DNA of 64,000 bases from Rubrivivax sp. GTDB taxonomy: Bacteria; Pseudomonadota; Gammaproteobacteria; Burkholderiales; Burkholderiaceae_C. A program made the translations under genes and the position numbers. The notes under the pieces were generated by a model that saw only the letters and a list, made by a program, of their open reading frames with translations, searched no databases and was not told the DNA's origin. How positions within the stretch are numbered: position 1 is the stretch's first letter; the number at the start of each line of letters is the position of its first letter. The stretch lies in the NCBI GenBank assembly GCA_022843905.1, contig JALHMT010000009.1, forward strand, positions 1 through 64,000, read 5' to 3'. Positions 1-64,000 of this stretch are shown piece by piece.

Positions 1-767
1 TCCGCAGCCGCGCGGCCGACGTGCGGGGCATCATCAACGGCATCGACGAGCAGACCTGGAACCCCGCCACCGATCCCGCCATCGCCACGCGCTACGACGT
101 CGGGCATCTCGAGAACAAGCTGCTGTGCCGTCGCGCGCTGCAGACCGAGCTCGGGCTGGACGCCGACGACGCGGCCCTGGTGGTGACCATCGTGAGCCGG
201 CTCAGCGCGCAGAAGGGCCTGGACCTGGTGCTGTCCTGCCTGCCGGAGCTGTTGCGCAGCGGCGTGCAGCTGGTGGTGCAGGGCACCGGCGAGCCGGCGC
301 TCGAAGCTGCCTTTCGCATGGCGCAGCAGGCTCATCCGGGACGCGTGCACGTGCACATCGGCTATGACGAGGCCCGCGCGCACCGGCTGATCGCCGGCGC
401 CGACGCCATCGCTGTGCCCTCGCGCTTCGAGCCCTGCGGCCTGACACAGATGTACGGCCTGCGCTACGGCACGCTGCCCATCGTGCGGCGTGTGGGCGGC
501 CTGGCCGACACGGTGGTGGACGCCGACGAAGCCGCACTCGCGGCGGGCACCGCCACCGGCTTCAGCTTCGGCGCCGCCACGCCCGCGGCTTTCGAGGCCT
601 GCGTGCAACGTGCACTGTCGCTGCACCGGCAACCGGCCATGTGGCAGTCGCTGATGCGGCACGCCATGGCGCAGGAACTGTCTTGGGCAGGGCCGGCGAG
701 GGACTACCTGGCCTTGTACCAGGGGGCGCTGGAGCCGGGAGCGCTGCACGCGGCGCCGACGGTCTGA
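1..767 (+). CDS. glgA: Glycogen synthase, C-terminal part (5' truncated by window edge)
   Basis: About 254 C-terminal residues of a GT-B fold glycogen/starch synthase that would transfer glucose from ADP-glucose to an alpha-1,4-glucan. The reading frame is already open at base 3, so the start lies outside the window. Visible family signatures are NGID..WNP at the linker between the two Rossmann domains, [11 protein letters not shown] at the start of the C-terminal domain, and [15 protein letters not shown], the nucleotide-sugar binding loop with its conserved Glu. The frame ends at TGA 765-767. Family assignment is secure. The role in glycogen storage is inferred from the family, because no other glg gene is in view. 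Confidence 0.93.
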
Positions 768-810
768 GGCCGGTTGCCGCCGGCGGCGGCTGGTGGGGCC
801 TGGTGACTTA

Positions 811-901
811 TGGCGGAGGGAGCGGGATTCGAACCCGCGGGGGGCTGTTAACCCCCACACGCTTTCCAGGCGTGCGACTTAAACCGCTCATCCATCCCTC
901 C
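811..901 (-). tRNA. tRNA-Ser (anticodon GGA)
   Basis: Read on the minus strand the 91-nt gene begins GGAGGGA and ends TCCCTCCGCCA, giving a 7-bp acceptor stem, a G discriminator and an encoded CCA. The anticodon arm is CACGC-CTGGAAA-GCGTG, with anticodon GGA at 865-867 reading UCC codons. A long variable arm (GGGGGTTAACAGCCCCC) identifies a class II tRNA, and the T arm contains GGTTCGAATCC. Identity is clear from the sequence. It is a single tRNA between glgA and the DUF2237 gene. Confidence 0.97.
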
Positions 902-917
902 GGCGCAGCCTGCGATT

Positions 918-1337
918 CTAGCCCGCCGGCGAAGGCGCCACCGCGTGCTTGCGCAGCCAGTCGAGCAACACGTACTCCAGAGCGCGCGCATGGGTGCTTT
1001 CCAGCACCACCGGCGGGGCGTATCCGGCCTCGTAGGCCTCGCGCCAGCGCAGCGCGCACAGACACCAGCGATCGCCGGGCTTCAGCCCCGGGAAGCGGTA
1101 CTGCGGTCGCGGTGTGATGAGGTCGTTGCCGCGCTCCATCTGGTAGTTCAGGAACTCCACCGACACCTTGGCGCAGATGACGTGGCTGCCGGCATCCTGC
1201 GCGTCGGTATGGCAGCAGCCGTCGCGGTACCAGCCGGTCAGCGGGTCGAAGGAGCAGGCCACGAGCGGCGTGCCCAGCACGTTCAGGGCTGGCTTGCTCA
1301 CGGGCTTGTTCGAGGGCTCGGTCACGCGGCGGCTCAC
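918..1337 (-). CDS. DUF2237 family protein
   Basis: 139 residues. The N-terminal half has the pattern NVLGTPL (about residues 19-25) and GWYRDGCC (about 35-42), then CAKVS and a GDRWCLCALRW block, which are the conserved blocks of the small DUF2237 family found in many proteobacteria and plants. Several conserved Cys residues could bind a metal or act in redox, but the function is unknown. The start is GTG at 1337. It overlaps the stop of the upstream stomatin gene by 4 nt (GTGA), so the two are probably translationally coupled. No signal peptide or membrane segment is visible. Confidence 0.85.
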   Translation of the reverse strand: MSRRVTEPSNKPVSKPALNVLGTPLVACSFDPLTGWYRDGCCHTDAQDAGSHVICAKVSVEFLNYQMERGNDLITPRPQYRFPGLKPGDRWCLCALRWREAYEAGYAPPVVLESTHARALEYVLLDWLRKHAVAPSPAG

Positions 1338-2251
1338 TTCGGCGCCGGCGGCGCGCCCTTCAGCAGCGTCATCGCGGTACCGATCAGGCCGGCCACCTCG
1401 CCCATGTGGCCCGGCACGATCATGGTGTTGTTGATCTTGGCCAGATTGCCGTACGCGTCCACCGCCTTCTCGGCCACCTTCAGCTGCACGGCCTGCTCGC
1501 CGCCCGGCTCGCGGATGGCGCCGGCGATCTTGCGGATGGCGTCGGCCGTGGCTTCGGCCACCGCGGTGATGGCGGCGGCCTCGCCGAAGGCCTTGTTGAT
1601 CTCGGCCTGCTTCTCGCCCTCGGAGCGCGCGATCGAGGCCTCGCGTTCACCGGTGGCGATGTTGATCTGCTCCTGGCGCCGGCCTTCGGAGGCCGCGATC
1701 AGCGCGCGCTTCTCGCGCTCGGCCGTGATCTGCGCCTGCATGCTGCGCAGGATCTCGGCCGGCGGCGTCAGGTCCTTGATCTCGTAGCGCAATACCTTCA
1801 CGCCCCAGTTCAGTGCCGCCTCGTCGAGCGACAGCACCACCGATGCGTTGATCTGATCCCGCTCCTCGAAGGTCTTGTCCAGCTCCATGCGGCCGATGAC
1901 GCTGCGCAGCGTGGTCTGCGCCAGCTGCGTGATGGCCACGATGTAGTTGCTGCTGCCGTAGCTGGCACGCATCGGGTCGGTGACCTGGAAGTACAGGATG
2001 CCGTCCACCGTGAGCTGGGTGTTGTCCTTGGTGATGCAGACCTGGCTGGGCACGTCCAGCGGCACCTCCTTCAGCGAGTGCTTGTAGGCCACGCGCTCGA
2101 CGAAGGGAATGACGAACTTGAGCCCGGGCGTCAGGGTGCGGTCGTACTTGCCCAGGCGTTCGACCACCCAGGCGTTCTGCTGCGGCACGATCTTGAAGGT
2201 ACGGGCGATGAAGACGACGGCAATGACGACGAGGACGAGGGCGAGTTCCAT
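1334..2251 (-). CDS. qmcA: SPFH/stomatin-like membrane protein (QmcA type)
   Basis: 305 residues. An N-terminal membrane anchor (about residues 2-18) is followed by an SPFH/band 7 domain starting near IVPQQNAWVVERLGKY and running to about residue 190. A charged coiled coil rich in Glu, Arg and Ala follows (about 190-245), then a Gly/Pro-rich tail. Such proteins form oligomers on the membrane, can sit in detergent-resistant patches, and often work with an NfeD partner and the FtsH protease. An NfeD gene lies directly upstream on the same strand (46 nt away), the usual pairing. I place the start at ATG 2251, giving MELALVLV. A longer open frame upstream overlaps nfeD and is not used. Confidence 0.9.
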   Translation of the reverse strand: MELALVLVVIAVVFIARTFKIVPQQNAWVVERLGKYDRTLTPGLKFVIPFVERVAYKHSLKEVPLDVPSQVCITKDNTQLTVDGILYFQVTDPMRASYGSSNYIVAITQLAQTTLRSVIGRMELDKTFEERDQINASVVLSLDEAALNWGVKVLRYEIKDLTPPAEILRSMQAQITAEREKRALIAASEGRRQEQINIATGEREASIARSEGEKQAEINKAFGEAAAITAVAEATADAIRKIAGAIREPGGEQAVQLKVAEKAVDAYGNLAKINNTMIVPGHMGEVAGLIGTAMTLLKGAPPAPK

Positions 2252-2297
2252 GACCGGCTTTCGGTTGTTGTTGGTGTGGTCGACGAACGGCGGCCGC

Positions 2298-2741
2298 TCA
2301 GCGAACGCTGCCGGCCGGTGCCACGCGAAGCTGGCTGCCGCGCACGGCCACGATGACGAATTCACCCGGCGACGGTGTGCCGCTGCCTTCGAACTGCACC
2401 GACCACGCGGCGCCGCGGTAGGAGGCCCGCGCGCTGCCGTCGGGCGACCACTGTGACACGTGCAGCGTCTGACCGATGTCCAGGTTGGCGTCGCGGTTGC
2501 TTTCGGCCGGGGCGGAGCGCGGTGATCTCGCGCGCTTGAAATGCCAAGCCGCCGTGGCGCCCCCGCCCAGCAAGGCCGCACCTACCCACTGCCCGCTGGG
2601 CGCGACGCCGGCATGGGCGAGCAAGGCGCCGGCCACGCAGCCCAGCGCCAGCATCAGCAGATAGAAGGTGCCGGTGGCCATCTCGATGGCGACCAGCGCG
2701 CCGGCGGCGATCCACCACAGCACCGGTGCACTCAGGTCCAT
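2298..2741 (-). CDS. NfeD family membrane protein
   Basis: 147 residues. Two hydrophobic segments (about residues 8-28 and 30-62) form a hairpin, followed by a charged linker with PRSAPAES. The C-terminal part (about 85-147) looks like the NfeD-type OB fold: GQTLHVSQW, a Trp-rich strand and GEFVIVAVRGSQLRV. It belongs to the short NfeD class without a ClpP-like protease domain. It is the first gene of a minus-strand unit with the stomatin and DUF2237 genes, and is divergent from the decarboxylase gene. It probably assists the stomatin in the inner membrane, inferred from the conserved pairing. Confidence 0.88.
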   Translation of the reverse strand: MDLSAPVLWWIAAGALVAIEMATGTFYLLMLALGCVAGALLAHAGVAPSGQWVGAALLGGGATAAWHFKRARSPRSAPAESNRDANLDIGQTLHVSQWSPDGSARASYRGAAWSVQFEGSGTPSPGEFVIVAVRGSQLRVAPAGSVR

Positions 2742-2793
2742 TGTTGTCTCCCGTCAACAGCGGATCGCCGGAACGGCGACCCGGGCATCGGTT

Positions 2794-2838
2794 GCAGTGT
2801 AGCGAGCGCGTTGCGGGGCCGCTGCGCCCCTACACTGC
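2794..2838. promoter_or_regulatory. Inverted repeat in the nfeD / decarboxylase divergent region
   Basis: GCAGTGTAG at 2794-2802 is matched exactly in inverted form by CTACACTGC at 2830-2838. Between them GGGGC (2815-2819) can pair with GCCCC (2826-2830). Each arm contains a TACACT sequence oriented toward the gene on its side, so the arms could be two divergent -10 elements; the spacing to both start codons is short enough (about 36 and 53 nt). No good -35 hexamer is seen. A regulator operator is the other reading. Confidence 0.45.
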
Positions 2839-2873
2839 GCGGTCTTGCTCATCAGGTGCCCGAGGCCCGCGAC

Positions 2874-5135
2874 ATGCTGCGTTTCCGCTTTCCCATCGTC
2901 ATCATCGACGAAGACTACCGTTCCGAGAACACCTCCGGTCTCGGGATCCGCGCCCTGGCCGACGCCATCGTCAAGGAGGGCTTCGAGGTGCTGGGCGTCA
3001 CCAGTTATGGCGACCTCAGCCAGTTCGCCCAGCAGCAGAGCCGCGCCAGCGCCTTCATCCTGTCCATCGACGACGAGGAGTTCACGCCCGGTCCAGAGCT
3101 CGATCCGGCGGTGCTGAACCTGCGCAAGTTCATCGAGGAGATCCGGCGCAAGAACGCCGACATCCCGATCTACATCTACGGCGAGACGCGCACCAGCCAG
3201 CACATCCCGAACGACGTGCTGCGCGAGCTGCACGGCTTCATCCACATGTTCGAGGACACGCCGGAATTCGTGGCGCGCCACATCATCCGCGAGGCCAAGA
3301 GCTACCTCGACGGGCTGGCGCCGCCCTTCTTCAAGGCGCTGATGGACTACGCGCAGGACGGCAGCTACTCCTGGCACTGCCCGGGCCACAGCGGCGGCGT
3401 GGCCTTCCTGAAGAGCCCCGTGGGCCAGATGTTCCACCAGTTCTTCGGCGAGAACATGCTGCGCGCCGACGTCTGCAACAGCGTGGAAGAACTCGGCCAG
3501 CTGCTCGACCACACCGGCCCGGTGGCGCAGAGCGAGCGCAATGCCGCGCGCATCTTCAACGCCGACCACTGCTTCTTCGTCACCAACGGCACCAGCACCA
3601 GCAACAAGATGGTGTGGCACCACACGGTGGCGCCGGGCGACGTGGTGGTGGTCGACCGCAACTGCCACAAGAGCATCCTGCACAGCATCATCATGACCGG
3701 CGCGGTGCCGGTCTTCCTGCGCCCCACGCGCAACCACTACGGCATCATCGGACCGATCCCCGAGTCCGAGTTCTCGGTCGAGTCGATCCGCAAGCGCATC
3801 GCCGCCAACCCCTTGCTCAAGGGCACCGACGCGCGCAAGACCAAGCCGAGGATCCTCACGCTCACGCAGAGCACCTACGACGGCGTGCTCTACAACACCG
3901 AGACCATCAAGCACGCGCTCGACGGCTACATCGACACGCTGCACTTCGACGAGGCCTGGCTGCCGCACGCGGCCTTCCACCCCTTCTATGGCAGCTTCCA
4001 TGCCATGGGCAAGAAGCGCCAGCGGCCGAAGGACCAGCTCGTGTTCGCCACGCAGAGCACGCACAAGCTGCTGGCCGGCCTCAGCCAGGCCAGCCAGGTG
4101 CTGGTGCAGGACGCACGCGAGCGCAAGCTGGACAGGCACCTCTTCAACGAGGCCTACCTGATGCACACCTCCACCAGCCCGCAGTACGCCATCATCGCCA
4201 GCTGCGACGTCGCCGCGGCCATGATGGAGCCGCCGGGAGGCACGGCGCTGGTGGAAGAGAGCCTGCTCGAGGCGCTGGACTTCCGCCGGGCCATGCGCAA
4301 GGTCGACAAGGAGTTCGGTCGCGACTGGTGGTTCAAGGTCTGGGGTCCCGACAAGCTGGCCGCCGAAGGCATCGGCAAGGCCGACGACTGGATCCTCAAG
4401 GCCGGCGCCAAGTGGCATGGCTTCGGCGACCTGGCGCAGGGCTTCAACCTGCTGGACCCGATCAAGAGCACCATCATCACGCCGGGGCTGGACGTGTCCG
4501 GCAAGTTCGCCAAGACCGGCATCCCGGCCAGCATCGTCACCAAGTACCTGGCCGAGCACGGCATCGTGGTCGAGAAGACGGGCCTGTACTCGTTCTTCAT
4601 CATGTTCACCATCGGCATCACCAAGGGCCGCTGGAACACGCTGCTGACGGCGCTGCAGCAGTTCAAGGACGACCACGACCGCAACGCGCCGATGTGGCGC
4701 GTGCTGCCCGAGTTCTGCGCTGCGCATCCGCAGTACGAACGCACCGGCCTGCGCGACCTGTGCCAGAGCATCCACGACATGTACGCCAAGGGCGACATCG
4801 CGCGGCTGGTCACCGAGATGTACCTGTCGGACCTGCACCCGGCGATGAAGCCCAGCGATGCCTTCGCGCACATCGCGCACCGCACGACGGAGCGCGTGGC
4901 CATCGACAGGCTCGAAGGCCGCATCACCACGGCGCTGCTCACACCCTACCCGCCGGGCATTCCCCTGCTGATTCCCGGCGAGCGCTTCAACAAGAAGATC
5001 GTCGACTACCTGAAGTTCACGCGCGAGTTCAATGCCGCCTTTCCGGGCTTCGACACGGACGTGCACGGCCTGGTCGAGCAGGAGGGTGCCGCCGGCACGG
5101 CGCGCACCTACTACGTGGACTGCGTGCGCGATTGA
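2874..5135 (+). CDS. Orn/Lys/Arg decarboxylase, fold III PLP enzyme
   Basis: 753 residues, the usual length for biosynthetic or inducible ornithine/lysine/arginine decarboxylases. Residues 1 to about 125 form the receiver-like wing domain (IVIIDEDYRSENTSGLG). The PLP domain contains SWHCPGH, NGTSTSNK and the Schiff-base lysine at residue 398 in STHKLLAGLSQAS. The C-terminal domain has the YPPGIPLLIPGE block. The stretch HFDEAWLPHAAFH resembles lysine-type relatives in pseudomonads, but the substrate cannot be fixed from sequence. The product would be putrescine, cadaverine or agmatine, which fits the polyamine block at 43-63 kb. The start is ATG 2874. Confidence 0.9.
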   Translation: MLRFRFPIVIIDEDYRSENTSGLGIRALADAIVKEGFEVLGVTSYGDLSQFAQQQSRASAFILSIDDEEFTPGPELDPAVLNLRKFIEEIRRKNADIPIYIYGETRTSQHIPNDVLRELHGFIHMFEDTPEFVARHIIREAKSYLDGLAPPFFKALMDYAQDGSYSWHCPGHSGGVAFLKSPVGQMFHQFFGENMLRADVCNSVEELGQLLDHTGPVAQSERNAARIFNADHCFFVTNGTSTSNKMVWHHTVAPGDVVVVDRNCHKSILHSIIMTGAVPVFLRPTRNHYGIIGPIPESEFSVESIRKRIAANPLLKGTDARKTKPRILTLTQSTYDGVLYNTETIKHALDGYIDTLHFDEAWLPHAAFHPFYGSFHAMGKKRQRPKDQLVFATQSTHKLLAGLSQASQVLVQDARERKLDRHLFNEAYLMHTSTSPQYAIIASCDVAAAMMEPPGGTALVEESLLEALDFRRAMRKVDKEFGRDWWFKVWGPDKLAAEGIGKADDWILKAGAKWHGFGDLAQGFNLLDPIKSTIITPGLDVSGKFAKTGIPASIVTKYLAEHGIVVEKTGLYSFFIMFTIGITKGRWNTLLTALQQFKDDHDRNAPMWRVLPEFCAAHPQYERTGLRDLCQSIHDMYAKGDIARLVTEMYLSDLHPAMKPSDAFAHIAHRTTERVAIDRLEGRITTALLTPYPPGIPLLIPGERFNKKIVDYLKFTREFNAAFPGFDTDVHGLVEQEGAAGTARTYYVDCVRD

Positions 5136-5176
5136 TCCCGGGTCTGCCCGGGGCGGCCGGCCGCCACAATGCGGCC

Positions 5177-7381
5177 ATGTCGATGCAATGGACTCCGGGG
5201 CGGTGTGTTCGGGCGCTTGCGTTCTGGCTGCTTTGCGTCTGGGGCTCGGCGGCCCTGGCGCAGCGAGCACCGGCCGTCACCCATCTCGTCGACCCGTACA
5301 TCGGCAGCCTGGGGGCGGGCCGGGTCTTCTCGGGGGCCAGCATGCCTTTCGGCATGGTCGCGCCGGGGCCCGATCTCGACACCAGCGTGCAGACGCCGAG
5401 TTCGCCGCGCATCCTCGGGTTCTCGACCACGCACGTCAACGGCGCGGTGGACGCCGCACTGGGCGACGTGCTCCTGCAGCCGGCCTTCGGCGTGCGGCCC
5501 AGAAGCTGGAGCAGCCGCTATCTGGTGCAGACCCAGCTCGCGCGGCCGGGCTACCACGCTGTCACGCTGCAGGACCACCGCGTCTACGTGGAGCTGACCG
5601 CCACGCCGCGTGTCGCGCTGCATCGCTATACCTTTCCACGCAGCCAGCGTGTGCAGGTGCTGCTCGACCTGCAGCACGCGCTGGGCCCCGACGCCGGCCA
5701 GCGACTGGGCATGCGGGATTGGCAGGTGGCCGAGCAGGAGGTCTCGGGTGTCATCGAGTCGCGCGGCCTGGTGACGCGTCTGACAGCCTTCGTCATCCAC
5801 TTCGACCGTCCGGTCGCAGCGGCTTCGCTACTGCCGGGCAGCCAGGGCGATGCCGCCGGCCGCTGGGTGCTCGACTTCGACCTGCCGGCCACCGCCAAGC
5901 CGCAGTTGCAGGCGCGCGTCGCGTTGTCGACGATCGACGTGGCGGGGGCCCGGCGCAACCTTGCCGAAGCCGAAGGCCGCTCCTTCGACGGGGTGCGCAA
6001 GGACGCCGACGCCGCCTGGAACGCCCTGTTGTCCCGCATTCGGCTGCCCGGCGCGCCCGAACAGCAGCAGATGACCTTCTACTCCGCCCTCTACCGCTCG
6101 CTGCTGCATCCCAGCGTGGTCAGCGACCTGGACGGCCGGTATCGCGGCGCTGCCGGCCAGGTTGAGAACGCCGGCACCGGGGCGCACTACTCCTCCTTCA
6201 CGCTGCGTCCGGCATCGCGCGCAGCGTTGCCCCTGGTCGGATTGCTGGCGCCCGAGCGCCTGGGCGACATCGTCCAGAGCCTGTTGGCCGACCAGCGCAG
6301 CCTCGGGCACCTGCCGGCCAGCAGCCGCTGGGGGCAGCTGGGCGCCGCAGGCCTGGGCAACCCGGCCTTGACGGTCATCGCGCAGGCGCTGGCGCAGGGG
6401 GTGCCGGGCGTCGACGCCGGACAGGCGCTGAGCGCCATGCTGGCCACCGCGACACAGGACCGCGAGGGCGCGCCGCCCTGGGGTGCACTGGCTCTTCACG
6501 GCTACTTCCCGTTCGATGTCGTGCCCGAGGCTTCGGTCACGCGGACGCTGGAAGCCGGCCTGGGCGACGATGCCGTGGCGCGCGTGGCCGAGCTGCTGCG
6601 GCGGGCCGACCTGGCGCGCGCCTTCGCCGACCGGGCACTGGGCTACCGCAAGCTGCTCGATCCCGGCACGCGCATGCTTCGCGGCCGCGACTCCCGCGGC
6701 GTCTGGCGCGACCCTTTCGTGGCCTCCTTGCCCGGCAAGCCCTTGCGGGGCAGCGACCACGTTGACGCCCATCCTCTGCAGGAAAGCTTCGCGCCCGCGC
6801 AGCATGACCTGCCGGGCCTGATGGCGCTGTGGGGCGGACCACCTGGCTTGACGGGAATGCTCGACCGGCTGTTCGCCCCGGCCGTCGATCCCCCGCCTTC
6901 GCAGGGGCCTGCCGGCGTGGGGGCGGGGCCCGGCATCATCGGTCGCTATGACCATGGTGCGGCGACCGGCCAGCACATCCCCTGGCTCTACGCCTTCAGC
7001 ATGGCGCCCTGGCGGGGCCATGCCCTGGTGCAACGGCTTTCACGGCAGGCCTACACCACCCGCTGGGACGGTTTGCCGGCGGCCGACGTCGGTGCCTTGA
7101 CCAGTGCCTGGTACGTCTTTGCGACGCTGGGTTGGTATCCCGTGGCGCCGGCCAGCGGCAAGTTCGTGCTGGGCGCGCCGCAGGTGCAGCGCGCCGAGAT
7201 CCATTGGCCCGGCGGGCGCGTGCTGCGCGTGATGGCACCGGGCGCATCAGCGTCGCGCCCCCACGCCTCGGCGGTGACTTTCGACGGCCGGGCGCTGGAC
7301 TGGCCCGAGATCGACCACGCGCAACTGGTCGGCGGGGGCGAGCTGCGCTTTACGATGAGCCCGTTGCCGCTGCGCCCCTGA
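5177..7381 (+). CDS. GH92-like (alpha-1,2-mannosidase family) exported protein, degenerate active site
   Basis: 734 residues with a signal peptide cleaved near ALAQ (about residue 29). Family features include HLVDPYIGS, MPFGMVAPGPD, and near the end SAWYVFATLGWYPVAP, all typical of glycoside hydrolase family 92, whose members remove terminal mannose in a calcium-dependent way. Two catalytic blocks are altered. The usual HGNEPxHH block is HGAATGQH (593-600), lacking the Glu used as general acid. The usual acidic GNEDCGQMSAW block reads PAADVGALTSAW (634-645), keeping a single Asp. It may be an inactive or re-purposed GH92 homologue acting in the periplasm. The start ATG 5177 is 41 nt after the decarboxylase. 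Confidence 0.8.
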   Translation: MSMQWTPGRCVRALAFWLLCVWGSAALAQRAPAVTHLVDPYIGSLGAGRVFSGASMPFGMVAPGPDLDTSVQTPSSPRILGFSTTHVNGAVDAALGDVLLQPAFGVRPRSWSSRYLVQTQLARPGYHAVTLQDHRVYVELTATPRVALHRYTFPRSQRVQVLLDLQHALGPDAGQRLGMRDWQVAEQEVSGVIESRGLVTRLTAFVIHFDRPVAAASLLPGSQGDAAGRWVLDFDLPATAKPQLQARVALSTIDVAGARRNLAEAEGRSFDGVRKDADAAWNALLSRIRLPGAPEQQQMTFYSALYRSLLHPSVVSDLDGRYRGAAGQVENAGTGAHYSSFTLRPASRAALPLVGLLAPERLGDIVQSLLADQRSLGHLPASSRWGQLGAAGLGNPALTVIAQALAQGVPGVDAGQALSAMLATATQDREGAPPWGALALHGYFPFDVVPEASVTRTLEAGLGDDAVARVAELLRRADLARAFADRALGYRKLLDPGTRMLRGRDSRGVWRDPFVASLPGKPLRGSDHVDAHPLQESFAPAQHDLPGLMALWGGPPGLTGMLDRLFAPAVDPPPSQGPAGVGAGPGIIGRYDHGAATGQHIPWLYAFSMAPWRGHALVQRLSRQAYTTRWDGLPAADVGALTSAWYVFATLGWYPVAPASGKFVLGAPQVQRAEIHWPGGRVLRVMAPGASASRPHASAVTFDGRALDWPEIDHAQLVGGGELRFTMSPLPLRP

Positions 7382-7448
7382 CCTGAAGGCGTCGGCTGTC
7401 GCAGCGTGGGGGCCTGAAGTCGCCTCGGCCTGCTGTCGGTCCCCGCGG

Positions 7449-8435
7449 TCAGGTCATCGGATCGTCGAGCGCCGCAGCGGCGCCATCCAGCGCCACCAGC
7501 GTATCGATGATGAGGGCCGTGGGGATCGCCTTCAAGTAGGGCTCGAAGCGCCCCTTGGACTCGAAGCTCCGGCGGAAGCTTGAAGCGAAGAAGAAGTCGG
7601 CCATCCGCGGCACGATGCCGCCGCCGATGAACACGCCGTCGCGCGCACCCAGGGTGAGGGCGACGTTGCCGCAGAAGCTGCCGAGCAGGGCGCAGAAGGT
7701 CTCCAGCGTGCGGCGTGCTGCGGCGTCGCCGGCCAGGCCGCCCGCGATGATGGCGCTTGGTTCCAGCGGGGCCCCTGGTTCGCCCATTGCTTCGGCCACC
7801 GCCCGGTGCAGCGTCGGCAGGCCGACACCCGACAGCAGACGTTCTGCCGACAAGTGTTCGTGCTCCTTGCGCGCGGCCCGCAGCACCTCGGCCTCGAAAT
7901 CGTCGCGGGCCGCCAGCGTGGCATGGCCGCCCTCGCCGGGCAGAGCCTGCCAGCCGGTGCGCGTCTGCACGAGGCCGGCAACCCCGAGGCCCGTGCCGGG
8001 GCCCACGACGGCCATCGTGCCCCCTGCCTTGGGCAAGGGGCCGTGCGCCCGCAACTGCGGCGGCTGCAGCCGCGGCAGCGCCAGGGCCAGAGCCTCGAAG
8101 TCGTTGAGCACGGTCAGGCGTTTGACGCCCAGCGACTGCTGCAGCGCCACCCGGGAAAAGCTCCAGGGGCTGTTGGTGAAGGCGATGCGGTCGTCGACCA
8201 CCGCCGTGGCGACGGCCAGCGCGGCTGACGTCGGCGGCGTAAAGCCTGCGCCGAGCCGGGTCTTCAACGCCGCCAGGTAGTGGTGTGCGGCCTCGGTGAT
8301 GTCGGCGAACTTCGTGACCGGCAAGGTGTCGACCTCGGTCACCCGGGTGCTGCCGGGCGCCAGCCAGCCGAAGCGGGCGTTGGATCCGCCGATGTCGGCC
8401 ACCAGGCCACTGCGCGCCACCGCTGCGGTGCTCAT
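7449..8435 (-). CDS. glk: Glucokinase
   Basis: 328 residues of a bacterial glucokinase of the ROK/hexokinase-like fold that phosphorylates glucose with ATP. The phosphate-binding motif DIGGSNARFGWL lies near residues 14-25, LNDFEALA follows, then GPGTGLGVA, and the active-site block PGEGGHATL. A second nucleotide-binding stretch is GVFIGGGIVPR. It follows fabI on the same strand with a gap of 31 nt, so cotranscription is possible although the functions are unrelated. It would feed glucose into central metabolism alongside the glycogen gene at the left edge. Confidence 0.93.
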   Translation of the reverse strand: MSTAAVARSGLVADIGGSNARFGWLAPGSTRVTEVDTLPVTKFADITEAAHHYLAALKTRLGAGFTPPTSAALAVATAVVDDRIAFTNSPWSFSRVALQQSLGVKRLTVLNDFEALALALPRLQPPQLRAHGPLPKAGGTMAVVGPGTGLGVAGLVQTRTGWQALPGEGGHATLAARDDFEAEVLRAARKEHEHLSAERLLSGVGLPTLHRAVAEAMGEPGAPLEPSAIIAGGLAGDAAARRTLETFCALLGSFCGNVALTLGARDGVFIGGGIVPRMADFFFASSFRRSFESKGRFEPYLKAIPTALIIDTLVALDGAAAALDDPMT

Positions 8436-8466
8436 CCTGGGCCGCCTGGGTGCAAGCTCCGAGGTG

Positions 8467-9252
8467 TCAGGCGTTGACGCCTGACAACGCCATCTGGCTG
8501 AAGCCGCCGTCGACGTAGGTGATCTCTGCGTTGACGCCGGCGGCGAGGTCGCTGAGCAGGAAGGCGGCGACGTTGCCGACGTCGTCGACCGTCACGTTGC
8601 GGCCCAGCGGGACGGCCTCGGCCACCAGCTCGAGCATCTTGCCGAAATCCTTGATGCCCGACGCCGCCAAGGTCTTGATGGGGCCCGCGGAGATGCCATT
8701 GACGCGGATGTCGCGCTGGCCCAGTGCGCTGGCCAGGTAACGCACGCTTGCTTCGAGAGAGGCCTTGGCCAGTCCCATGGTGTTGTAGTTGGGCACGGAG
8801 CGCATGGCGCCGAGGTAGGTCAGCGTCAGCAGCGATGAGCGCGCGCGCAGCCGTGGCAGGGCGGCCTTGGCCAAGGCGGGAAAACTGTACGACGAGATCT
8901 CGTGGGCGATGCGGAAGTTCTCGCGCGTCAGGCCGTCGAGGAAGTTGCCCGAGATCGCATCGCGCGGAGCGAAGCCGATCGAATGAACGAGTCCGTCGAA
9001 CTCCGGCCAGGCGGCGCCGAGGTCGACGAACAGCTGGTCGATCTGCGCGTCGTCCGCGACGTCGCAGTCGAACACCAGAGACGAGCCGAATTCGCCGGCG
9101 AACCCCGCCACGCGCTCGCGGAAGCGCTCTCCCTGGTAGCTGAAGGCCAGCTCCGCTCCCTCGCGATGGCAGGCCTTGGCCACGCCATAGGCGATCGATC
9201 GGTTGGACAGCAGCCCCGTGATCAGCAGTTTCTTGCCGGCCAGAAATCCCAT
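8467..9252 (-). CDS. fabI: Enoyl-[acyl-carrier-protein] reductase (NADH)
   Basis: 261 residues of the SDR superfamily, catalysing the last reduction of each fatty-acid elongation cycle. N-terminal [15 protein letters not shown] is the FabI variant of the nucleotide loop. The catalytic pattern Y-x6-K is present in YNTMGLAK, preceded by [11 protein letters not shown] with the second conserved Tyr. [14 protein letters not shown] matches the flexible substrate loop. Length and motifs are standard for a triclosan-target type FabI. It is transcribed away from the rimP operon, and a 6-bp inverted repeat lies in the shared upstream region. Confidence 0.96.
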
Positions 9253-9308
9253 CTCTACTCCATCAGTCGCTCGAAGGCGCGGGATTCTCGCACGCGAGAA
9301 GCCGACTC

Positions 9309-9337
9309 TTGCCCGGTCCTCGGCGCGTGGCTATAAT
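9309..9337 (+). promoter_or_regulatory. Sigma70-type promoter of the rimP-nusA-infB operon
   Basis: TTGCCC (9309-9314) and a perfect TATAAT (9332-9337) are separated by 17 nt, the best consensus promoter in the window. The predicted start is near 9344, about 365 nt before rimP. The discriminator after the -10 is GCGAC. Confidence 0.85.
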
Positions 9338-9360
9338 GCGACCTTTCCGGGTAAAGCTGA

Positions 9361-9390
9361 GTGGGCGGAATCTTCCAGCCCATTTTTTTT
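9361..9390 (+). terminator. Terminator-like hairpin (putative attenuator) in the rimP leader
   Basis: TGGGC-GGAA-TC-TTCC-A-GCCCA (9362-9382) folds into a stem of nine pairs with one bulged A, directly followed by eight T (9383-9390). It lies about 20 nt after the predicted transcript start and more than 300 nt before rimP, so it can only act as an attenuator or as a site of antitermination. A second hairpin GGCCGC-TCT-GCGGTC (9417-9431) followed by GTTTTG is close behind. As I recall, a rimP-leader attenuator has been predicted in other proteobacteria. Confidence 0.7.
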
Positions 9391-9709
9391 GCTTGATCGA
9401 TGCTTGGTTGGTGCGGGGCCGCTCTGCGGTCGTTTTGAGGTTGTTCTGTTGGTGGCTCGGCATTCTGAAGGATGCCCTATCCAGTGCAGAGAGACCCCGG
9501 CGCCAGATCGGGTGAAGATCATGCTCAGCGGCGCCGGTGGCCGGTGGCGGTGTTTTTCGCAGGGGCACGACGGGCGAATCGGTGGGTGGATGTTTTCCGC
9601 CGGTCGAGGATGCCCTCCCCGCAGGAGTGGGTGCCGCGACCGACCGCCGTCGTCGCGATGGCGCAGCCAGCCCGGTGTGCAACACGACAGTGCAACGGGC
9701 AGGACACAG

Positions 9710-10315
9710 TTGAGCGAAAGCGGAGCAGACAGCCCCGGCGTGAGCAGCGCCGGCACTCCCCGGCCGACGGGGTGGCGCGGAGCGATCGAAACCACGGTGA
9801 CCGGGTTGGGATACGACCTGGTCGACGTCGAACGGGCGCCGCGCGGTCTGCTGCGCGTGATGATCGACCGCCTGCCCGATCGCACTTACCCCAGCGGCCC
9901 TGGCGAGTTCGTGACGGTGGACGACTGCGAGTCGGTCACGCGGCAATTGCAGTACGTGCTGGAAGTCGAGAACTTCGACTACGAGCGCCTGGAGGTCTCG
10001 TCGCCAGGGCTCGACAGGCCTCTTCGCCGCGAGGCCGATTTCGTCCGCTTCGCCGGGCTTGAAGTGAGTTTGACGTTGAAGCTGCCATTCCAGGGGCGCA
10101 AGAATTTCCGCGGCCCGCTGGGCGGCGGCTTGAAAGAGGGTTGGAGCCTGCAGTTCCACGATGGCAAGGCCGACCAGGTCCTCAGCTTCTCGCTCGACGA
10201 GGTGCGCGAGGCCCGGTTGGTGCCGGTGGTGGACTTCAAGGGGCGACGGGTTTCGAAAGCCGGGGCCGAGGGGGCCGTGGCGCAGTCTGGGGTTGACGGA
10301 GGTCAGGATCGATGA
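9710..10315 (+). CDS. rimP: Ribosome maturation factor RimP
   Basis: 201 residues with the chosen start. RimP binds the 30S subunit during late assembly. The core starts at [16 protein letters not shown], followed by [21 protein letters not shown] and the hallmark [15 protein letters not shown]. The C-terminal SH3-like domain contains FQGRKNFRG. The start is uncertain. I prefer TTG 9710 because CAGGA lies five bases upstream. GTG 9740 (shorter) and GTG 9677 (longer) are in frame but lack a clear ribosome-binding site. The C-terminal tail is longer than in enterobacteria. The stop overlaps the nusA start by 4 nt (ATGA). Confidence 0.88.
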
Positions 10316-11790
10316 ATCGCGAAATGCTGATGCTCGTGGACGCGATTTCGCGCGAGAAGACGGTCGACCGCGACGTGGTGTTCGGTGCCGTGGAAGCCGC
10401 GCTGGCGCAAGCCACCAAGAAGCTGCACGGCGGTGACTGGGACATCCGTGTCGCGGTCGACCGCGACACCGGCGACTACGAGACCTTCCGGCGCTGGCTG
10501 GTGGTGCCCGATGCCGCCGGCCTGCAGATGCCCGATGCCGAGGAAATGCTGTCCGATGCCCTGGACCGCATTCCCGACATCGAAGAAGGCGACTACATCG
10601 AAGAGGCGATGGAGTCGGTGCCCATCGGCCGCATCGGCGCTCAGGCGGCCAAGCAGGTCATCCTGCAGAAGATCCGCGATGCCGAGCGCGAGCAGCTGCT
10701 CAACGACTTCCTGGCTCGCGGCGACAAGATCTTCGTCGGCACCGTCAAGCGCCTGGACAAGGGCGACGTGATCGTCGAGTCCGGCCGCGTCGAAGGCCGC
10801 CTGAAGCGCAGCGAGATGATCCCGAAGGAGAACCTGCGCACGGGCGACCGCGTGCGAGCCTACATCCTGGGTGTCGACCCCACGCAGCGCGGCCCGCAGA
10901 TCATGCTGTCGCGCAGCGCTCCGGGCTTCATGATCGAACTCTTCGCGCAGGAAGTGCCCGAGATCGAACAGGGTCTGCTCGAAATCAAGAGCTGTGCGCG
11001 GGATGCAGGTTCGCGCGCCAAGATCGCCGTCGTCTCGCACGACCGTCGCGTCGATCCGATCGGCACCTGCGTCGGCGTGAGGGGTTCGCGCGTCAACGGC
11101 GTGACCACCGAGCTGGCCGGCGAGCGGGTCGACATCGTGCTGTGGTCGGAAGACCCGGCGCAGTTCGTCATCGGGGCACTGGCGCCGGCGAACGTGCAGT
11201 CCATCGTCGTCGACGAAGAGCGTCATGCGATGGACGTGGTGGTCGACGAGGAAAACCTCGCCATCGCCATCGGCCGCGGTGGCCAGAACGTGCGCCTGGC
11301 GTCCGAACTCACGGGCTGGCGCATCAACATCATGACCGCCGAAGAGTCGCAGGCCAAGCAGGCCAGCGAGTCCGAGTCGGTCCGCGCCATCTTCGTCGAC
11401 AAGCTCGACGTCGACGAGGAGGTCGCCGACATCCTGATCGCCGAAGGCTTCACCAGCCTCGAGGAAGTGGCCTACGTGCCGCTGCAGGAAATGCTCGAGA
11501 TCGAGGCCTTCGACGAAGACACCGTGCAGGAACTGCGCACGCGTGCCAAGGATGCCTTGCTGACGATGGAGATCGCCCGCGAAGAGCAGGTCGACGAGGT
11601 TTCGCAGGACCTGCGCGACCTGACCGATCTGACGCCGGAGATCATCTCCAAGCTCTCCGAAGGCGGCATCCACACCCGCGACGACCTGGCTGACCTGGCC
11701 GTCGACGAACTCACCGAAATGACCGGGATCGACGATGCGAAGGCGCGCGAGCTGATCATGAAGGCCCGCGAACACTGGTTCACCGCTTGA
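10312..11790 (+). CDS. nusA: Transcription elongation/termination factor NusA
   Basis: 492 residues, full length for proteobacterial NusA. Domains in order are the N-terminal RNA-polymerase-binding domain (1 to about 130), an S1 domain (about 135-200, with [14 protein letters not shown]), two KH domains (about 205-350, with [14 protein letters not shown] and [12 protein letters not shown]), and two C-terminal acidic repeats (about 365-492) with helix-hairpin-helix-like blocks. NusA modulates pausing, Rho-independent termination and rRNA antitermination, and in enterobacteria represses its own operon. The leader hairpin upstream of rimP is an obvious candidate target for such feedback. It overlaps rimP by 4 nt. 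Confidence 0.97.
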
Positions 11791-11831
11791 TCCACGCACA
11801 TTCCAGAGAAGTCCTGAAGGAAAATCGACCC

Positions 11832-14711
11832 ATGGCCGTGACCACCGTCGCCCAGTTTGCCGCGCAGCTCAAACGCGAGGCAACGGCGCTGCTCGATCAG
11901 TTGCAGTCGGCTGGCGTGACAAAGAAGTCGCCCGACGATGCGCTGACCGAGGCGGACAAAGAGCGCCTGCTCGAGTTCCTGCGCTCGTCGCACGGCACCG
12001 CGGTCAGCGGTGAACGCAAGAAGATCACGCTCACCAAGAAGAGCACGAGCGAAATCAAGCAGGCCGACGCCAGCGGGAAGGCCCGCACGATCCAGGTGCA
12101 GGTCGTCAAGAAGCGCGTGTTCGTCAAGCGTGACGACGCGTCGGCGGCCGTCGAAGAGCCCAGCGGCCCGAGCGCAGAAGAGCTCGAACACGAGCGTCGC
12201 GAGGCCGAGGCCCTGGCCCATGCCGAGGCGCTGCGCCAGCAGGAGGCCGAACTGGCCGAACGCCGGCAGCGCGAAGAGCAGGAGCGCATCGCCCGCGAGG
12301 CGGCTGAAGCCGCTGCCGCCGCGGCTGCGGCGGAGGCGGCTCGCGCTGCGGCCCAGGCGGCTGCGGAGAAGGCCGCCGAGAAGGCGGCCGAGAAGGCTTC
12401 GGCCTCGTCCGCCGCCGAGACACCGGCCGCCTCGCCGGCGCCTGCCGTTGCTGCCCCCGCACCGGCCGAAGCCGTCAAGCCCGCCGAGCCGGCCAAGCCG
12501 GCGCTGCGCGTGGTGAAGGCCGCCGACAAGGCGGCCGAAGACAGCGCCCGTGCCGACGACCTCGTGCGTCGCCGCAAGGCCGCCGAGGCCGAAGCCGCGG
12601 CCATTCGCGCCATGATGTCGGGGACCAAGAAGACTCTCGTGGCGAAAAAGCCGGAAGAGCCGAAGCCGGCCGATCCGTCCAAGGAAGCCATCAAGGGCAC
12701 CATCCACAAGCCCAAGGCGGCCCCGGGGGCCGCGACGACCACGGCGACCACGGCTGGCGCAGGCAAGCCGGGTGACCGCAAGCAGGTCAAGAGCGAGAAG
12801 CTGTCTTCGAGCTGGGCCGACGACGCCGCCAAGAAGCGCGCGGCGTTGAAGGGTCGCACCGACTCCAGCGGACGTGCCGGCTGGCGCGCGCCGCGCGGAG
12901 GCCGTCGGGGCGAGCGCGACAGTGGCGCGAATTTCGCGCCCCTGCCCGAAGCGCAGACCCAGGAAGTGCATGTGCCCGAAACCATCAGCGTGGCCGATCT
13001 GGCGCACAAGATGTCGGTCAAGGCCAGTGAGGTCATCAAGCAGTTGATGAAGCTGGGTCAGATGGTCACCATCAACCAGCAGCTCGACCAGGAGACGGCG
13101 ATGATCGTCGTCGAGGAAATGGGCCACAAGGCGTTTGCCGCCAAGCTGGACGACCCGGAGGCCTTCACCGAGGAGGAACAGGCCGCGCAGGACGCCGAGC
13201 AGCTGCCGCGCGCCCCGGTGGTCACCGTCATGGGTCACGTCGACCATGGCAAGACCTCGCTGCTGGACTACATTCGCCGTGCCCGCGTGGCCGCGGGCGA
13301 GGCTGGCGGCATCACGCAGCATATCGGCGCGTACCACGTGGAAACGCCGCGCGGCATGATCACCTTCCTGGACACCCCGGGCCATGCCGCCTTCACCGCG
13401 ATGCGTGCTCGCGGCGCCAAGGCCACCGACCTGGTGATCCTGGTGGTGGCCGCCGACGACGGCGTGATGCCGCAGACCAAGGAGGCCATCGCGCACTCCA
13501 AGGCCGCAGGCGTGCCCATCGTGGTGGCCATGAACAAGGTCGACAAGCCCGACGCCAACCTCGAGCGACTGAAGAGCGAACTCGTGGCCGAAGGTGTCGT
13601 GCCTGAAGACTTCGGTGGCGACTCGCCTTTCGTGCCCGTGTCCGCCAAGACCGGCCAGGGCATCGACACCCTGCTCGAACAGGTGCTGCTGCAGGCCGAA
13701 GTGCTGGAACTGAAGGCGCCCACGGCGGCCATGGCCAAGGGTCTGGTCATCGAAGCCAAGCTCGACAAGGGTCGTGGCCCGGTGGCCACCGTGCTGGTGC
13801 AGAGCGGCACCTTGCGCAAGGGCGACGTGGTGCTGGCCGGCAGCAGCTACGGCCGCGTCCGTGCCATGCTCGACGAGGACGGCAAGTCCACCGAAGAGGC
13901 CGGACCGTCGATCCCGGTCGAGATCCAGGGCCTGACCGAAGTGCCGCAGGCCGGCGACGAATTCATGGTGCTGGGCGACGAGCGCCGGGCGCGCGAGATC
14001 GCCACGTTCCGCCAGGGCAAGTACCGCGAAGTGACGCTGAACAAGCGCCAGGCCGCCAAGCTCGAGAACATGTTCGAGAACATGGGCGAAGGCCAGGCGC
14101 AGACGCTGTCGCTGATCGTGAAGGCCGACGTGCAGGGCTCGCAGGAAGCGCTGGCCCAGTCGCTGCTGAAGCTCTCGACCGCCGAGGTTCGCGTGCAGAT
14201 CGTTCACGCCGCCGTGGGCGGCATCACCGAGAGCGACATCAACCTGGCCATCGCCTCCAAGGCCGTGATCATCGGCTTCAACACGCGCGCCGATGCCGGC
14301 GCGCGCAAGCTGGCCGAGCACAACGGCGTGGATCTGCGCTACTACAACATCATCTACGACGCGGTCGACGAGGTGAAGGCGGCGATGACGGGCATGCTGG
14401 CGCCGGAGCAGAAGGAAGAGATCATCGGCACGGCCGAGATCCGCACGGTGTTCGTGGCCTCGAAGATCGGCACGGTGGCCGGTTGCATGATCACCGCCGG
14501 CCAGGTCACGCGCAACGCGCGCTTCCGCCTGCTGCGCGACAACGTGGTGATCTACACCGGCGAGATCGAGTCGCTCAAGCGCATGAAGGACGACGTTCGC
14601 GAAGTCAAGGAAGGCTTCGAGTGCGGCATCAAGCTCAAGAACTACAACGACATCAAGGAAGGCGACCAGTTGGAAGTCTTCGAAGTCAAGGAAGTGGCCA
14701 GAACGCTGTAG
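11832..14711 (+). CDS. infB: Translation initiation factor IF-2
   Basis: 959 residues. An N-terminal IF2N subdomain (1 to about 55) is followed by a long linker (about 110-380) dominated by Ala, Glu, Lys and Arg, with AAA-rich and [11 protein letters not shown] stretches. A second IF2N block ([16 protein letters not shown]) comes before the GTPase core. G1 is GHVDHGKTS at 468-476, G3 is DTPGHAAF and G4 is NKVDK. Domains II-IV follow to the C terminus, which binds fMet-tRNA. The start is ATG 11832, preceded by a purine-rich AAGGAAAA site and 41 nt from nusA. The low-complexity linker is normal for the family. Confidence 0.97.
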
Positions 14712-14780
14712 GCCCCCACGCTCCCTCCCGGTCGCTGCCCCCCGAGGGGGCTCAGGCAGCGGACCGGTGGAGCCGGATCC
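14709..14780 (+). repeat. GC-rich intergenic repeat, copy 1, starting in the infB stop codon
   Basis: The element starts at the TAG of infB: GCCCCCACGCTC, eight variable bases, then the 20-nt core TCGCTGCCCCCCGAGGGGGC, eighteen variable bases and GAGCCGGATCC. The copy at 55331-55401 (opposite strand) aligns without gaps and has the identical 20-nt core. The core contains a CCCCC-GA-GGGGG hairpin. It looks like a REP-type dispersed element. Confidence 0.75.
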
Positions 14781-14805
14781 GAGCCTGCGGCTTGATGGCC
14801 GCTTC

Positions 14806-14831
14806 GGGAGCCTCGCCTTGGCGAGGCTCCC
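14806..14831 (+). terminator. 12-bp perfect hairpin between infB and rbfA
   Basis: GGGAGCCTCGCC (14806-14817) pairs perfectly with GGCGAGGCTCCC (14820-14831) across a TT turn; the downstream sequence TCGTTTCC has only three T in a row. It ends 19 nt before the rbfA start. It may be a partial terminator, an mRNA 3' stabiliser for nusA-infB, or a processing site. Confidence 0.6.
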
Positions 14832-14850
14832 TCGTTTCCGAGATCCCTCC

Positions 14851-15216
14851 ATGAAGCACAAGAGATCCATCCCCAACCGCAGCTTTCGCGTCGCCGACCA
14901 GATCCAGCGGGATCTGGCCGAGCTGGTGCGCGAGCTGAAGGATCCGCGCGTCGGCATGGTGACGATCAATGCCGTCGAGGTGACGCCCGACTATGCGCAT
15001 GCCCAGGTCTATTTTTCGGTGCTGGTCGGAGACGCCGAAGCCTGCGCTGCGGGCCTCAACGAGGCAGCGGGGTTCCTGCGCAACGGCCTCTTCAAGCGCC
15101 TGGCCATCCACACGGTGCCGACGCTGCATTTCCATTACGACAAGACGACCGAACGCGCTGCCGACCTGTCGGCCCTCATCGCCAAGGCCAACGCGACGCG
15201 GGCGAAGGAAGACTGA
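14851..15216 (+). CDS. rbfA: Ribosome-binding factor A
   Basis: 121 residues, a single KH-like domain. RbfA binds the 30S subunit near helix 44/45 of 16S rRNA and assists cold-sensitive maturation. Family features are [20 protein letters not shown] at the N terminus, [19 protein letters not shown] in the centre, and the strand [11 protein letters not shown]. The C terminus has [19 protein letters not shown]. The start is ATG 14851, preceded by GATCCCTCC, which is a weak ribosome-binding region. It sits after the infB-rbfA hairpin and 4 nt before truB. Confidence 0.95.
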
Positions 15217-15220
15217 GCCG

Positions 15221-16177
15221 ATGGACAGCGCAGCCCGCCCCGTCCGCCAGAAGCTGCCGCGCCGCGCCGTGCACGGCGTGCTGCTCATCGACAAGCCGCT
15301 GGGCTGGACGAGCAACGACGCACTGCAGAAGGCCAAGGGCCTGCTGCGCGCGGAGAAGGCGGGCCACACCGGAACGCTCGACCCGCTGGCCACCGGCCTG
15401 CTGCCCTTGTGCCTGGGGGCGGCCACCAAGTTCTCGCAGGTCAGCCTCGACGCCGACAAGCGCTACCTGGCCACCTTGCGCCTGGGCCAGCGCAGCAGCA
15501 CCGGTGACGGCGAAGGACAGATCGTCGAGGAGCATGCCGTGCACGCGACCCTGGCCGACGTGCAGGCTGCCTGCATGCGATTCACAGGCCCCATCGACCA
15601 GCTGCCGCCCATGCACTCCGCGCTCAAGCACGAAGGCAAGGCGCTGTACGAATATGCACGCCAGGGCGTGGAGATCGAACGTGCCGTGCGTCGCGTGGTC
15701 ATTCACCACATCGACATCGTCGACTGGCAGTCTCCCCTCCTGGTGATCGACGTGAGCTGCAGCAAGGGTACCTACATCCGCACGCTGGCCGAGGACATCG
15801 GCACGGCGCTGGGTTGCGGCGCCCACCTGGCCGGCCTGCGCCGCACCGCCAGCGGGCCGCTCGACGTCGGCCGCGCCATCACGCTCGAGGCGCTGGCCGC
15901 CATGAGCGACATCGAACGCGAAGCCTGCCTGCTGCCAGCCGATGTGCTGCTGGCCGGCTGGCCCGCCGTGACCCTGCCCGACGACGAGGCGGGGCGCTTC
16001 CTGTGCGGCCTGCGCCGACGCGTGACGCTGCCCGATGCGGCAGCCGTTCGCGTCTACGGCCCCGCCACCGATGCGGCACACCCCGGTGCCTTCCTCGGCT
16101 CGGCCCATATCTGCGGCGGCGAGCTCATCGCCGACCGTCTTCTCAGTCCCACCGAGGTACAGGCACTGACCGCCTGA
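15221..16177 (+). CDS. truB: tRNA pseudouridine(55) synthase
   Basis: 318 residues. TruB makes the universal pseudouridine in the T loop of tRNAs and acts as a tRNA chaperone. The N terminus has [15 protein letters not shown]. The catalytic Asp is residue 54 in [12 protein letters not shown]. Further family blocks are [31 protein letters not shown] and [15 protein letters not shown]. The C-terminal part carries the small accessory domain. It ends 6 nt before typA, so typA probably continues the operon. Confidence 0.96.
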
Positions 16178-16183
16178 ACGACC

Positions 16184-18019
16184 ATGACCACCCAACAGCA
16201 GATCCGCAACGTCGCCATCATCGCCCACGTCGACCATGGCAAGACGACGCTCGTCGACATGCTCCTGCGCCAGAGCGGCACCTTCCGTGAGAACGAGAAG
16301 GTGGCCGAGCGCGTGATGGACAGCAACGACATCGAGCGCGAGCGAGGCATCACCATTCTGGCCAAGAACTGCGCCGTGACCTGGAAGGGTACGCACATCA
16401 ACATCGTCGACACGCCCGGACACGCCGACTTCGGTGGCGAGGTCGAGCGAGCACTGTCCATGGTGGACGGCGTGGTGCTGCTCATCGACGCCCAGGAAGG
16501 CCCGATGCCGCAGACGCGCTTCGTCACGAAGAAGGCGCTGGCACTCGGTCTGAAGCCGATCGTGGTGGTCAACAAGGTCGACAAGCCCGGCTCGCGCCCC
16601 GACTACGTCATCAATGCCGCTTTCGATCTGTTCGACAAGCTGGGCGCCACCGAAGCCCAGCTCGACTTTCCCGTCGTCTACGCCTCGGGCCTCAACGGCT
16701 GGGCCTCGCTGGAAGAGGGCGAAGGCGGCCAGGCCTGGGGCACCGACATGAGCCCGCTGTTCGAGACCATCCTCAAGCAGGTGCCGGCACACGAGGGCGA
16801 CGCCGCCGCACCGCTGCAGTTGCAGATCTCCTCGCTCGACTACTCGTCCTTCGTCGGCCGCATCGGCGTGGGGCGCGTCAACGCCGGCACGCTGCGCCCG
16901 GCGATGGACGTGCTGGTGATGGAAGGCCCCGACGGGCGTTCCTACAAGGGCCGCGTCAACCAGGTGCAGACCTTCGAGGGCCTGGAGCGCATCCAGGTCA
17001 CCGAAGCCGTGCCCGGCGACATCGTGCTCATCAACGGCATCGAGGACATCGGCATCGGCGTGACCATCACCGACCCGCTGGACCCGCAGCCGCTGCCGAT
17101 GCTGAAGATCGACGAGCCGACGCTGACGATGAATTTCTGTGTCAACAACAGCCCGCTGGCCGGCCGTGAAGGCAAGTACGTCACCAGCCGGCAGCTCTGG
17201 GACCGCCTGCAGAAGGAGCTGCAGAGCAACGTCGCGCTGCGCGTCAAGGAAGGCGACGAGGAAGGCATCTTCGAGGTCAGCGGGCGTGGTGAACTGCACC
17301 TGACCATCCTGCTCGAGAACATGCGCCGCGAGGGCTACGAGCTGGCCGTCAGCAAGCCCCGCGTGGTGTTCCGCGAGGTGGGCGGCGAGCGCCACGAGCC
17401 GATCGAGCTGGTGACGGCCGACATCGAGGACCAGCATCAGGGCGGCGTGATGCAGGCGCTGGGCGAGCGCAAGGCCGAGCTGGTCAACATGGAAACCGAC
17501 GGTCGCGGGCGTGTGCGGCTGGAGTACCGCATCCCGGCGCGCGGCCTCATCGGGTTCTCCAACGAGTTCATGAACCTGACGCGCGGCACCGGCCTCATCA
17601 GCAACATCTTCGACGGCTACGAGCCTTACAAGGGCGAGATCGGCGGCCGCAAGAACGGCGTGCTGATCAGCATGGACGACGGCGAGATCGTGACCTACGC
17701 GCTGGGCAAGCTCGACGACCGCGGCCGCATGTTCGTGAAGGCCGGCGACCCGGTCTACGAAGGCATGGTCGTGGGCATCCACAGCCGCGACAACGATCTC
17801 GTGGTGAATGCCGTGCGCCAGAAGCAGCTCACCAACTTCCGCGTCAGCGGCAAGGAAGACGCGATCAAGATCACGCCTCCGATCGACGCCACGCTGGAGT
17901 ACGCCGTGGAGTTCATTGCCGACGACGAACTGGTCGAGATCACGCCCAAGAGCATCCGCATCCGCAAGCGCCATCTCAAGGAGCACGACCGCAAGCGCGC
18001 CAGTCGCGAAGCGGCGTGA
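16184..18019 (+). CDS. typA: Ribosome-associated GTPase TypA/BipA
   Basis: 611 residues, standard length for TypA/BipA, an EF-G-like GTPase that acts in 50S assembly and stress adaptation. The P loop is [12 protein letters not shown] (about residues 14-25), switch I has [12 protein letters not shown]3 is [14 protein letters not shown], and G4 is [11 protein letters not shown]. Domain III and V homologies follow, for example [24 protein letters not shown], and the BipA-specific C-terminal domain includes [16 protein letters not shown]. It is the last gene of the rimP operon run; a repeat element begins just after its stop. Confidence 0.96.
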
Positions 18020-18020
18020 G

Positions 18021-18100
18021 ATGACCCCCCCCCGAAGCGGCTTCGCCGCTCCCCCCCAGGGGGGCGCCGCTGCTGGCCCGGCAGAGCCGGGCCACGGCGG
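18021..18100 (+). repeat. GC-rich intergenic repeat, variant copy 2, two bases after the typA stop
   Basis: A run of nine C, GAAGCGG-CTT-CGCCGCT, then CCCCCCC-A-GGGGGG and GGCCCGGCAGAGCCGGGCC form nested GC-rich hairpins. The layout (hairpin-forming C/G runs followed by a GCAGAGCCGG block) resembles the copies at 14709 and 55331, but it is a different subtype. Like them it follows a stop codon directly. Confidence 0.6.
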
Positions 18101-18159
18101 CCGCTTGGCGCTTTGCGTTCAGGCATCGCCGATGTCGATCGGCGCGATGGGTCGCTGAG

Positions 18160-19086
18160 ATGGTCGGCGGCATGTCGCACCGGCGTGCGGTGCTGGTGAT
18201 GATCGGCGTCACGCTGATGTGGAGCATCGCCGGCGTGGTGTCGCGCTTCATCGAGCAGGCCAAGGGCTTCGAGCTCACCTTCTGGCGCAGTGCCTTCACG
18301 GTGCCCGCGCTGCTGGTGCTGCTGGTGGCTTCGCGCGGCTGGGGGCCGCTGTGGCGGTCTGTCCGCGAGGGCGGTCGGGCGCTGTGGATCTCGGGCATCT
18401 GCTGGTGCGTGATGTTCACCGCCTTCATGATGGCGCTGTCGCTGACGACGGTGGCCAATGTGCTGATCACGCTGGCGGTGGCGCCGCTCTTCACGGCACT
18501 GGCGTCGCGACTGGTCCTGGGCCATCGCCTGGCGCCGCGCACCTGGGTGGCCATCCTCACCGCTGGTGCCGGCATCGCGTGGATGTACGGCCGCGAGGTC
18601 AGCGGCGCCGACCCGCGCCATCTCGCCGGGACTCTGGTGGCTCTGGGCGTGCCGGTGGCCGCGGCGGTGAACTGGACGCTGCTTCAGCACATCAACCGCG
18701 CCCGGGCCGTCGGCGCCGCGCCGCCGGGCGACATGCTGCCGGCCGTGCTCATCGGCGCCGTGATGTCGGCGCTGCTCACGCTGCCGCTGTCGCTGCCCTT
18801 CAGTGCCACCCCGACCGACCTCGGCTGGCTGGCGCTGCTGGGCACCGTGCAGCTGGCCATCCCCTGCCTGCTGGCGGTGACGGTCAGCAAGGTCCTGAGC
18901 GCGCCCGAAGTGTCTCTGCTGGCCCTGCTGGAAGTGGTGTTCGGTGTCGCCTGGGCCTGGCTGGGTGCGGGTGAAGCGCCCAGCGGCGCGGTGATCGGGG
19001 GCGGCGCCCTGGTGCTTGGCGCGATGGCGATGAACGAAGGCCTGGCGCTGCGCGAACGCAGCACCTTGTCGCAGCGCCGGTCCTAG
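18160..19086 (+). CDS. EamA/DMT family transporter
   Basis: 308 residues with about ten hydrophobic segments in two repeated halves, the layout of the EamA drug/metabolite transporter family. The first half starts GVTLMWSIAGVVSRFIEQ and has the FWRSAF motif of helix 2. The second half includes LLALLEVVFGVAWAWLGAGE. Such proteins export amino acids or other small metabolites from the cytoplasm; the substrate cannot be named. Two starts are possible, ATG 18160 and ATG 18172, giving MSHRRAV. It is separated by 140 nt, including a repeat, from typA. Confidence 0.85.
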   Translation: MVGGMSHRRAVLVMIGVTLMWSIAGVVSRFIEQAKGFELTFWRSAFTVPALLVLLVASRGWGPLWRSVREGGRALWISGICWCVMFTAFMMALSLTTVANVLITLAVAPLFTALASRLVLGHRLAPRTWVAILTAGAGIAWMYGREVSGADPRHLAGTLVALGVPVAAAVNWTLLQHINRARAVGAAPPGDMLPAVLIGAVMSALLTLPLSLPFSATPTDLGWLALLGTVQLAIPCLLAVTVSKVLSAPEVSLLALLEVVFGVAWAWLGAGEAPSGAVIGGGALVLGAMAMNEGLALRERSTLSQRRS

Positions 19087-19154
19087 GGACTCCCCGGGGC
19101 CGGGCCGCCATGCACGAGACCTAGCATGGGCGCCAACCCCGCCTTGGAGCGCGC

Positions 19155-20777
19155 ATGAAGCAGCTGTCCGGCCTCGACGCCACCTTCCTGTTCCTGGAGA
19201 CCCCCCAGATGCCCATGCACGTGGGCGCGCTGCACGTCTTCGAACTGCCTTCCGGCTATCCCGGCAAGTTCGTCACCGCGCTGCGCAAGCACATGGCACA
19301 GCGGCTGCCGGTGGCGCCGGTGCTGCGCCGCAAGCTGTGGTGGATGCCGCTGAACCTGGCCAATCCGGCCTGGGTCGATGCGGTGCCCGACATGAAGCAG
19401 CACATCGTCGAGGTCCAGCTGCCGAAGAACGCCGGCCTGGACGATCTCGAAGCTGCGGTCGGCCGGCTGCACCCTCTGCTGCTGGACCGCAAGAGGCCGC
19501 TGTGGAAGTTCCATGTCTTCGAAGGCCTCAAGCCCGGACCCAACGGCCTCAGGCGCGTGGCCATGTACACGCAGCTGCACCACGCGGCGGTCGACGGGCA
19601 GGCCGCAGTGGCGCTGGCCAACGCCATCCTCGACGTCACGCCAGAGCCCAAGGCGCCGGACATCCGCCCCAGTACGCGGCAGAAGACCTTCCGCCTGGAG
19701 ATGACCGAGATGCTGCGCGGCGTGCTGGGCAACCAGGCGCAGAAGGTGGCGCAGATCGTGCGCGAACTGCCGGCCACCGTGGGCACGCTGAAGGACGCGG
19801 CGTCGACGGCCCTGGCGGGCACGTCGCTGCTGGGCGGCAAGAAGGGGCCCAGCAACATCACCCTGGCGCCGCGTACCTCCCTGAACCTGTCGGTCACCGA
19901 AGGCCGTGCCTTCGCCGCGGTCACCTTGCCGCTGTCCGAAGTCAAGGCCCTGGGGCGGGCGCACGGTGCGACCATCAACGACATGGTGCTGATGCTGTGC
20001 AGCTCGGCGCTGCGCCGCTACTTCGCCAAGCGCCGCGCGCTGCCGCGCAAGTCGCTCGTGGCCGCCGTGCCGATCTCGCTGCGCGAGAAGGGCGACAGCA
20101 CGGCCGACAACCAGGCCTCGATGAGCCTGATCAGCCTGGGCACGCACATCGCCGACCCGGCCAGGCGGCTGGCCCACGTCAAGGCTGCCACCGCGGCCAT
20201 GAAGACGACCATGGGCAGCCTGAAGAGCGTCCTGCCGACCGACTTCCCGTCGCTGGGCGTGCCCTGGCTGATCGAGGCCGCCACCGCGCTCTACGGCAAG
20301 GCCAAGGTGGCCGACCGCATCCCCCAGGTGGCCAACCTCGTCATCTCCAACGTGCCGGGGCCGCTGGTGCCGCTGTACATGGCGGGGGCCAAGATGATCA
20401 CCAACTACCCGTGCTCCATCGTCGTGCATGGTCTGGCGCTGAACATCACCGTGCAGAGCTACGACCAGTCGCTGGACTTCGGCCTGATGGCCGACGCCGC
20501 GGCCATGCCCGACGTGCGGGAGCTGGCCGATGCCATCGCCATCGCCTTCGACGACATCAAGGCCTTGCCGATGCCGGGCGACCCCGACCATGCCGACACC
20601 GTGCCGGCCGAGTCGATGGTCAGCCGCGCCGGCCGCAGACTGGGCGACACCGTCGGCAGGGTGACCCAGAGCGTGGTGGGCGGTGCAGTGGACGCGGCCG
20701 TCTCGCAGGTGACGCGGCGGGTGCTGTCGTCGCCGGCGAAGAAGAGCACGCGGCCCGCCCCGCGCAAGCACCGATGA
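19155..20777 (+). CDS. Wax ester synthase / diacylglycerol acyltransferase (WS/DGAT)
   Basis: 540 residues. The catalytic motif HHxxxDG is HHAAVDG at 142-148. The N terminus MKQLSGLDATFLFLETP is typical of bacterial WS/DGAT enzymes, which join acyl-CoA to fatty alcohols or diacylglycerol to make wax esters or triacylglycerol. The C-terminal domain contains NLVISNVPGPLVPLYMAGAK, matching the family's conserved PLW/NVPGP region. The last 60 residues are an Arg/Ser/Val-rich tail. A TAGCAT box (19122-19127) and GGAG before ATG 19155 mark a possible promoter and ribosome-binding site. It overlaps the downstream hydrolase by 4 nt. Confidence 0.9.
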   Translation: MKQLSGLDATFLFLETPQMPMHVGALHVFELPSGYPGKFVTALRKHMAQRLPVAPVLRRKLWWMPLNLANPAWVDAVPDMKQHIVEVQLPKNAGLDDLEAAVGRLHPLLLDRKRPLWKFHVFEGLKPGPNGLRRVAMYTQLHHAAVDGQAAVALANAILDVTPEPKAPDIRPSTRQKTFRLEMTEMLRGVLGNQAQKVAQIVRELPATVGTLKDAASTALAGTSLLGGKKGPSNITLAPRTSLNLSVTEGRAFAAVTLPLSEVKALGRAHGATINDMVLMLCSSALRRYFAKRRALPRKSLVAAVPISLREKGDSTADNQASMSLISLGTHIADPARRLAHVKAATAAMKTTMGSLKSVLPTDFPSLGVPWLIEAATALYGKAKVADRIPQVANLVISNVPGPLVPLYMAGAKMITNYPCSIVVHGLALNITVQSYDQSLDFGLMADAAAMPDVRELADAIAIAFDDIKALPMPGDPDHADTVPAESMVSRAGRRLGDTVGRVTQSVVGGAVDAAVSQVTRRVLSSPAKKSTRPAPRKHR

Positions 20778-21664
20778 AGATCAGCGCCAACGGCCTGTCC
20801 ATCGAAGTCGACGACCAGGGCCTGCCGGGGGGCGAGCCGGTGCTGCTGATCATGGGCCTGGGCATGCAGCTGCTGGGCTGGCCCGATGAGCTGGTGCAGA
20901 AGCTGGTGACGCGCGGCTTCCGCGTGATCCGCTTCGACAACCGGGACATCGGTCTCAGCCAGGGCTTCGACCACCTGGGCGTCCCCAGCGTGCCGATGGC
21001 GGCCATCCGCTACGCGCTGCACCTTCCCGTGAAGGCGCCGTACCGCATCGCCGACATGGCCGAGGACGCGTGCGGTGTGCTCGACGCGCTGGGCATCGCA
21101 TCGGCCCATGTCTGCGGCGCCTCGATGGGCGGCATGATCGCGCAACATCTGGCCGTGCGCCACCCACGGCGCGTGCGCAGCCTGACCCTGCTGATGACGA
21201 CCAGCGGGTCGCGCAAGCTGCCGCAGGCCCAGGCGCGTGTGCGTCGTGCGCTGCTGGCCCGGCCGCGCAGCAACCAGCCTGCCGACGTGGTGGCGCACCT
21301 GGAGAAGCTGCTCGGCGTCATCGGCAGCCCGGCCTGGCCGCCCGAGCCCCAGGCGCTGCGCGAACGGCTCGACCGCATGGTGCGCCGCGCCTGGCGTCCT
21401 GCCGGCACCGTGCGGCAACTGGTGGCCGTGGTGGCCGACGGCGACCGCTCGCCGATGCTGTCGGGCATCGCCGCGCCCACCCGCGTCATCCACGGCGAGG
21501 CCGACCCCCTGGTGCCGCCAGAGGCCGGGCGCGATCTGGCGCGGCGCATCGCTGGGGCCGAGCTCGACCTGGTCCAGGGCATGGGGCACGACCTGCCGCA
21601 GCAGGTGCTCGATCGGCTGGCCGATGGCATCGCCACCAACGCCGCGCGTGCAACGAGGCCCTGA
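20774..21664 (+). CDS. Alpha/beta hydrolase
   Basis: 296 residues of an alpha/beta hydrolase. The oxyanion region is LLIMGLGMQLLGWP, followed by RVIRFDNRDIGLSQ. The nucleophile is Ser117 in GASMGGM, the acid is probably in HGEADPLVPPE, and the His in QGMGHDLPQQV. The RFDNRDIGLS signature is shared with lipase/esterase-like hydrolases. Its start codon overlaps the acyltransferase stop (ATGA), so the two are likely made together, and a role in acyl-ester turnover is a reasonable guess, not shown by sequence. No signal peptide is present, so it should act in the cytoplasm. Confidence 0.87.
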   Translation: MKISANGLSIEVDDQGLPGGEPVLLIMGLGMQLLGWPDELVQKLVTRGFRVIRFDNRDIGLSQGFDHLGVPSVPMAAIRYALHLPVKAPYRIADMAEDACGVLDALGIASAHVCGASMGGMIAQHLAVRHPRRVRSLTLLMTTSGSRKLPQAQARVRRALLARPRSNQPADVVAHLEKLLGVIGSPAWPPEPQALRERLDRMVRRAWRPAGTVRQLVAVVADGDRSPMLSGIAAPTRVIHGEADPLVPPEAGRDLARRIAGAELDLVQGMGHDLPQQVLDRLADGIATNAARATRP

Positions 21665-21670
21665 AACCCC

Positions 21671-22402
<732 letters not shown>

Positions 22403-22432
22403 GTCCGCTTCACCAACCAGGAGTCCTGCCGC

Positions 22433-23917
22433 ATGTTCGACCTCGTCATCCGCCAAGGCACCGTCATCGACGGCAGCGGCGCAGCGCGTCGCCAGGCCGA
22501 CGTCGCCATCCACGAAGGCCGCATCGCCGAGGTCGGCAGCGGCATTGGTCGCGGTCGTGAAGAGATCGACGCCACCGGCCGCATTGTCGCCCCGGGCTTC
22601 ATCGATGCCCACACGCACGACGACCTGGCGATGCTGGTGCAGCCGCACATGCGCCCGAAGATCTCGCAGGGCGTGACGACCTGCGTCTGCGGCAACTGCG
22701 GCGTCAGCCTGGGCCCCTTGCCCGACGGGCCGCTGCCGGAGCCGCTGAGCCTGCTGGCCGACGGACCGGGCACGCGCTTCCGCAGTGCGCCGCTGTACCT
22801 CGAGGCACTGCGTGACCAGGCCTGCGCCGTCAACAGCGTGCCGCTGCTCGGCCACTCGGCGCTGCGCGCCACGGTGATGGACCGCGTCGACCGCGCCGCC
22901 ACGGCGGGCGAGGTGGCGGCCATGAGCGCGCTGGTCGAAGAGGCCCTGCGCGCCGGCTATCACGGCGTCTCCACCGGCACCTTCTACACCGGCGCGGCGC
23001 ACGCCACCACCGACGAGGTGATCGGCGTCTGCGCACCCCTCTCGCGCCACGGCGCCGTCTTCGCCACGCACATGCGCGACGAGGCCGACCGGGTTCTCGA
23101 CTCGATCGACGAGACCGCCGCCATCGGCCGTGCCCTGGGGGTCACCACCATCGTCTCGCACCACAAGCTGGGTGGCCTGGCCAACCACGGTCGATCGACC
23201 GAGACGCTGGCGCGCATCGCCGAGCACCGGGCCGGGCAGGGCGCCACGCCCGGCTTCGACCTCGTGCTGGACTGCTATCCCTACACCGCTTCGTCCACGG
23301 TGCTGCGGGCCGACCGCGTGCGCAGTGCCGAGCGCACGCTGGTCACGACCTGCGACCGCCACCCGCAGTACGTGGGCCGCGACGTGGCGCAGATCGCTGC
23401 CGAACTGGGCCTGTCGATCGAGGCGGCGTGCCAGCATCTGCAGCCGGCGGGTGCGGTGTACTTCGCGATGAGCGAGATCGACGTCGAGCGCATCCTCGCC
23501 TGGCCGGCCACCATGATCGGCAGCGACGGCATTCCGCTGCAGGCCAGGCCGCATCCACGCCTGTGGGGCAGCTTTCCACGCGTGCTGGGCCGTTATTGCC
23601 GGGACCGCGGCCTGTTCACGCTGGAAGCGGCGGTGCACAAGATGACGGGCCTGACGGCAGCGCGCTTCGGCCTGGCCGACCGCGGCCTCGTGGCCGCGGG
23701 CATGGCAGCCGACGTCACCGTGTTCGACGCTGCCAGCGTGATCGATCGCGCCACCTTCGACGAGCCCGAGCAGGACAGCGTGGGCATCGATTGGGTGATC
23801 GTCAACGGGCAGGTGGCCTGGGCGCAGGGACAGGTCGGCGCGCTGGCCGGGCGCCTGCTGCCCCCCGGGGGGGCGACGACCCGGCTGAAGCCCGCCGTCA
23901 AGGGGCGGCGTGATTGA
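22433..23917 (+). CDS. N-acyl-D-amino-acid deacylase family amidohydrolase
   Basis: 494 residues of the amidohydrolase superfamily, D-aminoacylase group. The N-terminal beta strand MFDLVIRQGTVIDGSG leads to the metal site APGFIDAHTHDD. QGVTTCVCGNCGVS carries the Cys metal ligand typical of zinc D-aminoacylases, and the later TIVSHHKLGG and MIGSDG blocks supply further ligands. These enzymes release D-amino acids from N-acyl forms; some relatives act on dihydropyrimidine-like rings. Its 3' end overlaps the convergent DUF547 gene by 20 nt. AGGAG lies before ATG 22433. Confidence 0.88.
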   Translation: MFDLVIRQGTVIDGSGAARRQADVAIHEGRIAEVGSGIGRGREEIDATGRIVAPGFIDAHTHDDLAMLVQPHMRPKISQGVTTCVCGNCGVSLGPLPDGPLPEPLSLLADGPGTRFRSAPLYLEALRDQACAVNSVPLLGHSALRATVMDRVDRAATAGEVAAMSALVEEALRAGYHGVSTGTFYTGAAHATTDEVIGVCAPLSRHGAVFATHMRDEADRVLDSIDETAAIGRALGVTTIVSHHKLGGLANHGRSTETLARIAEHRAGQGATPGFDLVLDCYPYTASSTVLRADRVRSAERTLVTTCDRHPQYVGRDVAQIAAELGLSIEAACQHLQPAGAVYFAMSEIDVERILAWPATMIGSDGIPLQARPHPRLWGSFPRVLGRYCRDRGLFTLEAAVHKMTGLTAARFGLADRGLVAAGMAADVTVFDAASVIDRATFDEPEQDSVGIDWVIVNGQVAWAQGQVGALAGRLLPPGGATTRLKPAVKGRRD

Positions 23918-24743
23918 GTTTCCAGTCGTAGGTCAGGAAGCCGATCTCGACCTGGGCGGCGCGAATCCGTTCACGATCGGCCGGCGCGTCGGCCAGCACG
24001 TCGGCGTAGCGCGCCGTGAAGGCCGCCAGCGAGCCGATGCCGCGGTGGCCCAGCCGGAAGTCCTCTCCGAACCAGTCGAAGATCTTCGAGACTTCGAGCT
24101 TTCCGGCGGCGGCGTTGTAGCGGTTGCGCGTGCGGTCGCTCATGAAGCGCAGCGCCTGCTCGTCCAGTTGCGCGTCCAGGCGCGCCGCCTCGAAGGCCTC
24201 TTCGCGCAGTGCAGGGCAACCGATGCTGGCGCAGTTGACGGCGAAGTGGATGCGCGGGTCGTCGTAGCGGCCGCGCTTGCGCAGCATCTCGTGCTCGATG
24301 TCGTCGAGCGACACCTTGCCGCCCAGCAAGGGCACCCACTTCGGCTTCCAGGGGCTCTGCAGCAGGCTGCCGATGTCCTTGATCGACTCCAGCTTCGGCC
24401 AGCGCGTGAGGATCAGCTCGACCGTGAAGGCGTTGTAGGCGTTGATCAGGAAGGCCATCTGCTGCGCCTTGTCGAAGCGGGCGAAAGCGGCTTCGCTGAC
24501 CCCCGACAGGCTGTCGAGGTAGGCCTTCAGGGCGGCCCGGTCGGCAGCGAAGCCGGCATAGCGAACCTGAGAGGCCTGGCCGCCGCGCACCACCAGCACG
24601 TGCTTCTTCAGCAGCGCCGTCCAGGCTCCGTGGCCATGGTCGAAGGTCTGGGCCGAGGCGGCCTGCGGCAGGCCGGCCAGCACGGTCAGTGCAGCGACTG
24701 CGGTGCACTGCAGCCACTGGCGGCGTCGGGTCTCTGGGCTCAT
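23898..24743 (-). CDS. DUF547 domain-containing exported protein
   Basis: 281 residues with an N-terminal export signal (RRRQWLQCTAVAALTVLAGLPQAASAQ); the RRRQW start could be read as a Tat-like signal. The mature part has the DUF547 blocks: a Lys-Gln-rich AFLINAYNAFTVELIL, LDDIEHEMLRKRGRYDDPRIHFAVNCASIGCP and YNAAAGKLEVSKIFDWFGEDF. The domain is papain/transglutaminase-like in some analyses; Cys and His are visible in NCASIGC and IHFAVNC. Function is unknown. The start is ATG 24743. It is convergent with, and overlaps, the D-aminoacylase gene. Confidence 0.85.
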   Translation of the reverse strand: MSPETRRRQWLQCTAVAALTVLAGLPQAASAQTFDHGHGAWTALLKKHVLVVRGGQASQVRYAGFAADRAALKAYLDSLSGVSEAAFARFDKAQQMAFLINAYNAFTVELILTRWPKLESIKDIGSLLQSPWKPKWVPLLGGKVSLDDIEHEMLRKRGRYDDPRIHFAVNCASIGCPALREEAFEAARLDAQLDEQALRFMSDRTRNRYNAAAGKLEVSKIFDWFGEDFRLGHRGIGSLAAFTARYADVLADAPADRERIRAAQVEIGFLTYDWKLNHAAP

Positions 24744-24872
24744 GGGCGAGGTCCTGGGGTGAAGTGAGGATGCTGGTCGGTTCAGTGCCTTGAACCTTAC
24801 ACCCTGGACGCCAGCTTCGAGCCGGATGCCACACGCCCATGGCCGCAGCCGCGGCAGGGCCGCCGGCCGACT

Positions 24873-24878
24873 TAGCAT
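24873..24878 (+). promoter_or_regulatory. Possible -10 element for the mla-like operon
   Basis: TAGCAT lies 7 nt before the ATG at 24885, an arrangement that would give a leaderless or near-leaderless mRNA. A matching TAGCAT is present 33 nt ahead of the WS/DGAT gene (19122-19127). No -35 is evident. Confidence 0.3.
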
Positions 24879-24884
24879 CGGGGC

Positions 24885-26093
24885 ATGTCGACGTCTGCTG
24901 CCGCCACTGTCTCCGCCAGCACGGCCCCGGCATGCCGTTGGCAGCAGGCCGAGGACGACTGGGTGCTGGTGCTGTCGGGCGATTGGCGCTCGCCGTCCGG
25001 CACCGGCGGCCTGCCATTGCAGTGGCCGCTGATGCCGGGTGAGCCCCGGCCGCCTGCTCGCATCGGCTTCGACAGCACCGCCCTGGGCGGGTGGGACGCC
25101 GTGCTCGCGTCGCAGCTCTGGGAACTGGTGGGGCAACTGCGCAGCCGCGGCTTCGAGCTGCGCACCGATGGGCTGCCCACCGGCTTGCGCGCGGTGCTGG
25201 AGCTGGCCGCTCCGACCTCGGCCCCGGCTGCCCCCGCGTTGCACAGGGGCGAGCCGCAGGTGGGGCGCCAAGCCGGGGGGGCGGTCGCCTCGTTGCCCGC
25301 GCCTTCAACCGGCCCTGCAGCCAGCCCTGCACCCGGCATGGCCTCGCAGGCAGCCATCACCATCGCCTTCTTCGGCGAGGTGCTGCTGGCCCTGCTGCGC
25401 TGGCTGCGCGGGCGCGCCGTCGTGCCCGCTGCCGACGTGCTGCACCAGCTCGACCAGACCGGACCGCGCTCGCTGCCCATCGTGCTGCTGACCTGTGCGC
25501 TGCTGGGCTTGATGCTGGCCTACATGGGCGGCGCCCAGCTCGGCCGCATCGGGGCGCAGGGTTTCCTGGCCGACGTGGTCACCGTGGGCATGGTGCGCGA
25601 ACTGGCCGGCTTGATGACCGGCATCATCCTGGCCGGCCGCGTCGGTTCGGCCTTCGCGGCACAGCTGGCCACGATGCAGGCCGGCGAGGAGATCGACGCC
25701 CTGCGCGTGCTGGGCGTCGACCCCATCGCGCACCTGGTGCTGCCGCGCCTGCTGGCGCTGCTGCTGATGGCGCCGGTGCTCATCGGGTTCGGCGCACTGG
25801 CCGGCATCGCGGCGGGCTGGCCGGCGGCCGTGCTGGCTTATGGCGTGACCACGCCCGAGTACATCCAGCAGTGCCTGCGCGCCATCACCTCCACCCACCT
25901 GTGGATCGGGCTCTTCAAGGGCATGATCTACGTCGTCCTGGTGGCGCTGGCGGGCTGTCGCGAAGGCCTGCATGCCGGCCGCAGTGCCCAGGCGGTGGGC
26001 GCTGCCACCACGGCGGCGGTGGTCAAGGCGCTGGTGTGGATCGTGGCCGCCGCCTGCCTGACCACGGTGGTCTTCACCAACCTGGGTTACTGA
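24885..26093 (+). CDS. MlaE-type lipid ABC transporter permease with N-terminal STAS-like domain
   Basis: 402 residues. The first 130 or so are hydrophilic and look like a STAS-type domain (WVLVLSGDW, RIGFDSTALGGWD), which is fused to the permease in some Mla/Mce systems. The permease part (about 160-402) has the conserved MlaE blocks: GAQLGRIGAQGFLADVVTVGMVRELAGLMTGIILAGRVGSAF, ATMQAGEEIDALRVLGVDP and FKGMIYVVLVA. It would form the inner-membrane channel of a phospholipid or lipid shuttle. Its stop and the next start share one base (TGATG), tying it to the ATPase. Confidence 0.92.
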   Translation: MSTSAAATVSASTAPACRWQQAEDDWVLVLSGDWRSPSGTGGLPLQWPLMPGEPRPPARIGFDSTALGGWDAVLASQLWELVGQLRSRGFELRTDGLPTGLRAVLELAAPTSAPAAPALHRGEPQVGRQAGGAVASLPAPSTGPAASPAPGMASQAAITIAFFGEVLLALLRWLRGRAVVPAADVLHQLDQTGPRSLPIVLLTCALLGLMLAYMGGAQLGRIGAQGFLADVVTVGMVRELAGLMTGIILAGRVGSAFAAQLATMQAGEEIDALRVLGVDPIAHLVLPRLLALLLMAPVLIGFGALAGIAAGWPAAVLAYGVTTPEYIQQCLRAITSTHLWIGLFKGMIYVVLVALAGCREGLHAGRSAQAVGAATTAAVVKALVWIVAAACLTTVVFTNLGY

Positions 26094-26854
26094 TGACGGC
26101 GCTGGTGCAGGTGCAGGGGCTGGACATCACCGCGGGCGGGCGGCTGGTGCAGCGCGGGCTGAACTTCACGGTCGAGCGCGGCGAGGTGCTGGTCATCGTC
26201 GGCGCCAGCGGCAGCGGCAAGAGCACGCTGCTGCGGCACCTGGTGGGGCTGGACGTGCCTGCCGCCGGCCACGTGTTGTTCGAAGGGCGCGACCTGCAGG
26301 CCGGCCGGCCCGACGAGCAGGCTGCCTTGCGCCGTCGTTTCGGCGTCATGTTCCAGGCCGGCGCGCTGTGGAGCTCGATGTCGCTGGGCGAGAACCTCAT
26401 GTTGCCGATGCGCCTGTTCACCGGCCTGAGCGCGGCCGAGCGCCGGCGCCGTGCCGGCTTCAAGCTCGCCCTGGTGGGCCTGGACGGCGGCTTCGATCTG
26501 CTGCCATCGCAGCTGTCGGGCGGCATGCGCAAGCGCGCTGCGCTGGCGCGTGCCCTGGCGCTCGACCCCGAACTGCTCTACCTCGACGAACCCGGTTCGG
26601 GCCTCGATCCGCTGAACGCCGCGCGGCTGGACGAGCTGGTGCTGAATCTGAGGCAACATCTGGGCACGACGGTGGTGATGGTCACGCACGAGATCGCCAG
26701 CGTCTTTGCCGTGGCCAACCGCGCCCTGTTCCTGGATGAAGAAGAGAAGACCATGACCGCCCTCGGTGCGCCCCTCGACCTGCTCCGGCACGGCCCCGAC
26801 GCGGTTCGCAGTTTCCTGCAGCGCGGTGCGCCTGCCATGGAGCCGGCGCCGTGA
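26093..26854 (+). CDS. MlaF-type ABC transporter ATP-binding protein
   Basis: 253 residues. Walker A GASGSGKS lies at 37-44, the Q loop in VMFQAGALWSSMSLGENLMLP is characteristic of the MlaF/Mce ATPase branch, the signature is LSGGMRKRAALAR, and Walker B is LLYLDEPGSGLDP followed by a switch His in VMVTHE. It powers lipid movement through the adjacent MlaE-like permease. Translational coupling is likely on both sides: a one-base overlap upstream and a GTGA overlap with the MCE gene downstream. Confidence 0.94.
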   Translation: MTALVQVQGLDITAGGRLVQRGLNFTVERGEVLVIVGASGSGKSTLLRHLVGLDVPAAGHVLFEGRDLQAGRPDEQAALRRRFGVMFQAGALWSSMSLGENLMLPMRLFTGLSAAERRRRAGFKLALVGLDGGFDLLPSQLSGGMRKRAALARALALDPELLYLDEPGSGLDPLNAARLDELVLNLRQHLGTTVVMVTHEIASVFAVANRALFLDEEEKTMTALGAPLDLLRHGPDAVRSFLQRGAPAMEPAP

Positions 26855-27915
26855 GGCCGATGGCCTGGCGCGTGGGCTTGTTTGCACTGGCCGGGCTGGT
26901 GCTGCTGAGCCTGGCCATCGCGCTGGTGGGTGGGCGATGGTTCGCCGAGCGCGAGCAGGCCGTGATGCGCTTCGACGGCTCGGTCTACGGCCTGCAGGTC
27001 GGGGCGCCGGTGGTGCTGCGCGGGGTGCGTGTGGGTCAGGTCAGCTCGATCGGCTTCGCGCCTGCCGCTGGCGGCGGCCTGGCCGTTCCGGTGTCGGCCG
27101 AGTTCGACCGTGCGCTGCTGGTCGAACTGGTCGAGGCGGCGGGCGGCCAGGCCGGCGGCCACCCGGTGGCCGCGCTGGTGGCCCAGGGCCTGATGGCTCG
27201 GCTGGCGATGCAGAGTCTGCTCACCGGCCAGCTCTATGTCGACCTCGACTTCGACACCTCGCGCGTCACGGAGATGCGGGCCGGCCCGGCGCCCGGTGCG
27301 GTCGCCATGCCTGCAGGACCTGCGACCATCCCTACCGCACCGACCCGCCTGCAGACGCTGCAGACGCAGCTCGAAGGGCTGGACCTGGCGCAGATCGGCA
27401 GCGATGTCGCTGCGGTGGCGGCGTCGATGAAGCAGCTGCTGGCGGGGCCCGAGCCTTCTCGCGCGCTGGCGCGCACGGCCGACGCGGCAGCATCCCTCGA
27501 ACGCCTGGCCCTGCGGCTGGAAGCCGGCGTGGGCCCGCTGGCGCGCAGTGCCGAAGCTGCCTTGGCCGAGTCGCAGCGTGCCATGCAGCAACTGGGGCAG
27601 GGCGCGCAGCAGCTGGGGCAAGGAGCGCTGCAGATCGGGCAGGGCGCGCAGCAGGTGGCCACAGCGGCCTCCCAGGTGCAGGCGCTGGCGGCGGGCGGTG
27701 TGCCCATGGTGGCCGAGGTGCAGCGAACCGCGGTCGAACTGGCGCGCGCCGCTGCGGCGCTGCGCGAAGCGGCCGCCGAGGACTCCGTCCTGCGCCTGAA
27801 CGCCGACCGAGCGCTGCAGGACGTGTCGCGTGCCGCCCGCTCGCTGCGTGAACTCGGCGAGATGCTGGAGCGCCAGCCCGACGCGCTGTTGCGCGGCCGG
27901 GCGACTTCACCATGA
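26851..27915 (+). CDS. MlaD/MCE domain protein with extended coiled coil
   Basis: 354 residues. One membrane anchor (about 6-28) is followed by an MCE domain (about 38-120) with SVYGLQVGAPVVLRGVRVGQVSSIGF, then a long helical region. MCE proteins form hexameric rings that carry lipid through the periplasm. At residues 246-266 there are three near-perfect seven-residue repeats (QQLGQGA, QQLGQGA, LQIGQGA), encoded by 21-nt units at 27586-27648. The start is GTG 26851, overlapping the ATPase stop by 4 nt. MlaD itself is shorter; this layout is closer to the MCE proteins with C-terminal coiled coils. Confidence 0.9.
   Translation: MRPMAWRVGLFALAGLVLLSLAIALVGGRWFAEREQAVMRFDGSVYGLQVGAPVVLRGVRVGQVSSIGFAPAAGGGLAVPVSAEFDRALLVELVEAAGGQAGGHPVAALVAQGLMARLAMQSLLTGQLYVDLDFDTSRVTEMRAGPAPGAVAMPAGPATIPTAPTRLQTLQTQLEGLDLAQIGSDVAAVAASMKQLLAGPEPSRALARTADAAASLERLALRLEAGVGPLARSAEAALAESQRAMQQLGQGAQQLGQGALQIGQGAQQVATAASQVQALAAGGVPMVAEVQRTAVELARAAAALREAAAEDSVLRLNADRALQDVSRAARSLRELGEMLERQPDALLRGRATSP
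27586..27648 (+). repeat. Three 21-nt tandem repeats inside the MCE gene
   Basis: Units at 27586-27606, 27607-27627 and 27628-27648 each encode seven residues of the form (Q/L)Q(L/I)GQGA. The repeat keeps frame and amphipathic heptad spacing. Copy number could vary between strains by slippage or recombination. Confidence 0.85.
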
Positions 27916-28586
27916 ACAGGGAGCGAACGCGCATGCCTTGCCGATGCTTCGAAAGACGGCCTTCACGGGAGCGCGGCCTGCCCGCCCAGCGCGGCTGGAC
28001 GCGCCGGGTCGCGGCAGGCGTCCTTCCGCTGCTGCTGGCGGCCTGCGGCAGCCCGCTGCCGCCGATCCAGCTGCTGCGGCTGCCGGCCGAGGCGCCGGCT
28101 GCGGCAGGTTCCGTGGCGCCCCGCCCCGACCCGGCCGTGAGCTGGCAGCTGATGGCTCCGGTCAGTCTGCCCGGCCACCTCGATCGCGACGCGCTGCTGG
28201 TGCCGCAAGGCCGTGCGGGCGTGCAGCCGCTGGGCGGCGCGCGCTGGGCTGAACCCCTGCGCGACGCCGCACCGCGCCTGCTGCGCCAGGACCTGGCGCG
28301 CCGCCTGGGCCAGCCCTTGTGGTCGGCGCCGCTGCCGCCGGGGGTGGCGATCACGCACCAGCTGCGTGTGGAGATCGCGGGCTTCGATGTGGCTGCGGAC
28401 GGGCGCAGCGTGTCGCTGCAGGCGCGCTGGAGCGTGGCCGATGCGCGCGGAGCCACGCCGCCGCGCCTGCACGAGACGACCTTCGCCACGGCCGCTGCCG
28501 GTGCAGACGCCGATGCGCTGGCGGCCGCGCATCGCCTGGCCCTGTGGGAACTGGCGGGCCGCATTGCCGCCACGGCGGGACGCTGA
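27912..28586 (+). CDS. ABC-type transport auxiliary lipoprotein (PqiC/DUF330-like)
   Basis: 224 residues with a lipobox LLLAAC (Cys45); an internal ATG at 27933 (residue 8) would give a more usual signal length. The mature part carries the features of the ABC transport auxiliary family: IQLLRLPAEAP, a Trp-containing strand with WSAPLPPGVAITHQLRVEIAGFDV, and a C-terminal helix with LAAAHRLALWELAGRIAA. Such lipoproteins sit at the outer membrane and receive or donate lipids from MCE systems. The start overlaps the MCE gene stop (ATGA), completing a four-gene lipid transport operon. Confidence 0.87.
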   Translation: MNRERTRMPCRCFERRPSRERGLPAQRGWTRRVAAGVLPLLLAACGSPLPPIQLLRLPAEAPAAAGSVAPRPDPAVSWQLMAPVSLPGHLDRDALLVPQGRAGVQPLGGARWAEPLRDAAPRLLRQDLARRLGQPLWSAPLPPGVAITHQLRVEIAGFDVAADGRSVSLQARWSVADARGATPPRLHETTFATAAAGADADALAAAHRLALWELAGRIAATAGR

Positions 28587-28628
28587 GGCCGCTGTCAGCA
28601 AGCCCTGCTGCCGCTCGCGGCGGCACGC

Positions 28629-29549
28629 TCAGGCGGCAGCGTGCATCGCCTTCAGCGACGTGGCGCGGGCCATCGTGGCGCGGTAGCCGGACTCGATGGC
28701 CCGCTCCCTGAAGTCCCTGGAGAAGCTGACCCAGTAGCCGAAATCGGGGTGCAGCAGCACATCTGACAGCGCGGCGTCGGGCTGGGTGATGGCGCGCTTG
28801 CGCAGGTCGCTTTCGCGGTAGCGCCGGGCCCCCGGCGGCGCGCGATCCTCGTGCGCCGAAGCGTCCACCGCCAGCACGCGCCGGGCGCCCAGCACGCGTG
28901 CCAGGCGCACCGGCAGCGGCATGCGAGCGTCGGCGTCGGCATAACGCTCGCCCCGTATGCGCACCGGCGCGAACTGGCCCTCGATGGCTGCCGAGGCCTG
29001 CACGGCCAGCCCGGTGTCGCCGCGCGTGAAGCCGACCACCTGGCCGTCGCTCATCCGTTGCGCGGCGCAGGCCAGGGCCACGGGCAGCGACTGCAGGCGC
29101 CGGTTCTGCAGTTGCTCGTTGACGAAATCGGCCACGGCGCTGCCCGCGAAGCGCTCGTCGCCGATCGGCTGCCAGCGCAGCAGGGTCCAGGGCTGCAGTT
29201 CCAGGGCCATGCGCTCGATGTCGATGGCCTTCTGACCTGCTGCGCAGAGCGCCCCGACCAGGGCCCCGACCGAGGCGCCGACGATGAGGTCGGGCTGCAG
29301 CTGCAGTTCTTCCAGCGCCTTGATGACGCCCACGTGCACGAAGCCGCGCGGTCCGCCCGAGCCCAGCACCCAGGCCGTGCGCAGCGGTCTCGACAGCGGG
29401 GCGGCTGCAGGGGCGTGTTCGCCGTCGTGGTCGGCGTCGCTGCCCAGGGCACAGCCGGCCAGCCCGGCCGTGCCGAACAGCAGCAGACCGCGGCGCCCTC
29501 GCGACACGATGTCCGGGCCCTTCGCCTCGGCCCGCACCGGCTGCTTCAC
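28629..29549 (-). CDS. Patatin-like phospholipase, predicted Tat lipoprotein
   Basis: 306 residues. The start is GTG 29549, which overlaps the YHS gene stop by 4 nt. The N terminus has SRGRRGLLLFGTAGLAGC: a twin Arg followed by a hydrophobic run and a lipobox ending in Cys33, suggesting Tat export and lipid anchoring. The patatin fold is shown by the glycine-rich oxyanion loop GSGGPRGFVHVG, the nucleophile in GASVGAL (GxSxG) and an acidic block DADARMPLP where the catalytic Asp is expected. Patatins hydrolyse phospholipids or lipid-like esters. It ends a four-gene run (methyltransferase, ATP-grasp, YHS, patatin). Confidence 0.87.
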   Translation of the reverse strand: MKQPVRAEAKGPDIVSRGRRGLLLFGTAGLAGCALGSDADHDGEHAPAAAPLSRPLRTAWVLGSGGPRGFVHVGVIKALEELQLQPDLIVGASVGALVGALCAAGQKAIDIERMALELQPWTLLRWQPIGDERFAGSAVADFVNEQLQNRRLQSLPVALACAAQRMSDGQVVGFTRGDTGLAVQASAAIEGQFAPVRIRGERYADADARMPLPVRLARVLGARRVLAVDASAHEDRAPPGARRYRESDLRKRAITQPDAALSDVLLHPDFGYWVSFSRDFRERAIESGYRATMARATSLKAMHAAA

Positions 29550-30169
29550 GAAGGTTTGCGTGCTGCGGCCTCCTGCACCATGCGCTGCAGCTCGGCATCG
29601 CTCTTGTAGTGCGGCACGCGGAAGATCAGACGCTTGGTGCGTTGCACGAAGCTGTTGCTGCCCGATACCTCGTCGCGCCAGTACTGTTCTGCCTTGGCCA
29701 GGTTGCCCGCACGGTCCAGTTCGAAGGCAGCGCGCGAACCGGCGCCGCCGAAGATGTAGAGCTTGCCGTCGTAGATGCGCCAGACGTCGGCGTTGCCGCC
29801 CCAGGGAATGGCGTAGTTGATGCCGTTGGCGCAGAAGCCACCGTACTGCGGGATGTAGCGCGCCGGCTCGCGGTCGAAGGCCGCCTTGTGCTCGGCGTTC
29901 ATGAAGTGGAAGGTCACGCCCTGGTGCAGGCTCTTGATCTGTGGCGAGCCCTGTGCATGGCGACCCAGGGTGAAGTAGGCCACGACGTCGTGGCCCTCCA
30001 GCATGACGTGGGCATCGTCGCCAATGGCTACCGCCTTCACTGGCTTCAAGGGGCTGGAAGGGTTCTGGGCCAGCATCGCGCCGCAGCCGCTGAGCGCGGC
30101 CAGACCCGGCAGCAGCAGCGCCAGCGCCCACAGGCGCAGCGCAGGGAGGAGTTTCGAGGGCAGTGGCAT
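29546..30169 (-). CDS. YHS domain-containing lipoprotein
   Basis: 207 residues with lipobox LSGC (Cys29) after a long hydrophobic stretch. The mature part has the YHS pattern: HDVVAYFTLGRHAQGSPQI, VTFHFMNAEHKAAFDREPARYIPQYGGFCANG. YHS domains bind metals such as copper in some copper-handling proteins, but this exported form is often seen without a known role. WGGNADVWRIYDGKLYIFGG follows. It starts 4 nt after the ATP-grasp stop and its stop overlaps the patatin start, so the proteins are probably produced together at the cell envelope. Confidence 0.88.
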   Translation of the reverse strand: MPLPSKLLPALRLWALALLLPGLAALSGCGAMLAQNPSSPLKPVKAVAIGDDAHVMLEGHDVVAYFTLGRHAQGSPQIKSLHQGVTFHFMNAEHKAAFDREPARYIPQYGGFCANGINYAIPWGGNADVWRIYDGKLYIFGGAGSRAAFELDRAGNLAKAEQYWRDEVSGSNSFVQRTKRLIFRVPHYKSDAELQRMVQEAAARKPS

Positions 30170-30173
30170 GAGT

Positions 30174-31532
30174 TCAGGCTCCGGAGATCAAGGTGCCCAT
30201 GGCGGCGGGCTCGGCGTCGGCGATCGGACTGCCCAGGCGGTCGGCGTAGGGCGCTGTCCAGCCGAGCAGGGCGCTGGCCCTTTCCGCGCGCTGGCGCAGA
30301 TGGGCTTCGTTGTGGCCGTGCAGGTGCACGATGCCGTAGCGATGGTTGCCCAGCCACTTGAAGTCGCGCTCCAGGGCATGGCCGGACTTGGGGTACATGA
30401 ACAGCAAGGCATCCGGGAAGCGTTTGGCCAGCGCGGCCTGCTGTCCCGGATCGGGCATGGGCGGTGCGTCGCCCGGGCTGAAGCTGCGGTAGACCAGGCT
30501 GGCGGCGGCGCCGGCCACCGGTGCCGTGCGCGGCAGCGCCGCCGGATCCTGCCCCAGCGCCAGGGCGAGCGACATGGCGTGCGGATCCAGGCCCTGCACA
30601 CGGCGGTAGAGGTCAGAGAACTGTGAAGCCAGGCGCGGGTTGAATTCGATGACGGAGAGCCGGCCGCTGGCGGCGTCGTGGAAGAACTCCATGTTGAACA
30701 TGCCCTGGGTGAAGCCCACGGCGGACAGGAAACGCTGGGCGACGTCCAGCGCCTGCTGCTGCACGCCGGCAGGCAGCCGGCTGGGATGTTCCCAACGCAT
30801 GAAGGCCTGGGTGCCGGGGTACATCACCGCGTCGACCACCCCCAGCGCGTGCGCCTGACCGTTGAAGACCCAGCCGTCGAGGTTGTACTGCGCCGCCTGC
30901 AGCGGCTCTTCCAGCATCATGCGGTGGGCGGTGCCGGCCTGCGGCAGGCGCTCGCGCGCGATGCGTTCGAAGGGCTCCACCAGGCGGCGGATGACCCACA
31001 GCTCGCGGCGGCCGAAACGGGTGTGTCGCACCAGTTCCTCGCGGCTGTCCACCCGCCTGGCCAACACCGAGAAGGCCGCCTTCACCGGCTTCACGTAGGC
31101 CGGGAAGTCCAGGCCGTCGGGGATGCTGCCGCCGTATTCGGCGTCGAGGTCGGCAAAGGCGATGCTGGCTTCCGGGCAGACTTCGGCCAGCACGCGGCGC
31201 GCATGCAGCTTGTGCTGGCAGGCCAGGATGGCAGTCACCGGTGTGCCCGGCAGGCCCAGCCGCTCGGCCACCAGCGCGGCGGCCAGGGCGCCGAACTGCT
31301 CGTGATGCGACACCACGCCGGCCCAGCGTTCACGGCGGCCGCGGCGCGCCTGCCGGTCGGCGAAGCGGTTCAGGTCGAAGCCGATCAGCCGAGCATTGCT
31401 GGGGAAGCTGAAGAGGTCGAAGCCGGCCTCGTCGAAGTCGAAGTCGCCCTTGAGCCGGTCGAAGGCCAGGGTGTCCCAGTCGTAGCTGAAGAGCAGCCCG
31501 ACGCGCGGTCGCCGGGCTTCGGTGAAGGTCAT
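30174..31532 (-). CDS. ATP-grasp domain protein, function unknown
   Basis: 452 residues. The N-terminal part (1 to about 105) has LLFSYDWD and SHHEQFGALAAALVAERLGLPG, typical of the pre-ATP-grasp domain. The ATP-grasp fold runs from about 105 to 330: ILACQHKLHARRVL, the phosphate-binding Lys in YVKPVKAAFS, the hinge region MLEEPLQAAQYNLDGWV, and the Mg ligands in NMEFFHD...VIEFNPRLASQ. It should ligate a carboxylate to an amine or thiol using ATP. The substrate is unknown. The start ATG 31532 overlaps the methyltransferase stop by 4 nt, so these two are likely partners. Confidence 0.82.
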   Translation of the reverse strand: MTFTEARRPRVGLLFSYDWDTLAFDRLKGDFDFDEAGFDLFSFPSNARLIGFDLNRFADRQARRGRRERWAGVVSHHEQFGALAAALVAERLGLPGTPVTAILACQHKLHARRVLAEVCPEASIAFADLDAEYGGSIPDGLDFPAYVKPVKAAFSVLARRVDSREELVRHTRFGRRELWVIRRLVEPFERIARERLPQAGTAHRMMLEEPLQAAQYNLDGWVFNGQAHALGVVDAVMYPGTQAFMRWEHPSRLPAGVQQQALDVAQRFLSAVGFTQGMFNMEFFHDAASGRLSVIEFNPRLASQFSDLYRRVQGLDPHAMSLALALGQDPAALPRTAPVAGAAASLVYRSFSPGDAPPMPDPGQQAALAKRFPDALLFMYPKSGHALERDFKWLGNHRYGIVHLHGHNEAHLRQRAERASALLGWTAPYADRLGSPIADAEPAAMGTLISGA

Positions 31533-32167
31533 GGAGGCAAACCCCTGAAGAGGCCGTGGCCGATGTAGCCCATGCCGGCCTGCGTAGGCAACCAGCGGAA
31601 GTCGTCGAGATGCGCCGCCAACAGGCTCCATGGCTGCCAGAGGTCGCCCGCCTTGGCGTTGTAGGGGCGGTTCTTCAGCCAGGCCAGCAGGTTCAGCGGC
31701 CCGGTCCACCAGGGAAAGAACTTCATGCCTGCCAGTGCCACCGGCGCACCGGGCTTCAACTGGCGCAGGACGTTCTGCACCGCTGCCGGCGTGCGGGTGA
31801 TGTCATGCACGTAGTTGAACAGCGCAGCGTCGGCCACTTGCGGCAGCTGCACGGTCTCGGCCGGCTGGTTGACGTGCCAGACGTTCTGCCAGCCGTGGCG
31901 GGACACGCGCTGTCGTGCCAGCTCGAACATCTCGGGGCTCTGTTCGAAGGCCAGCACACGGCCGGTGGAGCCCACCGCCCCCAGGAGCGGCCCATAGCTC
32001 AGGCCCGTGCCGGCGCCGACATCCAGCACCACCTGTCCGACCTGCAAGTCGAGCAGGGCGATGGTTCGCAGTCGCAGCGGCATCGTGCGCTCGGCCGAGC
32101 TGTCGTAGCCGGCCGCGTGGCGCCGGTAACGTTCCATGGAGGCCTGGTTGTCGGGGTGCGCCAGCAA
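31529..32167 (-). CDS. Class I SAM-dependent methyltransferase
   Basis: 212 residues. Motif I is VVLDVGAGTGLSYGPLL, motif II region VLAFEQSPEMFELARQRV, and the post-I block VADAALFNYVHDITRTP. The Rossmann fold covers about residues 45-150, and the C terminus has an aromatic WWTGPLNLLAWLKNRPYN region suited to a lipid or membrane-bound substrate. It is too short and lacks the typical layout for the EgtD histidine methyltransferase. It begins 21 nt after the SMR gene and overlaps the ATP-grasp gene by 4 nt. Confidence 0.87.
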   Translation of the reverse strand: MLAHPDNQASMERYRRHAAGYDSSAERTMPLRLRTIALLDLQVGQVVLDVGAGTGLSYGPLLGAVGSTGRVLAFEQSPEMFELARQRVSRHGWQNVWHVNQPAETVQLPQVADAALFNYVHDITRTPAAVQNVLRQLKPGAPVALAGMKFFPWWTGPLNLLAWLKNRPYNAKAGDLWQPWSLLAAHLDDFRWLPTQAGMGYIGHGLFRGLPP

Positions 32168-32188
32168 GGTCTGTCCGGGGCGGTGCGT

Positions 32189-32536
32189 TCAGGCCGTGGC
32201 GCGCGAGGCCGAATGCAGCCCCATCACGCCGATGACGATCAGGCCGGCGCTGACCATCTTCAGCGCCGTGGCCGGTTCCTTGAAGTACAGATAGCCGATC
32301 AAGGCCGTCAGCACGGTGCCCACGCCCGACCACACGGCGTACACCACGCTCAGCCCCAGGGTCCGGATGATCGCCGTGTTCAGCGCGAACGAGATCGCAT
32401 AGAAGACGAAGATCAGCACCGAGGGTGTCAGCCGGGTGAAGCCTTCGCTCAGCCTCATGCACGTGGTGCCTGCCACTTCGAACAGGATGGCCACGGCCAG
32501 CACCGCCCAGGCCTGGCCGACGTTCAGTACCGGCAT
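32189..32536 (-). CDS. SMR family multidrug efflux protein
   Basis: 115 residues with four hydrophobic helices, the size of EmrE/SugE proteins. The conserved acid is Glu20 in LFEVAGTTCMRLSEGF, and Gly/Tyr-rich helix 3 has ALNTAIIRTLGLSVVYAVWSGVGTVLTALIG. Such proteins exchange protons for cationic compounds, guanidinium or small lipid-like molecules. The position between the selenium-type transporter and the methyltransferase suggests export of a pathway product or by-product, but this is only context. It begins 82 nt after the phnE-like gene. Confidence 0.9.
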   Translation of the reverse strand: MPVLNVGQAWAVLAVAILFEVAGTTCMRLSEGFTRLTPSVLIFVFYAISFALNTAIIRTLGLSVVYAVWSGVGTVLTALIGYLYFKEPATALKMVSAGLIVIGVMGLHSASRATA

Positions 32537-32618
32537 GACCGTGCGATGAGTGGGGCGGTGGATGCCGTCAGGGGGCGCATGGGGCAGGAGGTCGTGACAG
32601 GAACCATATCCTTACACG

Positions 32619-33446
32619 TCATCTCGTCATCCAGCGGCGAGTGCCGTAACTCAATGAATCCACGGCAGCCACCAGCAACAACATGGCGCCGACGATGGTC
32701 GCCGTCTTGCCCATGTGGAACAGCCCCATGTGGAAGGACAGCATCTGCCCCAGGCCGCCGGCGCCGACCACGCCCAGCACGGCCGCGGCGCGGATGTTGT
32801 TCTCCCAGCGGTACAGCGTGTAGCTCATCAACTGCGGCAGCACCTGGGGCAGCGTGGCGTAGAGGAAGATGCGGCCGTTGCCCACGCCTTGTGCGCGAAG
32901 CGCTTCTCCGGGGCCGGGCGGCGCGTTCTCGACGGCCTCGGCGAAGAGCCTGCCCAGCACGCCGGTGGTGTGGAAGGCCAGGGCCAGGGTGCCCGCGAAG
33001 GGCCCGAGGCCGGCGGCGATGAGCAGCAGCGCCGCCCATACCAGTTCAGGAATGGCACGCAGGGCATTCAGCAGCAGCCGAGTCGGCGAGCGCGCGCGGG
33101 CCGGGTCGTCGGCATGCATGCGGCTGGCCGGCAGCGCCAGCGCCAGGCCGGCGGCAGCAGCCAGCAGGGTGCCCAGCGCGGACATCGCCAGCGTCTCCCA
33201 GGTCGCCAGGGCCACACGGCGCAGGAACTCCGGCGAGGTGTCCGGGGGGAAGAACTCCCCGACGAAGCGCCCCATGCTGCGCGCGGCGTCCATCGACAGG
33301 AACTGCGCCCATTGCAGGTCGAGCGACCAGAAGCTGGCCACCACCAGTACCAGCACGGCCGCGCTGAACCAGCAGGCCTTGCAGCGCGCATCGAACAGCG
33401 GCGGCGGCAGCCGGTAGGGTGGGTTGGCGGCGGGCGGCTGCTTCAT
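32619..33446 (-). CDS. Phosphonate/selenate-type ABC permease, second subunit
   Basis: 275 residues, a PhnE-like permease with six or so membrane segments. The cytoplasmic loop with the EAA-like motif reads EALRAQGVGNGRIFLYATLPQVLPQLMSYTLYRWENNIRAAAVLGVVGAGGLG, the hallmark of PhnE proteins. Its start ATG 33446 overlaps the stop of the first permease gene. Together they would form a heteromeric channel with the ATPase at 34347. Substrate assignment depends on the binding protein and the neighbouring sen genes. Confidence 0.9.
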   Translation of the reverse strand: MKQPPAANPPYRLPPPLFDARCKACWFSAAVLVLVVASFWSLDLQWAQFLSMDAARSMGRFVGEFFPPDTSPEFLRRVALATWETLAMSALGTLLAAAAGLALALPASRMHADDPARARSPTRLLLNALRAIPELVWAALLLIAAGLGPFAGTLALAFHTTGVLGRLFAEAVENAPPGPGEALRAQGVGNGRIFLYATLPQVLPQLMSYTLYRWENNIRAAAVLGVVGAGGLGQMLSFHMGLFHMGKTATIVGAMLLLVAAVDSLSYGTRRWMTR

Positions 33447-34303
33447 CCCAGGCCCTTGCGCAGGCCGGCGCTGACGCGGTCGGCCAGTGCCACCAGCGCC
33501 ACGAAGACGGCCAGCATGGTCAGCACCTCGCCCCCGTTGAACATCTTCATGGAGTTGTCGAGCTGCTGGCCGAGCCCACCGGCGCCGACGAAGCCCAGCA
33601 CCACCGAGCTGCGGATGGCGCATTCCCAGCGGTACACGGTGTAGCTGGTCAGCTCGGCCGCGTTCTGCGGCAGCAGGCCGAAGAAGAAGGCCTGCAGGCG
33701 CGAACTGCCGTTGCGCAGCAGCGTCTCGGTGGCATGGACCTCGCCGCTTTCCAGGATCTCGCCGTAGACCTTGCCCAGCATGCCGCCGTAGGTCAGCGCA
33801 ATGGCCAGCACACCGGCGGTGGGGCCCAGGCCGACGACGCGCACGAAGACCAGCGCCCACACCAGTTCGGGCACGCTGCGCAGGCCGATCAAGGTCCAGC
33901 GCACGAGCTGCCGGAACCAGAAGGGGCCTCGAGCCATGCGGCCAGACAAGGCGGAGACGGACAGCACCCGCGTCGACACCAGGGTCAGCGGCAACGCCAA
34001 GGCCAGGGCCAACACCATGCCGGCGGTGGCCATGGCCACCGTGCGCCAGGTCTCGCGCGCCACCATCCACAGGAACTCGCCGGACACCGCCGGCGGCAGG
34101 AAGGTGGCCAGGAAGTCACCCGTGACCTCCAGGTTCTTCGCTTCGAACAGGATCCAGGGTCTGAATTCGGTGGCCACCATCAGCGGCCACATCAGCACCA
34201 GTGCGAAGCTGCCCCAGAAGACCCGGCCCAGCCACGCGGGGTCGCGACTGGGGGCAGGTCGGCGTGCGTGCCCGGGTGGCGGGTGCAGGACGTCGGTGCT
34301 CAA
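33443..34303 (-). CDS. Phosphonate/selenate-type ABC permease, first subunit
   Basis: 286 residues, start TTG 34303, with several membrane segments and the PhnE-type block SSRLQAFFFGLLPQNAAELTSYTVYRWECAIRSSVVLGFVGAGGLGQQLD. The periplasmic region starts EFRPWILFEAKNLEVTGDFLATFLPP. Two different PhnE-like permeases in tandem are usual for the phosphite, phosphonate and putative selenate branches of this transporter class. It follows the ATPase gene after 43 nt and overlaps the second permease by 4 nt. Confidence 0.9.
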   Translation of the reverse strand: MSTDVLHPPPGHARRPAPSRDPAWLGRVFWGSFALVLMWPLMVATEFRPWILFEAKNLEVTGDFLATFLPPAVSGEFLWMVARETWRTVAMATAGMVLALALALPLTLVSTRVLSVSALSGRMARGPFWFRQLVRWTLIGLRSVPELVWALVFVRVVGLGPTAGVLAIALTYGGMLGKVYGEILESGEVHATETLLRNGSSRLQAFFFGLLPQNAAELTSYTVYRWECAIRSSVVLGFVGAGGLGQQLDNSMKMFNGGEVLTMLAVFVALVALADRVSAGLRKGLG

Positions 34304-34346
34304 GGTCTCGTGCTCGGTGCGGGTCTTGCAGGCCGGAGCGGCCGCC

Positions 34347-35183
34347 TCAGCGGCAGTGCATCACCACCGGCGCAGGGCCGGCGGCAGGCGGGGCCTCGGG
34401 CGGCAGCGGCGCATCGCCGCGAAGCTCGTGCTCGTGTTGCGCGTAAAGGCGCTCCAGCCTGTCGCGGCCGACTTGTGCCGCCGGCAGGTCGAACACCAGC
34501 CTGCCGTCACGCAAGCCCACGATGCGCGGGAAGTGCGACAGCGCCATGTCCACCTGATGCAGCGTGGCCACCAGCGTCACGCCGCGTTCCTGCGCCGTGG
34601 CCACCAGCGTGCCCAGCGCTTGGCGCGAGCGCGTGGGATCGAGCGCCGACAGCGGCTCGTCCACCAGCCACAGCCGCGCCGGAGACAACAGTGCCCGCGC
34701 CAGCCCAACCCGCTGGCGCTCGCCTCCGGAGAGGCGATCGACGCGCTCGAAGAGCTTTTCCGACAGGTCGAAGCGTTCCAGCGCCTCGTGTGCGGCCGGG
34801 ATGTCGACCGGATAGAACAGGGAGCGCAGGCTGGTCAGCAGGCCCATGGCGGGCAGTCGGCCGGCCAGCACGGCGGTCACCACACGTTGGCGGGGCGGCA
34901 GCGGGGGCACCTGCGGCGCCAGGAACAGCCGCCCGCGCAGCCGCTGCAGCGTCCGCCGCGGCAGGGACCAGGGCGCCTGTCCCGCCAGCGTCACGGTGCC
35001 CGCAGCAGGGGGCAGGGCGCAGGCCATGATCTGCATCAAGGTGGTCTTGCCGGCACCCGAGGGCCCGATGATGGCCACCTGTTCACCTTCGGCGATGCGA
35101 AGGTCCAGGTCCTGCAGGGCTGCAGCGGCACCTGCGCGTGCCGCAGGGTGGCGCGCAGACAGCGCCTCGAGTTCGATGTTCAC
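34347..35183 (-). CDS. Phosphonate/selenate-type ABC transporter ATP-binding protein
   Basis: 278 residues. Walker A GPSGAGKT at 40-47, signature LSGGERQRVGLARALL, Walker B LWLVDEPLSALDP and a switch His in LVATLHQVDMAL. GRLPAMGLLTSLRSLFYP corresponds to the extra insert of PhnC-type ATPases. The last 35 residues are a Pro/Ala-rich tail. It belongs with the two permeases downstream and the binding protein upstream (25 nt). Confidence 0.9.
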   Translation of the reverse strand: MNIELEALSARHPAARAGAAAALQDLDLRIAEGEQVAIIGPSGAGKTTLMQIMACALPPAAGTVTLAGQAPWSLPRRTLQRLRGRLFLAPQVPPLPPRQRVVTAVLAGRLPAMGLLTSLRSLFYPVDIPAAHEALERFDLSEKLFERVDRLSGGERQRVGLARALLSPARLWLVDEPLSALDPTRSRQALGTLVATAQERGVTLVATLHQVDMALSHFPRIVGLRDGRLVFDLPAAQVGRDRLERLYAQHEHELRGDAPLPPEAPPAAGPAPVVMHCR

Positions 35184-35208
35184 GGGCAGTGTCAGGCCGG
35201 ACCGGGCC

Positions 35209-36075
35209 TCAGATCAGTCCGGCACTGCGGCCCGCGGCCTCCAGCCCCTTGTAGTTCTCGGGCGCAGTCGGGATGTAGCGCGTCGCGCGGTTCAGTTGCA
35301 GGATCTCCTTGCCTTCGGGCGTGGCCGGGTCCAGGTCGAGCAGCGCGCGCTGCACCTTGTTGCGCAGGTCGGCCGGCATGTCGGCGTGCACCGACCAGTT
35401 GTAGTTGAAGAAGGTCGGCGTGGTGAAGAAGACATCGACCGCCTTGGTGTCGACCTTGTTCTCGCCGACGAACTTGCGCCAGACGGTGATGTCGAGCGCG
35501 GCGGCGTCGACCTTGCCGCTGACCACCGAGGCGATGGTGGCGTCGTGTGCGCCGCTGTAGGCCACGCGGCGGAAGTCCTTGTCGGGGTTGATGCCCGCCT
35601 GCAGCAGGAAGTGGCGCGGCATCAGGTGGCCCGAGGTGCTGCTCTGCGAACCGAAGCTGACCTGGCGGCCCTTGAGGTCGCCGAGTGCCTTGATGCCGGA
35701 GTCGGTCTTGGCGATGAACACCGACTGGAAGCGCGTGTCTTCCTCGCGCTGGGCGATCGGGACGATCTTGCCGCCGGAGCGGATCTGCGCCTGCACGAAG
35801 GTGAAGCCACCGAACCACACCAGGTCGACCTTCTTGTTGACCAGGGCTTCGACCGCCGCGGGATAGTCGGTCACCGGCGTGAATTCGACCTTCATGCCCA
35901 GCTTCTTCTCGAGGTAGTTGGCGATGGGCGTGAACTTGCGCACCTGCTCGGTGGCGGCCTCTTCGGGGATGGTGGTGACGCGGAAGACCTGCTGAGCCTG
36001 GGCCCAGCTTCCCGCGGCGAGCAGGGCGGTGCAGAGCAGGGCCTGCAGGGAGCGCATGGGCGAACGGCAGAACAT
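35209..36075 (-). CDS. Periplasmic binding protein, phosphonate/putative selenate family
   Basis: 288 residues with a signal peptide ending near SWAQAQ. It belongs to the PhnD superfamily: IPEEAATEQVRKFTPIANYLEKKLGMKVEFTPVTDYPAAVEALVNKKVDLVWFGGFTFVQAQ is typical, followed by SSTSGHLMPRHFLLQAGI and RVAYSGAHDATIASVVSGKVDAAAL. The wording and spacing match the branch catalogued, as I recall, as putative selenate ABC transporter binding proteins that cluster with selD and the SenB-type glycosyltransferase. That cluster is present next door. The start ATG 36075 has AGGAG about nine bases upstream. Binding of selenate or selenite is inference from context. Confidence 0.83.
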   Translation of the reverse strand: MFCRSPMRSLQALLCTALLAAGSWAQAQQVFRVTTIPEEAATEQVRKFTPIANYLEKKLGMKVEFTPVTDYPAAVEALVNKKVDLVWFGGFTFVQAQIRSGGKIVPIAQREEDTRFQSVFIAKTDSGIKALGDLKGRQVSFGSQSSTSGHLMPRHFLLQAGINPDKDFRRVAYSGAHDATIASVVSGKVDAAALDITVWRKFVGENKVDTKAVDVFFTTPTFFNYNWSVHADMPADLRNKVQRALLDLDPATPEGKEILQLNRATRYIPTAPENYKGLEAAGRSAGLI

Positions 36076-36295
36076 CGGGTGGACTCCTGGGTTGGGCTGG
36101 TGGTGAATTCGGGGGGCGGTCGTTCGTGACGGCCTGTCCTGCACCTTCGCGTTGGTCGGCGAACGTGCTGACATGCCTTACCTGTACGCTGCAGGCGGCC
36201 GATTCCTTCCCCGCGATGTTACGAGACCGGCGCTTGCGACGTGCGGCCCGGGCCCGGGTGGGGCCGGCGACGTTGTCGGGCGGCGCCGCAGAACC

Positions 36296-37516
36296 TTACA
36301 GCGAGCAGCTGCGAAATCCGGCGGGAACGTCGCGCCTGTGCGGCGCAAAGAAGTTCCTGTAGCGGGCATGGCGCATGCGGGGCTGGGTCAGGTGCGATGC
36401 GCCGCGCAGCACCGGCCGGCCGTCGAACCAGGGTGCCGAGTAGTCGCGGTAGGGGTGCGGTCGGAATCCCGGAAAGGGCCGGAACGCGCTGGATGACCAT
36501 TCCCACACGTCGCCCCAGCGAAACCGATCGGGCTGGGCGTGCGCAGCGCACTCCCATTCGGCCTCGTCGGGCAGGCGGCGGCCGGCCCAGTGGCACCAGG
36601 CCAGCGCCTCGTACAGGCTCAGGTGGCTGGCGGCCTCGGCCAGATTCAAGGCTTGCCACTGTCCGTGGTGCCACCGCAGCCACAGCGCTCCGTCGCGGCG
36701 CAGGTACCTCGGAACCCCGTTGCCGGCGGCAGCGCGCCAGCGCCAGCCCGCTTCGGTCCAGTGTCTGCGGTCGTCATGGGCGCCGCTCTCGATGAAGGGC
36801 AGGTACTCGGCCCAGCGCACCGCCTGTGCGTCCATCGAGCACCCCGTCAGCGTCACGTCGTGGGCCTGCAACTCGTTGTCGAACGCGAAGCCCTGGCCGG
36901 GCTCGCTGCCCAGTCGCCAGGGCCGCGCCGGCACCGCCAGGGCCGCCGGGGGGTCGGGCAGCGCTAGGGCCTGCCAGCGCGGGTCGCTCACGGCCAGGCC
37001 CAGGCCTTGCGCCATGTAGAGCGCAGCCTCGTGGTGCATGTCCTCGTGCAGCAGGGCCAGGCGGAAGAAGTACAGGCCCTCGTCGGTGTCGGGCGCTTCG
37101 CGCAGCAGCGCCAGGGTGTCCTGCAACTGCGCCGCCAGATCGCCGCGCGTGGTGTCGGCATCGGGCAGGGGCAGGTGCCAGCGGGAGTCGTGGGGGACGT
37201 GGCTGGAGTCGTACAGCCGGTCTGCCTCGGCGCGTCGGGGCGCCGCGCGGGGGGCTGCCGGGTCGGCGCTGTCGCCCAGGTGGCGCAGCGGGTTGCGGGT
37301 CACCCAGTACTCCTGGAACCAGCCCAGGTGGCCCAGTTCCCACAAGGGCGGGTTGAGTTCGTCGCGTGGCGGCACCGCCAGGGCGGGCAGGCCCGACTCG
37401 AACACGGCGAAGGTGGCCAGGGTGTCCTGCCGGCTGTCGACCAGTGCCTGCGCCAGCCATGCGGCATCTGCGCCGCGGGCCAGGTCGGCCGCTCCGGTTA
37501 GGCTTGCGTCATGCAT
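36296..37516 (-). CDS. senA: Selenoneine synthase SenA (EgtB-like, DinB plus FGE-sulfatase domains)
   Basis: 406 residues. The N-terminal DinB-like domain has iron-ligand candidates in LWELGHLGWFQE and LLHEDMHHEAALYM. The C-terminal formylglycine-enzyme-like domain has SLYEALAWCHWAGRRLPDEAEWECAA and LRGASHLTQPRMRHARYRNFFAPHRRD. This is the architecture of ergothioneine sulfoxide synthase EgtB and of SenA, which joins hercynine to a selenosugar in selenoneine synthesis. Context (SenB and SelD/SenC next to it) favours SenA. The start codon shares ATGCAT (37511-37516) with senB on the other strand. A longer frame upstream would overlap senB and is not used. Confidence 0.85.
   Translation of the reverse strand: MHDASLTGAADLARGADAAWLAQALVDSRQDTLATFAVFESGLPALAVPPRDELNPPLWELGHLGWFQEYWVTRNPLRHLGDSADPAAPRAAPRRAEADRLYDSSHVPHDSRWHLPLPDADTTRGDLAAQLQDTLALLREAPDTDEGLYFFRLALLHEDMHHEAALYMAQGLGLAVSDPRWQALALPDPPAALAVPARPWRLGSEPGQGFAFDNELQAHDVTLTGCSMDAQAVRWAEYLPFIESGAHDDRRHWTEAGWRWRAAAGNGVPRYLRRDGALWLRWHHGQWQALNLAEAASHLSLYEALAWCHWAGRRLPDEAEWECAAHAQPDRFRWGDVWEWSSSAFRPFPGFRPHPYRDYSAPWFDGRPVLRGASHLTQPRMRHARYRNFFAPHRRDVPAGFRSCSL
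37511..37516. other. Shared palindromic start-codon site of senA and senB
   Basis: ATGCAT is its own reverse complement. Read on the plus strand it gives Met-His, the start of SenB; read on the minus strand it gives Met-His, the start of SenA. The two divergent genes overlap by these six bases, so each promoter must lie inside the other gene's coding sequence. Upstream of each ATG is a weak purine site (AGG for senB, GGA for senA). Confidence 0.75.
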
Positions 37517-38515
37517 CGGAAATCCATCGTCATCGTGACGCCGGCGCTGGCAGACGCCAACAACGGCAACTGGCAGACGGCCCGGCGTTGGGCTCGTCTT
37601 CTGCAGGCAGCTTACCGCGTCGGGCTCGTCGGACAGTGGTCCGGCGGCGACGAGGCCTTGATGATCGCCTTGCACGCCCGGCGCTCGGCCGCATCGGTGG
37701 CCGCGTGGAAGGCGGCCCACCCGAGGGCGCCGCTGGTGCTGGTGCTGACCGGCACCGATCTGTACCGCGACATCGACGCCGACCCTGCGGCGCAGCGATC
37801 GCTGGCACTGGCCGACGCCCTGGTGGTGCTGAACCGGCATGGGCCCGAGCGCCTGCCGCCTGATATGCGCCGAAAGTGTCATGTGGTGCTGCAGTCGTGC
37901 ACGGCGCGGCGCACGCTGCCGCGAACGGCGCGGCACCTGCGAGCGCTGATGGTCGGACACCTGCGCGAAGAGAAGGATCCGCGCACCGCCTTCCGGGCGA
38001 TGGGGCGGCTGTCGCATCGGCCGGACATCCTGCTGGACCACGTCGGTGCCGCGCTCGACCCGGTGCTGGGCAGCGAGGCGCAGGCCCTGTCCGTGTCGGC
38101 GCCGAACTATCGCTGGCTGGGTGCCTTGCCGCACGCCCAGACCCGCCGCCGTATCCAGGCGGCCCATCTGCTGGTGCATCCCAGCCGCATGGAGGGCGGG
38201 GCGCACGTGGTCATCGAGGCCGTGCGCAGCGGCACGCCGGTGCTGGCTTCGCGCATCGACGGCAACACGGGACTGCTCGGCGACGACTGGCCGGGCCTGT
38301 TCGCACCAGGTGACGATGCGGGCCTGGCCCGCCTGCTCGTGCAGGCGCGCGACGATCCCGATATGCTGCCGGCCTTGCAGAGCCGTCTGGCCGCACTGGC
38401 GCCCCTCTTTTCGCCCCGGGAAGAGGGCGCCGCGCTGCACCGCATCGTGGCCGCCCTTCTGCATTCCACCCCCGCGGGCCGCATCGACCCGCCACACCCT
38501 GGAGACAGACCATGA
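37511..38515 (+). CDS. senB: Selenosugar synthase SenB (TIGR04348-type glycosyltransferase)
   Basis: 334 residues, a GT-B family glycosyltransferase. The N terminus IVIVTPALADANNGNWQTARRWARLL is a strong family signature. LTGTDLYRDID, ALMVGHLREEKDPRTAF and the donor-binding block HPSRMEGGAHVVIEAVRSGTPVLASRIDGNTGLLG follow. Characterised SenB makes a seleno-GlcNAc from UDP-GlcNAc and selenophosphate. It sits between senA (divergent) and the selD-like gene, whose start it overlaps by 4 nt (ATGA), so selenophosphate supply and use are coupled. Confidence 0.86.
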   Translation: MHRKSIVIVTPALADANNGNWQTARRWARLLQAAYRVGLVGQWSGGDEALMIALHARRSAASVAAWKAAHPRAPLVLVLTGTDLYRDIDADPAAQRSLALADALVVLNRHGPERLPPDMRRKCHVVLQSCTARRTLPRTARHLRALMVGHLREEKDPRTAFRAMGRLSHRPDILLDHVGAALDPVLGSEAQALSVSAPNYRWLGALPHAQTRRRIQAAHLLVHPSRMEGGAHVVIEAVRSGTPVLASRIDGNTGLLGDDWPGLFAPGDDAGLARLLVQARDDPDMLPALQSRLAALAPLFSPREEGAALHRIVAALLHSTPAGRIDPPHPGDRP

Positions 38516-39570
38516 ATGCCCCCGAACAGCTCGCCGAACCCCGCCTGACCTCGCTTTCGCACGGCGGGGGCTGTGGCTGCAAGATCGCTCCGGGCGTGCT
38601 GTCGGAGATCCTCAAGGGCACGGCGGCCATGCCCATCCCGAAGGAACTGCTGGTGGGCATCGAGACGGCCGACGACGCTGCCGTCTACCAGCTCAACGAC
38701 GAGCAGGCGCTGATCGCCACCACCGACTTCTTCATGCCCATCGTCGACGATCCGCTCGACTTCGGACGCATCGCCGCCACCAACGCCATCAGCGATGTCT
38801 ATGCGATGGGCGGAAGGCCGATCCTGGCCCTGGCGCTGGTGGGCATGCCGATCAACGTGCTGTCGACGCAGACCATCGGCCGCATCCTGGAAGGCGGTGC
38901 CTCGGTGTGCCGCACGGCCGGCATCCCGATCGCCGGCGGCCATACCATCGATTCCGTCGAAGCCATCTACGGCCTGGTGGCGCTCGGCCTGGTGCATCCG
39001 AAGCACGTCAAGCGCAACGCCGACGCGCAGCCCGGCGACGTGCTGGTGCTGGGCAAGCCGGTGGGCGTGGGGGTGATGTCGGCGGCTCTGAAGAAGGGCG
39101 AGCTGGGCGACGAAGGTTATGCCCGCATGATCGCCACCACCACGCGCCTGAACACCCCCGGCCCCGATCTGGCAGCACTGCCGGGTGTGCATGCCCTGAC
39201 GGACGTCACCGGCTTCGGTCTGGCCGGCCATGCGCTGGAGATGGCGCGCGGCGCGCGCTGCGAAGTTCAGCTGGACTGGGCCACCGTGCCACTGCTGGCG
39301 GATGTCCGCAGGCTGGCCTCGCAGGGCTTCGTGACGGGGGCGTCGGGACGCAACTGGGCCGGTTATGGTCACGACATCGCGCTGCCCGCCGCGTTCGATC
39401 CGGTCGACAAGGCCCTGCTGACCGACCCCCAGACCAGCGGCGGCCTGCTGGTGGCCTGTGCGCCGGGCGAGGTCGACGCAGTGCTCGGCATCTTCCGCCG
39501 CCACGGCTTCGACGAAGCGGCCGTGGTGGGCCGGGTGGCGGCCGGCGCGCCGGGCCTGGTGGTGCGCTGA
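38512..39570 (+). CDS. selD: Selenide, water dikinase (SelD/SenC)
   Basis: 352 residues. The N-terminal GGGCGCK carries catalytic Cys21 and Lys24; there is Cys, not selenocysteine, at the first position. Further ATP-binding family blocks are DDAAVYQ, TTDFFMPIVDDPLDFGRIAATNAISDVYAMGG and ALTDVTGFGLAGHALEM. The enzyme makes selenophosphate from selenide and ATP. The stop and start overlap with senB and the senA neighbour favour use for selenoneine, so SenC is an alternative name; it may also serve selenouridine or selenocysteine pathways elsewhere in the genome. No selA, selB or selenouridine synthase gene is in the window. Confidence 0.93.
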   Translation: MNAPEQLAEPRLTSLSHGGGCGCKIAPGVLSEILKGTAAMPIPKELLVGIETADDAAVYQLNDEQALIATTDFFMPIVDDPLDFGRIAATNAISDVYAMGGRPILALALVGMPINVLSTQTIGRILEGGASVCRTAGIPIAGGHTIDSVEAIYGLVALGLVHPKHVKRNADAQPGDVLVLGKPVGVGVMSAALKKGELGDEGYARMIATTTRLNTPGPDLAALPGVHALTDVTGFGLAGHALEMARGARCEVQLDWATVPLLADVRRLASQGFVTGASGRNWAGYGHDIALPAAFDPVDKALLTDPQTSGGLLVACAPGEVDAVLGIFRRHGFDEAAVVGRVAAGAPGLVVR

Positions 39571-39798
39571 GCCCCTGGCGCAGCGCGCGGCCGCAGCCGG
39601 CACGGGGCCGGTCCGTTCAACGCCGACAGCAGGCCTTGCCTCATGCGGAGGGACTGTCTGCAGGCGGGTTGAGACGCATCAACGAGCCGGCAGATTGGCC
39701 TCTGGCGCAGGGAACCAGCCTGGGCCAGCATGACTCTTCACCGTTCGATGGCCGGCCGGCACATGGGGTGTCGGGTTCGGGCCTTTTCGGGGGACAGC

Positions 39799-40227
39799 AT
39801 GCACACCATTTCTTCCATGTCGCTGGCCGAGGCGCCTGCGCGAGCGCTGGCAGCAGTCGTCGCTGCCAACGGCCACATCAACGACTCCGAACTCGACAGG
39901 CTGGCGCAGCTGGATGCCTTCCGCCGGCTCGGAGTGACGCGCGAACGCTTCGTCGCACTGGCCCGCGAGTGCGTGGACGCCATGGGTGCCGCGCTGTGCG
40001 AACAGAGCTGGCTGCGCGCCGAGCAGCGCATCTACCTCGACCAGTTGCTGGAATCGGTCGATTCACGCGAGCAACGCCTGCTGGTGTGCCGGCTGGCCGC
40101 CGCGGTGATCACCGCCGACGGCTGCGTGACCCAGGACGAACGCCTGGTCTACGACCATGCCCGCGCGCGCTGGCACATCAGCCAGGACATGATCACCCAG
40201 GCGATCCTTCAGGAGCGCGTGAACTGA
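39799..40227 (+). CDS. TerB-like helical protein
   Basis: 142 residues with the chosen start ATG 39799 (MHTISSMSLAEA); an upstream ATG at 39730 adds 23 residues. The protein is all helical and acidic: NGHINDSELDRLAQLDAF, LRAEQRIYLDQLLESVDSREQRLLVCRLAAAVITADGCVTQDERLVYDHA. The twice-repeated layout with D/E-rich loops (ADGCVTQDE) resembles TerB/tellurite-resistance-like domains that bind metal or act as scaffolds. No partner is visible. It lies 228 nt after selD with no terminator in between, so it might follow in the same transcript. Confidence 0.7.
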   Translation: MHTISSMSLAEAPARALAAVVAANGHINDSELDRLAQLDAFRRLGVTRERFVALARECVDAMGAALCEQSWLRAEQRIYLDQLLESVDSREQRLLVCRLAAAVITADGCVTQDERLVYDHARARWHISQDMITQAILQERVN

Positions 40228-40380
40228 TGGGGGAGCTGCAGCCGTCGGTGCCGCGGTGACCTCGGCGCCGACGCCAGGGGGCCGCCGCCGGCGCCTTAAC
40301 ATGCGGGGCCCGGTCCGCCTGCGGCGCGACATCCGTCGCGTCCGCCACGGCGCCGTCCGGCCCGATGCAAGAGTCCTGCC

Positions 40381-41394
<1,014 letters not shown>

Positions 41395-41463
41395 TGACGC
41401 CGTGGCGGCATCGAGGTGACTGGCCCCGGCGCCGTGCGTCGGGGCAATGGATGAGGTAGTGCC

Positions 41464-42542
<1,079 letters not shown>

Positions 42543-42546
<4 letters not shown>

Positions 42547-43187
42547 GTGACGAACCCGCGCTCCGCGAGGCCGCCGTGGCCGCGATGCGCCGCCTCGACG
42601 AGCGCGGCCTGAACCGCGGCAGTGCCGGCAACCTGAGCTGCCGGCTTGGCGAGGGCATGCTCATCACGCCCACCGGCATGGGCGCCGAGTTGCGTGCCGA
42701 CGACATGGTGTGGATGGGCTTCGACGGCCAGGTGCAGGGGCATTGGCAGCCGTCGTCGGAATGGCACTTCCATCGCGCCGTCTACCTCGCCAGGCCCGAC
42801 CTGAACGCCGTCGTGCACACGCACTCGGTGCACGCCACCACGCTGGCCTGCCTGCGCCGGGAACTGCCGGCCTTCCACTACATGGTGGCGGTGGCCGGTG
42901 GCAGCCGTGTGCCCCTGGTCCCGTACCACACCTTCGGCACCGAAGCGCTGTCGCAGGCGGTGGCCGAAGGTCTGCGCGAGGTGCAGGCCTGCCTGCTGGC
43001 CAACCACGGCCTGGTGGCCGCCGGCAAGTCGCTGGGGCAGGCGATGAAGATCACCGTGGAGATCGAGGCCCTTTGCGAGAGCTACCTGAAGGCACTGGCC
43101 GTCGGCGAACCGGTGCTGCTGAGCCAGGCGCAGATGGCCGAGGTGATCGAGAAGTTCCGCAGCTACGGGCAGACGGCGCGGCGCTGA
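42543..43187 (+). CDS. Class II aldolase, probable 5-(methylthio)ribulose-1-phosphate aldolase
   Basis: 214 residues of the FucA/RhaD/AraD-type class II aldolase family. RGSAGNLSCRLGEGMLITPTGM binds the phosphate; SSEWHFH carries the catalytic Glu; VHTHSVHATTLACL and LLANHGL contain Zn-binding His. In DHAP-shunt organisms such an aldolase (Ald2) next to mtnA cleaves 5-methylthioribulose-1-phosphate or 5-deoxyribulose-1-phosphate into DHAP and an aldehyde. The alternative, MtnB dehydratase, is less likely because the SSEW signature is that of aldolases. Confidence 0.82.
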
Positions 43188-43230
43188 ACGAGGCTGCGGC
43201 TGCGTGAAGCGGCTGCATGAAGCGGCCGCG

Positions 43231-44148
43231 TCAGGCGGCCGCGTCGCGGTCGGGCCAGGTGGCCAGCAGCAAGCCTGCCAGCGCCAGCGCGAAGGCCACG
43301 GCATGCGCCGACGTGAAGGTCTCGCCGAGCACCCAGACGCCGATCATCGCCGCCGTCACGGGCAGCAGCACCATGAAGACGCCGGCCTGCGCGGCGGGCA
43401 CCTCCTGCAGGCCGCGCATCCACAGCCACACGGTGACCATGCTGGCGGCCAGGGCGTAGAAGACCAGCAGACCCCAGGTCGGCGGCGTGACGGTGCCGAA
43501 GTCGAAGCTCCAGGCCTGCCACAGGCCCAAGGGCGTCACCAGCGCCAGCCCCCAGAGGTTGATGAGTGCACTGATGCGGCGCGGGGATACGTTGCCGGTG
43601 AGCTTCTTGCCGATCACCACGTAGCAGGCCTCGCAGGCCACCGCGCCCAGCAGCAGCAGATAGCCCCAGGGCGACTCGGCGTCATCGCTGGCGGCCGAGC
43701 CACTGCGCGCCCAGGCCAGGATGGCGATGCCGGTGACCGCCAGCACGATGGCCACGCGCACCCGTGGGCGAATTCGTTCGCCCAGCACCCACCACGAGCC
43801 CAGGGCCACCGCCGCCGGGATGGCCGCCATGGTCACCCCGGCGGCCAGGGCCGACGTCATCTTCACGCCGTACAGCATGCAGATCGAGAACAGGAAGTTG
43901 CCCAGGAAACTTTCCCAGAACAGCAGTCTGCGGTCGCGCGCCGACAGGGCCGCCTCGCCGGGCGCGCGACGCACCCAGTGCGCCATGGCCACCGCGGCGA
44001 TGCCGAAGCGCATCCAGGCCAGCAGGAACACCGGCAGCGCCGCCACCAGCAGCTTGGACAGGCCCACGTAGCTGCCCACCAGGGCCACGCTGGCGGCCAG
44101 GCACAGGTAGGCGGTGACGGGGGCCGCGGCGCGGGAAAGGGAAGTCAA
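43231..44148 (-). CDS. EamA/DMT family transporter, polyamine locus
   Basis: 305 residues with ten predicted membrane helices in two halves. Typical features are VSVSLVGSYVGLSKLLV-like first helix (here ASVALVGSYVGLSKLLVAAL), FLLAWMRFGIAA, and NFLFSICMLYGVKMTSA. The second half holds VMLLPVTAAMIGVWVLGETF. It would export amino acids or related compounds. It is the last minus-strand gene of the polyamine block, 15 nt after the glutamine-synthetase-like gene. A link to GABA, glutamate or gamma-glutamyl compounds is inference only. Confidence 0.83.
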   Translation of the reverse strand: MTSLSRAAAPVTAYLCLAASVALVGSYVGLSKLLVAALPVFLLAWMRFGIAAVAMAHWVRRAPGEAALSARDRRLLFWESFLGNFLFSICMLYGVKMTSALAAGVTMAAIPAAVALGSWWVLGERIRPRVRVAIVLAVTGIAILAWARSGSAASDDAESPWGYLLLLGAVACEACYVVIGKKLTGNVSPRRISALINLWGLALVTPLGLWQAWSFDFGTVTPPTWGLLVFYALAASMVTVWLWMRGLQEVPAAQAGVFMVLLPVTAAMIGVWVLGETFTSAHAVAFALALAGLLLATWPDRDAAA

Positions 44149-44163
44149 GGCGGCAGCGCGGAG

Positions 44164-45497
44164 CTAGAAGGCGGCGGCATAGCGCTCGAGTTCCCAGGCG
44201 CTGACGTGGCGTGCATAGGCCAGTGCCTCGTCGCGCTTGAGGCGCAGGAACTGCTTCGACAGCGTGTCACCCAGCGCGGCGCAGACGGTCTCGTCGGCCT
44301 CCAGGGCGTCGCAGGCCTGGTCCAGGCTTTGCGGCAACAGCGGGATGCCGCGTCCGCGGATCTGCGGCAGGCTCAGCTCGAAGAGATCGTCGGCGGTGGC
44401 CGGGCCCGGGTCGAGGCCGCGTTCGATGCCGTCCAGACCAGCGGCGATCAAGGCCGCAGTGGCCAGGTAAGGGTTGGCGCTGGCGTCGGGCACGCGCCAC
44501 TCGAAGCGGCCCGGCAGCGAGCGCAGCATGGCCGTGCGGTTGTTGCGGCCGTGGGCCACGTAGGCGGGCGCCCAGCTGGTGCCCGACAGCGATTCGCCCA
44601 CCACCAGCCGCTTGTAGCTGTTGACCGTGGGCGCTGCCAGGACCGTGAGGGCGCCGCTGTGCGCCAGCACGCCGGCCATGAACTGGCGCCCGAGCGTGGA
44701 CAAGGGCAGGTCGGACGCTGCGCCCTCGGCATCGGGCTCGAACAGGCAGCGTTCGCCCTGCCACAGCGACACATGGAAGTGCAGCCCGCTGCCCGGCTGG
44801 TCGGCAAAAGGCTTGGGCATCATCGAGAACACGGCGCCTTGTTGCTCGGCCAGGTGGTGCGCGGCCAGCTTGAAGAGCATGACGTGGTCGCAGCTGGCCA
44901 GTGCCTCGTCGAAGGCGAAGTTCAGCTCGTACTGGCCCTGGGCGTCTTCGTGGTCGATCTGCAGCACGGTCAGGCCCGCTGCCTCCAGGGCACCGCGCAG
45001 CGCCTGCAGGAAGGGCATCTGGCGCGGCAGCGACTTGAGGTCGTAGGACGGCTTGTGCAGGCGGTCGGCGTCGTCGGCCGGCAGCCAGCGGTGGCCGCTC
45101 TGCTTGAGCAGGAAGAACTCGGGTTCGATGCCGGTCTTCAGCGTCCAGCCCCGCGCCGCCAGCCTTGCCACGGCGCGCCGGAGCACCTGGCGCGGGCAGG
45201 CGTCGAAGGCCCGGCCGTCGACAAAGCCGTCGCCGACGATGCGCGCCACGCCCGGCATCCAGGGCAGGGGCTGGAGGGTGGTGGCATCGCCCCGGGCGTA
45301 ATACTCGCTGCGGGGCCCGGTGCGCGGCAGCCCGGTGCCCCAGATCGACGGGCCTGCGAACCCGGCACCGGCGGCCAGCACCTCGCCGAGTTGCGCCAGC
45401 GGCACCAGCTTGCCCTTGGCCACGCCGTGCAGGTCGGTGAACTGCACCAGCAGCGTGTGGACGCCGCCGGCCTGCAGGCTCTGCAGGGTCTCGGCGC

Positions 45498-45501
<4 letters not shown>
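44164..45501 (-). CDS. Glutamine-synthetase-like ligase, type III (GlnT-like)
   Basis: 445 residues. The N terminus has VHTLLVQFTDLHGVAKGKLVPLAQL, the beta-grasp domain of the GS fold. The catalytic domain has IEPEFFLLKQ, QIDHEDAQGQYELNF, PGSGLHFHVSLW and VPDASANPYLATAALIAAG. It resembles the type III glutamate-ammonia ligases that cluster with amine-use genes rather than the biosynthetic GlnA. It could ligate glutamate to an amine such as a polyamine or methylamine. The start is GTG 45501, overlapping the gabT stop by 4 nt. No adenylylation Tyr loop is evident. This is the second such enzyme in the block; PuuA is at 55399. Confidence 0.83.
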
Positions 45502-46774
<1,273 letters not shown>

Positions 46775-46778
<4 letters not shown>

Positions 46779-48283
46779 GGGCGGGCCTCCTTGTCGATGC
46801 GGATCCAGGTCGTCTTCAGCTCGGTGTACTTGTCGAAGGCGTGCAGCGACTTGTCGCGGCCGTTGCCGCTCTGCTTGAAGCCGCCGAAGGGCACGGTGAT
46901 GTCGTCTTCATCGTACTGGTTGACGTGCACGGTACCGGCGCGCAGCGCGCGCGCCACGCGGTGGGCGCGGTTGATGTTGTCGCTCCAGACGCTGGCCTGC
47001 AGGCCGTAGGCGCTGGCGTTGGCCAGCTGCACCGCTTCGGCTTCCGTCCTGAAGCGCAGCACGCTCATCACGGGGCCGAAGATCTCTTCGCGCGCGATCT
47101 TCATCGCGGGCGCCACGCCGTCGAACACGGTGGGCTCGACGTAGTAGCCGCCGGTCTCCGTGCGCACCTGGCGGCCGCCGGCGGCACAGCGCGCGCCTTC
47201 GCTGCGGCCGGCCTCGATGTAGCCCATCACCGTCGCGAGCTGGACGTCGTCGACCAGCGCGCCCATCACCGTGGCGTGGTCCAGCGGGTCGGCCGGCGGG
47301 TACTTCGGCGCCTGTGCAGCCACATGGGCCACGAAGCGGTCGGCGATGCTGTCGTGCACCAGCACGCGCGAAGGCGCGTTGCAGCTTTCGCCCTGGTTGA
47401 AGAACATGCTGCCGGCCACCGTCTCGGCGGCGCGCTCGACATCGCCGAAGTCGTCGAACACCACGAACGCCGACTTGCCGCCCAGTTCGTTGTAGACGCG
47501 CTTCAGGTTGGAGCGGCCGGCGTATTCGAGCATGCGGCGCCCGGTGCGGGTGCTGCCGGTGAAGCCGATGGCGTCGACGTCCATGTGCAGCGCCAGCGCT
47601 TCGCCGGCTTCGGGCCCATACCCCGGCACGACGTTGAAAACGCCCGGCGGCAGGCCGGCATCGACGGCCAGCTCGGCCAGCCGCAACGCGGTCAGCGGGC
47701 TCTTCTCGCTGGGCTTGAGCACCACCGAGTTGCCCGCGGCCAGCGCCGGCCCGAGCTTCCAGGCGGCCATGATCATCGGGTAGTTCCAGGGCACGATGGC
47801 GCCGATCACGCCCATCGGCTCGCGCGTGATGAGGGCCAGCGCGTTGTCGCCGGTGGGTGCGACCTCGTCGTAGACCTTGTCGACCGCCTCGGCGTACCAG
47901 GCGATGCAGCGCGCCGTCGAAGGCACGTCGACCGAGAGCGAATACTGGATGGGCTTGCCCATGTCCAGCGTCTCGAGCAGGGCGAGTTCGTCGCGCGCGG
48001 CCAGGATCTTCTCGGCGAATCGCTGCAGGATCTTCTTGCGCGCCGCGGGTGGTTTGCCGGCCCAGCGACGTTCATCGAAGGCACGGCGAGCGCCGGCCAC
48101 GGCCGCATCGACGTCGACCGCCGCACCGCGCGCGACATCGCCCAGGCTGCGGCCGTCGACGGGCGAGCGGCAGGCGAAGGTCTCGCCCGAGGCGGCGTGC
48201 CGGCGCTGGCCGTCGATCAGCATGCGGCCGTCGGGCCGCAAGGCGTTGGCTGCGGCGTGCCAGTCGGGGGCGGGATGGTTCAT
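46775..48283 (-). CDS. puuC: Gamma-glutamyl-gamma-aminobutyraldehyde dehydrogenase
   Basis: 502 residues of the ALDH superfamily. VPWNYPMIMAAWKLGPALAAGNSVVLKPSE binds NAD; FTGSTRTGRRML is the nicotinamide loop; FNQGESCNAPSRVLV carries the catalytic Cys, and the Glu of YNELGGKSAFVV is the general base. AREEIFGPVMSVLRF and QYDEDDITVPFGGFKQSGNGRDKS complete the family pattern. It would oxidise gamma-glutamyl-aminobutyraldehyde to gamma-glutamyl-GABA after PuuB. It overlaps gabT and begins 66 nt after the porin gene, behind a perfect hairpin. Confidence 0.9.
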
Positions 48284-48304
48284 GTCGGGACTCCAGAAAC
48301 GAGA

Positions 48305-48327
48305 AGGGCGGGCCTGCGGCCCGCCCT
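48305..48327 (-). terminator. Perfect hairpin between the DUF3138 gene and puuC
   Basis: AGGGCGGGCC (48305-48314) and GGCCCGCCCT (48318-48327) form a perfect 10-bp stem with a TGC/GCA loop. On the transcribed minus strand it is followed by TCTCGTTTC, a weak T run. It may be a partial terminator or mRNA-stabilising stem separating the importer-porin part from the catabolic genes. Confidence 0.6.
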
Positions 48328-48349
48328 GGATCTCACGGCGGGCGCCGGT

Positions 48350-49744
48350 TCAGAACTGCACGACGACCGAGGCGCCCAGGAGCTGGTTGGTCTTCCTGTA
48401 GGCACCGGAGCGCACGTACTGGAACACCGGCTGGTCGGCGCCATCGTAGCGGTACTCCAGCTTGAAGTTGGTGTTCTCATCGAAGAGGTAGTTCAGGCCC
48501 AGGGACAGGGCATAACGATTGCTGCCCACGCCTTCGCCCTTCGCGAAGCTGCCATCGGCGTTCAGGCCGCGGCCGATGCCGTTGATGCCGTCGTCGAAGC
48601 TGTAGCCCAGCAGACCGCCGCCGTTCTTGCGGTTGTGCACGTAGTCGGCGCGCACCAGGGCTTCCAGACGCGGCGTGACCTTGTAGCCCGCGTAGCCCGA
48701 CAGGCCCCACCACTTGGCGTCGCGCAGCTGGCCGTCGCTGTTGAAGATGGCGGATCGCTTCTGCTGGCCGTAGCTCAACTGGCCGAACACCGTCCAGTCG
48801 CCGCGCACGAAGTAGCCGTCGATCTCCAGGAGGTGGATGCCGGTGTTCTTGCCAGCGCTGTCGAAGAAGTTCTCGACCTGGTCACCAGTGTCGGGATCGA
48901 CGGTGAAGTAGCTGCCGTCGGCGGCGAAGTTGGCTGCGCGGCCGTGCAGGCCGGTGAATCCCCAGCCGCCGAACTCGCCCTTGGCATAGTCGACGCGGTA
49001 GATCAGGACCGGCTGGTTGCCCGACGTGTTGCGCGCCGTGTTCATGTTGGCCAGGCCGACCCGCGTCCACCACTTGCCGCGCGTCACGTCGAGCACGGCA
49101 CCGGTGTAGTTGGTGGGCGCCATGGTGTCGAACAGCAGGTTGTGCGTGATGAACCTGTTGCCGGCCGGCAGCGTCAGCTCGTAGCCCGTCCAGTCGGGGA
49201 TCTGCCCCACCCACAGGCGCGTCTGCAGGTCGGTCAGCGGCAGCGAGACGGAGGCCTCGTGCACGATGGAGCCGCTGTTCGTCAGGGCGCCGGTGCCGCG
49301 CTCGGGGGCCAGTGTCAGCTTCCAACGGGTCCCGCTGTCGGTCTCCTTCTCGAAGTCGATGACGGCCATGCCGAAGTAGGAGTTGTCGTAGGTGTAGCGC
49401 GCGTCGCCGTTGTTCAGCAGCACGAAGCTGCTGTTGTTCTGCGCCCGGTTGTAGATGAAGGTCGGGTCGATCTGCCCGCTGATCTTCAGGCCCTTGAAGC
49501 CCTGGTCGGTGAAGTTGTCCTGCAGGGACTCGGCCTTCACCGTCACGCGGTTCAGTTCGCGCACCTGCTCGGGTGTCATGCCCCACTGGCCCGGTTGCGG
49601 CGCACCTTGCAGCTTCTTCTCGAGTTCGTTGACGCGCTCCCGCAGCGCGCGAAGCTCCTGCAGCAATTCGGCGTTGCTCTGGGCCGAGGCGGGGAAGGCG
49701 GCAACAAGCGCCAGGACGAGGGCGGTCAGGCGTAGGGTGGACAT
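48350..49744 (-). CDS. DUF3138 family outer-membrane porin-like protein
   Basis: 464 residues with a signal peptide ending near PASAQ, a short coiled coil (QSNAELLQELRALRERVNELEKKLQG), and a beta-strand-rich domain with frequent aromatic alternation (GGWGFTGLHGRAANF, WWGLSGYAGYKVTPRLEALV, YRYDGADQPVFQYVRSG). It ends in Phe (VVVQF), as outer-membrane barrels do. DUF3138 proteins are described as putative porins in Burkholderiales. The location between the putrescine importer genes and puuC suggests an outer-membrane channel for polyamines, inferred from context. GGAGGAG precedes ATG 49744. Confidence 0.86.
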   Translation of the reverse strand: MSTLRLTALVLALVAAFPASAQSNAELLQELRALRERVNELEKKLQGAPQPGQWGMTPEQVRELNRVTVKAESLQDNFTDQGFKGLKISGQIDPTFIYNRAQNNSSFVLLNNGDARYTYDNSYFGMAVIDFEKETDSGTRWKLTLAPERGTGALTNSGSIVHEASVSLPLTDLQTRLWVGQIPDWTGYELTLPAGNRFITHNLLFDTMAPTNYTGAVLDVTRGKWWTRVGLANMNTARNTSGNQPVLIYRVDYAKGEFGGWGFTGLHGRAANFAADGSYFTVDPDTGDQVENFFDSAGKNTGIHLLEIDGYFVRGDWTVFGQLSYGQQKRSAIFNSDGQLRDAKWWGLSGYAGYKVTPRLEALVRADYVHNRKNGGGLLGYSFDDGINGIGRGLNADGSFAKGEGVGSNRYALSLGLNYLFDENTNFKLEYRYDGADQPVFQYVRSGAYRKTNQLLGASVVVQF

Positions 49745-49815
49745 GGTGTTTCTCCTCCTTGGGTCAAGTCTCTGGGCTCTGGGTTCCGGGCACGGGACTC
49801 TGGCTGATGCGGCGC

Positions 49816-50664
49816 TCAGCCCCTGTTGGCCGATGCGAGTTCCTGGGCACGGCGCCGTTCGCCGCGCGCGATGATGTAGCTGGTCAGCAGCACGCCGATG
49901 GCGACGATGACCACGGTGATGGTCGCCACGGCGTTGACGGTCGGGTCCAGGCCCAGTCGGGCGCGCGAGAAGATGACCAGCGGCATCGTGGTCGAACCCG
50001 GGCCGGACAGAAAGGCCGAGAGCACCACGTCGTCGAGCGAGATCGTGAACGTGAGCAGCCAGGCCGAGATCAGCGACTGCGCGATCATCGGCAGCGTCAC
50101 CAGCCAGAACACCTGGAACGGCCGGGCGCCGAGGTCCATCGCGGCTTCTTCCAGTTGCGGATTCAGGTCCTGCAGGCGCGACTGGATCACCACCGTGGCG
50201 TAGGCCATGCCCAGCAGGAGGTGGCCCAGCCAGATGGTGGCCATGCCGCGCTCGGGGAATCCCAGCGCACGCTGGATCGACACCAGCATCAGGAGCAGTG
50301 ACAGTCCCACCACCACCTCGGGCATCACCAGCGGCGCATTGACCATGCCCGAGAACAGCGTGCGGCCGGTGAAGCGCTTGTACTTCACCAGCGCATAGGC
50401 GGCCAGCGTGCCCAGCACCACCGAGCCGCAGGCGGTGAAGAAGGCGATCTTCAGGCTGAGCCACAGGCCGCCCAGGATCTCGGCGTCCTTGGCCAGCGCG
50501 GCGTACCACTTCAGCGTGAAGCCGCGCCAGACGTTGGGCAAGGGCGAGTCGTTGAACGAGAACACCACCAGCGCGACGATCGGCAGGTACAGGAACAGGA
50601 AGCCCAGCATGAGCCAGCTGCGGCCGAACCAGCGGTTGAATCCCACCGAGGTGCCCTTGCTCAA
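49816..50664 (-). CDS. potI: Putrescine ABC transporter permease PotI
   Basis: 282 residues with about six membrane helices. The MSD signature is EEAAMDLGARPFQVFWLVTLPMIAQSLISAWLLTFTISLDDVVLSAFLSGPGSTTMPLVIF, matching PotC/PotI-type permeases. The start is TTG 50664 (MSKGTSVGFNRW), overlapping the PotH stop by 4 nt (TTGA). The C terminus is a short Arg-rich tail. With PotH it makes the inner-membrane channel for putrescine driven by the PotG ATPase. Confidence 0.9.
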   Translation of the reverse strand: MSKGTSVGFNRWFGRSWLMLGFLFLYLPIVALVVFSFNDSPLPNVWRGFTLKWYAALAKDAEILGGLWLSLKIAFFTACGSVVLGTLAAYALVKYKRFTGRTLFSGMVNAPLVMPEVVVGLSLLLMLVSIQRALGFPERGMATIWLGHLLLGMAYATVVIQSRLQDLNPQLEEAAMDLGARPFQVFWLVTLPMIAQSLISAWLLTFTISLDDVVLSAFLSGPGSTTMPLVIFSRARLGLDPTVNAVATITVVIVAIGVLLTSYIIARGERRRAQELASANRG

Positions 50665-51581
50665 CGCCGCTGCTCCTGGGCCTGTGCCTGGTACTTGTTG
50701 AAGATGGCCAGCGGCACGATGATCAGCAGCACCATGATCACCGCCACGGTGGACGCCATGGGCCAGTCGTTGTTGGAGAAGAACTCGTCCCACAGCACGC
50801 GGCCGATCATCAGCGTCTCGGGGCCGCCCAGCAGTTCGGGAATCACGAACTCGCCGATGCACGGGATGAACACCAGCATCGAGCCGGCGATGATGCCGGC
50901 CTTGGACAGGGGCACCGTGACCTTCCAGAACGCCACCCACGGGGTGGCGCCGAGGTCGGCGGCGGCTTCCAGCAGGCGCAGGTCCATCTTGGCCAGGTTG
51001 CTGTACAGCGGCAGGATCATGAAGGGCAGGTAGGTGTAGGTCATGCCCAGCACCAGCGAGAAGGGCGTGTGCATCAGCTTGCCCGGTGCCGAGATGAGGC
51101 CCAGGGCCAGCAGCACCTGGTCGAGCCCGCTGCCGACGATGAGGTCGGCAGCCCAGCCGTTTTCGCTGAGCAGGCCGCGCCAGGCGTAGACGCGCAGCAG
51201 GAACGAGGTCCAGAAGGGCAGCATCACCAGCATCAGCAGGGCCGGTTGCACCGACGGCTTGGCGCGCGCCATGAAGTAGGCGAAGGGATAGCCGATCAGC
51301 AGGCACAGCACCGTCGTGGCAAAGGCGTACTGCAGGCTGGCGATGTAGGTGCTGAAGTACAGCGCGTCCTGCGTGATGAAGACGTAGTTGCCGAGGTTCA
51401 GCGTGAGCTGCAGCACGCCTTCGGACAGGGTGATCAGGTCCTTGAAGGTCACCGTCTCCATCTGCGAGACGCTGATCTTGGCGACGATGAAGAAGGGCAG
51501 CAGGAAGAAGATCAGCAGGAACGCGAACGGCAGCGCCACCACGAGGCCGCGGCCGGTGAAGAACTGCTTGAGGGTTGCCAT
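50661..51581 (-). CDS. potH: Putrescine ABC transporter permease PotH
   Basis: 306 residues, about six helices. VALPFAFLLIFFLLPFFIVAKISVSQ is helix 1; the interface block is LLEAAADLGATPWVAFWKVTVPLSKAGIIAGSMLVFIPCIGEFVIPELLGG, characteristic of PotB/PotH-type permeases. VLLIIVPLAIFNKYQAQAQEQRR is the C terminus. It lies 9 nt after potG and overlaps potI by 4 nt. Confidence 0.92.
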   Translation of the reverse strand: MATLKQFFTGRGLVVALPFAFLLIFFLLPFFIVAKISVSQMETVTFKDLITLSEGVLQLTLNLGNYVFITQDALYFSTYIASLQYAFATTVLCLLIGYPFAYFMARAKPSVQPALLMLVMLPFWTSFLLRVYAWRGLLSENGWAADLIVGSGLDQVLLALGLISAPGKLMHTPFSLVLGMTYTYLPFMILPLYSNLAKMDLRLLEAAADLGATPWVAFWKVTVPLSKAGIIAGSMLVFIPCIGEFVIPELLGGPETLMIGRVLWDEFFSNNDWPMASTVAVIMVLLIIVPLAIFNKYQAQAQEQRR

Positions 51582-51590
51582 GCAGGCCGC

Positions 51591-52694
51591 CTACTGCGTG
51601 AGCACCACGTGGGCCGAACGCGACCAGTGCGCCCACACCGTGTCGCCCCAGGTCAGCTCGTCGTCGCGGTGCCGCTGGGTGTTGGTCATGCTCACCTTCA
51701 TCTTCGCGCCGCTGCCCAGCTGGAGCTGGAACACGGTGAAGCTGCCGAAGTACGAGATTTCCTTGATGACGCCGCTGGCGGTGTTGAAGTCGTCGGCCGG
51801 CTTGTGGCGCGACAGGTGGATCTTCTCGGGTCGCAGTGCCACCGAGACCGCCATGCCTTCGGTGCCGGTGATGCCGTGGCCGACGTAGTGGCGGCAGTCG
51901 GCGCAGTCGATGATGACGTGGTCGGGTTCGTCGACCGCCAGCGTGCCGTCCATCAGGTTGACGTTGCCGATGAAGTCGGCCACGAAACGCGTGGCCGGGG
52001 TCTCGTAGATGTCGGCCGGCGGCCCGACCTGCAGCAGCCTTCCCTCGCTCATCACCGCGATGCGGCTGGCCATGGTCATGGCCTCTTCCTGGTCGTGGGT
52101 CACCATCACGCAGGTGACGCCGACCTGTTCGATGATGTTGACGAGCTCGATCTGCGTCTCTTCGCGCAGCTTCTTGTCCAGCGCCCCCAGCGGTTCGTCC
52201 AGCAGCAGCAGCTTGGGCTGCTTGGCCAGGCTGCGTGCGAGTGCGACGCGCTGCTGCTGGCCGCCCGACAGCTGGTGCGGCTTGCGCTGCGCGAACTTGC
52301 CCAGTTGCACGAGCTTGAGCATGGATTCCACCCGCTCGGCGATGACGTCCTTGGCCAGCCCCTCGCGTTCGAGGCCGAAGGCGATGTTCTTCCACACCGT
52401 GAGGTGCGGGAAGAGCGCGTAGCTCTGGAACATCATGTTCATCGGCCGCTGGTAGGGCGGCATGTCGGCGAGGTCGACGCCGCCCAGCACGATGCGGCCC
52501 GAAGTGGGTGTCTCGAAGCCGGCCAGCATGCGCAGCAGGGTGCTCTTGCCGCAGCCCGACGACCCCAGCAGCGCGAAGATCTCGCCCTTGGCGATGTCCA
52601 CCGTGACGTGGTTGACCGCCTTGTAGCCGCTGAAGTCCTTGACCACGTCCTGCACCTGCAGGAACGCGGCATCCGGCAATGCAGCGGCGCTCAC
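51591..52694 (-). CDS. potG: Putrescine ABC transporter ATP-binding protein PotG
   Basis: 367 residues, start GTG 52694 overlapping the potF stop (GTGA). Walker A GSSGCGKST, Q loop MMFQSYALFPHLTVWKNIAFGL, signature LSGGQQQRVALARSL, Walker B LLLLDEPLGALDKKLR and switch VMVTHDQEEAM are all present. The C-terminal TOBE region (about 280-367) includes RPEKIHLSR and GVIKEISYFGSFTVFQLQ. The size and the C-terminal regulatory domain suit a polyamine importer ATPase (PotA/PotG group). Confidence 0.93.
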   Translation of the reverse strand: MSAAALPDAAFLQVQDVVKDFSGYKAVNHVTVDIAKGEIFALLGSSGCGKSTLLRMLAGFETPTSGRIVLGGVDLADMPPYQRPMNMMFQSYALFPHLTVWKNIAFGLEREGLAKDVIAERVESMLKLVQLGKFAQRKPHQLSGGQQQRVALARSLAKQPKLLLLDEPLGALDKKLREETQIELVNIIEQVGVTCVMVTHDQEEAMTMASRIAVMSEGRLLQVGPPADIYETPATRFVADFIGNVNLMDGTLAVDEPDHVIIDCADCRHYVGHGITGTEGMAVSVALRPEKIHLSRHKPADDFNTASGVIKEISYFGSFTVFQLQLGSGAKMKVSMTNTQRHRDDELTWGDTVWAHWSRSAHVVLTQ

Positions 52695-53806
52695 AGTCCG
52701 GTCTTGAAGGAGGTGTAGGTGCGCGTCATCAGGCGACGAAGGTCGTTGTTGAGCGAGTCGGGTGCCACCATCCTGGCCAGGTCCGCCGGCGACAGGAAGA
52801 CGGTGGGGTTGCTGGCGACTTCGGGCTTCACGTGCTTGCGCGACTCGAGGTTCGGATTGGCGTAGAAGACCTTGTTCGTCAGCGATGCGTGCACTTCGGG
52901 CCGCAGGATGTAGTTGATGAACTTGTGTGCATTGCCCGGGCGCGGCGCGTCGGCCGGGATCACCATCACGTCGAAGAACAGCAGGCCGCCGGTGGCCGGG
53001 ATCAGGGCCTGGATGTTCTGCCCGGTCTTGTTGTCGATGGCGCGCTGGCGCGCGATGTTGATGTCGCCCGACCAGCCCAACGCCAGGCAGATCGACCCGT
53101 TGGCCATGTCGTTGATGTAGCCCGACGAACTGAAAAGAGTGATATGAGGCCGCACGGCCTTCAGCAGTGCCGCCGCGGCGGCGTAGTCGGACGGTGTCTT
53201 GCTGAACGGGGGCTTGCCGAGGTAGTGCAGGGCGGCGGGCACGACTTCGGTGGCCGAGTCGAGGAAGGAAACGCCGCAGCTTTTGAGCCTGCTGATGTAT
53301 TCCGGCTTGAAGAGCAGATCCCAGACGTTGGCCGGCATCGGCATGCTGCCCAGCGCGGCCCGGACCTTGTCGACGTTGATGCCCACCGTGGTGAAACCCC
53401 ACAGCCAGTTCACCATGTACTCGTTGCCGGGGTCCATGCGGGCCAGCTGCTGCTGCACGGCAGGGTCGAGGAACCTGTAGTTGGGCAGCTGGGCGCGGTC
53501 GATCTTGCGCAGCAGGCCGCCGTCGATCTGGAGCTTGGCCCAGTTGGACGACGGGATCACGATGTCGTAGCCGGTCCTGCCCGCCACCAGCTTGGCGTGC
53601 ACGATCTCGTTGTTGTCGAAGTTGTCGTACCGGACCTTGATGCCGGTTTCCTTCTCGAAGTTCCTGATGGTGTCTTCGGCGATGTAGTCGGACCAGTTGT
53701 AGATGTTGAGGACCTTCTCCTCTTCCTGGGCAGTTGCGACCGACCCGAAGAGGGTCAGCGTGGCGGCGGCCAGCGCGGCTGCCCAGCGGTTCGACTTCAA
53801 GCCCAT
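52691..53806 (-). CDS. potF: Putrescine-binding periplasmic protein PotF
   Basis: 371 residues with a signal peptide ending near SVATAQ. The mature start EEEKVLNIYNWSDYIAEDTIRNFEKETGIKVRYDNFDNNEIVHAKLVAGRTGYDIVIPSS is characteristic of PotF/PotD/SpuD binding proteins. LALGWSGDINIARQRA and GALLFF-like blocks follow. The start ATG 53806 has a strong AAGGAGG site six bases upstream. It heads potFGHI. A C-terminal helix TRTYTSFKTGL ends the protein. The substrate could be putrescine or spermidine; the catabolic neighbours favour putrescine. Confidence 0.92.
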   Translation of the reverse strand: MGLKSNRWAAALAAATLTLFGSVATAQEEEKVLNIYNWSDYIAEDTIRNFEKETGIKVRYDNFDNNEIVHAKLVAGRTGYDIVIPSSNWAKLQIDGGLLRKIDRAQLPNYRFLDPAVQQQLARMDPGNEYMVNWLWGFTTVGINVDKVRAALGSMPMPANVWDLLFKPEYISRLKSCGVSFLDSATEVVPAALHYLGKPPFSKTPSDYAAAAALLKAVRPHITLFSSSGYINDMANGSICLALGWSGDINIARQRAIDNKTGQNIQALIPATGGLLFFDVMVIPADAPRPGNAHKFINYILRPEVHASLTNKVFYANPNLESRKHVKPEVASNPTVFLSPADLARMVAPDSLNNDLRRLMTRTYTSFKTGL

Positions 53807-53910
53807 GAGAATTCCTCCTTCGGTGTTAGACATCGGGTCCCCCGGCGACAGTCTAGAAGCACTGGCTTCGACGGCCATCGGGACAAGCGCGCACATGGTG
53901 CGGCCCCTCT

Positions 53911-55305
53911 TCAGTGCAGCCAGCCCTGCCGCTGTGCGTCGGCCAGCGTGAGGTCGAGGCAGCGGCGGATCAGCACCATCATCTCGTCGATCTGCGCCCG
54001 CGTGATGACCAGCGGCGGCGCAATGATCATGCGGTCGCCCACCGCCCGCATGATCAGGCCATTGGCGAAGCAGTGGCCGCGGCAGACCATGCCGACCTCC
54101 AGTGCGTCGGGGAACATCGTCCCGCGGACCTTGTCCTTGACCAGCACCATGGCACCCATCAGCCCACAGGTTTCGGCGTCACCCACCAGCGGGTGGTCGG
54201 CCAGCTTGGCGAAGTGCTCAGCAAGATACGGGCCGACGTCGTCGCGGACGTGCTCGACCAGGCCCAGCTGCTGGATCAGCCTCACGTTGGCCAGGCCCAC
54301 CGCGCAGGCCACCGGGTGCCCCGAATAGGTGTAGCCGTGATTGAACTCGCCGCCCTGGTCGATCAGCACGCGCGCCACGCGGTCGCCCACCATCACGCCG
54401 CCCAGCGGCACGTAGCCGCTGGTGACGCCCTTGGCGAAGGTCATCAGGTCGGGCCTGAAGCCCATGGTTTCGCAGCCGAACCAGTTCCCGGTGCGGCCGA
54501 AGCCGCAGATCACCTCGTCGCTGACCAGCAGCACGCCGTACTTGTCGCAGATGCGCTGGATCTCGGGCCAGTAGGTGCGCGGAGGGATGATCACGCCGCC
54601 GGCACCCTGTACCGGCTCGCCGATGAAGGCGCCCACCTTGTCGGGGCCGATCGCCAGAATCTTGTCTTCCAGCCATCTCGCCGCCACCAGGCCGAACTCG
54701 TCCCGGCTCGTGTCGCGCCCCAGCGCGTACCAGTAAGGCTGCTGGATGTGCACGATGCCGGGGATCGGCAGGCCGCCCTGGGCGTGCATGCCGCTCATGC
54801 CGCCCAGCGACGCCCCGGCCATGGTCGAGCCGTGATAGGCATTCTGGCGGCTGATGATGACCTGGCGTCCAGGCTGGCCCAGCAGGTCCCAGTATCGGCG
54901 CACCATGCGGACGATGGTGTCGTTGCCCTCGGACCCCGAGCCCGAGAAGAAGACGTGGTTGAACTGCGGCGGGGTGACCTCGGCCAGCAGTTCGGCCAGT
55001 TCGATGGCCGGTGGCGTGGCCGTCTGGAAGAACGCGTTGTAGAAGGGCAGCTGGGTCAGCTGTTTGGTCGCCGCGTCGATCAGGGCCTGCTGACCATAGC
55101 CCACGTTCACGCACCACAGGCCGCTCATGGCGTCCAGGATGCGCTTGCCTTCGCTGTCGGTCAGGTAGATGTTCTGCGCACTGGTGATGATGCGCGAGCC
55201 CTTCTTCGCCAGGCCCTGGAAGTCGGTGAAAGGGTGCAGGAAGTGCGCCGCGTCGGCAGCCTGCCATTCGGCCGTGGTGCGGGCAGTGGTGCGATGGGAA
55301 GTCAC
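53911..55305 (-). CDS. spuC: Putrescine-pyruvate type class III aminotransferase (SpuC-like)
   Basis: 464 residues. MTSHRTTARTTAEWQAADAAHFLHPFTDF leads into the class III fold. LDAMSGLWCVNVGYGQ is the omega-transaminase signature; FFSGSGSEGNDTIVRMVR binds phosphate; LLVSDEVICGFGRTGNWFG and FAKGVTSGYVPLGGVMV (Schiff-base Lys) complete the site. It would transaminate putrescine with pyruvate to 4-aminobutanal, a route parallel to PuuA-PuuB. I chose GTG 55305 because GGAG lies five bases upstream; TTG 55320 would add five residues. A repeat element separates it from puuA. Confidence 0.88.
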   Translation of the reverse strand: MTSHRTTARTTAEWQAADAAHFLHPFTDFQGLAKKGSRIITSAQNIYLTDSEGKRILDAMSGLWCVNVGYGQQALIDAATKQLTQLPFYNAFFQTATPPAIELAELLAEVTPPQFNHVFFSGSGSEGNDTIVRMVRRYWDLLGQPGRQVIISRQNAYHGSTMAGASLGGMSGMHAQGGLPIPGIVHIQQPYWYALGRDTSRDEFGLVAARWLEDKILAIGPDKVGAFIGEPVQGAGGVIIPPRTYWPEIQRICDKYGVLLVSDEVICGFGRTGNWFGCETMGFRPDLMTFAKGVTSGYVPLGGVMVGDRVARVLIDQGGEFNHGYTYSGHPVACAVGLANVRLIQQLGLVEHVRDDVGPYLAEHFAKLADHPLVGDAETCGLMGAMVLVKDKVRGTMFPDALEVGMVCRGHCFANGLIMRAVGDRMIIAPPLVITRAQIDEMMVLIRRCLDLTLADAQRQGWLH

Positions 55306-55330
55306 GGCATCTCCGATCAAGTTTGGTCGC

Positions 55331-55401
55331 GAATCCGGCTCTGCCGGTACGCAGACCGCGCCCCCTCGGGGGGCAGCGAGCGATAGCGAGCGTGGGGGCT
55401 A
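55331..55401 (-). repeat. GC-rich intergenic repeat, copy 3, starting in the puuA stop codon
   Basis: Read on the minus strand it begins at TAG of puuA and aligns without gaps to the copy after infB: GCCCCCACGCTC, eight variable bases, the identical 20-nt core TCGCTGCCCCCCGAGGGGGC, eighteen variable bases, GAGCCGGATTC. It fills nearly the whole puuA-spuC gap. Confidence 0.78.
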
Positions 55402-56766
55402 GACATGCAGCAGGAGGTGCTCGCGCTCCCACGGCGAGATCACCTTCATGAACTCGGCGTACTCGATCTCCTTGACCTCGGTGTAGACGGTGACGAAGGA
55501 TGCTCCCAGCACCTCGGCCAGATCCTTCTCGGCGCGCAGCTGCGCCAGCGCCTCGCCCAGGCTGCGCGGCAGCTGGAAGTCGCCGAGGTAGGCGTCTCCC
55601 TTGCACTCGGGGGCGGGTTCGATGCGCTGCTGGATGCCCAGGTAGCCGCAGGCCAGGGTGGCAGCGAGGGCCACGTAGGGATTGGCATCGGCGCCGATCA
55701 CGCGGTTTTCGATGCGCCGTGCAGCGGCGTTCGCCACCGGGCTGCGGATGCCCACCGTGCGGTTGTCGGTGCCCCACTGGATGTTGATGGGTGCCGCATT
55801 GCTGCGCACCAGCCGGCGGTAGCTGTTGACGTAGGGCGCGAACAGGGCCATCGCCGCCGGGATGTACTTCTGCAGTCCGCCGATGTACCAGAAGAACTCT
55901 TGGCTCGGCGAGCCGTCCTCGTTGCTGAAGATGTTCTTGCCGGTGGCCTTGCTGACCACGCTCTGGTGCACGTGCATCGCGCTGCCCGGCTCGCCGGCGA
56001 TGGGCTTGGCCATGAAGGTGGCGAACATGTCGTGGCGCAGCGCGGCCTCGCGCACCGTGCGCTTGAAGAGGAAGACCTCGTCGGCCAGGCCCAGCGGGTG
56101 GGCGTGGAAGAAGTTGATCTCCATCTGGCCCGCGCCCACCTCGTGGATCAGCGTGTCGACGTTCAGCTCCATCTTCTCGCAGTAGTCGTAGACGTCCTCG
56201 AACAGCGGGTCGAATTCGTTCACCGCGTCGATCGAGTAGGCCTGGCGCGAGGTTTCGCTGCGGCCGCTGCGGCCGACCGGCGGCTTCAGCGGCACGTCGG
56301 GATCGGTGTTGCGCGCCACCAGGTAGAACTCGAGCTCGGGGGCGACCACCGGGTCCCAGCCCTTGGCGGCATAGAGGTCGCAGACCCGGCGAAGCACCGA
56401 GCGGGGAGCGAAGGGCACCAGGGCGCCGTCGCGGTCGTAACAGTCGTGGATGACCTGCGCCGTGGGGTCGGTGGCCCAGGGCACGATGCGCACGGTGCTG
56501 GGGTCCGGCCGCAGGTGCATGTCGCGGTCGGTCGGCATGATGACGTCGTAGTAGGGCCCCTCGTCGGGGAACTCGCCGGTCACGCCCATCGCCACCACAG
56601 CCTCGGGCAGGCGCATGCCGCGGTCCTCGGTGAATTTCTTGCGCGGCAGGATCTTGCCGCGCGCCACGCCGGTGAGGTCGGGCACCAGGCATTCGATCTC
56701 GGTGACGCGGTGGTTGTCGAGCCACTGTTCGAGCTCGCTGAAGTTGAAGTTCTCTCGGGTGTTCAT
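55399..56766 (-). CDS. puuA: Gamma-glutamylputrescine synthetase
   Basis: 455 residues of the glutamine-synthetase superfamily. EIECLVPDLTGVARGKILPRKKF is the PuuA-like N terminus, VAPELEFYLVAR and VGAGQMEINFFHAHPL are catalytic strands, and GSAMHVHQSV and GADANPYVALAATLACGYLGI complete the pattern. It ligates glutamate to putrescine with ATP, the first step of the Puu pathway. Downstream PuuB, PuuC and PuuD homologues are in the same block. It lies 79 nt after puuD, and its stop codon starts a repeat element. Confidence 0.93.
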   Translation of the reverse strand: MNTRENFNFSELEQWLDNHRVTEIECLVPDLTGVARGKILPRKKFTEDRGMRLPEAVVAMGVTGEFPDEGPYYDVIMPTDRDMHLRPDPSTVRIVPWATDPTAQVIHDCYDRDGALVPFAPRSVLRRVCDLYAAKGWDPVVAPELEFYLVARNTDPDVPLKPPVGRSGRSETSRQAYSIDAVNEFDPLFEDVYDYCEKMELNVDTLIHEVGAGQMEINFFHAHPLGLADEVFLFKRTVREAALRHDMFATFMAKPIAGEPGSAMHVHQSVVSKATGKNIFSNEDGSPSQEFFWYIGGLQKYIPAAMALFAPYVNSYRRLVRSNAAPINIQWGTDNRTVGIRSPVANAAARRIENRVIGADANPYVALAATLACGYLGIQQRIEPAPECKGDAYLGDFQLPRSLGEALAQLRAEKDLAEVLGASFVTVYTEVKEIEYAEFMKVISPWEREHLLLHV

Positions 56767-56845
56767 GGGATGGTCCTGTGGGATCGAGGCGTCGGAAAGG
56801 CTTTGTGGACGCCGAAGGGTTCGGAGCAGCCCTGGGGGGCCGGCG

Positions 56846-57661
56846 TCAGACCGTCACAGGAGCAGGCAAGGGACCTCGCACACGATCGCGATACGCGCGC
56901 ACGGCGACCCCGAAGGCCTTGAACAGGCGCACCGAGACCGGGTTGCCCGCGGCCTGCCATTCCGGATGCCACTGCACACAGAGGTTGAAGCCCGGGGCGC
57001 CGGGTATCGAGAACGCTTCGATCAGGCCGTCGGGTGCGACGGCTTCGACCTGCGCACCGGGCGCCAGGCGCTCGATGCCCTGGCCGTGCACCGAATTCAC
57101 CTCGACGCAGGTCGTGTCCAGGATGCGGGCCAGCAGGCCGCCCGGCATCACGTCGACCGGGTGCGCGGGCCCGTACTGGACCTCGGCAGGGTCGGCGTCC
57201 TTGGATCGGTGATCGTTCAGTCCCGGCACCTCCTGCACCGCCTGGTGCAGCGTGCCGCCCTGGGCGACATTGGTTTCCTGTGCGCCCCGGCAGATGGCGA
57301 ACAGCGGAATCCCGCGTTCGAGCACGCGCGTGATCAGCGGCAGCGTCCAGGCGTCGCGGTCGGCGTCCAGAGGCAGCGAGGGATCGAGCACCTCCTGGCC
57401 GAAGTGGGACGGGTGCACGTTCGATGCCGAGCCGGTCAGCAGCAAGCCGTCGGCGATGTCGAGCAGGGCGTCGAACTCCTGCGGTTCGGCGCGGGGCACG
57501 ACCAGCGGCAGAGCGCCGGCCAGCCGCACCGCTTCGATGTACTTGCGCCCCACCACGTGGAACGGGTGGGCGCCGAAGAGGCGGTTGCAGGCCGGCACCA
57601 GCACGACGGGCTGGCGGGGGGCCGAGCTTGCGGAGGGGTTTCCTGCTGCCATGGCCATCAT
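56846..57661 (-). CDS. puuD: Gamma-glutamyl-gamma-aminobutyrate hydrolase
   Basis: 271 residues, a class I glutamine-amidotransferase fold of the peptidase C26 type. The nucleophile Cys is in FAICRGAQETNVAQGGTLHQ, and His/Glu in CVQWHPEWQA. LLLTGSASNVHPSHFG is the oxyanion region. It releases GABA and glutamate from gamma-glutamyl-GABA. Start ATG 57661 overlaps the puuB stop by 4 nt. The first start codons are repeated (MMAMAAG), so the second Met is also possible. Confidence 0.92.
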   Translation of the reverse strand: MMAMAAGNPSASSAPRQPVVLVPACNRLFGAHPFHVVGRKYIEAVRLAGALPLVVPRAEPQEFDALLDIADGLLLTGSASNVHPSHFGQEVLDPSLPLDADRDAWTLPLITRVLERGIPLFAICRGAQETNVAQGGTLHQAVQEVPGLNDHRSKDADPAEVQYGPAHPVDVMPGGLLARILDTTCVEVNSVHGQGIERLAPGAQVEAVAPDGLIEAFSIPGAPGFNLCVQWHPEWQAAGNPVSVRLFKAFGVAVRAYRDRVRGPLPAPVTV

Positions 57662-58971
57662 GCGAGCATATCTCGCAGCCGGTACCAGGCCATGCCCAGC
57701 ACCAGAGCGGGGGTTCTGAGAAGGGCGCCGCCCGGAAAGGGTCGGTGCTTCAGGCGGGCGAAGACGTCGAAACGCGCCGCGTCGCCGCCCATGGCCTCGG
57801 CCACCAGGCGTCCGGCCAGGCCCGTGAGTGCCAGGCCGTGGCCGGAAAAGCCCTGGAGGTAGTAGACGTTCTGCGGCGCGCCGGCGGCAGCCGGAAGGCG
57901 GCCGAAGTCGGGCGCGCGGTTCATCGAGATGTCGACGAAACCGCCCCAGGCGTACTCGACGGCAGCGTCGCGCAGTTGCGGAAAGGTCGCCACCATGCGG
58001 CGCCGCATGCTGTCGGCCAGATGGGACGGCGTGACGGTGCTGTAGCTGACGCGGCCACCGTACAGCATGCGGTGGTCCGGGGTGGTGCGGAAGTAGTCGA
58101 GCACGAAGTTGGTGTCGCAGACCGCCGATCGCGAGGGAATCAGGCGGTCGGCGAGCTCACGGTCCAGCACGGCACTGCACGCAATGTACGTGCCGACCGG
58201 CATGATGCGGGGCTCGATCTGCGGCGCCACGCCTTGAAGGTAGACGTTGCCGGCCAGCAGCACCTGGCGTGCGCGCACCTCGCCGCCGGAGGTCCGGAGC
58301 AGCGGGGCCATGCCGGGCACCAGCGCACTGACGGTGGTGTCCTCGTGCAGGCGCACCCCCAGGCTCGCCGCGGCGCGCGCCAGGCCCAGAGTGTATTTCA
58401 GCGGATGCAGGTGGCCCGAGCGTGGATCGTGCACGCCGCTGTGGTATCGCGGGCTGTCGATCCAGCGACCGATCTCGGCCGCCGGGATGCGCGTCAGACC
58501 GAAGCCGTAGACCTGCTCCATGCGGTCGGCCGAGGCGGCCAGCTCGGCCCCCTTTCGCGCGCCCACCGCCAGGCCCAGGTAGCCGTCGCACCAGTCGCAG
58601 TCGATGTCGAACTGCCGGATGCGTTCCTTGATGAGGTCCAGCGCCTCGAGCGACATGGCCCAGACGCGCCGCGCGTCGTCCAGGCCGAGCTGCGCTTCGA
58701 CGGTCGTCTGGTCGCAGGCCAGGCCGTGGATGGCCTGGCCGCCGTTGCGTCCGCTGGCTCCCCAGCCGAGCTGCCTGGCTTCGAGCAGCACCACGTCCAG
58801 GCCCTGCCGGCGCAGTTCGATCGCCGCCGACAGCCCCGCGAGGCCGCCGCCGACGATGGCGACGTCACACGAGGTGCTGCCCGCCAGCGGCGCATGCCGC
58901 GGGCCGCGCGCGGCCGTGGCGGCGTAGTAGGAGTTGCGCGACAGCGCCTGATCGACCGCCAGCAGCCGCAT
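57658..58971 (-). CDS. puuB: Gamma-glutamylputrescine oxidase
   Basis: 437 residues of the DAAO-type FAD oxidases. The nucleotide motif is DVAIVGGGLAGLSAAIELRRQGLDVVLLEA, followed by LGWGASGRNGGQAIHG, a block typical of PuuB. MLYGGRVSYSTVTPSH and YYLQGFSGHGLALTGLAGRLVAEAM give the C-terminal FAD site. The N-terminal NSYYAATA is also usual for the family. It oxidises gamma-glutamylputrescine to the aldehyde for PuuC. It overlaps puuD and starts 24 nt after the aminotransferase gene. Confidence 0.92.
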   Translation of the reverse strand: MRLLAVDQALSRNSYYAATAARGPRHAPLAGSTSCDVAIVGGGLAGLSAAIELRRQGLDVVLLEARQLGWGASGRNGGQAIHGLACDQTTVEAQLGLDDARRVWAMSLEALDLIKERIRQFDIDCDWCDGYLGLAVGARKGAELAASADRMEQVYGFGLTRIPAAEIGRWIDSPRYHSGVHDPRSGHLHPLKYTLGLARAAASLGVRLHEDTTVSALVPGMAPLLRTSGGEVRARQVLLAGNVYLQGVAPQIEPRIMPVGTYIACSAVLDRELADRLIPSRSAVCDTNFVLDYFRTTPDHRMLYGGRVSYSTVTPSHLADSMRRRMVATFPQLRDAAVEYAWGGFVDISMNRAPDFGRLPAAAGAPQNVYYLQGFSGHGLALTGLAGRLVAEAMGGDAARFDVFARLKHRPFPGGALLRTPALVLGMAWYRLRDMLA

Positions 58972-58995
58972 CCACCCTCGCGGTCGTCCCCGGGC

Positions 58996-60351
58996 TCAGG
59001 CTGCGCGGCGGATGGCGCCGCGCAGCATGTCGACGATCTGGTCGATCTGGGCGCGCTCGACGATCAGCGAGGGCGACAGCGCCACGATGTCGCCCGTGGT
59101 GCGCACCAGGATGCCCTTCTCGTACAGGTCGAGGAAGATGTCGAAGGCGCGCTTGGTCGGCGAACCGGCGATGGGCGCCAGTTCGATGCCGGCCACCAGG
59201 CCGATGTTGCGGATGTCGATCACGTTCGGCTCGCCCTTCAGCGAGTGCACGGCCTGCGCGAAATAGCCTTCGAGTTCGCCGGCCCGCGTGAGCAGGCCTT
59301 CCTCGGCATAGGTGTCCAGCGTGGCGATGCCGGCAGCGCAGGCCAGGGGGTGTGCCGAATAGGTGTAGCCGTGGAAGAACTCGATCAGGTGCTCGGGCCC
59401 GGACATGAAGACGTCGTGGATCTTCTGCTTGGCCAGCACCGCGCCCATCGGCACGCAACCGTTGGTGATGCCCTTGGCCAGTGTCATCAGGTCGGGCGTG
59501 ACGCCGAAGGTCTGCGCGCCGAAGGGGTTGCCGGTGCGGCCGAAGCCGGTGATGACCTCGTCGAAGATCAGCAGGATGCCGTGCTTGTCGCAGATGTCGC
59601 GCAGGCGTTGCAGGTAGCCCTTGGGCGGGATCAGCACGCCGGTGGAACCGGCCACGGGCTCGACGATCACCGCGGCGATGGTCGACGCATCGTGCAGGCC
59701 GACCAGACGCTCCAGGTCGTCGGCGAACTCGACACCGTGCTCGGGCTGGCCGACGCTGAAGGCATTGCGCGCCGGGTCGTGCGTATGGCGGATGTGGTCG
59801 ACGCCGTTGAGCAGCGTGCCGAACATCTTGCGGTTGCTGACGATGCCGCCCACCGAGATGCCGCCGAAGTTCACGCCGTGGTAGCCGCGCTCGCGGCCGA
59901 TGAGGCGCGTGCGCGAACCTTCGCCGCGGGCGCGGTGGTAGGCAATGGCCATCTTCAGGGCGGTTTCCACCGACTCGGAGCCCGAGTTGGTGAAGAAGAC
60001 CTTGTTCATGCCTTGCGGCGCCAGCTTGGCGACGCGGTCGGCCAGTTCGAAGGCCTTGGGGTGGCCCATCTGGAACGAAGGCGCGAAATCGAGTTCGGCC
60101 GCCTGCTCCTGGATGGCCTTGACGATGCGCGGCCGGGCGTGGCCGGCGTTGACGCACCACAGACCCGAGACCGCATCGAGGATCTGGCGGCCGTGCTCGT
60201 CCCAGTAGTACATGCCTTCGGAGCGCGCCAGCAGGCGCGGCGCCTTCTTGAACTGCCGGTTGGCCGTGAAGGGCATCCAGTAGGCGTCCATGGCCGTGGA
60301 GCCGGTGGCTTCAGCGGCTTGCATCAGGGCGGGATCGATGGCCTTGTTCAT
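58996..60351 (-). CDS. Beta-alanine/omega-amino acid--pyruvate aminotransferase
   Basis: 451 residues of class III aminotransferases. AMDAYWMPFTANRQFKKAPRLL and LDAVSGLWCVNAGHARP are typical of omega-amino-acid:pyruvate transaminases. FFTNSGSESVETALKMA binds phosphate, LLIFDEVITGFGRTGNPFG the ring, and TLAKGITNGCVPMGAVL carries the Schiff-base Lys. It would act on beta-alanine or other omega-amines such as those from spermidine breakdown. It is the first minus-strand gene of the polyamine block and is divergent from the Lrp/AsnC regulator. Confidence 0.9.
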   Translation of the reverse strand: MNKAIDPALMQAAEATGSTAMDAYWMPFTANRQFKKAPRLLARSEGMYYWDEHGRQILDAVSGLWCVNAGHARPRIVKAIQEQAAELDFAPSFQMGHPKAFELADRVAKLAPQGMNKVFFTNSGSESVETALKMAIAYHRARGEGSRTRLIGRERGYHGVNFGGISVGGIVSNRKMFGTLLNGVDHIRHTHDPARNAFSVGQPEHGVEFADDLERLVGLHDASTIAAVIVEPVAGSTGVLIPPKGYLQRLRDICDKHGILLIFDEVITGFGRTGNPFGAQTFGVTPDLMTLAKGITNGCVPMGAVLAKQKIHDVFMSGPEHLIEFFHGYTYSAHPLACAAGIATLDTYAEEGLLTRAGELEGYFAQAVHSLKGEPNVIDIRNIGLVAGIELAPIAGSPTKRAFDIFLDLYEKGILVRTTGDIVALSPSLIVERAQIDQIVDMLRGAIRRAA

Positions 60352-60517
60352 GAGGGTTCCTCGGGGTGGTGGGCGCGGCGCCGACTGGGGGCGGTCGCGC
60401 TGAAGGGGTCAACACGGCAGCATCACGAAGTGTGCACCCCGTGTGACGTGGAAGTCTAGACAGGCGCCAGCGCAATGTGTGGGCGGTTTCGGCTGGGGTT
60501 CTCCCTCGCCGACGCAA

Positions 60518-60527
60518 TATCATGCGG
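60518..60527 (+). promoter_or_regulatory. Possible -10 element for the Lrp/AsnC gene
   Basis: TATCAT (60518-60523) followed by GCGG is 29 nt before ATG 60553. The arrangement matches the TATAAT-GCGG of aceA and TAACAT-GCGG of dusA. No -35 is apparent. Confidence 0.4.
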
Positions 60528-60552
60528 CTTCCATGCCATTCTGAAGCAGAAG

Positions 60553-61032
60553 ATGCGAAACGCTCGCCCGCTCGTGCAACTGGATTCGATCGATCGCGCC
60601 ATCCTCGAAGCCTTGCAGCAGGATGGGCGCATCTCCAACCAGACCCTGGCACAGGCCGTTCACCTGTCGCCGTCGGCCTGCCTGCGACGCGTCAAGGCCC
60701 TCGAGGAGAGCGGCGTCATCGCCCAGTACGTGGCCTTGCTCGACGCCCGGGCCGTCGGGCGGCACGGCACCAGCTACACCATCATCAACCTCGAGAGCAC
60801 GCAGCCGCAGCGGCTCGAAGCCTTCGAAAACGCGGTGCGGGGAGAGGCCGAGATCCTCGACTGCTTCTATGTCGCCGGCAGCAACGACTATCTGGTGCGC
60901 TTTGCCTACCGCGATGCCGAGGACCTCGAACGGTTCCACCGCGAGGTGCTGGCGCGGCTGCCTGGCGTGGTGCGCAGCAACTCGATGCTGGTGCTGCGCA
61001 CGGTGAAGAAGACCACGGCGCTGGCGCTGTAG
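60553..61032 (+). CDS. Lrp/AsnC family transcriptional regulator
   Basis: 159 residues. The HTH domain (about 10-60) reads LDSIDRAILEALQQDGRISNQTLAQAVHLSPSACLRRVKALEESGVI, and the RAM ligand domain (about 70-145) contains AFENAVRGEAEILDCFYVAGSNDYLVRF. It is oriented away from the polyamine block across a 201-nt shared region, so it may control the aminotransferase-puu-pot genes in response to an amino acid, GABA or a polyamine. The start ATG 60553 is preceded by AGCAGAAG; longer frames upstream lack family residues. Confidence 0.9.
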   Translation: MRNARPLVQLDSIDRAILEALQQDGRISNQTLAQAVHLSPSACLRRVKALEESGVIAQYVALLDARAVGRHGTSYTIINLESTQPQRLEAFENAVRGEAEILDCFYVAGSNDYLVRFAYRDAEDLERFHREVLARLPGVVRSNSMLVLRTVKKTTALAL

Positions 61033-61060
61033 TCGCGCCGCGAACGCCCGGCGGCGACGC

Positions 61061-61594
61061 TCACTCCATCGCACGCGAGGCGATGGCTTCCAGTTCGACG
61101 GCGCGGCGGCGCTTGGCCGCCGGATAGACCTGCGTCTCTTCCAGTTCGATGTGCTCGCGGTACAGCGCCGTGAACAGGGGCAGGGCGACGCGCAGCATGT
61201 CGAGGTCGTACCAGTTGTAGCCGCCGGCGATGGCCTCGAGCTGCGGGCCGAGTTCGCGCCAGTCCTGCTCGAGCCAGGCGTGGTCTTCCTGCAGGCGGTG
61301 AACGTGGGCCACCAGCTGCTCGTCGCCGCTGGCCAGCAACTGCGGAAACACCAGGGATTCCTCGTCGGCGTGGTGCTGTCGACCCGGGCCGTCGAAGAAC
61401 CCGATGATGGACATCGCATGCTGACGGGCCAGGTCGTCGGTGCCATGGCTCTGCAGGCGCGCCAGCAAACGGTCGAATTGATCGAGCATCTCCAGGGCGG
61501 CAGCGTGTGCGCGGTCCAGCGGTTCGAAGCCGGGCAGTGAGGCTGCCGCGGGGCTGGAGCGGCTGGCGCGGTGGGCAAAGATGTTCCGGGGCAT
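61061..61594 (-). CDS. Hemerythrin domain-containing protein
   Basis: 177 residues of the hemerythrin-like fold. Iron-ligand candidates are His in LDRAHAAALEML, HHADEESLVFPQLL (H-H-x-x-E-E), HVHRLQEDHAWLEQ and YREHIELEETQVYP, arranged as in bacterial hemerythrin/RIC-like proteins. It should bind oxygen or nitric oxide, or protect iron centres. The start ATG 61594 follows GAGGAGG. It lies between the regulator and agmatinase gene, 92 nt from the latter. The block contains several iron- or flavin-containing oxidative enzymes, but a specific link is not shown. Confidence 0.88.
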   Translation of the reverse strand: MPRNIFAHRASRSSPAAASLPGFEPLDRAHAAALEMLDQFDRLLARLQSHGTDDLARQHAMSIIGFFDGPGRQHHADEESLVFPQLLASGDEQLVAHVHRLQEDHAWLEQDWRELGPQLEAIAGGYNWYDLDMLRVALPLFTALYREHIELEETQVYPAAKRRRAVELEAIASRAME

Positions 61595-61686
61595 GGTGGA
61601 CCTCCTCGTTGGTGGGTCCATCTTGCGATGACTGGCGGCGCGCGGTTTGTCGCGCGTCAAGGTCGCGGCGCGACCTGCGGCGGAAG

Positions 61687-62610
61687 TCAGCGCGTCTGCG
61701 CGAGCTGCCCGCAGAGATAGGTCCACACGAAGTGCGCCGCGGCCTGGCTGGTGAGCTCGGCATGGTCGAACGGCGGGGAGACCTCCACGCAGTCCATCCC
61801 CACGAAGGGGAAAGATGCCATCTCTTCGAGCAGCGTGAGCACCTGGTTGGTGCTCATCCCCCCAGGTTCGGGCGTGCCGGTGCCGGGCGCGAAGGCCGGG
61901 TCGAGGCAGTCGATGTCCAGGCTCAGGTAGACCGGCGGCTGGCCGTGCTCGGCCAGCCGTGCCTTGACGGCCAGGACAGTGTCGCGAAGTTGCGACGGAC
62001 CTTCCAGGCCTCGCAGGTCGCGCGCGGTGAAGATCATGCCGCCCTGGTCGCGCACGTAGTCGCGTGCCTCGCGTTCGCCGGCCGAGCGGATGCCGAACTG
62101 GATGGTGCAGGCCGGGATCAGCAGGCCTTCCTGGAGGGCTTCGTAGACCCACGTGCCGTGTCCGCTGGGCTCGCCCATGTGGTCGGTCCAGGTGTCGCAA
62201 TGCGCGTCGAAGTGGATCACCGCCAGCGGCCGGCCGAGCCAGGCGCGGTAGGCGCGCAGCAAGGGCAGGGTGATGGAGTGGTCGCCGCCCAGCCAGGCCA
62301 TGTGGTGGCTGCGGATCAGCCGCTCGGCCTGTGGCATCAGGGCCTCGCGCATGCCTTGCAGCGAGGTGTTGGGCAGTGACAGGTCGCCCACGTCGCCCAC
62401 TGCACCCAGCGGCGACAGCCCGAAGACCGGGTGACCGCCGTCGCAGAGCATGTGACTGGCCTGTCGGATGGCCCGTGGTCCGAAGCGCGCCCCTGGCCGG
62501 TTGGTGGTGGAGCCGTCCCACGCGATGCCGGCGACAGCGAAGCGCTGTGCCGGCGTGACCGGCCCGCCGCGCAGGAAGGTCTGCTCGGACAGGAACGCGA
62601 ACTCATGCAT
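61687..62610 (-). CDS. speB: Agmatinase/guanidinobutyrase family ureohydrolase
   Basis: 307 residues of the arginase fold. Mn ligands are in WLGGDHSITLP, FDAHCDTW and SLDIDCLDPAFAPGTGTPEPGG. RPGARFGPRAIRQAS is the N-terminal signature. The enzyme probably hydrolyses agmatine to putrescine and urea; guanidinobutyrate is an alternative given the GABA genes nearby. Placement next to the Puu block supports polyamine metabolism. It is divergent from the amidotransferase gene at 62687, with 76 nt between. Confidence 0.87.
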   Translation of the reverse strand: MHEFAFLSEQTFLRGGPVTPAQRFAVAGIAWDGSTTNRPGARFGPRAIRQASHMLCDGGHPVFGLSPLGAVGDVGDLSLPNTSLQGMREALMPQAERLIRSHHMAWLGGDHSITLPLLRAYRAWLGRPLAVIHFDAHCDTWTDHMGEPSGHGTWVYEALQEGLLIPACTIQFGIRSAGEREARDYVRDQGGMIFTARDLRGLEGPSQLRDTVLAVKARLAEHGQPPVYLSLDIDCLDPAFAPGTGTPEPGGMSTNQVLTLLEEMASFPFVGMDCVEVSPPFDHAELTSQAAAHFVWTYLCGQLAQTR

Positions 62611-62686
62611 CGGAAATCTCCATCGGCCCGCGGCGCAGCCGCCGCGGCGGCATCATAAGGATCCCCCGACTCCGCCGCCGCACACC

Positions 62687-63412
62687 ATGGCCCCTGTTCT
62701 CGTCCTGCAGCACCTGACGGGCGACGGCCCCGCTTACCTGGCCACCTGGCTGCGTGCCCGGGGCATCGCATTCGAGCTGCGCAACGCCGAAGCCGGGGAT
62801 GAGTTTCCCGACGACCTCGAAGGTCGCGAGACGATGGCCATCCTCGGCGGAGAGATGAGCGCCAACGACGACCTGCCGTCGCTGCGCCGAGCCGAGCGCC
62901 TCATCCGCCTGGCAACGCAGGAGGGCGTTCCCGTGCTCGGACACTGCCTGGGCGGGCAGTTGATGGCCCGCGCGCTGGGGGCGCGCGTCGTCGCCTCGCC
63001 TCGTCCGGAGGTAGGCTGGCACCGCATCGACATCGCCTCCACGCCGGCAGCGCTGTCCTGGTTCGGCGCGGCGGCCGATGCGGGACATGCCCTGGTCTTT
63101 CAGTGGCACTACGACGCCTTCGAACTGCCGTTGGGGGCCGAGTCGCTGGCCGGCAACGCTTCGTGCCCGCACCAGGCCTTCGCCATCGGACCTCACCTGG
63201 CGATGCAGTTCCATGTCGAGGTCGATCGAGAGAAGCTGGACCGCTGGGTCGCCGAAGACGGCGCGCGCCACCGCCAGGCCCTGCGCGAGCACGTCACCGT
63301 GCACGACGCGAAGCGGATGCTGGATGACGGTGTGCAGGGCCTGGCGGCTCAGCAGCGCCTGGCCGACGGCATCTACGCCCGCTGGTGGGCGGGCCGGCGG
63401 CGCCGGGTCTGA
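62687..63412 (+). CDS. Class I glutamine amidotransferase domain protein
   Basis: 241 residues. The fold of type 1 glutamine amidotransferases is seen in MAILGGEMSANDD, with the nucleophile Cys in VLGHCLGGQLMARALG and the His of FQWHYDAFELP and FHVEVD as partners. It resembles stand-alone GMP-synthase-like amidotransferases of unknown substrate; many lie near polyamine or glutamate genes and may hydrolyse gamma-glutamyl compounds. No separate synthase partner is visible. The start is ATG 62687. It is followed by the AT-rich control region of aceA. Confidence 0.83.
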   Translation: MAPVLVLQHLTGDGPAYLATWLRARGIAFELRNAEAGDEFPDDLEGRETMAILGGEMSANDDLPSLRRAERLIRLATQEGVPVLGHCLGGQLMARALGARVVASPRPEVGWHRIDIASTPAALSWFGAAADAGHALVFQWHYDAFELPLGAESLAGNASCPHQAFAIGPHLAMQFHVEVDREKLDRWVAEDGARHRQALREHVTVHDAKRMLDDGVQGLAAQQRLADGIYARWWAGRRRRV

Positions 63413-63434
63413 TTTTCCACCGATGAAATGCTCG

Positions 63435-63518
63435 TTTCGCAATGCGGAATTCAGCCGTGCGGCGGCGCAGCAAAATTCACCATACGAGAGAACGCTATTT
63501 TATAATGCGGAATTTCAG
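63435..63518 (+). promoter_or_regulatory. Two matching operator-like boxes, one overlapping the aceA -10
   Basis: TTTCGCAATGCGGAATTCAG (63435-63454) and TATAATGCGGAATTTCAG (63501-63518) share the 10-nt ATGCGGAATT, which recurs exactly 63 bp apart, about six helical turns. The first box has an imperfect dyad TTTCGC/GCGGAA. The TATAAT at 63501-63506 fits a -10, with TTCACC (63476-63481) as a poor -35. The second box would block the promoter, and the spacing suits looping by an IclR- or similar-type repressor. Confidence 0.55.
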
Positions 63519-63553
63519 ATCTAAGTCATTGATTCATCATGGTTTAATCTTCT

Positions 63554-63567
63554 GTCTTATATAAGAC
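63554..63567. promoter_or_regulatory. Perfect 14-bp palindrome upstream of aceA
   Basis: GTCTTATATAAGAC is its own reverse complement, 83 nt before ATG 63650. Such AT-centred perfect dyads are typical operators, for example of GntR-type regulators in carbon metabolism. It lies downstream of the predicted -10, so repression by roadblock, or a second promoter, is possible. Confidence 0.65.
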
Positions 63568-63649
63568 ATAAGTATTCACACTGCGGGCGAACCCGGCTAC
63601 GCTTGAGGCGTTCTTTGACCTCTTTTGCACTGACCCTCAGGAGCCTCCC

Positions 63650-64000
63650 ATGACCCGTCAAACCCGTGAACAACAGATCGCTGCCCTCGAAAAGGAATGG
63701 GCCGAGAACCCTCGCTGGAAGGGCATCAAGCGCGGCTACACCGCCGCCGACGTGGTGCGCCTGCGCGGCTCGATCCAGATCGAGCACACGCTGGCCAAGC
63801 GCGGCGCCGAGAAGCTGTGGAACCTCATCAACACCGAGCCCTTCGTCAACAGCCTTGGTGCCCTGACCGGCAACCAGGCCATGCAGCAGGTCAAGGCCGG
63901 CCTGAAGGCGATCTACCTGTCGGGCTGGCAGGTGGCAGGTGACGCCAACAGCAACGGCGAGATGTACCCCGACCAGTCGCTCTACGCCGTCGACTCGGTG
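63650..64000 (+). CDS. aceA: Isocitrate lyase, N-terminal part (3' truncated by window edge)
   Basis: The first 117 residues of isocitrate lyase, which splits isocitrate to glyoxylate and succinate in the glyoxylate bypass. [41 protein letters not shown] and [16 protein letters not shown]...[34 protein letters not shown] are characteristic of the N terminus of the proteobacterial enzyme; GWQVAGDAN is the conserved block before the active site, which lies outside the window. CAGGAG lies before ATG 63650. The upstream region is AT-rich with operator-like sites. Confidence 0.95.

Follow-up and report, generated by a model that had tools for sequence, protein, structure and literature searches.

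The window, a stretch of 64,000 nucleotides from a Rubrivivax sp. contig, encodes SenA, SenB and SelD next to an ABC transporter, which raises the question of what these genes make and how the cell obtains the selenium and hercynine that they would consume. The genes and pathway for selenoneine are of an already known kind, as in the senABC selenoneine cluster of Variovorax paradoxus reportedly described by Kayrouz et al. in 2022. Nobody has yet proven a dedicated bacterial selenium importer, and the transporter in the window is a testable candidate. Taken as a whole, the region quite probably couples selenoneine synthesis with the uptake of selenium. Its features are as follows.

32619-33446, minus strand: PhnE-like permease 2 of the importer (TIGR01097, 267 bits, over the cut-off of 216.7)
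33443-34303, minus strand: PhnE-like permease 1 of the importer (TIGR01097, 190.9 bits, under the cut-off of 216.7)
34347-35183, minus strand: PhnC-like ATPase of the importer (TIGR02315, 189.4 bits, below the cut-off of 266.1 and thus a family assignment only)
35209-36075, minus strand: substrate-binding protein of the predicted selenium importer, 288 aa from the gene-call start (TIGR04553)
36076-36295, no strand: 220-bp gap from senA to the importer, the site of egtD in many relatives, with none here
36296-37516, minus strand: senA, selenoneine synthase (EgtB-like non-haem iron enzyme), 406 aa (NF041186, solved SenA, tree)
37511-37516, no strand: ATGCAT, common to the divergent senA and senB start codons (sequence)
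37511-38515, plus strand: senB, selenosugar synthase (Se-glycosyltransferase), 334 aa (TIGR04348, aligned catalytic residues)
38512-39570, plus strand: selD/senC, Cys-type selenophosphate synthetase, 352 aa (NF002098)

The initial annotation had placed SenA, SenB and SelD together at 36296-39570, and all three genes are present there, each over its profile cut-off: 497.8 bits for SenA (NF041186, cut-off 420), 433.8 for SenB (TIGR04348, cut-off 300) and 528.4 for SelD (NF002098, cut-off 299). Its family calls are further supported by solved relatives (387 bits to SenA 8ryz/8k5i; about 340 bits to SenB 8jjn/8fbx) and by the SenA tree, and the 4-nt overlap that it saw between senB and selD is the ATGA at 38512-38515. 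That extent does hold the sen genes, but it leaves out the four-gene ABC importer (32619-36075) that adjoins senA on its downstream side, in which the genes of permeases 2 and 1 also overlap by 4 nt.

Enzymes of the EgtB superfamily bind iron through histidines, and the WELGH and HEDMH motifs of SenA that we take to carry them correspond to WELGH and HEAMH in 8ryz; SelD carries a GGGCGCK motif that presumably marks the catalytic Cys and Lys positions. In SenB, N20, T23, K155 and E228 align with N20, T23, K158 and E231 of the V. paradoxus enzyme, whose key residues are N20/T23, K158 and an EGGAHV motif with E231 (PMC10891094). The locus thus resembles V. paradoxus senABC in its three families and in the catalytic residues of SenB. 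In the window the genes adjoin an importer, egtD lies outside the locus, and SelD is the only one of the genome over the cut-off. SelD has 352 aa here, and other sen loci hold a SelD within a longer reading frame (about 760 aa).

A reading of SenA as EgtB was rejected: the protein reaches 215.6 bits against EgtB TIGR03440 (cut-off 360) and 135 bits against EgtB 4x8b. The initial annotation had asked whether SenA falls inside EgtB in a tree; instead it joins sen-locus SenAs and the PDB SenA 8ryz at 99/96, while the three EgtBs of its own genome present in the tree stand apart at 100/100, together with an EgtB-like row from a further genome. This tree used 65 of the 115 collected rows; the genome's own C76 paralogue, L232 and L228 are absent, and L234 is a fragment. 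Judging from these families, the product of the locus is very probably selenoneine.

Hercynine was said at first to come from elsewhere or be imported, as no egtD was visible. No EgtD profile match lies on the window's contig (C9), but a profile search of the assembly found four EgtD proteins over the TIGR03438 cut-off on other contigs. This answers the question of a hercynine source, and supply by import only was rejected because EgtD is encoded in the same assembly. Two of the egtD contigs, C93 and C51, are close to the window in composition, C157 and C56 less so; assembly contamination is 5%. In relatives, egtD is often inside the sen locus; Rubrivivax pictus (L150), for example, carries sen genes, the importer and a local egtD.

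The same assembly contains a single SelD over the cut-off, one SelU and no match to SelA. On this gene content, selenoneine and SelU probably share the one SelD. A SelD devoted to selenoneine was rejected given the one SelD over the cut-off and the presence of SelU, and selenoprotein use was rejected on the basis of the SelA search.

The binding protein of the importer scored 364.9 bits against TIGR04553 (cut-off 250), the NCBIfam model of a “putative selenate” ABC transporter binding protein, and several close relatives bear the TIGR04553 name. Among 101 related binding-protein genes, 85 have an ATPase and at least two permease stretches within 5 kb; the rest have one permease stretch (6), an ATPase only (3) or neither (7), and some of these DNA stretches end there. 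No viral contig was confirmed to carry the importer binding protein. For comparison, YedE is a predicted selenium transporter (PMC5322559) and, like the importer of the window, a candidate from genome context, but it is a membrane protein of another family. Near one senB (locus L209) we found a Sulf_transp (PF04143) protein, and the importer queries gave no match in the 21 kb of that locus examined.

The alternative that survives best accepts that the sen genes make selenoneine and takes the adjoining transporter for an ordinary phosphite, phosphate or phosphonate importer that is there by chance. Fold and pocket match those of phosphite and phosphonate binders, and the solved nearest relatives of the binding protein bind phosphite, phosphate and methylphosphonate. 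The closest fold is that of PhnD1, whose cyanobacterial form binds phosphite at 0.05-4.3 µM. Picocyanobacterial PhnD1 (7s6g, 5lq5, 5lq8), published as a phosphite/phosphate/methylphosphonate binder, shares the oxyanion pocket, falls inside TIGR04553 (337 and 302 bits) and, in a tree built from 67 of 111 rows, shares a 100/98 group with ten binding proteins whose genomes encode SelD. In a pocket comparison that counted 101 binding proteins (7 were left out for stops or short matches), the oxyanion-pocket residues were identical in seven weaker homologues from genomes without SelD. The pocket residues therefore do not prove selenium over phosphorus, and we rejected them as proof of selenium specificity. 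Around the predicted ligand, positions 11, 174 and 203 are E, D and N in the window protein and D, N and D in PhnD1; this coupled three-residue switch (D-N-D to E-D-N) sets apart the sub-branch to which the window protein belongs.

Genomic distribution argues against an importer of the phosphate type. In a class sample of 369 genomes, TIGR04553 was over the cut-off in 15, all of which encode SelD (15/15), against 87/369 overall (Fisher 1.4e-10); outside the family of the window the count was 12/12 (Fisher 1.1e-8). By contrast, SelD was found in 0/7 genomes with matches under the cut-off (E <= 1e-60), a result that alone is not significant (p 0.21), and none of these seven homologues had the ATPase and permeases by the same queries. 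Most SelD genomes of the class sample (72/87) have no over-cut-off importer. In a family sample of 120 genomes the importer occurs in 57, with SelD in 55 of them, and in 38 of the 44 SenB genomes; the two importer genomes without SelD are 85% and 76% complete. Because 106 of the 120 family genomes encode SelD, the co-occurrence there is weak (p 0.01), and all of the co-occurrence p-values are inflated by the kinship of the genomes.

Adjacency is recurrent as well. The importer lies within 10 kb of senB in 30 of the 57 family genomes, of selD in 39 and of either in 40, where about 0.6 would be expected by chance; in the other 17 it lies within 10 kb of neither. Among the 19 importer genomes without senB, the importer is within 4 kb of selD in 10, and selU is also present in six of eight such importer-selD loci examined. 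From this genomic tie, we consider it likely that the ABC importer carries inorganic selenium, and a phosphate-type importer placed there by chance unlikely, though it keeps some weight.

If the importer carries selenium, its substrate could be selenate, as the name of TIGR04553 says, rather than the selenite argued for here, a reading to which the link with senAB and the position of PhnD1 are also new. Analogy with PhnD1 speaks against selenate: in PhnD1/PtxB a tyrosine cap makes bulkier groups sterically unfavourable at the fourth position, and the affinity of PhnD1 for phosphate, tetrahedral like selenate, is at least ten times lower than for phosphite. The authors of the PhnD1 work infer that a ligand needs three oxygens in trigonal arrangement, and HSeO3- resembles phosphite in being trigonal and monoanionic. 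By this analogy selenite has roughly an even chance of being the substrate, and selenate appears improbable.

The same resemblance makes PhnD1 a possible selenite binder, as does the fact that cyanobacteria of the PhnD1 group have selD and selU and mostly no known phosphite-use genes. We propose that phosphite binding by the TIGR04553/PhnD1 family may be incidental. Whether the class consists of dedicated high-affinity bacterial selenite importers, with selenite as the real substrate of PhnD1, we regard, by analogy, as a balanced question. No paper joining PhnD1 or PhnD with selenite was found in the literature collection searched. The locus and its relatives name an importer candidate, suggest selenite and provide a link to proteins crystallised under another function, and the question of the PhnD1-class substrate bears on marine selenium and phosphorus cycling.

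Under the reading of selenite uptake coupled to selenoneine synthesis, the importer (binding protein, PhnC-like ATPase and two PhnE-like permeases) would bring in a selenium oxyanion, likeliest selenite (HSeO3-), with a predicted inward direction. Cellular reductants would convert selenite to selenide, SelD would produce selenophosphate, and SenB would move selenium onto a UDP-sugar to form a selenosugar. SenA, an iron enzyme, would couple the selenosugar with hercynine that EgtD makes at other loci, and selenoneine would result. SelU, for 2-selenouridine in tRNA, very likely draws on this SelD too.

It is very improbable that this strain carries decayed or silent sen genes. The minus-strand senA lies head to head with senB, and the ATGCAT palindrome holds both start codons, which leaves no space for a promoter between the two genes. 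A scan of 35900-39900 found no sigma-70-like promoter and no terminator, although promoter consensus scans are weak evidence at 69% GC, and Rfam gave no match in 29000-46000. Against decay, all three reading frames are open across their full profile matches and the catalytic residues of SenB are kept. Near-overlapping divergent starts are moreover the rule in relatives (the family sample has 44 senB genomes, and the loci compared came from this one, G107 and 40 others, but not from G405 and G389; these tallies and those of neighbouring egtD include 7 duplicate loci).

OvsA (8ux5) of the ovoselenol pathway belongs to the same enzyme superfamily as SenA and uses a selenosugar. That the product is ovoselenol, or a different selenometabolite, is barely credible. 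In favour of it, SenB and SelD could by themselves function in both pathways, SenA over the cut-off is missing in 4 of 15 senB genomes searched (a set that includes G117), and OvsA lies in the tree among those sen-locus SenAs that are more distant (as a whole, the sen-locus SenAs do not fall on one side of a branch). But the SenA of the window, rejected as an OvsA by score and tree, has 132 bits to OvsA against 387 to solved SenA, shares with 8ryz the 99/96 group that excludes OvsA, and has relatives in which egtD, the hercynine maker, is a frequent neighbour.

The sen genes of the window are a known kind of gene set, and they lie beside a predicted four-gene ABC transporter (the importer), the half of the locus missed by the initial annotation. 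The features are:

37516-36296, minus strand: senA (NF041186 profile)
37511-38515, plus strand: senB (TIGR04348 profile)
38512-39570, plus strand: selD (NF002098 profile)
35209-36075, minus strand: importer binding protein (TIGR04553, 364.9 bits, cut-off 250)

The initial annotation had placed a selenoneine locus at 36296-39570, and all three genes and family calls hold. In profile searches SenA passes NF041186 with 497.8 bits (cut-off 420) but falls short of the EgtB model, with 215.6 bits against a cut-off of 360; SenB reaches 433.8 bits on TIGR04348 (cut-off 300) and SelD 528.4 bits on NF002098 (cut-off 299). The best solved relatives of the window SenA are the SenA structures 8ryz/8k5i (387 bits; EgtB reaches 135 and OvsA 132), and those of SenB are 8jjn/8fbx/8k5u. 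Residues N20, T23, K158 and E231, described as important in Variovorax paradoxus SenB (PMC10891094), align with N20, T23, K155 and E228 of the window protein.

The possibility that SenA falls inside EgtB was examined in a tree of 65 rows, including three EgtBs from the same genome. The window SenA falls in one group (99/96) together with 8ryz and the sen-locus SenAs of the family, apart from a 100/100 group formed by the three EgtBs and one EgtB-like row of another genome, G476. Sen-locus SenAs overall do not fall on one side of a branch, and OvsA and its kin lie among distant class-level SenAs, deep joins being unsure because of long branches. The same genome also encodes a SenA-like paralogue on contig C76 (L066:3466-4740; NF041186 288.6 bits, below cut-off) with HEDRL in place of the HEDMH motif, which looks like a SenA relative minus one iron ligand. 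SenA over cut-off occurs elsewhere in the genome for nine of 12 genomes lacking an adjacent senA. Among 15 senB genomes searched, four (G476, G425, G404 and G389) have SenB over cut-off and no SenA over cut-off was found; their selenosugar may feed another product. One contig of G218 (C4:76968-95133) carries senB, two selD genes, the importer, a SenA that passes the cut-off and is placed close to OvsA in the tree (88/87), and an OvsA-like protein grouping with the solved OvsA 8ux5 (100/100); this region may combine the selenoneine and ovoselenol pathways.

The senA and senB genes are head to head, with ATGCAT at 37511-37516 common to both start codons, and the reported 4-nt overlap of senB and selD is correct. 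Among 114 loci counted (including 7 duplicates) the pair is divergent in 113. The extrapolated first residues are separated by at most 20 bp in 62 loci, by 21-100 bp in 45 and by more in 6; near-overlapping starts are not odd for this family. The layout leaves room only for very compact promoters or for ones embedded in coding sequence, and a consensus scan of the sen region found none. The window SelD is of the stand-alone type, whereas in many genomes (G311, G236, G121, G410, G481 and others) SelD lies in an open frame of ~760 aa, several of these beside senB.

The importer genes share the strand of senA, begin 220 bp past its 3' end and are tightly packed: the binding protein, a PhnC-like ATPase and two PhnE-like permeases. 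TIGR04553 is named "putative selenate ABC transporter substrate-binding protein." Among 369 genomes taken evenly across the class, 15 have it over cut-off and all 15 encode SelD, which is found in 87 of the full 369 (Fisher 1.4e-10); outside the window's family the figure is 12 of 12 (1.1e-8). Genomes with matches under cut-off encode SelD in none of seven cases, which alone is not significant (p 0.21). In the family sample the importer occurs in 57 of 120 genomes, 55 of them with SelD, and the two exceptions are assemblies 85% and 76% complete; this association is weak (p 0.01) because 106 of the 120 have SelD. The importer is present in 38 of the 44 SenB genomes of this sample (p 6e-11). Its distance to senB is at most 10 kb in 30 of the 57 genomes and that to selD in 39; at least one of the two genes is this close in 40, where chance would give about 0.6, and neither is in 17. 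Of 19 importer genomes without senB, ten carry the importer no more than 4 kb from selD, and selU lies alongside in six of the eight such loci fetched; the importer thus tracks selenium use generally, not only selenoneine. It cannot be the sole selenium route, since in the class sample 72 of 87 genomes with SelD have no importer match over cut-off.

Six pocket residues of the binding protein (Y44, S124, T125, S126, H156 and Y204) are invariant in all 101 family members examined and are also kept in seven SelD-less homologues; they mark the site as one for oxyanions without singling out selenium. The residues at positions 11, 174 and 203 change in concert, reading D-N-D in 62 members, E-D-N in 37 including the window's, and otherwise in two. 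Among the 49 family-sample genomes placed in the alignment, senB accompanies E-D-N in 13 of 14 and D-N-D in 21 of 35 (counts listed by hand, p 0.04), an association that relatedness may explain. The importer is predicted to transport selenium, with selenite as the proposed substrate. An ABC ATPase encoded near orphan selD appeared among the unexplained candidates of a 2016 study (PMC5029168), and phosphate transporters are known to account for part of the selenite entry into Escherichia coli (PMC8981825). In a methanogen study, deletion of five candidate transporters pointed to no clear selenium importer (PMC11097638). In the literature searched we found no paper treating selenite together with PhnD1, the crystallised picocyanobacterial phosphite binder under TIGR04553.

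As for hercynine supply, the absence of egtD extends from the window to its whole contig, which has no EgtD profile match. Elsewhere in the assembly, which totals 7.43 Mb in 186 contigs with 5.06% contamination, there are four EgtDs, every one above the TIGR03438 cut-off. Two are on contigs whose tetranucleotide use resembles the window's (C93 and C51; r 0.989 and 0.979); the other two contigs (C157 and C56; r 0.80 and 0.88, GC 0.58 and 0.60) may be contaminants. Three of the four adjoin an EgtB over its cut-off, so ergothioneine is probably also made. In relatives where 2.7-8 kb separate senB from the binding-protein gene and senA sits between them, the gap holds an EgtD-like gene, 56% identical to the C93 EgtD, in 28 of 32 loci; the window's own gap between senA and the binding protein has no egtD. 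Across 87 loci with adjacent senA and at least 6.5 kb upstream (duplicates included), egtD lies within 6 kb in 33 and the binding protein within 10 kb in 49. One SelD over cut-off and one SelU were found in the genome, and SelA had no match, so this SelD probably supplies both the selenoneine pathway and the formation of tRNA selenouridine.

Downstream of selD lies a weak TerB-like gene (39730-40227, plus strand; PF05099, under cut-off) without a match across other sen loci. At L209, the sen locus of Limnohabitans sp. T6-20, the importer was not matched within the fetched stretch, and a Sulf_transp (YedE-like) protein ~1.4 kb from senB is perhaps an alternative selenium transporter. An ATP-grasp ligase (PF13535) and a YHS-like protein (PF04945), both sub-threshold, at 29546-31709 (minus strand) are a possible tailoring pair; the ligase is also present at 16 of 143 sen loci, among them one duplicate pair, where its orientation varies and several families are represented. 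After the importer, at 31529-32536 (minus strand), come a UbiE/ArsM-like methyltransferase and an EmrE-like SMR exporter, found in nine and seven of the 143 loci, respectively (one duplicate pair each); in one locus (L112) the SMR gene adjoins senA, and selenium methylation and export is a possible role for the two.
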